From IMG/VR virus record IMGVR_UViG_3300031857_001069, positions 1 through 27,963 of that record: a stretch of 27,963 nucleotides of DNA; one strand, 5' to 3'. Every line of letters starts with the position of its first letter. The first letter of the stretch is position 1. Below, piece by piece: positions 1-27,963 of this stretch. A model generated the notes under the pieces. The model searched no databases, had not been told where the DNA came from, and saw nothing but the letters and a program-made list of their open reading frames with translations. Source of the stretch: a virus. A program made the position numbers and the translations under genes.

Positions 1-158
1 CCAGTTCCAGATGGACCTGTACAAAATATGATATCATTTTCAATGATAGATCTAATATAATCTTTTTGATTTTCTGTTTTTGCCACTAAGACATTTTGTT
101 TAGGCTCTTGTTTGGATTTTTTATTTTTTTTCGAATTGTTATGTGCCGCTGCTGCCAA
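1..158 (-). CDS. phoH: PhoH-like ATPase, N-terminal part (runs off the window)
   Basis: About 52 N-terminal codons of a PhoH-family P-loop ATPase are visible. After a Lys/Asn/Ser-rich leader comes TENQKDYIRSI, then NDIIFCTGPSGTG, the start of the Walker A loop; the rest lies beyond base 1. PhoH-like proteins are common in phages; their role is unsettled, with nucleotide binding and RNA-related roles proposed. No ATG is available after the in-frame stop upstream. The best start is TTG at 156-158, with GGGGAG nine bases before it, which puts the start inside the 3' end of the dUTPase gene in another frame and suggests translational coupling. Family call is firm from the motif; the exact start is inferred. 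Confidence 0.82.
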   Translation of the reverse strand, partial: MAAAAHNNSKKNKKSKQEPKQNVLVAKTENQKDYIRSIIENDIIFCTGPSGT

Positions 159-564
159 AGCCGTTGTCTCCCCGTTGCGAGGAACCTAACGATTCATGGA
201 CCTCCATAATTACGCGAGGAACCTCTTGGAATATAATCTGAGCGATTCTATCCCCGGTTTGTATACTAACATGTTCATCTGAAGTGTTGTATAAACAAAC
301 CATTATTTCTCCTCTATATCCACTATCTACAACTCCAGCTAAAACATCTATGCCACGTTTAACAGATAGACCCGATCTAGGCCAAATTAAACCAGCAAAA
401 TGTTCTGGCATTTGTAGTGCTATCCCAGTACTGACAGTCTTGCGTTGTTTTGATGGGATGATGGTATCAACGCTTGAGTATAAATCAAAACCAGCATCGT
501 TAATGTTTGCCTTAGTTGGAACATTTGCTCTATCATTTAATAGTTGAACTCTTACAAGGTTCAT
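139..564 (-). CDS. dut: dUTPase (trimeric, Dut family)
   Basis: Hydrolyses dUTP to dUMP and PPi, keeping uracil out of phage DNA and supplying dUMP to the thymidylate synthase encoded at 18258-18908. All five motifs of the homotrimeric family are present in order: AGFDLYSS (about 24-31), PRSGLSVKRG (62-71), GVVDSGYRGEI (77-87) with the catalytic Asp, GDRIAQIIF (104-112) and the C-terminal RGDNGFGSSGT, which closes over the nucleotide. At 141 residues the length is normal. Its ATG overlaps the nrdB stop as ATGA, so it is probably translated by coupling in an nrdA-nrdB-dut-phoH operon. Confidence 0.96.
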   Translation of the reverse strand: MNLVRVQLLNDRANVPTKANINDAGFDLYSSVDTIIPSKQRKTVSTGIALQMPEHFAGLIWPRSGLSVKRGIDVLAGVVDSGYRGEIMVCLYNTSDEHVSIQTGDRIAQIIFQEVPRVIMEVHESLGSSQRGDNGFGSSGT

Positions 565-1640
565 ATATCAATTCCTCCAAAATCTGTTTCTTCAAGATCG
601 TTTTTACTGGCACCAATTTTGTATGATGTAATTTCGTGTTCCTGTGGTGCTACTTGTACAGATTCACTGTTCATCCAAGGATCAGTCCATCCAGAAATTG
701 GATTTCTGCACCCTTTATCATATTGTAGCCCAATATTCTTTCTACGACTCATGCACAGCCAATCTATATATTCTGCCATTACCTTTTCATTAAGACCTAT
801 AATTGATCCATCTTTGAATAGATACTCTGACCATGCTTTTTCTTCATTCGCCGCCGATTCAAACATTTGTATGGCTTCTTCTTCGCATTCTTCTGCAATT
901 TTAATAAATCCTTCATCCGGATTAGTTCTCAAAATCTTAATTATTTCTTGAGTATTGTAAAGATGCAGAGCCTCATCACGCTTGATAAGTTTAATAATAT
1001 CGGCATTACCGATCATCTTCTTGTTCTCAGCAAAAGCAAATGCACAAATAAATGATACATAAAATCTTACTGCTTCAAGTATATTGACGCTTATGAGAGT
1101 TAGGTAAATCTGCTTTTTTATATCTTTAAGCTTGCCGGAATGTCCTATTTCTCTCAGAGCGTTGTATTCTTTAATGGCTACATTGGCCCGTTTTAATATT
1201 TCTTTGTCTGTTAAACAACTGTCTAGTATTTCACTAGGATTGTTGTATACATTCTTAATAATATATGTATAGCTATAGCTATGGATTTGTTCAAAAAACT
1301 GCCAAACGTTCATGCAGGCTTCTAGCTCTGGATTAGAAACGTATTGAGTTAATGTAGGGACGCCTCTGCAAATAACACTGTCCATCATAGTCTGATACTT
1401 TAAGTTAGACGTAAAGATGAACTTCTCATTTGCTGACATTATATCGTCATTTTTGAAGTCATTTCTGTCTTTCTTTAATTCTATTTCTTCTGGCCTCCAG
1501 AAGAATTCTATCTGTTTCTTATATAGATCAAAGAATACGGGGTACTTAAACTTATCGTATCTTTGTAGTGATAGATCTTCGCCAAGGAATAATGGCTGAG
1601 ACAGATAATCTACATTGTGTTTATTCAATATTGTTTTCAT
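561..1640 (-). CDS. nrdB: Class Ia ribonucleotide reductase, small (radical) subunit
   Basis: Carries the diiron-tyrosyl radical that drives reduction of ribonucleotides by NrdA. It aligns along its length with enterobacterial NrdB. Counted from the ATG, metal ligands are D87 (TMMDS), E117 and H120 (EQIH), E189 (LEAVRFYVSF), E223 and H226 (RDEALH); the radical tyrosine is Y124 in SYSYTYI. The C-terminus is acidic and hydrophobic, as expected for the tail that docks on NrdA. I chose the ATG at 1640 over a TTG three codons upstream because it overlaps the nrdA stop as ATGA. It is 359 residues, a usual size, with no intein or intron interruption. Confidence 0.97.
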   Translation of the reverse strand: MKTILNKHNVDYLSQPLFLGEDLSLQRYDKFKYPVFFDLYKKQIEFFWRPEEIELKKDRNDFKNDDIMSANEKFIFTSNLKYQTMMDSVICRGVPTLTQYVSNPELEACMNVWQFFEQIHSYSYTYIIKNVYNNPSEILDSCLTDKEILKRANVAIKEYNALREIGHSGKLKDIKKQIYLTLISVNILEAVRFYVSFICAFAFAENKKMIGNADIIKLIKRDEALHLYNTQEIIKILRTNPDEGFIKIAEECEEEAIQMFESAANEEKAWSEYLFKDGSIIGLNEKVMAEYIDWLCMSRRKNIGLQYDKGCRNPISGWTDPWMNSESVQVAPQEHEITSYKIGASKNDLEETDFGGIDI

Positions 1641-3865
1641 ATAGCACAAGCCCCCGATTCACAATTGGTTTCTTTTTCTGTTGCACCGTCACCGTCAGGG
1701 GTATTACAGTAATAAAAGTTCTTTACACCATATTTATACCCGTAAATTTGATCTTTTATTAAGATACTCAAGGGTATATTGCCGTCTGGATAATGGGCAT
1801 AATTGTAGTACAAATTAACACTAATGCTCATGTCAACAAATTTTTGAAGTACGGCACAAATATTTAAAATGGCCTTATTACTTTCCATTTCCCAAGCCAA
1901 GCTGTAATAATTTTTTCTTGAGGCATAATTTGGAACTAACTGTTTTAGAACTCCATTTTTTGCCTTTTTGTAAGACATAAGATTACGAACTGGCTCAATG
2001 CCGTTTGTACTGTTTTGTATTACACTAGATGATTCACATGGCATGATTGCTGTAACGGTTGAATGTCTAAGGCCAAACTTTGCTATTCTGGATCGCAGAC
2101 CTTCCCAATCCATAGTATACTCTGGAGCAACAAGTTCGTCAACTGTTTTTTTGTACCAATCTATTGGTAATAATCCTCTAGAATATTTTGTCTCATCGAA
2201 TTTAGAACATGGTCCAAACTTTTCTGCTAACTTGCATGACTCATTTAGCAAATGCCACTGAATTTGCTCCATAGTTTCATGGACTAGTTTAAGAGTCTCC
2301 TTATCCTCATACTTCAATTTGTTCTTTGCTAAGAATGCGGCAAAATTTGTTATACCAATACCAAGAGATCTTCTATTTTTAGTGAAGTTTTTTCCAGCCT
2401 CAACTGGATAATCTTGATAGTCTATAATAGATTCTAATGATTTCACAGCAATTGAACAGGCTTTTTGTAGATCTTTTTCATCTTCTATTTCAAATAGATT
2501 TAATGCTGATAGAATACAAATACCAATCTCACCTTCTTTATCATCTATGGATGATATTGGTTTAGTTGGATGAATAATTTCTTGGCAAAGATTGCTCATA
2601 TAAACTGGTGCGTCCCATGATCCATGCTCATTGGCATTATCAATATTCATTACATAAATACGACCAGTTTCTAATCTTTCTTTTGTGAAAATTTCTGCTA
2701 ACTTTCTGGCACTAATCTTTTTCTTCATCTTGATATAGCGAGCATTTTCGTACTTCTCATATAGCTTTTTGAAGTCTTCATTGTTGTTCATGGCTGAATA
2801 TAATCCGCCAGTTTCATGTGGACTCATAAGCGTAATATCTTCATTCTTAATTAAACGCTCATAAAATAGTTTATTGAACTGCACTGAGTAATCTAGTTTT
2901 CTTACTCTGTTATCGTCAGTTCCGGCGTTATTCTTTAGTACCATAATATCTTCAATTTCATAGTGCCAAAATGGAATATGCACAGTTGCAGAACCGCCGC
3001 GAATTCCATTTTGACTTGTAGCCTTTACGGCAGACTCAAAAACTTTGAGATATGGTATTAAGCCAGTGTGGACTACTTCACCGCCCCTAATGCTTGAATT
3101 AATTGGTCTAATTCTGCCAATATTTAATCCTATACCGGCTCTTCTTGCTGTATATTTACCAACTGCGTGTACGCTAGAGAATATGGAATCAAGATCGTCT
3201 TCTACGTCTACTAAAACACAGCTTGCAAATTGTTTAATTTTAGTCCTCACACCGGCCATTATTGGTGTAGGAAGATTTATCTTGAAGGTTGAGAAGCATT
3301 CATATGCCTCTTCTACCTCGTCCACAGTGTCAAATAGAGACATAGCAATGCACATGTATGCAAACTGGGGAGTTTCATACATTTCGCTCGTTAGTCGATT
3401 TTTAATCAGATACTTGTCTATCATCTGCTGCAAGCCAGCGTATGTGAATAGATAATCTCTGTCGTGATCAATAAATTTTTCTATGTGATTAATCTGATCT
3501 TTTGACCATTTAGATAAAATATCAGCATCATATACGCCAGCTTCAATATTATTAGATATATGAGAAAATAGACTTGGTGGTGAGTCATGTTTTTCCCAAA
3601 GGTCTTTTCTTAAAGACATATTGAGTAGCCTAGATGCCACATATTGATAGTTTGGCTTGCTAGGTGAAGTCAAATCATTCGCAGACTTAATAAGTATTTG
3701 ATGAATTTCTTGGGTAGTTATGCCATCTCTTAGAGAAAGGTTGGCATTCATCTCTATGTCTGACCACGAAACATTTGCAATATCTTTGATTGCCCACTCT
3801 ACAACCTTGTGAATCTTTTCAACTGTATATACCTCAAAACTCCCGTTCCTTTTTTGAACGCGCAT
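1637..3865 (-). CDS. nrdA: Class Ia ribonucleotide reductase, large (catalytic) subunit
   Basis: Reduces NDPs to dNDPs with NrdB. An N-terminal ATP-cone begins VQKRNGSFEVYTVEKIHK, implying allosteric activity control. Active-site residues are C216 and C450 (redox pair), and N425, C427 and E429 in SNLCQEI. The radical-transfer tyrosines are Y718-Y719 (FYYCNT), and the tail CESGAC (C735/C740) is the thioredoxin/glutaredoxin-reduced pair. At 742 residues it is standard length and uninterrupted. First gene of the nrdA-nrdB-dut-phoH run; a 29-base gap separates it from the upstream membrane-protein gene. The CESGAC tail needs a cytosolic reductant, which the secreted thioredoxin at 24495-24836 could not supply. 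Confidence 0.97.
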   Translation of the reverse strand: MRVQKRNGSFEVYTVEKIHKVVEWAIKDIANVSWSDIEMNANLSLRDGITTQEIHQILIKSANDLTSPSKPNYQYVASRLLNMSLRKDLWEKHDSPPSLFSHISNNIEAGVYDADILSKWSKDQINHIEKFIDHDRDYLFTYAGLQQMIDKYLIKNRLTSEMYETPQFAYMCIAMSLFDTVDEVEEAYECFSTFKINLPTPIMAGVRTKIKQFASCVLVDVEDDLDSIFSSVHAVGKYTARRAGIGLNIGRIRPINSSIRGGEVVHTGLIPYLKVFESAVKATSQNGIRGGSATVHIPFWHYEIEDIMVLKNNAGTDDNRVRKLDYSVQFNKLFYERLIKNEDITLMSPHETGGLYSAMNNNEDFKKLYEKYENARYIKMKKKISARKLAEIFTKERLETGRIYVMNIDNANEHGSWDAPVYMSNLCQEIIHPTKPISSIDDKEGEIGICILSALNLFEIEDEKDLQKACSIAVKSLESIIDYQDYPVEAGKNFTKNRRSLGIGITNFAAFLAKNKLKYEDKETLKLVHETMEQIQWHLLNESCKLAEKFGPCSKFDETKYSRGLLPIDWYKKTVDELVAPEYTMDWEGLRSRIAKFGLRHSTVTAIMPCESSSVIQNSTNGIEPVRNLMSYKKAKNGVLKQLVPNYASRKNYYSLAWEMESNKAILNICAVLQKFVDMSISVNLYYNYAHYPDGNIPLSILIKDQIYGYKYGVKNFYYCNTPDGDGATEKETNCESGACAI

Positions 3866-3894
3866 TATCTACCCTTTCTTTTGTCAATCGTCAA

Positions 3895-4530
3895 TTATTC
3901 GTTAAATAGCTTTTTGAAGAGTCTTTCAAGTATGAACTTTAATATGACAGGCAATACAACATACAAAAGCAAGAATGTCAAAAATACAGATCCGTGACGA
4001 ACTTCTTCGTCTTCTTTTATATTGGATATTACGAAATCTTTGCAGTCTCTTTTTAGCTGCCTTCTTGTATACTTGTCACAATTAGAAAAATCCATTCCGC
4101 CTTGGTTAGCTATTGTAGCCCATTCGCCAGCGTAGTGCAAACACTTTTTAGCCAAAAAGTTTCTTTCTTCATCTGGATACTCAGAGTTGATCTGTGATTC
4201 GATGTCGCTAAAATTTAATGAACTACCAAATAGCATCTCAGAATTGTCATCATAAGTAAAGTTTATGTCTGGAAGGTACTTTAACTTAAGTGTACCACCT
4301 ACTTTGCCCAAAGTCAAGCCCTGTACATATGCACTAAGCTTAATAAATTTTTTCCAAGTTACTTTTGGCAAAGATTCGGTAAATGACAAAATGATGTTTT
4401 CAGATGTATCTTTTACAATCTTTATGTCAAGAGGTTGGGGAAAGCTTATATTTACATTTTTGATGTCATAACCATTCTTAGAGAATATAAAGTCAACAAT
4501 TTGTTTTATTTGAGAAATCGGTATAGCCAT
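3895..4530 (-). CDS. Hypothetical protein with C-terminal membrane anchor
   Basis: I do not recognise a family. The 211-residue protein starts MAIPISQIKQIVDF, has a mostly polar body with beta-like stretches, a basic/Cys segment near 150-165 (CDKYTRRQLKRDCKDF), and one strong hydrophobic segment at about 181-201 followed by a basic end (LERLFKKLFNE). This looks like a tail-anchored inner-membrane protein with its bulk in the cytoplasm. It follows the 4534-5004 gene by three bases and precedes nrdA, so the RNR operon may be transcribed together with this membrane-protein block. Function unknown. Confidence 0.75.
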   Translation of the reverse strand: MAIPISQIKQIVDFIFSKNGYDIKNVNISFPQPLDIKIVKDTSENIILSFTESLPKVTWKKFIKLSAYVQGLTLGKVGGTLKLKYLPDINFTYDDNSEMLFGSSLNFSDIESQINSEYPDEERNFLAKKCLHYAGEWATIANQGGMDFSNCDKYTRRQLKRDCKDFVISNIKEDEEVRHGSVFLTFLLLYVVLPVILKFILERLFKKLFNE

Positions 4531-4533
4531 TGT

Positions 4534-5004
4534 CTACTTTCTTTGTATTAAAGCCCAAGCTAGGCCCATAAATACTTCTGATAATTCAACTTTTTCTACT
4601 TCGGTTAACTTATGATTGTCATCTCCACCGCAAGCAGATGTAATTAGATTGATAATTTTATCATCTAGTCCAGAATACTTATCCGACATTGCGCCATTAA
4701 AAAATTCTTTAGCGGATAGAGATAAAACATCATTGACTTGCTGTAATTGAGCATCATAATTTTTTACTCTAGTAGCAAATTCTTGGCTATATATTGCCAT
4801 CTTAGCCCTATCAGTCGGGTCTGTTATAAGATCAGACGTTGATTGAACTAAGGTTAAAATTCTTTCATTTGGCTTATCTATATTTAGTATTGCTACATCC
4901 GGTTTAGGAGAAATGTTTGGGAGCAATGGGCCTAACTGCATTGTTAGACCTATACCAATTAATACTAAAGCAATTATATTTTTGACATTAAGAAACTTTT
5001 GCAT
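4534..5004 (-). CDS. Hypothetical membrane-anchored protein
   Basis: 156 residues of unknown function. An N-terminal hydrophobic segment at about 8-28 (NVKNIIALVLIGIGLTMQLG) is preceded by a basic start, reading as a signal anchor with no clear cleavage site; the remaining soluble domain would face the periplasm. The C-terminal part is helical and ends MGLAWALIQRK. The gene overlaps the next upstream gene (4988-5281) by 17 bases. Four consecutive genes (3895-5592) encode proteins with single membrane segments or a lipid anchor, suggesting a cell-envelope module; holin, spanin or superinfection-exclusion roles are possible but unproven. Confidence 0.72.
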   Translation of the reverse strand: MQKFLNVKNIIALVLIGIGLTMQLGPLLPNISPKPDVAILNIDKPNERILTLVQSTSDLITDPTDRAKMAIYSQEFATRVKNYDAQLQQVNDVLSLSAKEFFNGAMSDKYSGLDDKIINLITSACGGDDNHKLTEVEKVELSEVFMGLAWALIQRK

Positions 5005-5281
5005 TTGTATCCTCTTCTATGACCTTATTCAATAAAGGAAATACTTCATCAAGTTTATCAGACGCAACTTTCAAATCATATTGATCGCATTTGCTTTTGA
5101 GTTGATACCATAGACTGACTATTTCTAAAAATCCTTCTTCTTTTTTTACAGTCTCTATAATTTCTACTTTTGCTTTAGATTTAGCAAACAGCTTTGAGAT
5201 TAAATATGGTACGTCAATTAGATTAGATGCTAATATAAGCACACCTACTACTAAAAACCAAATACTCAGATTAGTATACAT
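4988..5281 (-). CDS. Hypothetical small membrane protein
   Basis: 97 residues. A single N-terminal hydrophobic segment (about 6-28, IWFLVVGVLILASNLI) is followed by a highly charged helical domain (EIIETVKKEEGF onward). The ATG has a strong SD, GAGGT with a five-base spacer. Its 3' end overlaps the start of the 4534-5004 gene. The topology resembles holin-accessory or i-spanin-like proteins (one TM plus a charged helix), and the next gene upstream encodes a lipoprotein. A spanin pair is therefore conceivable, but no family signature supports it and I leave it unassigned. Confidence 0.72.
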   Translation of the reverse strand: MYTNLSIWFLVVGVLILASNLIDVPYLISKLFAKSKAKVEIIETVKKEEGFLEIVSLWYQLKSKCDQYDLKVASDKLDEVFPLLNKVIEEDTNAKVS

Positions 5282-5283
5282 TG

Positions 5284-5592
5284 TTACCTCACGTTAGTGG
5301 TCTTTGAATGATATGGGCATACGGTCTTATGACCGTCGCCCTGTACAATTATTCCAGTTCCCTTGCAAATGCACTTTGCTGGATCTGGATCTGTATCCAC
5401 CACGGGTTTTGGAGATGGATCAGACTTAAATACTTCTTTTTCTGCACTATTGAATGCAGTTTTGCACTGTTCTTGCCACTCCGTTACATAAGAAGAGTAC
5501 ATATTTGTTATATCTTCTGGATTGACACAAAATATTGGCTGAGTACATCCAGCAAGAAACATACAAATTACTAATGCTATATAATTTTTCAT
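5284..5592 (-). CDS. Small lipoprotein with a Cys/His zinc-type motif
   Basis: From the ATG at 5592 the protein reads MKNYIALVICMFLAGC, a short signal peptide ending in the lipobox LAGC with C16 as the lipidated residue. The mature part is short and polar with a Pro/Asp linker (SDPSPKPVVDTDPDP). It ends in CICKGTG...GDGHKTVCPYH, a Cys/His pattern like CxC-G-x-G zinc ribbons. Two in-frame starts lie upstream (ATG at 5601, TTG at 5610). I prefer 5592 because it lies one base after the stop of the upstream gene and gives the cleanest signal peptide. Probably in the periplasm or outer membrane; an o-spanin or exclusion lipoprotein are possibilities. Confidence 0.72.
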   Translation of the reverse strand: MKNYIALVICMFLAGCTQPIFCVNPEDITNMYSSYVTEWQEQCKTAFNSAEKEVFKSDPSPKPVVDTDPDPAKCICKGTGIIVQGDGHKTVCPYHSKTTNVR

Positions 5593-5593
5593 T

Positions 5594-5827
5594 TTATGCA
5601 TTTTTGTCAAAGTAGTATGCTACATCATCAAATCTATTTGTTAATCTAGTTTCATTAGCTGTGTATGAGTATGTTTTCTCGTACTCAAATGGACTAACTA
5701 GTGCTTGATAACTACCACTGCCAGCCACTGGAGCGCCTCTCCAGCAATATACGACCGCAGAACCGTTCTTTATATTGTCAAACGACGCTGTTGCACTTGT
5801 TACTACATCTGTTGTTGTTACTGCCAT
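5594..5827 (-). CDS. Small hypothetical protein, possibly virion-associated
   Basis: 77 residues, soluble, Thr/Ser/Ala/Tyr-rich (begins MAVTTTDVVTSATASFDN) with predicted beta character. The ATG has a GGAGC SD. No family recognised. Its composition resembles the Thr/Ala/Gly-rich proteins encoded at 7663-8280 and 20181-20519, which look like minor virion or decoration components, so a structural role is a guess. It lies between the papain-like peptidase and the lipoprotein with short gaps. Confidence 0.68.
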   Translation of the reverse strand: MAVTTTDVVTSATASFDNIKNGSAVVYCWRGAPVAGSGSYQALVSPFEYEKTYSYTANETRLTNRFDDVAYYFDKNA

Positions 5828-5845
5828 TGTATTGCTCCGTTTTTG

Positions 5846-6763
5846 TTAAAATTGATCTTTGAGTGTCCAAGTTACTTTTCTTGGTGGGAAACCATCTACA
5901 TCGCTAAAAACCCAAGATCCATTTGATGCTAACATTTCTGCCGCATCTCTTTCTCTAATCCAGAAACTGCCGTCAGGTTGATCTAAACGTTTTTCTCCGT
6001 TATTCCATCCGCCCCAAGAATTTTGGACTAAGAATAATGTTTCGTTATATATTTCATGGGTATCGTCCATACCTATCCAAGCCATCGCGTGCGCCCAAGA
6101 ACCAGACCTTGCTGCTATACCATTTTTATCTCTTCTAGAGCTAAATCCAGACATAGAGCATACGCTAATAGAATAACCATTAGCTAATGCATCTCTGGCT
6201 TGATCTACTGTGTTAATAAGACTTATGGTTTGTACTTGATGTTTCTTCGCAGAATGTACTAGTTCTTGTGGTACGCCAGTTCTGCCCCATTTTCCTCCGA
6301 CAGCACTATATTGAGATAGATCGTATTCTCCATACTTTTGACGAAGTAATATTCCGCCAGTTTCATTTACGAACTTGGCCGCACCTGCACAGGTCATTCC
6401 TTCTCCACCATGACCACGGGAACCGTAGATGCCTTCCGTGGCACCACGGGCAACAAAGTCTTCTCGTTGTCCACCTATAATTTCACAGCTTCTTGTGATA
6501 TCTACGGCATTTCGCGTAGCATGTGAAACACAATCTCCTTGGAGTTGTCTTTCAGAAGGACCAAAAGATGGATCAAACTTTAGTAAATTTTTAAATGGTA
6601 AGGCTAGTTTACCTTTGCCGCTACCATACAAGTCATAAGCCGCCACACCAAACAAAGGGTGAGGAAGCTTCCCCAAAAGTTTATCTAGTTCTTTTGGGTC
6701 ACAATATGATCCTACAAAGCCTTCTTTATAGGCTTTTAACAAATCTTTTGGTGCTTTAAACAT
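5846..6763 (-). CDS. Papain-like cysteine peptidase (C1-type)
   Basis: Shows the papain signature in order: the oxyanion Gln and nucleophile in QLQGDCVSHATRN (Q75, C78), the catalytic His in GSWAHAMAWIG (H225) and the Asn in VQNSWGGW (N248), numbered from the ATG at 6763. A TTG start 11 codons upstream would overlap the previous gene; I prefer the ATG, one base after that gene's stop. At 305 residues there is no obvious signal peptide or long pro-domain, although 1-65 could act as one. Possible roles are prohead or virion-protein maturation, an injected virion enzyme, or cleavage of host proteins. The fold is clear; the substrate is unknown. Confidence 0.85.
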   Translation of the reverse strand: MFKAPKDLLKAYKEGFVGSYCDPKELDKLLGKLPHPLFGVAAYDLYGSGKGKLALPFKNLLKFDPSFGPSERQLQGDCVSHATRNAVDITRSCEIIGGQREDFVARGATEGIYGSRGHGGEGMTCAGAAKFVNETGGILLRQKYGEYDLSQYSAVGGKWGRTGVPQELVHSAKKHQVQTISLINTVDQARDALANGYSISVCSMSGFSSRRDKNGIAARSGSWAHAMAWIGMDDTHEIYNETLFLVQNSWGGWNNGEKRLDQPDGSFWIRERDAAEMLASNGSWVFSDVDGFPPRKVTWTLKDQF

Positions 6764-6764
6764 A

Positions 6765-6986
6765 TTACTTTGAATTATCCTTAGCCCATTTGACAATAGT
6801 GTTAATAACTACTACGACAACTGGGACCACTAAAGCTGACATATTGCCAAGATCTACTTTTGCTAGATTTTCGCCAACGTATGTTAATACGGCAGCTAAA
6901 CCTACTAATAAAGCATTCTTACCAACGGAAATTAGATCTGTGCTATTTAAAGCAAAAGGACCAGAACCATATTTTACTTCTGACAT
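6765..6986 (-). CDS. Small two-TM membrane protein, holin candidate
   Basis: 73 residues with two hydrophobic segments (about 21-40 and 50-67, the second VVPVVVVVINTIV) joined by a short polar turn, and a charged C-terminus (KWAKDNSK). The start has a strong SD (AAGGAG, eight-base spacer). Size and two-TM architecture fit class II holins, but no family motif is recognisable. The neighbours are a cysteine peptidase and a membrane PAS protein, not an obvious endolysin, so holin is only a candidate call. Confidence 0.72.
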   Translation of the reverse strand: MSEVKYGSGPFALNSTDLISVGKNALLVGLAAVLTYVGENLAKVDLGNMSALVVPVVVVVINTIVKWAKDNSK

Positions 6987-6988
6987 TG

Positions 6989-7582
6989 TTATATCTCCTT
7001 GAGTGTTGAAATACTGACTAAAAATCCTCCATGCTCTTTTTCGTTTATCCTATACGGAAATCCGATTAACTTAACCGTTTTTCCGTCTACTGTTTGTACT
7101 GTTTTGGCAAGTTTTCTGTTCATCTCTAAACAGGATTTTAGTTCATCAAATACTTCTTCTCTTTGATCTTCTTGTACATAATTCAACCAATCATAACCAT
7201 CTACACTGGTGATTACATCTTGTGTTAATTCGTAAAAATTATTATTAGTCCATGTGAGCCTTCCACTGTCATCTATCTCAAACAGAGCAACATCATTGTA
7301 ATGTAATGCTGCTTTAGTTCTTTGTTCTATTATCTTTTGGCGTTTTTCCATCCTATTGATAGTAGAGCGAAGATCTATCACAGTATCTTTTAAACTGTTG
7401 CCACCATTTGTCGTTAACTCTTTTCTAATAGTCTCTATAGACTTTGTTATTTCTTCTTGTCCTTTGACAAATTTTAGAGTTGGCTTTATTACTTTGACCC
7501 AAGCCAGACTAAAAAAAGTTCCTATTGCACCAAAAATACTACATAGTAGTGGTATATTTTGTGGATCTTTTATGTCTAGCAT
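6989..7582 (-). CDS. Membrane-anchored PAS-domain protein
   Basis: Domain order from the ATG at 7582 (SD GGAGGT, five-base spacer): one N-terminal TM at about 11-33, a charged helical/coiled-coil linker at about 38-92, then a PAS-like domain at about 93-193. The PAS signature is the run VALFEIDDSGRLTWTNNNFY, a YELT helix, GYDWLNYVQEDQRE (the usual WL-x-x-V-x-P-x-D-R segment) and a closing GGFLVSIS strand. No kinase, GGDEF or other output domain follows, so it may sense a ligand or redox state and signal by protein contact. Earlier in-frame codons lack an SD. PAS assignment rests on pattern recognition. Confidence 0.78.
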   Translation of the reverse strand: MLDIKDPQNIPLLCSIFGAIGTFFSLAWVKVIKPTLKFVKGQEEITKSIETIRKELTTNGGNSLKDTVIDLRSTINRMEKRQKIIEQRTKAALHYNDVALFEIDDSGRLTWTNNNFYELTQDVITSVDGYDWLNYVQEDQREEVFDELKSCLEMNRKLAKTVQTVDGKTVKLIGFPYRINEKEHGGFLVSISTLKEI

Positions 7583-7605
7583 TGTTACCTCCAAGTTGAA
7601 AGATA

Positions 7606-7642
7606 GGATAAAGTGCCTCAAGTTTCCAAGAGGCACTTATCC
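7606..7642 (-). terminator. Hairpin terminator after the 7663-8280 gene
   Basis: In the minus direction GGATAAGTGCCTC pairs with GAGGCACTTTATCC across a ten-base loop, a 13-bp stem with one bulge. The following tract (TATCTTTC) is only moderately U-rich, so termination may be partial. It separates the virion-like gene from the PAS gene. Confidence 0.6.
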
Positions 7643-7662
7643 ATAAAAACGAATGACAATAA

Positions 7663-8280
7663 TTATTCGTTGCTATCTTTAGCCTTGTAGGCAACATTGC
7701 GTGTTGGTAGTGCTGCTCCAAACCTGTAAGTTAATTCACCGGGTACTGCTCTACTTGTTGATGCAGCGTCATCTACAGCTGGATAATTACCACTTGTAGC
7801 AACGTAAGTAACAGCAGTACCAGCACCAGTGCCTCTGGTAAGACCGGGGAAATTACCGCTAGATGGCACAGCAAGAACATTGAACTCCTTAGTAGCATAA
7901 GTGCCAACTTGAGTAGTCTTTAGATTCTTATTAATTACAGCCTCTGTAGCACCACCGGGAATGGTTAAAAGAGTTGAAGCTGAACCGTTGATTTTACCAG
8001 CGTTGGTATCACCAGCGGCCATTAATAAAAATTCACTACCGGCAGGTGGAGTATAAGCAAATGTGCCAGCACTCTTTGCTTTTGTAACACCGTTAGGATC
8101 TGTATAATTTAGCGGTGCGGATGGTGTATCCTGCACCACTTTAGTACCATACTCTGGATTTGTGCCTAAATTAGTTCTTAGGGTTAAATCTGTTAGATTT
8201 TCAGACACATCGCCAGCCTGTAAAACAACGCCGCCGTCATTTCTGTATGGATTGCTATTATTAGCTTTTGTGGATGCCAT
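7663..8280 (-). CDS. Low-complexity virion-like protein
   Basis: 205 residues rich in Ala, Thr, Gly, Asn and Val, with no Cys, His or Trp; the body is a series of short beta-like stretches split by Gly/Pro/Asn turns. This composition suits an extended structural or decoration protein, but I recognise no family. It has the clearest single-gene expression unit on this side of the window: a late-type promoter motif at 8355-8370, an AAGGAG SD six bases before the ATG, and a hairpin terminator after the stop. The unit suggests strong late expression, supporting a virion role. Confidence 0.78.
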   Translation of the reverse strand: MASTKANNSNPYRNDGGVVLQAGDVSENLTDLTLRTNLGTNPEYGTKVVQDTPSAPLNYTDPNGVTKAKSAGTFAYTPPAGSEFLLMAAGDTNAGKINGSASTLLTIPGGATEAVINKNLKTTQVGTYATKEFNVLAVPSSGNFPGLTRGTGAGTAVTYVATSGNYPAVDDAASTSRAVPGELTYRFGAALPTRNVAYKAKDSNE

Positions 8281-8354
8281 ATTATTCTCCTTTTTGAATA
8301 GTAATTAAATTACAAATATTTTCATATCCGCATCCGTTAAAGTCCAATTCCTAT

Positions 8355-8370
8355 GTATATATATACACAT
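8355..8370 (-). promoter_or_regulatory. Late-type promoter motif (GTGTATATATATAC)
   Basis: Lies between the sigma-factor stop and the 8280 ATG, giving a leader of roughly 75 bases. It shares GTGTATA plus an AT run with five other sites in the window and has no TTGACA-like hexamer 16-18 bases upstream. The 12-base core GTATATATATAC is palindromic. Confidence 0.62.
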
Positions 8371-8841
8371 TTAGCAAAATTTGTCTTTTATGTCATTTGC
8401 CAATTTATTTATTTTGCGTCTAACACTTTCTCTATTTTTTCCATATTTTGATGCTATTTCTGATATTGTCATCTTGCTCAGTCTGTCATTTATTAAATTT
8501 TGATCATTTTCATTTGGAAATTCATCCATGAGATCAGTGTATATAAATGAATTTATATTAGAAGCTATATTATTATGGAGTTTACTATGGCATCTATTTT
8601 TGTTTACAAACTTGATTTCTTTCATGCACTCTATGAATACGCCTTTGAACAAATATGTTGTAAACTTTGCACCCTTCGATTCATCATGGTTCAAAAAGGT
8701 TTTCCACAGAGCGTTTAATTGACATGTCTTTATAACATCTGGATCAAGTTGATTCTTAAATCTTTTTGATGCTTTATTCATTATTTTAAGTATGTTTTCA
8801 TCTTTTAAAGCCTGTGCAATATCGTCATTCAAATTATTCAT
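8371..8841 (-). CDS. gp55-like phage RNA polymerase sigma factor (late transcription)
   Basis: A 156-residue protein with a sigma70-type plan. The segment at about 41-80 (LNALWKTFLNHDESKGAKF, then TTYLFKGVFIECMKEIKF) matches the region 2 helices in which AKFTTYL...R/EC-x-KE is typical. After a variable stretch, 117-155 (INDRLSKMTISEIASKYG, NRESVRRKINKLA) is a region 4 helix-turn-helix. Regions 1.1 and 3 are absent, as in T4 gp55 and ECF-like factors. I start at the ATG with AAGGAG seven bases upstream. It probably directs host core polymerase to the GTGTATA-type promoters. It could instead be another divergent phage sigma; the exact orthology to gp55 is inferred. Confidence 0.77.
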   Translation of the reverse strand: MNNLNDDIAQALKDENILKIMNKASKRFKNQLDPDVIKTCQLNALWKTFLNHDESKGAKFTTYLFKGVFIECMKEIKFVNKNRCHSKLHNNIASNINSFIYTDLMDEFPNENDQNLINDRLSKMTISEIASKYGKNRESVRRKINKLANDIKDKFC

Positions 8842-9301
8842 CAATTTCTCCTTTTATTATTTTGCTTTCAATATCATATCTTACGTTTTGAAAATCAAAC
8901 ATTTGTCCTATACCAACAAAAAATCTATATCTACTGAAGATTTTTAGAACTTCTATTCCCTCTATTTTATTAAGTTGATCACGTATACTTGGAGTAATAT
9001 CAAAATTAGTGTGACCTATCCAACAATCAAAGTTTGCTAGCATGGATATGTCATCTATTACTTGTGGTGTAAGTGGCAACATTTTCTGCATTAAAGATGA
9101 AAGTGGACTTTTTTTGTCATCACCCTCTGAATATGATTCATCATCATCGTCATCATTATCATCATCTAACTCATCATCAATCAAACCTTCATCTGATTCA
9201 AACATATTTTGTAGTATGTTTTGCAACATTGGGCATGATAGTTGTTTTTCAATATAATCTTCGTACTTTTGCCATCCTATTACTTTAGTAAGTTTTGACA
9301 T
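8834..9301 (-). CDS. Conserved-looking protein with an acidic central tract
   Basis: 155 residues of unknown function. An N-terminal helical part (residues 1-35) is followed by a very acidic tract at about 38-60 (DDELDDDNDDDDDESYSEGD), then a compact C-terminal domain that includes NFDCWIGHTNFDITPSIRD and SRYRFFVGIGQMF. The well-formed C-terminal domain suggests a real fold rather than low complexity. SD GGAGC precedes the ATG. Its stop overlaps the sigma-factor start, so the two are translationally coupled; a partner in late transcription or a DNA mimic are possible, but nothing visible demonstrates either. Confidence 0.72.
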   Translation of the reverse strand: MSKLTKVIGWQKYEDYIEKQLSCPMLQNILQNMFESDEGLIDDELDDDNDDDDDESYSEGDDKKSPLSSLMQKMLPLTPQVIDDISMLANFDCWIGHTNFDITPSIRDQLNKIEGIEVLKIFSRYRFFVGIGQMFDFQNVRYDIESKIIKGEIDE

Positions 9302-9310
9302 ATATTGCTC

Positions 9311-9679
9311 CTATTTTAGAAAAACTTCCGATGGTTTTATGCATGGCTCATCGTCTTTTGTGTTTATATTAAGCAATTTTGTTTTTGTCTCTATATCTAA
9401 GTAAGTAAAGAATTTAACTAAACTATCTTGTTTTCCATCTGATACCATTGCATTTTTAATTATATCTACTGTATCTAAAATAGACTTTTCACTAGATAAG
9501 ATATCAATTATCTCACATAGAGATTGTATACATTCATCAGTATACTCACTTAGTTCTACATCAACTATGATAGATTCTGAACTTTTATTTATTATGTAGC
9601 TGACTTTAGCAAGTGTCTCGCTATTATCATCATTAGAATCATTTTTGGTTTTCTTGCTCGTCAAAAAATCAAATAACAT
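9311..9679 (-). CDS. Hypothetical small acidic protein
   Basis: 122 residues. A Lys/Asn/Asp-rich N-terminus (FLTSKKTKNDSNDDNSE) precedes a helical core (ECIQSLCEIIDILSSEKS) and a short tail (CIKPSEVFLK). No family recognised. It overlaps the glycosyltransferase gene upstream by 11 bases and precedes the acidic-tract gene by nine. Being in the sigma-factor operon, it could be a late-transcription co-activator; T4 gp33 is of similar size and composition, but I see no motif that proves relatedness. Confidence 0.68.
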   Translation of the reverse strand: MLFDFLTSKKTKNDSNDDNSETLAKVSYIINKSSESIIVDVELSEYTDECIQSLCEIIDILSSEKSILDTVDIIKNAMVSDGKQDSLVKFFTYLDIETKTKLLNINTKDDEPCIKPSEVFLK

Positions 9680-10739
9680 CTAATATCTTCCTTCCTGTAT
9701 TGCTCCAACTGAAAGTGTTGGCGGTCTTTATGCCAGCATCATTTGATAGCAGTTGACCATTTTTATTAAGAGAGTGAATTTGCTTCATATGCTGTATAGC
9801 ATGACCTTTTGCGTTATCATCAATATATGCCCAATTTCCCTGACCATGGAACCACTTTCCATCATAGGCTGTCTCAGTTTTACTGATAGGTATCAATAAA
9901 GAATTGCTTTCATTGCAGAATTCAGTATGTGCTGAGTAATTAGTAGTTATTACATGTTTTCCACAAGCCATCATTTCTAATAGCTCTAGATTCCAACCTT
10001 CTGCTCTAGCTAAGAATACGCCACAATGCATTTGCGACATAATATTATACACTTCATTTTGCGTGTTTTGTCTAGGAATAATATGAATTTTGCTACCTAA
10101 TTTAGACTTCTTGTATAGATTTATCCACTCTGATTGTTCTGATTCGCTACAAAATGGATTGTCGCACATCATATACAATTCTACATTGTCGCTCTCGTCA
10201 AAAGAATCATTAAAAATGTTTACTATTAAGTCGTGACCTTTTCTGATTTCCCACTTGCCACAATTGAAGAATTTTGTTGTGCTGTTATCTGGCACATGTG
10301 ATGGCTTAAATATCGAAGTATCGACTCCTAATGGAATGACTTTGACATTGTTCTTAGCAATTGATTTAATATTATGATGTATTACCTCTTTAGCCCATTC
10401 TGAGCATACGAAGATTGTATCTAATGATTTAAGTTGATGTTTTTCAAGATCATTAAACTTGTCAAGTTCAAAAATCGGAAAACCTATTCTCTTTCCTCTA
10501 CCGGCAAATTGAGCCATATCATGCTGATGCCATATCTTTATACATGGAGCATTAACATCAAAAAAATGCGAATTTTGTATGCACTTAGAAATAATATCAG
10601 CATCTTCTTGATTTGTAACTTGCGGTTGACCTATCATAAATAAAGATATATTGTTTTTATGACTAAGTTCTTTTACGACATTCAACCCAGTTATTCCGTA
10701 ACCAAGCTGATTTATTGGGGCGATCACATTGATATTCAT
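9669..10739 (-). CDS. GT4-family glycosyltransferase (GT-B fold)
   Basis: 356 residues in two Rossmann-like halves. The N-terminal half holds the acceptor-site GYGITGLN loop. The C-terminal half has VIPLGVDTSIFKP, then GKWEIRKGHD, and the donor-binding E-x7-E region ARAEGWNLELLEMMACGKHVI (E247 region). These are hallmarks of retaining GT4 enzymes using nucleotide sugars. Possible acceptors are phage DNA bases, host surface glycans or virion proteins; no base-hydroxylating enzyme is visible in the window, so DNA glucosylation is not supported. It overlaps the 9311 gene by 11 bases. Confidence 0.87.
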   Translation of the reverse strand: MNINVIAPINQLGYGITGLNVVKELSHKNNISLFMIGQPQVTNQEDADIISKCIQNSHFFDVNAPCIKIWHQHDMAQFAGRGKRIGFPIFELDKFNDLEKHQLKSLDTIFVCSEWAKEVIHHNIKSIAKNNVKVIPLGVDTSIFKPSHVPDNSTTKFFNCGKWEIRKGHDLIVNIFNDSFDESDNVELYMMCDNPFCSESEQSEWINLYKKSKLGSKIHIIPRQNTQNEVYNIMSQMHCGVFLARAEGWNLELLEMMACGKHVITTNYSAHTEFCNESNSLLIPISKTETAYDGKWFHGQGNWAYIDDNAKGHAIQHMKQIHSLNKNGQLLSNDAGIKTANTFSWSNTGRKILDVI

Positions 10740-10747
10740 ATGTTATC

Positions 10748-11293
10748 CTATTTATTGTATTTGAAAAAAAACCATCTTTTTAGTTTTATGACATCGCCTT
10801 CTTGATTGACATGATCTAGATAGTTTATAATTTCGCCAAGAGATCCAAAGATATGTTCGTGCGGAAGCATAAAAAACAACCAATTAGGTGCATTCTTTTT
10901 GCCTTGCTGGCACCATACGAGTATTGGTTTTTTTTGCCTATTAGCAGTTACTATTTCTTCGTATGTACCACAGGCATGTATATCTAAATCTATGTGGGCA
11001 ATAATAAAATCTGAAATATCTACACATCTCAAATCAGCACTACGTATAACAGAGAATTTTTCTTTGATCTTGTCATATTGTTCTGTTTCTTTATAGTATT
11101 CAATCCAATGTCTAGTTCCTTCATCCTCTACTACTCCATCAATTGGTTTATCACATGGATCTATGACAACTATTCCCATCTTTTGTAAGATTCCAGTTAT
11201 TCTTTTTCTCCATGTAGTCCCACCGTCAGGCACCCTATCCATTGCCCCAACAAGATAAGTTCTCATTCCATTCAGATTATTCATTGAAGCCAT
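10748..11293 (-). CDS. Nucleoside 2-deoxyribosyltransferase-like protein
   Basis: The layout fits this superfamily: an N-terminal strand with YLVGAMDRVPDGGTTWR, then GIVVIDPCDKP, a mid-protein SDFIIAHIDLD, and the catalytic-Glu region CGTYEEIVTANRQKKPILVW. Family members transfer deoxyribose between bases or hydrolyse deoxynucleotides. In a phage this can remodel the deoxynucleotide pool or remove unwanted dNMPs. At 181 residues it is slightly longer than the core family, with an extra C-terminal helix and a basic end. It overlaps the deaminase-like gene by 17 bases; GGAG lies eight bases before the ATG. Donor and acceptor are unknown. Confidence 0.78.
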   Translation of the reverse strand: MASMNNLNGMRTYLVGAMDRVPDGGTTWRKRITGILQKMGIVVIDPCDKPIDGVVEDEGTRHWIEYYKETEQYDKIKEKFSVIRSADLRCVDISDFIIAHIDLDIHACGTYEEIVTANRQKKPILVWCQQGKKNAPNWLFFMLPHEHIFGSLGEIINYLDHVNQEGDVIKLKRWFFFKYNK

Positions 11294-11684
11294 TGTCTAT
11301 ACTCCACCATATTTTATTTATGCCAAGGGATTGTATAATTGTATCGCATTTACCGCACGGCTTACTGCATCTTAACTCTCCACGCTTGTTCAATCTAAGT
11401 ATCACCATTTTTAGGCTACTATCTATATAGTATTTTCCCCATAATCGGGATATTAAATCTGTTTCTGCATGAAAATGAGGATGCTGAAGATTGATATTAA
11501 ATCTTTTTGCCAATATTAGAGCTTTTGTATGAGTTTTTTCTGGATTGTTTTGACCTATGGCCAATAACTTATTACGCTTATAAGCAAAAGCAAAGTGAAA
11601 AAATTTGTTTTTAGTTTGTCTTTCTTCTTTAGCTTCTGGTAACAAACTTAATGCTATCTCTAGTGATTGATCTATTATATTCAT
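11277..11684 (-). CDS. Cytidine-deaminase-superfamily protein
   Basis: A zinc-dependent deaminase fold is indicated by HAE (H72-A73-E74, in FHAETDLISRLWG) and PCGKC (C110/C113), the zinc-binding and proton-shuttle pattern. An N-terminal NNPEKTHTKALILAKRF precedes the HAE strand. The protein is 135 residues, close to CDA size, but it is distinct from the dCMP deaminase at 13279-13722, so the phage has two deaminases. Free cytidine, deoxycytidine, RNA or DNA bases are all possible substrates. The ATGA overlap at 11681-11684 couples it to the RuvA-C-like gene, and it overlaps the deoxyribosyltransferase gene downstream. Confidence 0.82.
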   Translation of the reverse strand: MNIIDQSLEIALSLLPEAKEERQTKNKFFHFAFAYKRNKLLAIGQNNPEKTHTKALILAKRFNINLQHPHFHAETDLISRLWGKYYIDSSLKMVILRLNKRGELRCSKPCGKCDTIIQSLGINKIWWSIDNGFNE

Positions 11685-12085
11685 GGTAATTTTAGTGCTA
11701 TCATCAAAAATTCTTGTATAGTCTTTGGTCGGGGGTGAGTTGTTGAGAACACAAATGTAGCTTGGTTTTGTGCTTGACGCTTTTTCATTCCAAGTGCAAC
11801 CAGTGCATCAACACAATCAGCATACAATTGCTGGCTTTCAACGTCAACAACTTTCTTAATTTTGGTTCTGGTCTTGGTCTTCTTTTCTATTGTCTTAACG
11901 GTTTTATGGTTATGATGAACTTCATTAATCACAATGGGGCTTGACTCAACATATCCAATTACAAAATTATCATCAAAACGTACAACCTTGTTCTCTTTAG
12001 CAGCCTTGACTGCATAGAAAACGATTGCAATAATAAACATAGCTGCAAATATGTGGCCGATTATAGGATCTGGTTGTGGATTCAT
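11681..12085 (-). CDS. Membrane protein with RuvA C-terminal-like domain
   Basis: From the ATG at 12085 (GAGGT six bases upstream): a TM segment at about 12-28 (FAAMFIIAIVFYAV), a basic/charged linker (KKTKTRTKIKKVVD), and a C-terminal 45-residue domain (YADCVDALVALGMKKRQAQ, then TIQEFLMIAL). That domain resembles the three-helix RuvA-C/UBA-like module with its A-L-x-x-L-G-x-x-x-x-x-A pattern. An ATG six codons earlier is unlikely, because it falls within the -10 element of the promoter at 12102-12129. The combination of TM and RuvA-C-like helix bundle is odd; a membrane tether for a recombination or helicase partner is speculation. Confidence 0.7.
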   Translation of the reverse strand: MNPQPDPIIGHIFAAMFIIAIVFYAVKAAKENKVVRFDDNFVIGYVESSPIVINEVHHNHKTVKTIEKKTKTRTKIKKVVDVESQQLYADCVDALVALGMKKRQAQNQATFVFSTTHPRPKTIQEFLMIALKLP

Positions 12086-12101
12086 GGTTGACCTCAATGA
12101 C

Positions 12102-12129
12102 ATTGTACCATACTTATCGTCACAGTCAA
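12102..12129 (-). promoter_or_regulatory. Sigma70-type promoter, extended -10, 16-bp spacer
   Basis: TTGACT (12124-12129), a 16-base spacer containing CGATAA, then TGG-TACAAT (-10 at 12102-12107). It lies just after the terminator at 12142-12176 and starts the 12085-to-8371 gene run. Transcription would begin about ten bases before the ATG at 12085, leaving almost only the SD as leader. Confidence 0.8.
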
Positions 12130-12141
12130 GGCCGAAACATT

Positions 12142-12176
12142 AAAAAAAATGGCCCGCAGCACAAGGCGACGGGCCA
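12142..12176 (-). terminator. Rho-independent terminator after ssb
   Basis: In the minus direction TGGCCCG (12170-12176) pairs perfectly with CGGGCCA (12150-12156), followed by eight U residues (12142-12149). It ends the ssb transcript and isolates the promoter at 12102-12129. Confidence 0.93.
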
Positions 12177-12202
12177 CTTTGAGACTAGACTAGAGACAGA
12201 CT

Positions 12203-12535
12203 TCACTCTTTAGAGTCTTGCCCTACAGTTCCAGATGGTCCTAAAGAAATTTCATCTGCCATTACGCAGATTGAATTCTTCTGATTACCATCCTTATCTT
12301 GATAATCATCTATCTTTAACTTTCCTTGAACGCCAACTAGTCTACCCTTCTTTAAGTGATCCTTTAGAGCTTCAGCCATCTTTCCAAAGCATAGGATATT
12401 CAAAAAAAGAGTTTCTTCATTTCTGCGATCATTAACAGCCATGCGAAACTTCGCCATAGAAGTACCCTTTTGGGTAGTGCTAATTTCTGCATCCTTCGTT
12501 AATCTACCGCAACCAAGCCAAGTATTAATATTCAT
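12203..12535 (-). CDS. ssb: Single-stranded DNA-binding protein (bacterial SSB type)
   Basis: 110 residues forming one OB fold. The start MNINTWLGCGRLTKDAE, the central FRMAVNDRR strand, LFLNILCFGKMAEALKDHLKKGRLVGVQGKL and the DYQDKDG turn follow bacterial SSB closely, not T4 gp32. It ends GPSGTVGQDSKE without the acidic DDxxF-like tip used by bacterial SSB to recruit partners, so those contacts may be lost or provided otherwise. It protects ssDNA during phage replication. GGAGGT lies nine bases before the ATG, and a strong terminator follows the gene. Confidence 0.92.
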   Translation of the reverse strand: MNINTWLGCGRLTKDAEISTTQKGTSMAKFRMAVNDRRNEETLFLNILCFGKMAEALKDHLKKGRLVGVQGKLKIDDYQDKDGNQKNSICVMADEISLGPSGTVGQDSKE

Positions 12536-12539
12536 ACTA

Positions 12540-12857
12540 TCATACCTCCAGTGCTGAACGAATTTTTCCTCTTAGAACTTGCGTATTTCCACGATTGTGA
12601 GATGCTAGAGTAGCACTATATACATTTCTAGCAAAGGTGCGTGGAATACCAAGTAGCCTAGCAGCAAATTCAGTATCTTCTCTATTATTATAGAAGAAAC
12701 CAAATCCAGACTTATGGGCTAGTGCTGTAATAGGATTTAGTGTAAAACCCTTGTAGTAACCACTCTGAATAGTTGCTGTTACTTTATTGTCATCTACGCC
12801 CCAGTGATAAGAACTAGCAATATTAGATAGCTTACCTAGAAATTCACTATAATTCAT
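12540..12857 (-). CDS. Hypothetical protein, probably DNA-metabolism linked
   Basis: 105 residues from the ATG at 12857, which has GGAG seven bases upstream; a TTG two codons earlier is less likely. It is soluble, mixed alpha/beta, with TATIQSGYYKGFTLNPITALAH and a basic C-terminal half (RLLGIPRTFARNVYSATLASHNRG). I do not recognise it. It lies directly upstream of ssb with a four-base gap, so it is co-expressed with ssb and may bind DNA. Confidence 0.7.
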   Translation of the reverse strand: MNYSEFLGKLSNIASSYHWGVDDNKVTATIQSGYYKGFTLNPITALAHKSGFGFFYNNREDTEFAARLLGIPRTFARNVYSATLASHNRGNTQVLRGKIRSALEV

Positions 12858-12859
12858 TT

Positions 12860-13033
12860 TCAATCTCCTTCGCTCGTTTTGCTTTCGAATGTTTGTATAT
12901 CTTTTACGCCACTGTCTACATAGACTTTTAACTGTTCAATTTCTTTTTGAATAAGAGCCTGCTGCTTAGTCAAATCTTCAATTCGTTGAACTACATTCTG
13001 AAGATGTGCTTTAGCCATGTCAATAACTGTCAT
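12860..13033 (-). CDS. Small coiled-coil protein
   Basis: 57 residues from the ATG at 13033, chosen because GGAGG lies five bases before it; the reading frame extends further upstream only through a TTG without an SD. Most of the protein is a single amphipathic helix (HLQNVVQRIEDLTKQQALI, then QKEIEQLKVYV) typical of a short coiled coil. No family assigned. Its stop lies two bases before the next gene's ATG. Confidence 0.66.
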   Translation of the reverse strand: MTVIDMAKAHLQNVVQRIEDLTKQQALIQKEIEQLKVYVDSGVKDIQTFESKTSEGD

Positions 13034-13054
13034 ATTTCCTCCTTCATTTACCAT

Positions 13055-13060
13055 ATTATA
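13055..13060 (-). promoter_or_regulatory. Possible -10 element for the 13033-to-12203 (ssb) operon
   Basis: A perfect TATAAT sits in the 49-base gap before the 13033 gene, upstream of a GGAGG SD. No convincing -35 hexamer is present at 16-18 bases, so this is only a candidate. Confidence 0.3.
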
Positions 13061-13082
13061 GTCTTGTGCAATCAAAAAAACA

Positions 13083-13289
13083 TTACGGTCTTTGTTCGTA
13101 AGTCAGGTAATCTAATACCTCAGTATGGGTCCAATTAGGCTTATAATTATCGTCTGTAGCAACTCTAGCTATATCTATGTATTCGTTTTCTAGTTTGATA
13201 ATTAAATTAGCCAAGAATTCTATCTTGTTGGAATGCATACATTCCTCTATTAAGTTAATAGTATCTTTTAGCTTTTTGTCAACAGTCAT
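13083..13289 (-). CDS. Hypothetical small protein
   Basis: 68 residues, helical and charged (DKKLKDTINLIEECMHS, then ANLIIKLENEYIDIARVAT), ending LDYLTYEQRP. No family recognised. It overlaps the dCMP deaminase gene upstream by 11 bases, so it is translated from the guaC/deaminase transcript, and a 49-base gap with a possible -10 follows it. Confidence 0.62.
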   Translation of the reverse strand: MTVDKKLKDTINLIEECMHSNKIEFLANLIIKLENEYIDIARVATDDNYKPNWTHTEVLDYLTYEQRP

Positions 13290-13722
13290 TTACATATTCC
13301 GTATATTCTATGTTTGATTCTTTAAACAAATCAAGCGACAACTTGAATTCTTCTGCCCATCTTTCATTAGTGTTCTTATATGAAACTATACGACTTATTC
13401 CTGTTTGTATTACCATGGAAGCACAACGCGGGCATGGCATAAATGGATAGGTATATAAAGTACATTCATCAAGAGATCTACTTGCAGATAATATTGCATT
13501 CATTTCTCCATGAATTATTATTTTGTATTTTGTTTCTCTATCATTGAGCCTATCATCATCTGCTAATTTTTTAGGAAATCCATTGTACCCTAATGATACA
13601 ATCTTATTATCACGATCCGTTATTACAGCACCAATTTTAGTTGATGGGTCTTTTGACCAAGTTGATACTAATTTGGCTAAGTCTAAGAATCTTATATCCC
13701 ATTTGAAGTTTTGCAGATTCAT
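13279..13722 (-). CDS. dCMP deaminase
   Basis: Converts dCMP to dUMP, the substrate of ThyX (18258-18908), giving dTMP. Zinc-site signature: HGEMNAI (H71, E73) and PCPRC (C97, C100), numbered from the ATG at 13722. The N-terminal WDIRFLDLAKLVSTWSKDPS and the GAVITD...SLGYNGFP segments are characteristic of the dCMP/ComEB family. A TTG start seven codons earlier is possible but overlaps guaC; the ATG lies four bases after the guaC stop. At 147 residues, length is near normal. This is the second deaminase in the window and the one clearly tied to thymidylate synthesis. Confidence 0.93.
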   Translation of the reverse strand: MNLQNFKWDIRFLDLAKLVSTWSKDPSTKIGAVITDRDNKIVSLGYNGFPKKLADDDRLNDRETKYKIIIHGEMNAILSASRSLDECTLYTYPFMPCPRCASMVIQTGISRIVSYKNTNERWAEEFKLSLDLFKESNIEYTEYVNDC

Positions 13723-13726
13723 AAAA

Positions 13727-14770
13727 TCATACGCTCTTATCAAAATGTACTCTATTTACGCGAATAAACTCTGCACATTTAGGCAAATCTTTTAGACTAT
13801 CTGCACCAAGATATGCACAGGTACTACGTAGTCCTCCTAATATATCATCTATTACATCAATTGCATCACCTTTATATGGAATAGATTTTACTCTACCTTC
13901 ACTTGCACGGTAGTTTTTAATTCCACCATACTTTTCTTGTGCTTCGTGAGAACTCATGCCGTAGAACTTTAAAACGCGACCTTCACTGGTCCAAGTCCAA
14001 TCGCCCTCGCATTGTTCTGTTCCAGCAAGCATACCACCAAGCATGACAAAATCCGCTCCAGCAGCAAAGGCTTTTGCAACATCGGAGGGAGTTCTGCAAC
14101 CGCCATCTGCACAAATTCTACCTAGGTGCTTATCTTTAGCTTTTAAACCATGTGCAGCATGAGAGCATTCATCTATTGCAGAAAGTTGAGGATATCCCAC
14201 TCCTGTCTTTAGTCTCGTCGTACATGCCGATCCCGGTCCTATTCCAACCTTAACAATATCAACGCCGCCGTGTAAAATTAATTCATGAACCATTTCTGGA
14301 GTGCATACATTGCCAGCCATTATAATTGTTCTAGCCCCAAATTTTTCTCTTATCATTGCACAGTGATCTACAAATTGATCGGTATATCCGTTTGCAACAT
14401 CAATGCATATATTGGGGACTGCTTCAATAGAATCAACAAGTTTCTTGAGTTTTGTGATTTCATCATCACTAATTCCCATGCTATACCAAAATGTGTTAAG
14501 ATTTTGCATATTTAAAATGTAATCGCTTACATCGTGGTGCTTATGTAAGCACGTTATACAATCTCTCTTAGACAATGATTCGGCCATTTGAAAAGTGCCA
14601 GTTGTATCCATATTGGCTGACATTATTGGAATGCCGCTCCACTCAAGAGAAGAATGGAAAAACTTAAACGTTCTTTTTAAGTCAACCAAGGACCGTGATG
14701 CGGCTCGGGATCGCTGTGGAACGAGTAAGACATCATCGAAATCTAGTTTTGTGTCATTATTTATGTTCAT
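13727..14770 (-). CDS. guaC: GMP reductase
   Basis: Catalyses NADPH-dependent deamination of GMP to IMP. It matches bacterial GuaC in both length (347) and sequence: KLDFDDVLLVPQRS at the N-terminus, PIMSANMDTTGTF, CIDVANGYT, VKVGIGPGSACTTR with catalytic C183, TGVGYPQLSA, ADGGCRTPSDVAKAF, FVMLGGMLAG and FYGMSS. IMP dehydrogenase would carry CBS domains and a longer flap; both are absent, so GMP reductase is preferred. It starts 14 bases after the rIIB terminator with GGAG six bases before the ATG. The enzyme is unusual in phages and would lower GMP and feed adenylate synthesis. Confidence 0.95.
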   Translation of the reverse strand: MNINNDTKLDFDDVLLVPQRSRAASRSLVDLKRTFKFFHSSLEWSGIPIMSANMDTTGTFQMAESLSKRDCITCLHKHHDVSDYILNMQNLNTFWYSMGISDDEITKLKKLVDSIEAVPNICIDVANGYTDQFVDHCAMIREKFGARTIIMAGNVCTPEMVHELILHGGVDIVKVGIGPGSACTTRLKTGVGYPQLSAIDECSHAAHGLKAKDKHLGRICADGGCRTPSDVAKAFAAGADFVMLGGMLAGTEQCEGDWTWTSEGRVLKFYGMSSHEAQEKYGGIKNYRASEGRVKSIPYKGDAIDVIDDILGGLRSTCAYLGADSLKDLPKCAEFIRVNRVHFDKSV

Positions 14771-14783
14771 TTATAACTCCATG

Positions 14784-14817
14784 AAAAAACCGACAGGGGA
14801 ATTTCTTCCCCTATCGG
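14784..14817 (-). terminator. Rho-independent terminator after rIIB
   Basis: In the minus direction CCGATAGGGGAA pairs with TTCCCCTGTCGG (12 bp with one G-U) around a GAAA loop, followed by six U residues. It ends the rIIA-rIIB transcript just before guaC. Confidence 0.94.
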
Positions 14818-14832
14818 CTTCAACACACACAC

Positions 14833-15711
14833 TCACACACTTACAGTTTCAAGTTTCTTGGAAAGCACCTTATTGATTCTCTCCATCTTGGCGGTGACTT
14901 CAACAATCCACTCACGATTACGCTTCTGACGTTGAACGTGGTCAATATCATCGCTGGTCATATGCACGACCTTATCGAAGATGCTATCGAATTCGGCAAC
15001 GACTTCGTATCGGCAGCAACGAAGCTTTTGGAACTTACTGTCAGAAGGGACGCTAACAACATCGCGAGGATTTACCTTGCAAATCATTAGACGGTTGCCG
15101 CCATCATTTCCACCGCCATCAATATCATCAAGATCAATGCCACCATAACTCTTTGCGTAGTCAATAGCACCAACGTGAAGACCGTGACCGCAACCATTGT
15201 TGCGATTATTATCTACCTTATTGCGAGGTACAGAACAAACGTCACCAATATTATTATTGAAAGTACCAGAGTAAATATCCTTATAGTCATTGCGAACAGC
15301 CTTGTATGCCAAGAAATGACCATCATAAGTAATAGGCATATTCTTGTTTTCCATAAAATCAAACAGTTCTACAACAGCGTGATCAGAAGGGTTCTGGCTC
15401 AGATTGTCAAGAAAGTTAAGCATAGGCTCAAAGGGAAAACCCTGCTTGATCATATCAAGGATTGTTCCGGTAAACATATCGGGCATCTTAATTCCATCCC
15501 AACTGAGATTACCGTCCTGACAATTAACATAACCTTCGCAGTAAGAGTTAACCTTTGAAATAATATCATAGGCCGCTTCAAAATGCTCAACATTGTTATT
15601 CTTAAGATGAGCAATAAGCTTGTCATAATTAGGATGAGACTTTCCAAAGGAATAAGCCTGACCACTAACAACCGCAGTAACCGTACCGTCATTTGCAATA
15701 ATGTATTTCAT
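14833..15711 (-). CDS. rIIB: rIIB-like protein
   Basis: 292 residues, close to T4 rIIB (about 310). The central block NPSDHAVVELFDFMENKNMP, then ITYDGHFLAYKAVRNDYKDI, YSGTFNNNIGDV, CGHGLHVGAIDYAKSYGG and ICKVNPRDVVSVPSD is characteristic of phage rIIB. In T4, rIIA and rIIB are early membrane-associated proteins that protect against exclusion and affect lysis timing; the molecular activity is unknown. It follows rIIA by 28 bases with AAGGAG before the ATG. Codon use is more C/G-ending than in neighbouring ORFans, suggesting high expression. A strong terminator follows. Confidence 0.9.
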   Translation of the reverse strand: MKYIIANDGTVTAVVSGQAYSFGKSHPNYDKLIAHLKNNNVEHFEAAYDIISKVNSYCEGYVNCQDGNLSWDGIKMPDMFTGTILDMIKQGFPFEPMLNFLDNLSQNPSDHAVVELFDFMENKNMPITYDGHFLAYKAVRNDYKDIYSGTFNNNIGDVCSVPRNKVDNNRNNGCGHGLHVGAIDYAKSYGGIDLDDIDGGGNDGGNRLMICKVNPRDVVSVPSDSKFQKLRCCRYEVVAEFDSIFDKVVHMTSDDIDHVQRQKRNREWIVEVTAKMERINKVLSKKLETVSV

Positions 15712-15730
15712 TTGTGTGTCTCCTTAGTGT

Positions 15731-15736
15731 ATTATA
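15731..15736 (-). promoter_or_regulatory. Possible -10 element ahead of rIIB
   Basis: TATAAT lies in the 28-base rIIA-rIIB gap. The nearest TTGAAC is only 12 bases upstream, an unsuitable spacing, so this could allow separate rIIB expression but is weak evidence. Confidence 0.28.
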
Positions 15737-15739
15737 GCG

Positions 15740-17881
15740 TCACATAGCGTTCAAAACATTCATCGCATTGGCACCAACATTCACCGTGTCAATGTAGCCT
15801 GCGACAAGTTTCCTATCTTGATCTGACCAAACGTTGGAAAGAAGTCGAAGCATAGGATACTTCTTAATCTCTTCATCGAACCTCTTAGAATACATCTCAT
15901 CATCCAGCTTGATTCCACTGAAATTAATAGATTCAACAGAAGCAAAGCTACGAGATACTTCATAGATAGTAATCATATCATCACGCATGGCGTTGATTTC
16001 TTTCATATGAGCCTCATGCTCACGAACAATTCTTTTAAGTTCATTATCAGTAGTTGTCATAGCGATACAATCCTTCCAGCGATCATGACGTTGGGCAGAA
16101 AGGTAGTACCTCTTCTGACATTCGATAATATTCTTCTTGTTTGTTGCAACAGCCTTGTTGAAAATCTCACCAATCAGCTTTGATCCATCATGCCAATTAT
16201 CACGCTCTTCAAGCTTCCTGTTCTTAATAACAGATGGCTTAATGATATAAAATGTAGCATCACCAATCATGTCAGCATAGTTCTTATGAGCATACTCAAG
16301 AATCTTTGAGAGATATCCAACACTAATCTGTCCATATCCAAGATCAATGGTATCCTTTGACTCTTTGAAGTAATGTGCATTTTCGTACTTGACGCTCATC
16401 TTGCAATCTTCAAAGTGTCCGGTTTCTTCATTGAACATCTGAATCTGAACAATAGGCTCAGAACTGCCACCGCTATAGTTGGTATTACGATTATAGTTAA
16501 CCTTATCCAGCGTAGAAGTGAGGACAACATCTTCCTTAGATGCTCCACCCATCATAGCAAGAAGATTGCAGTTGTCAACAGTCTCATTATCCTTAAGCTT
16601 GTAAACGCAAGAGATTTGAGAACCGCTGCGATCTTTCATGTATTGACGAATACGACTCAATCCACCGCGAGTAAGATCATCAACAAAAAACTTGGCGTTG
16701 TTAGTAAAACACATACGCTCAATATTATACTTGATATCAACCTTAGAACGATACTGAGACTTGTCAAGACTATTAAGAACAATCTTATCCTTAATATTAA
16801 TGTACTCACCAGCAACGCTATCAAAAAGTTTCATCTCTTTCCAAGAGATAGACTTCTGGAGAGATTCCATAGCGGTGCTAATAGAAGAACATTGACTGCT
16901 AATCTGGACATACTTCATTCGTGCCTTGAACAAAGAGGGTTGATTTGCAATCTGTTCTTCAATCTTATCCTTGATTTCGTGAGTAATAGACTCGACAATA
17001 GAAAGAATATTATTCTTAGTGTCGCGGCTATAGGACAGAGATTCACGACTAGGCGTGATATCAACGTCACCAATATTTACGAATATACGCAGACCGTCAG
17101 AATGTTCAACAAAACGGCGATGACGCTCAAAAGACTTATCAAGATTAGAAATCAACTGATAAGTATCAATCGGATATGCAATCTGACCCATGATAATCAA
17201 ATTGCCAGTAGCATTGTCATCAAAATACCAATTCTTACCGGCAAGAACTTTGTCAACACTGCGGAATGTGATCTTATGCCCAATAAAATTAGGCTTTACC
17301 TTGAAATACTCATAAACGCGGCTGGCTTCGCTCTGAAAACGATTAACGTCAGAACTATTAACGTTGATCGAAACCTTGATACCATTAACTTCCGTAGTCG
17401 GAGTTTCATCAAGAAGAGAAAATACGGGACTACCATCCTCATTCTTATAAGCAGTATAAAGGCGACGAGTGCCGTTAAGATATGCTTCAACAGTAAAACT
17501 GTCGGCATAGGCAAAGGGAGCCTTGCTGCCAAGACCAAGGCAACCAACGGCATCGTTACTATTGTTTCGGGTACTACGGAAATACGTAGTATACAGTTGC
17601 ATACAATTTTCGTGATCCATGCTAGTACCATAATCACGAATGAAGAAAGTAGGCTCAAGCTGAGTCGGAATGTGAACGTCAAAGGGAATGTCAGACTTGC
17701 CAGCCTCAACGTGAGAATCATACGCATTCGTGGAAAGCTCACGAATTACTGCAAGAATTTTGTTAGAATAAAGACCGTCAGACAAAATAAAGAAAGCCTT
17801 GGAGGAAGCCTCAATGCTGAACTTAGACTCCTCAAACTGACCAGACTTCTCAATAACATTCGTACCAGTGTGCAGTTTCAT
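15740..17881 (-). CDS. rIIA: rIIA-like GHKL ATPase-fold protein
   Basis: 713 residues, near T4 rIIA (725). The N-terminal quarter has a GHKL/Bergerat ATP-binding site: N-box RELSTNAYDSH (E48, N52, D55), D83-Y-G-T-S in FIRDYGTSMDHE, and a G-rich lid VGCLGLGSKAPFAY (113-125). The rest is a long, mainly helical region of unknown fold. In T4, rIIA acts with rIIB against prophage-mediated exclusion and in lysis inhibition. A sigma70 promoter at 17927-17954 precedes it, so it heads an early rIIA-rIIB operon closed by the terminator at 14784-14817. Its codons favour C/G endings so strongly that a 505-codon antisense frame remains open. Confidence 0.92.
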   Translation of the reverse strand: MKLHTGTNVIEKSGQFEESKFSIEASSKAFFILSDGLYSNKILAVIRELSTNAYDSHVEAGKSDIPFDVHIPTQLEPTFFIRDYGTSMDHENCMQLYTTYFRSTRNNSNDAVGCLGLGSKAPFAYADSFTVEAYLNGTRRLYTAYKNEDGSPVFSLLDETPTTEVNGIKVSINVNSSDVNRFQSEASRVYEYFKVKPNFIGHKITFRSVDKVLAGKNWYFDDNATGNLIIMGQIAYPIDTYQLISNLDKSFERHRRFVEHSDGLRIFVNIGDVDITPSRESLSYSRDTKNNILSIVESITHEIKDKIEEQIANQPSLFKARMKYVQISSQCSSISTAMESLQKSISWKEMKLFDSVAGEYINIKDKIVLNSLDKSQYRSKVDIKYNIERMCFTNNAKFFVDDLTRGGLSRIRQYMKDRSGSQISCVYKLKDNETVDNCNLLAMMGGASKEDVVLTSTLDKVNYNRNTNYSGGSSEPIVQIQMFNEETGHFEDCKMSVKYENAHYFKESKDTIDLGYGQISVGYLSKILEYAHKNYADMIGDATFYIIKPSVIKNRKLEERDNWHDGSKLIGEIFNKAVATNKKNIIECQKRYYLSAQRHDRWKDCIAMTTTDNELKRIVREHEAHMKEINAMRDDMITIYEVSRSFASVESINFSGIKLDDEMYSKRFDEEIKKYPMLRLLSNVWSDQDRKLVAGYIDTVNVGANAMNVLNAM

Positions 17882-17926
17882 AATTGCTAATCTCCTAAAA
17901 AGTGCTTAAGTGCTGTGTATGCCCTG

Positions 17927-17954
17927 AGTATACCAGAGTTATCGGCGTTGTCAA
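17927..17954 (-). promoter_or_regulatory. Sigma70 promoter of rIIA-rIIB, extended -10
   Basis: A consensus TTGACA (17949-17954), a 16-base spacer containing CGATAA, and TGG-TATACT (-10 at 17927-17932). It gives a leader of about 40 bases, with AGGAG before the rIIA ATG. It shares spacer length, CGATAA and TGGTA with the promoter at 12102-12129. Confidence 0.86.
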
Positions 17955-17971
17955 GGCGTGGCGTTAATTTT

Positions 17972-18274
17972 TTACGGGTTCTCTTCTACGCAAAATGATA
18001 TTGGTTCCAATGCGAAGTCAACCAAATGACCATCCACATAATCTGCCCATTCATCCACGAAAGATACTATTGTATCTATATCTTCAGTACAATATCGATA
18101 TGAATTGTAGTCATTTATAGAATCATCCCATAATATGATAGAGTCATTTGTGACTTCTACATTCTTTATATTTTCCTTAAAAACCCGTGCTGCTAATAGT
18201 TCTAAAGGCGAATGTCTATTATCACGTATTGCACGAACAATGTCACTTTCGGACATTTCAAGTTTGATTTTCAT
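17972..18274 (-). CDS. Hypothetical acidic protein
   Basis: 100 residues, acidic (Asp/Glu-rich second half, VSFVDEWADYVDGHLVD), soluble. It begins KIKLEMSESDIVRAIRDNRH, reminiscent of a small helical recognition segment. No family recognised. It overlaps the thyX 3' end by 17 bases and is the last gene before the rIIA promoter region; no terminator hairpin is visible after it. Confidence 0.65.
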   Translation of the reverse strand: MKIKLEMSESDIVRAIRDNRHSPLELLAARVFKENIKNVEVTNDSIILWDDSINDYNSYRYCTEDIDTIVSFVDEWADYVDGHLVDFALEPISFCVEENP

Positions 18275-18908
18275 TCCACCCTAAAGCCTCGCTGATTAAT
18301 GGGAATTCTTGGCTAAAAATTGATTTGCATTCATTCGCTATATTCATATGTTCTTTTTGAGTACCATGACCAGAGCGAAGATCAATATAATGTATCCAAG
18401 ACCTTATACTGCCACTCATGTATATTCTAGTCGGAGTAGCCAGAGGCAACACAAATCTTGCACATTCTTTTGCTACACCATCTTTTATCATGCCGTCATA
18501 TATTGCTTTAGCCTTAGAAAAATGCTCTCTTATTTGAGTGTTCCATTTTACAACTATTTCATGATCAATATCGTCTATACTGTTTTGTCTATTTTTATTA
18601 TCTTGGCGACGTAATTCAAATAGTGGGATATCCTCGCCTAGTAAAGTAGCATCTGCATATCTCTGGCTAAATTCTTGGAATGTAAAGCTTCTGTGTCTAA
18701 GAATTTGAGCCGCAAGACCTCTGGTTGTGTTTATTTCTAGCGTCATGAATCCATGCTCAAAAATACTCCAATGTTGGTGATCTATGCAGTATTTTAATAG
18801 CTTAGAATAATTCTGATTTTCTTGATTGTTAGGATTGCTTACTCTAGCACAATAAGCAATATTTTTTTCAGCGTCTGGAGTAACACTAATTAATTTTACT
18901 TGACTCAT
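18258..18908 (-). CDS. thyX: Flavin-dependent thymidylate synthase ThyX
   Basis: Makes dTMP from dUMP using methylene-THF, FAD and NADPH. The ThyX signature RHR-x7-S appears as RHRSFTFQEFSQRY (R71-Y84), and the C-terminal LPLATPTRIYMSGSIRSWIHY and DLRSGHGTQKEH carry further FAD/dUMP-contact residues. At 216 residues it is typical. With dUTPase, dCMP deaminase and RNR elsewhere in the window, it completes a phage route to dTTP independent of host ThyA. It overlaps the downstream acidic ORFan and upstream ORFan, so all are cotranslated. Confidence 0.97.
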   Translation of the reverse strand: MSQVKLISVTPDAEKNIAYCARVSNPNNQENQNYSKLLKYCIDHQHWSIFEHGFMTLEINTTRGLAAQILRHRSFTFQEFSQRYADATLLGEDIPLFELRRQDNKNRQNSIDDIDHEIVVKWNTQIREHFSKAKAIYDGMIKDGVAKECARFVLPLATPTRIYMSGSIRSWIHYIDLRSGHGTQKEHMNIANECKSIFSQEFPLISEALGWNENQT

Positions 18909-19134
18909 CTAAGATTTCCCCATATTGTTTTTGATGTTCAACCCATTTGTTATCTGTGATATGATTGTAAATAGCGGTCGCTACTTTACTCACACTTAGG
19001 GCAACTCCTGTAGCATTTGCGTCAGAATCTTTACACCAGTAATAACTAGCCCCGTTAATGCTATCATCTTTTTCTTTGATGATAGAATACCCCCAACGCT
19101 TCGCCCAATTTTTTACTTCTGTGATCTTAAACAT
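18886..19134 (-). CDS. Hypothetical small protein
   Basis: 82 residues, soluble, with EVKNWAKRWGYSIIKEKDD at the N-terminus and a helical C-terminus (ALSVSKVATAIYNHITDNKW). No family recognised, although the N-terminal helix followed by a Trp/Tyr strand resembles small phage DNA- or protein-binding modules. It overlaps thyX by 23 bases and follows the 19136 gene's stop within two bases. Confidence 0.62.
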   Translation of the reverse strand: MFKITEVKNWAKRWGYSIIKEKDDSINGASYYWCKDSDANATGVALSVSKVATAIYNHITDNKWVEHQKQYGEILDESSKIN

Positions 19135-19135
19135 A

Positions 19136-19486
19136 TTATTTTTGTAGTTGATCTTGATACGATATATGTTGCTTATGAGAGTATCCGCACTGAAAACCTT
19201 TCATAAAAGCGGACTTTAGATATGGAATCATACTTTCATTTTTAGGAGATTCATTGGAGTACCATTCTATGAACATTTTATCTTCATCGCATAACTCTGG
19301 ACCGCAAAGTTCATCGTATCTATATCTAATAGAACGAAATGATGTATCTACACCATCAAAATAAAAATCGTCTTTTACACACGGATTTTCAAAACTGTGA
19401 TGCCAACCGGATATTACTACTATTTCTCCAGAATGAGTATAGATTTTATCTCCAATCTTTATCCGTAATGCTTCTTCAAATCTCAT
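19136..19486 (-). CDS. Hypothetical protein
   Basis: 116 residues. The first half is beta-rich (IKIGDKIYTHSGEIVVISGW, then HHSFENP), suggesting a small barrel or SH3-like domain; the C-terminal half is helical with GFQCGYSHKQH. Four Cys and several His residues could bind a metal but form no known motif. It overlaps the glycosyltransferase gene upstream by 11 bases. Function unknown. Confidence 0.64.
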   Translation of the reverse strand: MRFEEALRIKIGDKIYTHSGEIVVISGWHHSFENPCVKDDFYFDGVDTSFRSIRYRYDELCGPELCDEDKMFIEWYSNESPKNESMIPYLKSAFMKGFQCGYSHKQHISYQDQLQK

Positions 19487-20123
19487 GTAGATTTTCTTTC
19501 TTTAAAATATCATGATACTCTTGTGTAAATTGCCCCTTCCTCATAGCTTCATTATACCAAGGCTCTTCCTGTTTGTCAAACAGTATATTGTGAGTTTGTG
19601 TGCTATTTAGTCTTGTGCTTCCATTTACTTCAAATTCCCATGGATTTTCGTGACCGTGTTTTATTAAGCAAGATTTAAAGAAATTTTTATTCCATATGGA
19701 TGCCTGCATAGATATCGTATACAGACTATGTTGATGTAACCTATACATAGTGTTAATTACATGAGATTTACGATAATAGATACTATCTTCGTGTATACCA
19801 AACCTGTCGATTCCATTTTCCATCATTGACATATAATAGTCAAATTTAGGTTTAGAAACTGTTTTTTGTAGAAAGTAATCGTCTTGCATCCACAAGATAT
19901 ACTTGGTATCGACAGAATCTAGGGCAAACTTTAAACAATCTGAGTATGGCACTTTCCCCGGTAAAAGTGTATTAAATCCATAATCATTGAATGATAGTGT
20001 CTCGGAAAGAAAATATCTGTTAATATTTATACTGCTATCCCAATATCTTTCAAATAATATAGCAAAGTTTTTCCATAAAAAACTGTACTTATCACATGTA
20101 CCAACTAATAATGTAATGTCCAT
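19476..20123 (-). CDS. Putative GT-A glycosyltransferase
   Basis: 215 residues. The N-terminus (DITLLVGTCDKYSFLWKNF) and the segment KYILWMQDDYFLQKTV with D81-D82 resemble a nucleotide-sugar binding Rossmann-like half and a metal-binding DxD-type site of GT-A enzymes. The later SMQASIWNKNFF and NPWEFE stretches are seen in small phage and bacterial glycosyltransferases of this kind. It is the first minus-strand gene left of the divergent plus-strand gene and shows no good SD. The substrate is unknown; virion or surface-glycan modification is possible. Confidence 0.68.
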   Translation of the reverse strand: MDITLLVGTCDKYSFLWKNFAILFERYWDSSININRYFLSETLSFNDYGFNTLLPGKVPYSDCLKFALDSVDTKYILWMQDDYFLQKTVSKPKFDYYMSMMENGIDRFGIHEDSIYYRKSHVINTMYRLHQHSLYTISMQASIWNKNFFKSCLIKHGHENPWEFEVNGSTRLNSTQTHNILFDKQEEPWYNEAMRKGQFTQEYHDILKKENLHEI

Positions 20124-20129
20124 GATTTT

Positions 20130-20141
20130 GTGTATATTTTA
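20130..20141 (+). promoter_or_regulatory. Late-type promoter motif for the plus-strand gene
   Basis: GTGTATATTTTA lies 40 bases before the 20181 ATG with no -35-like hexamer upstream. It is the same motif as the minus-strand sites at 8355, 21661, 22177, 23416 and 24871, here in the opposite orientation and aimed at the only plus-strand gene. Confidence 0.62.
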
Positions 20142-20180
20142 TTGAGTACTCAGTTCTTGAACCTTATAAGGAGATTTACT

Positions 20181-20519
20181 ATGCCTTGGAGTCCAACACA
20201 ATCTGGCAATATGAACCCCGGTAGATTTTTACCCGGATGTTCTGGTAGCATTGTTGTAGGTAGTGCTACTGGAATTTTCATCCCATATTCAGCATTAGAA
20301 AGTTATAATGCTTCTAATAGTGGCGACATTAGAGAGTTAACATACTCAATATTAGATAAAGTAGCCTCTGGTATTTCAGCATTATCAACAGTGAATAAGC
20401 CTGCCAAGTTCACTGTAACCAAAAGCGTAAGTGCTGGTGAGACTTCTGCACAAAAAACTTTTAGTATAGTCTTCAATTTAAATTCTTCTAATACAGTGTA
20501 TGACGTTCAAGACGAGTGA
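20181..20519 (+). CDS. Plus-strand virion-like protein
   Basis: 112 residues starting MPWSPTQSGNMNPGRFLPG, then Ser/Ala/Thr-rich beta-type sequence (SIVVGSATGIFIPYSALES) and a C-terminal strand pair. The start with AAGGAG eight bases upstream is preferred over an in-frame ATG 17 codons earlier that lacks an SD. It has its own promoter motif and terminator, i.e. a monocistronic plus-strand unit inside a minus-strand region. Composition and expression unit suggest a small structural or decoration protein; I recognise no family. Confidence 0.8.
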   Translation: MPWSPTQSGNMNPGRFLPGCSGSIVVGSATGIFIPYSALESYNASNSGDIRELTYSILDKVASGISALSTVNKPAKFTVTKSVSAGETSAQKTFSIVFNLNSSNTVYDVQDE

Positions 20520-20549
20520 TTTTGGGTAGATAAATATACGTATGTTTGG

Positions 20550-21335
20550 TTAAGGGAGCAAGCCTTGTGCTTGCTCTCTTCTTTTTTGCATATGTTCTTT
20601 TATCCATCCTAAAAACTTACTTACTCTAGTGTGTCCACTCTCGTCATTATACGTTGAGTCTGGCTTTTTGTCAACTGCCATGACGCAAGAATTTATGCCA
20701 GCTAACTTATTATCTATAAAAAGACCGCCACCACTGTCTCCGCTGGCTATTAAAAATTCTAGTTCTGTCTTGCTCATGATAGATGGAGAACACATTAAGA
20801 GACTATCGCTGATATAGTCTATCTTGTTTAGACCGCCACGTTTATGACCGTCATTGTGTTTCATGCCAGTTTGGAAAGTACCAGTGAACCCATATCCAAC
20901 TATTGAGCATAACTTACCAATTTCGTCATCTTCTAAATACAACTCTGGATAAGAGTCAAGACCTATATCAGATTGAGTGTAACATAATGCTATATCACCA
21001 GATCCGAACTTTTTTTCTTCAAACTCTGTGCTGCATATTATTTCTTCTATTATGATGCATCTTTTGTCTTTTTCGTGATAAATAAATGCAAATCTTGCAC
21101 CTTTGACAACATGGGCGGCAGTTAGTATCCAATTTTTATCTATAGCCACGCAAGATGCAGAAAATAACTGCTTGTTGTGTTCATATGATCCCATAATCTC
21201 TAAAACACACTCAAATTGATTGCCATACTCAATATATTTTTCATCTGGAGTGTATGGATCAATTGTTCCAGAATATAAATTACTACCTAAAGATATCAAA
21301 CCAATTGCTACCAAATTTTTGATAAGATTTTTCAT
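20550..21335 (-). CDS. Secreted trypsin-like serine protease (S1)
   Basis: A Sec signal peptide (residues 1-22, basic start and hydrophobic VAIGLISLGSNLYSG) precedes a chymotrypsin-fold domain. The catalytic triad is H75 (ILTAAHVVKG), D114 (GSGDIALCY) and S201 (ASGDSGGGL). At 261 residues the length is normal for S1. Several Cys residues suggest disulfides formed in the periplasm. Roles might include envelope degradation at lysis, receptor or exclusion, or processing of virion parts; none is proven. Its 5' end overlaps the HNH gene by 53 bases and its 3' end holds the plus-strand terminator. Confidence 0.9.
   Translation of the reverse strand: MKNLIKNLVAIGLISLGSNLYSGTIDPYTPDEKYIEYGNQFECVLEIMGSYEHNKQLFSASCVAIDKNWILTAAHVVKGARFAFIYHEKDKRCIIIEEIICSTEFEEKKFGSGDIALCYTQSDIGLDSYPELYLEDDEIGKLCSIVGYGFTGTFQTGMKHNDGHKRGGLNKIDYISDSLLMCSPSIMSKTELEFLIASGDSGGGLFIDNKLAGINSCVMAVDKKPDSTYNDESGHTRVSKFLGWIKEHMQKRREQAQGLLP
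20554..20588 (+). terminator. Rho-independent terminator of the plus-strand gene
   Basis: GGGAGCAAG pairs with CTTGCTCTC around a seven-base loop, followed by TTCTTTTTT. The hairpin lies inside the last codons of the convergent protease gene (20550-21335), so the two 3' ends overlap. Confidence 0.92.
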
Positions 21336-21642
21336 TATATGGCCTATTCTTGATTTTGGATGAAAAGTTATTACAATCTTCTACGACATTTTCATTCCAA
21401 CTTTTGTAGTCCATCAAGTGACCGAATAATAAGTGACAATTAGAGCATAGTGTAATTAAATTGCTAGGATTTAACTCTTCTTCTGGCTTAATATGATAAG
21501 GTATTATATGATGAACTTCCAAGTCTTTTTTCCTATTACAAGCCTGACAAAGTGGCTCATGAATTAAATGCTCCTTTCTCACACTAGACCATTTTGGTGA
21601 TCTAGAAAAGTTAGATATTTTATTTTTAAGCCAGTTTAGCAT
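21283..21642 (-). CDS. HNH endonuclease
   Basis: A compact HNH protein of 119 residues. CQAC (C32, C35) and CSNCH (C66, C69) form the zinc site framing DLEVHHIIPYH (H44, H45), N61 (NPSNLITLC) and H70/H75, the classic C-x2-C...HH...N...C-x2-C-H pattern. Such genes in phages may be homing nucleases or packaging-linked nicking enzymes; there is no terminase next to it here. AAAGGAGC precedes the ATG and a late-type promoter lies at 21661-21673. Its last 17 codons overlap the protease signal-peptide region in another frame. Confidence 0.92.
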   Translation of the reverse strand: MLNWLKNKISNFSRSPKWSSVRKEHLIHEPLCQACNRKKDLEVHHIIPYHIKPEEELNPSNLITLCSNCHLLFGHLMDYKSWNENVVEDCNNFSSKIKNRPYNEKSYQKFGSNWFDIFR

Positions 21643-21660
21643 TTTGCTCCTTTAATTCCT

Positions 21661-21673
21661 TATATATATACAC
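21661..21673 (-). promoter_or_regulatory. Late-type promoter motif for the HNH/protease pair
   Basis: GTGTATATATATA sits between the terminator at 21679-21706 and the HNH ATG at 21642, so transcription would begin about ten bases before the SD. No -35-like hexamer is present. The terminator-promoter order supports a real start here. Confidence 0.68.
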
Positions 21674-21678
21674 CAAAT

Positions 21679-21706
21679 AAAAAAGGGGCAGCTTTCGCTA
21701 CCCCTT
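21679..21706 (-). terminator. Rho-independent terminator, GAAA tetraloop
   Basis: In the minus direction GGGGTAGC pairs with GCTGCCCC (one G-U pair) around a GAAA loop, followed by six U. It closes the transcript of the 21733-22023 gene. Confidence 0.95.
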
Positions 21707-21732
21707 AGTCATTTTAATTATTGATCAAATAT

Positions 21733-22023
21733 TCACTCTTCGCGAACAAAAGATACACCAAACTCTCCGGGTGCCACCGGTGCAACAGTATCTAGAGCCA
21801 CAAACTCGACTGTGGCTGGTGAACTTACATTGCCAGCATCGTCAACATCGACTAATGTTAGGACAACATTGTCATTGTCAGCGAAGCCAAATTCTCCAAA
21901 AGTTGTGGTATCTGGAGCAAAAGGCTTTGTTTCACGAACCTCGCCATTAACTGTTACGCTTAATCTACGCTCGGCTACATCCTTGTCTACTACGGCACCG
22001 GCTGTTACATTATATACTAGCAT
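21733..22023 (-). CDS. Virion-like beta/Ig-type small protein
   Basis: 96 residues from the ATG at 22023, with GAGGG seven bases upstream. Sequence is beta-rich and acidic (TVNGEVRETKPFAPDTT, FADNDNVVLTLVDVDDAGNV, PATVEFVALDTVAPVAP), like an Ig/fibronectin-type decoration domain; no Cys and no Trp. It has a promoter, a long leader with an inverted repeat, and a strong terminator, the layout of an abundant late structural gene. The same frame stays open 42 codons further upstream to an ATG at 22149 that also has a good SD (GAGGT), so a longer form with a basic N-terminus is possible. Confidence 0.78.
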   Translation of the reverse strand: MLVYNVTAGAVVDKDVAERRLSVTVNGEVRETKPFAPDTTTFGEFGFADNDNVVLTLVDVDDAGNVSSPATVEFVALDTVAPVAPGEFGVSFVREE

Positions 22024-22072
22024 TTCTTTACCCTCTCTGTGTAAAAAGTTACATTTAAATGCAATTGGTTTT

Positions 22073-22103
22073 ATATTCTGCATACTTATTTTTTGCAGAA
22101 TAT
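22073..22103 (-). repeat. Inverted repeat in the leader of the 22023 gene
   Basis: ATATTCTGC (22095-22103 in the minus reading) and GCAGAATAT are perfect 9-base arms around a 13-base loop, about 50 bases before the ATG. A 5'-UTR hairpin is likely, possibly affecting mRNA stability or access to the downstream start. Confidence 0.6.
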
Positions 22104-22176
22104 TTAGATATCTACGAAAAAGCTTGTTGTTTAACCAGAAAAATATCATTTCTTACCTCTAGAATCGTCTTTCCTA

Positions 22177-22208
22177 CATATTATACACCGCTGACGATCA
22201 ATCTGCAA
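22177..22208 (-). promoter_or_regulatory. Promoter for the 22023 gene (GTGTATAAT with weak -35)
   Basis: GTGTATAATATG (22177-22188) contains a perfect TATAAT and the late-type GTGTATA core. A partial -35, TTGCAG (22203-22208), lies 17 bases upstream, so both host sigma70 and the phage sigma could use it. It overlaps the end of the 22198 gene. Confidence 0.6.
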
Positions 22209-22368
22209 CCCGCAATTCTAAATCTAGTATTTTATCAGACATACTATTGATAATCTTGTTAGAAATTTTTTCACTCTCTGTAATGTGGTACATATTTTCA
22301 TGATTTGCTATGTGCAACATTAATGACAAAAATAGAGTTGTAGATAAAAATGTAATGATATACTTCAT
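22198..22368 (-). CDS. Small signal-anchor protein
   Basis: A 56-residue protein with an N-terminal hydrophobic segment (YIITFLSTTLFLSLMLHIA) and a charged helical remainder (ESEKISNKIINSMSDKILD). CCGGAG lies seven bases before the ATG. It reads as a small inner-membrane protein, or secreted if cleaved. No family recognised. It fills most of the space between 22150 and 22399. Confidence 0.68.
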   Translation of the reverse strand: MKYIITFLSTTLFLSLMLHIANHENMYHITESEKISNKIINSMSDKILDLELRVAD

Positions 22369-22399
22369 ATTTTTTCTCCGGTAGGATTGAGATGGAAGG

Positions 22400-22582
22400 C
22401 TACCAATCTATACACCTACCCGAAACATTGTCATTATTTAGTATCATCCTTCTTTCTTCTCTAAGGGCTGCGATCTCTTTGCTTTGTGTTTTGACTTCTA
22501 ATTTAAGTGATTCTATAATATTATGTAGGTGATTTACATAATCATCTAGATCTATTGGCCTGCTTATGTCAATCTTTTCCAT
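22400..22582 (-). CDS. Small coiled-coil protein
   Basis: 60 residues, dominated by an amphipathic helix (DYVNHLHNIIESLKLEVKTQ, then SKEIAALREERRMIL). It overlaps the upstream ORFan by 14 bases, supporting translation by coupling. No family recognised. Confidence 0.58.
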   Translation of the reverse strand: MEKIDISRPIDLDDYVNHLHNIIESLKLEVKTQSKEIAALREERRMILNNDNVSGRCIDW

Positions 22583-22850
22583 CGTTTAAGGCTCGACCGA
22601 GTGCTATTCTTACACCAAGTTTTTTATCGTAGTTGTCTTCTGTGCTACAAATAGCAACTCCGTGAAAACGTTCGCCATTAGGAGAATCAATAATTACTTC
22701 AGTAGAGCCACCCTTGGTATCTGGTCCAGTAATTCCATCAATATAACTGTGGACTCTCTTTCCATTTTGCCAAGCATGATATCCATTATAAAGACGATTG
22801 TGGAAAACCTTTACTTTGTATCCACTGTCTTGCAATTGTTTAATAGTCAT
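22569..22850 (-). CDS. Hypothetical protein
   Basis: 93 residues, soluble, with beta-rich sequence (YKVKVFHNRLYNGYHAWQNG, then STEVIIDSPNGERFHGVAIC) and a helical tail (GVRIALGRALNDG). The pattern suggests a compact domain that may bind a small ligand or nucleic acid, but I do not recognise it. It begins three bases after the HNH gene and is probably cotranscribed with it. Confidence 0.66.
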   Translation of the reverse strand: MTIKQLQDSGYKVKVFHNRLYNGYHAWQNGKRVHSYIDGITGPDTKGGSTEVIIDSPNGERFHGVAICSTEDNYDKKLGVRIALGRALNDGKD

Positions 22851-22853
22851 CGT

Positions 22854-23399
22854 TTAACCTTCCTTTTCAAGTTTATTAATAACATTATTACAAAAATTTA
22901 TTACTTCATCATCTGAAAAAGTATTCCTTGCATAATTATATATTAAAGCAACAAATCTAATATTTCCTTCTATATATCCTTTAGTATTATCAATTCTATC
23001 TATAGATGCAGAGTATGGATTTTTAAGGCTATCTTTTGAATGTGTTCTTAAAACTAATGTCTTATTTGTGAATGGACATATACCATCCTGTTTTTCCCAT
23101 AGGTTTTTGAGATATTGACAATTTACATTATATTTTTGATTTTTTCTTTTAGAGCTTTTTCGTATGACTTTCATGTACCATCTAAAATTAGAATATTCAT
23201 CTGTCTGTTTTGTATATTTTACATTCTTAAAATTGTCTTTAAAGTTTTTTAGATGCTCAATGTTATTCTTGTTTTTTCCAGAACAACTTAAATTACAATA
23301 AAATTCTGTTCTGCCATTTCTTAACTGTCTGTTTATTTCGTTTTTCGGCTTGGAAATAGTCTTTCCGCAAGTATTACAAATTAAATCTATTGTTTTCAT
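22854..23399 (-). CDS. HNH-type (homing-like) endonuclease with N-terminal zinc finger
   Basis: 181 residues. An N-terminal C-x2-C...C-x3-C zinc ribbon (C8, C11, C35, C39; FYCNLSCSGK) resembles a DNA-binding module. A basic linker leads to a C-terminal nuclease domain with KQDGICPFTNKTL, SIDRIDNTKGYIEGNIRFVA (D134, D137, N146) and YNYARN, a common phage HNH-like homing pattern. GGAGG precedes the ATG by seven bases. This SD is one arm of a 12-bp hairpin whose loop holds a late-type promoter. Together with its position beside the tmRNA, this suggests a free-standing homing nuclease that could target ssrA or neighbouring phage DNA; the target is inferred. Confidence 0.82.
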   Translation of the reverse strand: MKTIDLICNTCGKTISKPKNEINRQLRNGRTEFYCNLSCSGKNKNNIEHLKNFKDNFKNVKYTKQTDEYSNFRWYMKVIRKSSKRKNQKYNVNCQYLKNLWEKQDGICPFTNKTLVLRTHSKDSLKNPYSASIDRIDNTKGYIEGNIRFVALIYNYARNTFSDDEVINFCNNVINKLEKEG

Positions 23400-23405
23400 G
23401 ATGCT

Positions 23406-23443
23406 GCCTCCACTACTTTATACACAAAAATAGCAATGGAGGC
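23406..23443 (-). promoter_or_regulatory. SD-sequestering hairpin of the HNH gene
   Basis: In read-through RNA GCCUCCAUUGCU (23432-23443) pairs with AGUAGUGGAGGC (23406-23417): 12 bp with two G-U pairs and a 14-base loop. The 3' arm contains the GGAGG SD. The loop contains the GTGTATAA promoter motif, so RNA started there would lack the 5' arm and leave the SD free. Confidence 0.78.
23416..23425 (-). promoter_or_regulatory. Late-type promoter motif of the HNH gene
   Basis: GTGTATAAAG lies inside the loop of the hairpin at 23406-23443, just after the tmRNA 3' end. No -35-like element is present. It matches the five other GTGTATA sites in the window. Confidence 0.66.
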
Positions 23444-23453
23444 GATAAGAATA

Positions 23454-23807
23454 TGGTGGAGGCGGCGATCTTCGAAAATCGCGTCCAGAGTAATTTCAAC
23501 ATAAACATCTACATCCATATGCGATTATTTTTCACCAATCGCCAATGCTATCCGCACACTTAGCGGAGTCATGTGGACTACCACAATCTTATCCGATTGC
23601 TTTGACGGATCGACGCAGTTGACTTATCAACGTCAGCATGATTGGGCAATACGGTTCATGCCACCGCACTCTTGCCTAACTAGGTCAGGCAGCGAGAGCG
23701 AAACGAGTTTCGCCAACTAACATTTTAATCGACTTTTATACTGGCCGGTCGATCAACCAGTGGATGCCATCTACATTTACGTCTACCTGTCGATACCTTT
23801 CGCCCCC
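23454..23807 (-). ncRNA. ssrA: tmRNA (transfer-messenger RNA), one-piece
   Basis: 354 nt. The acceptor stem GGGGGCG (23801-23807) pairs with CGCCUCC, then A-CCA (CCA encoded); pair 3 is G-U, the alanine identity element. The D-loop has GGTATCGACAGG, as in bacterial tmRNA. The T arm is GCGAT-loop-ATCGC. P2 forms between ACGTAAA and TTTATGT and between CATCC and GGATG. PK1 is ACTGG/CCAGT with TGATCGAC/GTCGATTA. The tag frame at 23685-23714 ends in UGA inside hairpin P5 (TGCCTGA/TTAGGCA). Further pseudoknots include ATCCG/CGGAT with CAAT/ATTG. The T-loop is eight bases rather than seven. It starts one base after the stop at 23809, so RNase P processing from the upstream mRNA is likely. Confidence 0.97.
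23685..23714 (-). other. tmRNA tag reading frame (GETRFALAA-stop)
   Basis: The resume codon GGC follows TTAGTT, the counterpart of the UAGUC seen before the resume codon of E. coli tmRNA. Nine codons give GETRFALAA, then UGA. The ALAA end is the usual degron recognised by ClpXP/ClpAP; the tmRNA-borne Ala precedes Gly in the tag. Encoded Gly first is unlike the Ala-first tag of E. coli. Confidence 0.9.
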
Positions 23808-23808
23808 T

Positions 23809-24498
23809 TTATATGTACCATAAATTATAATATTTGAAACGATTTATTTTATTGTCTATACCTATGATACAGTTATTATGTACTATAATTGCATCTTCCA
23901 ACGATCTTCCGTCATGAAAACACATTCCGTTTAAAAATTTGTTCTTGTCTAAGTATTCGTACTTGTCATTAGAAATGATAGCTGTTGAAATTAAATGGTT
24001 TATTAATTCTTGATCTGTTCCAGCGTGTGTTTGAAATACTTCTACATTTTCTAATGTTATTTCGAGAAAGTCTTTAGAAGCTTGATCTTCATTAAATACC
24101 ATAAATCCAGCACATGCAGTGCCGTTTGGGAATTCATCTTGTAAAAGTGTTTTGTTGGTTTTAAAGAATAGCCTTGGATCTTTTCTAAATACTATATCAC
24201 AATCTGTGTAACAGATTTTGCCATATTTTTGATAGTTTTGATAAATTATATCTAGTTTTATCCACATTAAGTTTCTGAATTTATTTCCAATATCTTGTGA
24301 ATAATTGTGATATTCAGTTACGTCTTGGTCTATAAATAAATAACTATTTGAGTGGAACTCACGAATTGTTTCAAATGCCAGTTTGTCTATACATGCAACT
24401 ATAAAATCATTATTATCAATGCCAGACATTCTAGCACTGGCTATTAGATTTTTGCACATTTCTGTGCATCCGTTATTTGTATACGTAACAAACTTCAT
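23809..24498 (-). CDS. Nucleotide-diphospho-sugar transferase (GT-A)
   Basis: 229 residues with the plan of PF03407-type enzymes: an N-terminal strand (KFVTYTNNGCTEMCKNLIAS), the DxD motif in KICYTDCDIVFRKDP (D99, D101), CAGFMVFNED, and GTDQELINHLI (D162-Q-E164) near the acceptor site. It would transfer a sugar from a nucleotide donor; the acceptor is unknown. It overlaps the thioredoxin gene as ATGA and ends one base before the tmRNA. Phage surface-glycan or virion glycosylation are possibilities. It is the third glycosyltransferase-like gene in the window. Confidence 0.84.
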   Translation of the reverse strand: MKFVTYTNNGCTEMCKNLIASARMSGIDNNDFIVACIDKLAFETIREFHSNSYLFIDQDVTEYHNYSQDIGNKFRNLMWIKLDIIYQNYQKYGKICYTDCDIVFRKDPRLFFKTNKTLLQDEFPNGTACAGFMVFNEDQASKDFLEITLENVEVFQTHAGTDQELINHLISTAIISNDKYEYLDKNKFLNGMCFHDGRSLEDAIIVHNNCIIGIDNKINRFKYYNLWYI

Positions 24499-24836
24499 CT
24501 CAACAGTAGCAATAAGCTATTTGGCCCTTTGTAACCTTCTAATCTACCTTTTTCCTTGCCACCCTCAAAAACCACAAAGGTCGGGATGCTCTTTATATTG
24601 TAACCGCGAACGATGTCTTTGTCAACATCAAAATCTACGTTTACGATATCATAATTTTTGATAACCTCTGATAATTTACGATGGTTGTTTATGTCTTGCT
24701 TGGCTACTTGGCAATATTTGCACCAATTAGCTGAAAAAATAATTAATGTTTTGTCTTTTTTAGCATCAAAGGCAAACACTGTAGCCACAGATATTAAGAA
24801 TGAAATTAGCAGGACAGAGACTAATGAATTTCTCAT
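24495..24836 (-). CDS. Exported thioredoxin-like protein
   Basis: 113 residues. A signal peptide or anchor (residues 1-22, VSVLLISFLISVATVFA) precedes a thioredoxin fold with ANWCKYC (C39, C42), NVDFDVD, and the cis-Pro in SIPTF (P85). The CxxC dipeptide is Lys-Tyr rather than Gly-Pro, so the redox potential probably differs from TrxA. An exported thioredoxin could fold or reduce disulfides in periplasmic phage proteins such as the protease at 20550-21335 or a receptor; it is not the RNR reductant. GGAGGG lies seven bases before the ATG, and a late-type promoter with a leader hairpin precedes it. Confidence 0.88.
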   Translation of the reverse strand: MRNSLVSVLLISFLISVATVFAFDAKKDKTLIIFSANWCKYCQVAKQDINNHRKLSEVIKNYDIVNVDFDVDKDIVRGYNIKSIPTFVVFEGGKEKGRLEGYKGPNSLLLLLR

Positions 24837-24870
24837 GCCAGAACCCTCCAGTATTAAGGTAAATTATCCT

Positions 24871-24883
24871 TAATTTTATACAC
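24871..24883 (-). promoter_or_regulatory. Late-type promoter motif of the thioredoxin-GT-tmRNA unit
   Basis: GTGTATAAAATTA lies 35 bases before the thioredoxin ATG, without a -35-like hexamer. An inverted repeat ATTAAGG/CCTTAAT (24853-24874) follows at once and would form a hairpin near the RNA 5' end. The motif overlaps the 3' end of the small 24887 gene region. Confidence 0.64.
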
Positions 24884-24886
24884 TGA

Positions 24887-25000
24887 TTATTCATCATCAA
24901 TGTCGCCATATTCGTGGTATAGTATGATGTAAATTATATACCATACAAATAGTCCTATTGGAAGTATGATATGTCCGTTTGGTAAGATTTCTTCAGTCAT
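24887..25000 (-). CDS. Very small membrane protein
   Basis: 37 residues: a short polar start (MTEEILPNGH), a hydrophobic segment (IILPIGLFVWYIIYIILY) and an acidic end (HEYGDIDDE). The ATG overlaps the previous gene's stop, suggesting coupling, although the SD is weak. Function unknown; small phage membrane proteins of this type are often lysis or exclusion factors, but nothing here proves it. Confidence 0.58.
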   Translation of the reverse strand: MTEEILPNGHIILPIGLFVWYIIYIILYHEYGDIDDE

Positions 25001-25169
25001 TTATTTCTTTGTGATTCAATTTTGGTATTGTTTCATCTATAATGTATGCAGTTTTTCGAACTTCTATTACTAAAGTCTCTCCATTACTAGCACCATCTTT
25101 TAATAGAGTCTGCACGGCACGGCAAACTTTGTCGCAGGTTAGTTTTTCATCAATATTTAGGTATATCAT
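24993..25169 (-). CDS. Small hypothetical protein
   Basis: 58 residues starting MIYLNIDEKLTCDKVCRAVQ, with a beta strand, a helix and a final strand (ETLVIEVRKTAYIIDETI). It is linked by ATGA overlap to the small frame upstream and overlaps the 24887 gene downstream. No family recognised. Confidence 0.6.
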   Translation of the reverse strand: MIYLNIDEKLTCDKVCRAVQTLLKDGASNGETLVIEVRKTAYIIDETIPKLNHKEIND

Positions 25170-25258
25170 TCTACGTCATACCACTCTGGAAAATCTAGAG
25201 AATATAATTCTGAAAATGGTTCGTTGGTCCCATTAACGCTGTTACCTAGTAATGGCAA
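25166..25258 (-). CDS. Possible 30-residue ORF (TTG start)
   Basis: An open frame starting at TTG (25256-25258) encodes MPLLGNSVNGTNEPFSELYS, then LDFPEWYDVE. It ends in an ATGA overlap with the next gene's start and overlaps the 25242 gene. The overlap and the protein-like sequence argue for it; no ATG and a weak SD argue against it. Confidence 0.36.
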   Translation of the reverse strand: MPLLGNSVNGTNEPFSELYSLDFPEWYDVE

Positions 25259-25484
25259 TTCTACTATCTCTTGGGATATTGTAGAAGTCTCGTTCAAGAT
25301 CATTGAGTTTTCCTTGTAGTATTTTAAATTGCTGTTCTGTTATCATTTCTATTTGTATTAGAGTATTAATAGATTTTTGCATGGATTTTGAACTTTGATG
25401 ATGCACATAATTATTAGCAATCATTAGTCCTATAATGAAATATGCTAAACAAATTAGCCAAAAATTGAATTCGTCATTTTTCAT
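25242..25484 (-). CDS. Small membrane protein with coiled coil
   Basis: 80 residues: a TM at about 7-24 (FWLICLAYFIIGLMIANN) followed by a helical, coiled-coil-like stretch (MQKSINTLIQIEMITEQQ, then LQGKLNDLERDF) and a basic end. Overlaps the upstream gene by 11 bases. One TM plus a long periplasmic or cytoplasmic helix could suit a spanin-like or Rz-type role, but without a lipoprotein partner beside it this is only a possibility. Confidence 0.62.
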   Translation of the reverse strand: MKNDEFNFWLICLAYFIIGLMIANNYVHHQSSKSMQKSINTLIQIEMITEQQFKILQGKLNDLERDFYNIPRDSRIAITR

Positions 25485-25689
25485 TTAAATCCACCATTAT
25501 TTCTGCACCATCGAACTCCCAAACATAATTACAATCTTGAGGATATTGTGATGGTATTTGTTTCTTCTTCATTTTAAACTTCACATCAAATATGCCACTG
25601 ATGCCTTGACTGTAATATAGGTTCTTTATGATAGAGTCTTTTACATCTTCTGCACACATAGAAATGTGTAGTTTTTTACTCATCTCCAT
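25474..25689 (-). CDS. Small hypothetical protein
   Basis: 71 residues from the ATG at 25689, which has GGAGG nine bases upstream; an earlier in-frame ATG at 25725 lacks an SD. Sequence is mixed (LHISMCAEDVKDSIIKNLYY, then VKFKMKKKQIP and NYVWEFDGAEIMVDLNEK) with a final strand pair. No family recognised. Overlaps both neighbours. Confidence 0.6.
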   Translation of the reverse strand: MEMSKKLHISMCAEDVKDSIIKNLYYSQGISGIFDVKFKMKKKQIPSQYPQDCNYVWEFDGAEIMVDLNEK

Positions 25690-25873
25690 CGTCAGTTTCC
25701 TCCGATAACTTGCGATTCTGTTCATTAAAAAGTCTAGATATGAGATAAAAACGTTCGTTGTCTAGGTGCTGAATCTCTTCATTTATAATATCAATACGTT
25801 TCTTGGTATCTTCTATTCCTATATTTGTATACTCATTTAAATAATCATTTAGCTGGTGCTGTCTTTTACTCAT
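25676..25873 (-). CDS. Small coiled-coil protein
   Basis: 65 residues, highly charged and helical (TKKRIDIINEEIQHLDNERF, then ISRLFNEQNRKLSEE), with an acidic tail. AGGA lies nine bases before the ATG. Overlaps the genes on both sides. No family recognised. Confidence 0.6.
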   Translation of the reverse strand: MSKRQHQLNDYLNEYTNIGIEDTKKRIDIINEEIQHLDNERFYLISRLFNEQNRKLSEETDDGDE

Positions 25874-26009
25874 TTGTTATTTCCTTTAGTTTTTTTGTGA
25901 TAGTGTCTATGGTTTTCATAACTGGGACTGTTAGTGCATAATCTTTCTTATAAGCCTGTATAGCATCTAGAATCTTCCAAGCTTCATTCTTTGTTATTTC
26001 TATGTTCAT
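25866..26009 (-). CDS. Small helical protein
   Basis: 47 residues, starting MNIEITKNEAWKILDAIQAY and continuing as Lys-rich amphipathic helix. The ATG overlaps the upstream stop as ATGA and its stop overlaps the next start, which supports translation despite the weak SD. It fills the otherwise empty space between 25874 and 26005. Confidence 0.62.
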   Translation of the reverse strand: MNIEITKNEAWKILDAIQAYKKDYALTVPVMKTIDTITKKLKEITNE

Positions 26010-26368
26010 TTCCATTCATTCCTATAAATACCGGGTTTTAATCTTGGCTCATAAGGCTTGACCGTCCATCCAATCATCATTAAATCTAATTTAATCTCGT
26101 CAGTAACAACACTTTCATTGCCAGAGCAATACCAATCCATATAGTTGCCATCTTTTATTATATCAGCGACTATGCCGCCAGCCATCCTCCATGAACAGGT
26201 CCATTCTTTATCTCCGTAAAAAAAGCGATTATTACATAAAGCACCATATAAGTCTCGGCAATATTCTGGACCATTAAGACATTTTGCTACAATACGTTCA
26301 TTGTGAAGAAGGTCATATTCTAGATCTGGCTTATTAAGATTTTCTTTTATTGTATCGTTCAAGTCCAT
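26006..26368 (-). CDS. Hypothetical protein, conserved-looking
   Basis: 120 residues, Cys- and Trp-rich (CSWRMAGGIVADIIKDGNYM, then DWYCSG, and GWTVKPYEPRLKPG). The tightly packed Trp/Cys/Gly pattern suggests a conserved fold and resembles a protein type seen in other phages, though I cannot name a family. Overlaps the upstream gene by ten bases, and is coupled by ATGA to the small helical protein. Confidence 0.68.
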   Translation of the reverse strand: MDLNDTIKENLNKPDLEYDLLHNERIVAKCLNGPEYCRDLYGALCNNRFFYGDKEWTCSWRMAGGIVADIIKDGNYMDWYCSGNESVVTDEIKLDLMMIGWTVKPYEPRLKPGIYRNEWK

Positions 26369-27087
26369 AGTGAACTCCTAATCTTAACTAATTCAATTAG
26401 CATATCAGTATCTTCTTGATCGTACTGATTTTCCATTTCATCAATCTTACGATAATAGTATTTTCCATCTTTTTCTTTTGTAAAGAGAGTGTAGGGGTCA
26501 ACTCTATCATCTCTATTAGTCCACCAATTGTACAACTCATAAACCTTTTTTGCAACTATTGCTTGGTGAGTAGGCTTGCCATAGTCTTCGTCATCTGGAT
26601 TAATCCCATAGTCTTCATTTATATTAAGATTCATTGCCCAGTTAAGATGATCTAAACCAGCAAGTTTACATCTTCCATTAACAAACTTATAATTGCGATC
26701 TGGATACGCTTTCATAGTATGAGCCAGTTCGCTCTCAACATAAATAATTAATTCGTTGAAAAGACCGTTTAGGATTCTCCAATCAAGGTCATAGTAGGTT
26801 CCCGGCTTGAGTCCTGTGCGAAGATAATGAATCTTGCCAATATAACGATTACGAACATAAATTTCTATCGTATTGTAAACATCAAGTGGAAAGTTCACAA
26901 TATCCTGTAAAAAGTCCAAACCTTCTTCTGCTAGCCAATATCTGAATGGATGTTTCTTTGCTGTTTCTTTTCTCCAAGTTTCCCATTCGTCCCAAGGCAA
27001 AGCATGGGGCTTTGCTTCGCCTCTAATAAGATTGGCGAAGTTTGAACAACTCCAGTAATTAAATCTGGCTCTTTTGTTTAGTTTCAT
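26359..27087 (-). CDS. Conserved-looking phage protein of unknown function
   Basis: 242 residues, the largest ORFan in this end of the window. It starts KLNKRARFNYWSCSNFANLI, then RGEAKPHALPWDEWETWRKE, a helical LDFLQDIVNFPLDVYNTIEI, and GLKPGTYYDLDWRILNGLFN. Strong Trp/Tyr and charged-helix content implies a globular soluble protein. I recall similar sequences in large phages but no function. It is linked by ATGA overlap to the upstream gene and overlaps the downstream gene by ten bases. Confidence 0.72.
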   Translation of the reverse strand: MKLNKRARFNYWSCSNFANLIRGEAKPHALPWDEWETWRKETAKKHPFRYWLAEEGLDFLQDIVNFPLDVYNTIEIYVRNRYIGKIHYLRTGLKPGTYYDLDWRILNGLFNELIIYVESELAHTMKAYPDRNYKFVNGRCKLAGLDHLNWAMNLNINEDYGINPDDEDYGKPTHQAIVAKKVYELYNWWTNRDDRVDPYTLFTKEKDGKYYYRKIDEMENQYDQEDTDMLIELVKIRSSLWT

Positions 27088-27305
27088 AAGTCTATGTTAA
27101 TAAAATAGTGTTCTAAGGTTGCAAATACATGTGTTCTTATTGCAGCAAGCATATCGTCTGCGGTTTTAAAATTGTGACCATACTTTTCATATTTTCTCAA
27201 TTGTTCATTCAAATCCCATAGTGCCAGATGATAATTTCCAGCCTTGGATGCCTTCTCAAACTCTATCATATCGTCTGGAAGATCAAAAGTCAATGTTGCT
27301 TTCAT
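27084..27305 (-). CDS. Small hypothetical protein
   Basis: 73 residues starting MKATLTFDLPDDMIEFEKAS, with helices in the middle (YHLALWDLNEQLRKYEKYG) and DDMLAAIRTHVFATLEHYF. AAGGA lies before the ATG. The TFDLPDD strand plus two-helix layout recurs in small phage proteins; no function known. The ATGA overlap at its stop couples it to the 27087 gene. Confidence 0.68.
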   Translation of the reverse strand: MKATLTFDLPDDMIEFEKASKAGNYHLALWDLNEQLRKYEKYGHNFKTADDMLAAIRTHVFATLEHYFINIDL

Positions 27306-27306
27306 G

Positions 27307-27555
27307 TTATTCCTTAAACTTGACCATTAAATATGTACCAAGAAATGCCCCAGACGCTAGCGGGATCAAGTAATAGATGTTTTTACTATATGATACCACG
27401 CCAAACGCCAGTAGACTGTAGATTATACTAGTCAAAATGGCCGCTGTAAAGGCCCGTTTTTTGTTAACGCTCATAATATACCAAGCGTATAACATATCAA
27501 TTGCAACATAAGTGACAAAGATTGTTAGTGCGGTTATGTAAGAAAAATCATTCAT
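27307..27555 (-). CDS. Small three-TM membrane protein
   Basis: 82 residues from the ATG at 27555, chosen because it overlaps the upstream stop as ATGA; a GTG five codons earlier has a nearer SD. Hydrophobic segments lie at about 5-26, 36-56 and 61-78, with a basic loop (VNKKRAFTA) after the first. It could be a transporter-like or exclusion protein or a holin; no family is recognisable. Confidence 0.66.
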   Translation of the reverse strand: MNDFSYITALTIFVTYVAIDMLYAWYIMSVNKKRAFTAAILTSIIYSLLAFGVVSYSKNIYYLIPLASGAFLGTYLMVKFKE

Positions 27556-27836
27556 AATGGAAAATAACACTTCCCTTCTAGTGGATCTTTTTCATACGGA
27601 AAATTAAATGGGCCTAAAACCTTTTGTCGTTTATCTTTGATAAAATTTAATACCTCAGTGAAACAAGTTTCACAAATTTGAATATCATATTGAAGTCCAT
27701 CTTGATTGGAACAATATCCCCAAGTAGCACTTAGTTCAGCATATTCATGGTCTATATCTTTGGAGCAATTTTCTCCACAGGAATCACAATGAATCTTGTC
27801 AAGAACTTTGACTGTTTTTTTCTTAAAAGTTTTCAC
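27552..27836 (-). CDS. Small zinc-ribbon protein
   Basis: 94 residues from a GTG start with GGAGG nine bases upstream. A lysine-rich N-terminus (MKTFKKKTVKVLDKIH) is followed by CDSCGENC, then ELSATWGYCSNQDGLQYD and ICETCF, giving two CxxC pairs that would bind one zinc. The EYAELSATWGY...DG...CE-x-CF pattern occurs in small bacterial proteins whose function is unclear. Regulation or adaptor activity is possible. Confidence 0.72.
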   Translation of the reverse strand: MKTFKKKTVKVLDKIHCDSCGENCSKDIDHEYAELSATWGYCSNQDGLQYDIQICETCFTEVLNFIKDKRQKVLGPFNFPYEKDPLEGKCYFPL

Positions 27837-27963
27837 TAAATCTAGCCTCCCAAACCGCTATTATACTCCAAGTTTTGTTTTGGTCAAGCCTGTAGTGAGA
27901 ATATTTGATATTAACAACTTTGCCACTGTTTACTTTAATGTGAGCCATTCTAAAATCTTCATA
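27823..27963 (-). CDS. C-terminal part of an unknown protein (runs off the window)
   Basis: An open frame enters from the right edge and ends at TAA 27823-27825, overlapping the zinc-ribbon gene start by 14 bases. Its 46 codons read like real protein (MAHIKVNSGKVVNIKYSHYR, then LDQNKTWSIIAVWEARFSENF with the ATG of the first segment at 27948). It could be complete from that ATG (41 residues) but no strong SD is visible. No family assigned. Confidence 0.48.
   Translation of the reverse strand, partial: YEDFRMAHIKVNSGKVVNIKYSHYRLDQNKTWSIIAVWEARFSENF
27860..27887 (-). promoter_or_regulatory. Possible sigma70 promoter, 16-bp spacer
   Basis: TTGACC (27882-27887), 16 bases, TATAAT (27860-27865), upstream of the zinc-ribbon gene. 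Hexamers and spacer match the two stronger promoters, but the site lies inside the open frame at 27823-27963 and lacks CGATAA, so it may be chance. Confidence 0.42.

Follow-up and report, generated by a model that had tools for sequence, protein, structure and literature searches.

The tmRNA gene and its neighbours

The window analysed here comprises all 27,963 bases of a linear IMG/VR virus record, which is probably a fragment of an uncultured T4-like phage. Two features adjoin on its minus strand: a one-piece tmRNA (ssrA) of 354 nt at 23454–23807, with its 5′ end at 23807, and a putative HNH/EndoVII-type endonuclease gene encoding 181 residues at 22854–23399, which starts 54 nt downstream of the tmRNA. 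The T4-like setting proposed in the original prediction agrees with the origin of the contig as a virus record and with the surrounding genes: the best matches of rIIA are to T4-like phages of Enterobacter (about 30% identity), NrdA matches cyanophages at 55%, and NrdB, dUTPase, ThyX and SSB are recognised by ORF reading. We also note an IMP dehydrogenase/GMP reductase (IMPDH) family gene at 13727–14770, and a glycosyltransferase gene (PF03407) at 23809–24498, upstream of the tmRNA gene and ending about 1–2 nt before the tmRNA starts. Locus L009 (L-numbers label the compared loci, most of which are metagenomic contigs) has a thioredoxin-like gene directly upstream of its tmRNA, so that the glycosyltransferase gene may be a further insert, on the 5′ side of the tmRNA. 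A search with the upstream glycosyltransferase gave a single match, of 14 residues only, and at the DNA level the tmRNA with its flanks found no real relative among annotated phages.

In a cmscan of Rfam, RF00023 (gathering score 47) matches 23807–23454 on the minus strand with 74.5 bits (E = 1.9e-27) over the whole model (1–374). The ends are exactly those at which a complete phage tmRNA had been predicted, with the strand left unstated, and the RNA is more stably folded than its shuffled versions (z = −3.9). The acceptor was correctly described: the 5′ strand GGGGGCG (23801–23807) forms 7/7 pairs with 23458–23464, including G3·U70, and the 3′ segment at 23454–23464, identified by the RF00023 match and by direct reading, consists of CGCCUCC, the discriminator A and an encoded CCA. 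The T arm, GCGAU-UUUCGAAG-AUCGC (23465–23482), is preceded by GGAC, and its stem (GCGAT/ATCGC) is paired 5/5. The tag frame (23685–23714), established by direct reading, by script and through ARAGORN in relatives, begins with the resume codon GGC and reads GGC GAA ACT CGT TTC GCT CTC GCT GCC TGA from 23714 to 23685, i.e. (A)GETRFALAA and a UGA stop that falls, as had been claimed, within the predicted P5 hairpin. This ending in small or hydrophobic residues plus a stop is conserved in relatives. By its sequence, then, 23454–23807 (minus strand) is a complete one-piece tmRNA of alanine identity (G3·U70) with an encoded CCA and the tag AGETRFALAA, and given these three features it is expected to work in trans-translation as other tmRNAs do.

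The predicted T arm is present, but an abnormality of its loop had been overlooked: positions 23470–23477 form an 8-nt loop in place of the 7-nt UUCRANN loop that is usual for tmRNAs, though not strictly defining. ARAGORN, which had been suggested as a check, reports no tmRNA in the window, most likely because the loop has 8 nt and not 7; it detects the relatives L005, L011, L016, L019 and L020, all with a 7-nt T loop and the same tag. The 7-nt loop is found in near relatives without the endonuclease, e.g. L005. The later pseudoknots are only partly supported, with low posterior probabilities through PK2–PK4 in the RF00023 alignment. A group I intron in the window tmRNA was considered and dropped because the T arm is continuous; the acceptor is likewise uninterrupted and no intron match was found there.

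Bxz1-like mycobacteriophages are known tmRNA carriers. tmRNAs, which release stalled ribosomes, have been reported in 402 of 18,146 phage genomes (about 2.3%; PMC9004378) and are also borne by huge phages (PMC7162821); since they are already known in phages, the window tmRNA by itself is another phage tmRNA and is not new. A close parallel is Methylophilales phage Melnitz (PMC9004378), which likewise has a complete ssrA together with T4-like replication and transcription genes, although its tmRNA is two-piece and that of the window is one-piece. The window tmRNA differs from those of both Melnitz and the Bxz1-like phages in its 8-nt T loop and its 3′-end endonuclease module. The tmRNA core is common to 53 viral stretches of the same phage group, and is thus a standing gene of the lineage, poorly described as the "rare acquisition" that had been proposed. 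Many phages of this group (e.g. L005 and L020) keep the tmRNA without the endonuclease, and in some members an EndoVII-type gene or a tRNA gene takes the neighbouring position. A second endonuclease gene of EndoVII type (PF02945) lies at the tmRNA 3′ end in L012, L013, L015, L006 (2829–3194) and L331–L407; genes of this type are found within 250 nt of a tmRNA in 55 of 80 loci, sometimes stacked behind the HNH gene.

The 181-residue protein matches phrog_3322 (endonuclease, E = 1.5e-19) and phrog_1035 (endonuclease VII, 4e-11), and neither it nor its family has a credible match in Pfam. A structure model built from 42 relatives has a pLDDT of 90; HNH-type folds are among its structure matches, the first and nearest PDB fold being the HNH endonuclease PacI, with a probability of 0.99 but a weak E of 0.025. 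We infer that the protein is a DNA-cutting enzyme of the HNH/EndoVII type, although the canonical HNH histidine is not conserved in the family, which has the motif DRID...GY..GN instead, and this counts against cutting. Between the two genes is a 12-bp leader hairpin (23406–23443, minus strand; −19.3 kcal/mol, z = −3.4) that hides the GGAGG ribosome-binding site of the endonuclease gene and has promoter-like sequence (TATAAA, or TATAAA/TATAAT-like) in or near its loop. All 11 of the other leaders folded also form hairpins there, of varying strength. T4 homing endonucleases have a hairpin of this kind with a late promoter within it (PMC2988022), and by analogy expression of the window endonuclease is probably delayed. 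An operator copy of the homing site is known for I-TevI (PMC2988022); the leader hairpin (GCCTCCA) resembles the tmRNA 3′ end and could be read as such a copy, but SD/anti-SD complementarity explains the likeness equally well.

Cassette boundaries and the upkeep of the tmRNA 3′ end

The predicted tmRNA is real, but comparison with related loci indicates that it and the endonuclease gene next to it make up a single mobile unit, which had been overlooked. The window and L009 share 98–100% identity over a block that runs from the 5′ end of the tmRNA to roughly the stop codon of the endonuclease gene, after which identity drops; the flanks are about 76–80% identical where homologous, or unalignable. 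The edges of the block coincide with the tmRNA start and the endonuclease end, and 22854–23807 on the minus strand is thereby delimited as a putative mobile tmRNA–endonuclease cassette. Insertions can be seen in two further sets of relatives. First, the tmRNA body of L007 is 98–99% identical to those of L005 and L020, with 91–94% identity downstream, and L007 has an insertion (587 bp relative to L020) that is absent from L005 and L020 and that also swaps the T arm. Secondly, L006 and L015 have tmRNA bodies that are 99.7% identical and differ by a 619-bp insertion, and in L006 the old T arm and 3′ end (GGCTTCAATGCCAACGCCTCCACTT) are displaced behind the inserted gene; in L042 a displaced 3′ end (CTCCCCGCATCTCCACCA) directly follows the endonuclease stop. 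These 587–619-bp inserts hold one ORF, that of the endonuclease, and an integrase island was dropped as a reading because they lack an integrase gene. As judged by sequence, the T arm, the acceptor 3′ strand and the CCA of the window tmRNA are one unit with the downstream endonuclease gene.

The tmRNA ends remain well paired. Among 39 standard tmRNAs, with the ends free to shift by up to 3 nt for best pairing, acceptor (7/7) and T stem (5/5) are fully paired in every one, and G3·U70 is present in 39/39; there are 18 versions of the acceptor and 25 of the T stem, and the means for shuffled pairings are 0.74 and 0.53, respectively. Because all of these pairs form despite the many versions, the ends brought in by swapping still give a tRNA-like structure. 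L116, L114, L128 and others, all from the window's phage group, have altered acceptor stems in which every change is compensated (e.g. GGGCTAG/CTAGTCC) and G3·U70 is kept. This upkeep bears on the view that insertions broke the 3′ end of the window tmRNA and left a non-functional gene in decay. Its 8-nt T loop, the low posterior probabilities of its later pseudoknots and its being missed by ARAGORN could all be cited in favour of decay, but the acceptor and T stem stay fully paired across many compensating changes, G3·U70 is invariant, the -ALAA tags are intact and the fold is stable, which makes decay very unlikely.

Some T loops depart from the usual form, an unusual loop being one of 8 nt, 6 nt or another length, or one without UUC. 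Such loops occur in 12 of the 31 endonuclease-linked standard tmRNAs and in three of the four tmRNAs linked to an EndoVII-type gene, but in none of four strictly comparable endonuclease-free tmRNAs, nor in any of 15 when biased controls are included. The contrast of 12/31 with 0/15 (Fisher p = 0.004) is taken as suggestive, because 11 of the 15 controls came from a filter that favours canonical loops and only the 0/4 are comparable. The loops without UUC in endonuclease-linked loci are AGCATAG (L044), AGCATTA (L103), GGCAGCA (L063) and GGCAGTG (L081). The pattern suggests that altered T arms (with the 8-nt loop in the window, and 6-nt or other loops elsewhere) may protect the new tmRNA copy from cutting, although in the majority of the endonuclease-bearing tmRNAs the loop is an ordinary 7-nt UUCRA one, which counts against immunity through the T loop.

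Association of the endonuclease family with tmRNA genes

Relatives of the endonuclease were collected by protein profile alone from viral contigs, keeping the best 80 loci, together with matches from the first search and from phage records, and were clustered at 90% identity; adjacency to a tmRNA was judged by Rfam scans, ARAGORN and exon reading. Among the matches listed there are 60 clusters, and a tmRNA adjoins the endonuclease in 46 of them. All 45 close clusters among these matches (HMM E ≤ 2e-26) adjoin a tmRNA T arm or 3′ end, and the 14 listed clusters without an adjoining tmRNA are remote (HMM E of 1e-22 to 1e-11). In a tree these 14 are split from the tmRNA-linked clusters by a single change, with weak support and long branches, and the same tree requires at least 13 switches between types of arrangement.

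The arrangements are diverse. Beside standard tmRNAs, the endonuclease gene starts 39–118 nt past the tmRNA 3′ end when on the same strand, and ends 2–41 nt from it when on the opposite strand (convergent). With permuted tmRNAs it abuts or overlaps the gene end that holds the T arm (L063, L081, L089, L090, L052, L084 and L088), lies close to the T-arm end (L102), or occupies the spacer between the two halves (L041 and L146, the latter being crAss-like phage cr56_1). Where a group I intron splits the T loop, the endonuclease gene is antisense within the intron in L065 and L147 (crAss-like phage cr128_1) and probably so in L148 (crAss-like cr6_1), for which a group I intron and the 3′ exon can be recognised but not the 5′ end of the tmRNA; in L053 and L092 it lies just beyond the 3′ exon of an intron-split tmRNA. 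What is common to all of these arrangements is nearness to the tmRNA T arm and 3′ end.

The same loci hold other RNAs of note. The tmRNA genes or exons of L146, L147 and L148 are unannotated and fall in annotation gaps of the deposited crAss-like phages, RAGATH RNAs are present in such gaps in L146 and L148, and a GOLLD RNA (L074, 4391–4805; 325 bits) is situated about 1.4 kb from the endonuclease gene, beside a tRNA-Met match.

An ordinary phage tmRNA could stand beside an unrelated endonuclease by chance, with the 8-nt T loop a product of drift. Phage tmRNAs (PMC9004378) and scattered phage endonuclease genes (PMC10448857) are both common, and the tmRNA of the window's phage group sometimes has an EndoVII-type or tRNA gene for a neighbour instead. 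We nevertheless regard coincidence as highly improbable: the listed clusters that adjoin a tmRNA, all of the close ones included, do so at standard, permuted and intron-containing tmRNAs in both phages and bacteria, and the edges of the shared block are those of the tmRNA and endonuclease genes themselves. Nor does linked inheritance within one recent lineage fit well with the number of changes of arrangement in the tree.

No relative was found when bacterial genome contigs were scanned with a six-sequence profile, and a 42-sequence profile did find relatives there. In Calothrix, Scytonema and Scytonematopsis the endonuclease gene begins some 70 nt beyond the tmRNA, which in these Calothrix-type genomes is the only tmRNA match above the cut-off. 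Endonuclease matches are present in 11 of 118 genomes of the Calothrix/Scytonema family, most of them a double-domain reading frame of roughly 340 aa. In MAGs labelled Firmicutes, Tenericutes and Erysipelotrichaceae (L278–L280) the endonuclease lies beside group I introns, and in L278 tmRNA-like exons surround it.

These bacterial copies bear on the alternative of a replacement strategy, in which the endonuclease destroys the ssrA of the host or of a competing phage and the phage supplies a cut-resistant tmRNA. Such a role would account for the joint travel of phage tmRNA and endonuclease and for the deviant T loops of the linked RNAs. It is unlikely, however: the tmRNA persists in many phages of the group that have no endonuclease, the intron-borne copies fit homing better, and the Calothrix gene adjoins the bacterium's own single ssrA, and so cannot be a weapon against that gene.

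Homing as a candidate mechanism

We consider it likely, from the loci compared, that the window carries a complete tmRNA of a T4-like phage together with a homing-endonuclease module that rebuilds the 3′ end of the tmRNA gene it invades. The features expected of a free-standing homing endonuclease are seen here: an endonuclease domain, and a gene at its presumed target that is present or absent between similar flanks. The 181-residue protein would recognise the T-arm/3′-end region of tmRNA genes that lack the module and would cut them there. Repair from a module-bearing copy would then import the endonuclease gene, and with it a substitute T arm and 3′ end; because these arrive together, the tmRNA would stay intact, and the old 3′ end would be lost or left behind the endonuclease gene. 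A more general proposal, which we hold to be moderately probable, is that an HNH-type lineage in phages and some bacteria has specialised on tmRNA genes, whether one-piece, permuted or intron-split, and that by homing into the T arm and supplying a replacement 3′ end it drove T loops away from their near-universal 7-nt form.

Several known systems share parts of this scheme. Nawrocki et al. 2025 (PMC11915505) described integrase islands as well as T-loop group I introns of tmRNA genes, of which 36 of 883 carry a homing endonuclease gene; the endonucleases were LAGLIDADG in those typed, and LAGLIDADG genes were detected by Pfam. The target region is the same, and relatives of the window endonuclease lie inside such introns (L065, L147 and L278–L280), but the window itself is intronless and its endonuclease is HNH/EndoVII-like, free-standing and of a family outside credible Pfam matches. 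T4 and cyanophages have free-standing homing endonucleases (SegB at tRNA genes, MobE and F-CphI; PMC2988022, PMC6083498) that are likewise small genes beside their presumed targets, have a hairpin over the ribosome-binding site and spread by intronless homing, as we infer for the window; the window differs in that the region targeted belongs to a tmRNA gene and that the module would supply a new T arm and 3′ end. Integrase-borne ssrA islands likewise insert at the 3′ end, restore it and displace the old end, whereas the inserts described above consist of the endonuclease gene only. A search of the open-access literature yielded no description of a family of free-standing HNH-type endonucleases at tmRNA genes. 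Taken together, the tmRNA and the endonuclease point to intronless homing aimed at a tmRNA gene, with the 3′ end of the RNA rebuilt.

If this is correct, a homing parasite devoted to tmRNA genes would join group I introns and integrase islands as a third kind of invader, with the same few dozen bases serving all of them. Because members of the same family are found both in T-loop introns and free-standing at intron-free tmRNAs, the debated origin of mobile introns, with a free-standing endonuclease first and the intron afterwards, becomes directly testable. Standard tools miss loci of this kind: ARAGORN passes over this tmRNA, and no Pfam model fits the protein. Homing would also help to explain the presence of tmRNA genes in phages, as linked cargo and as a landing site.
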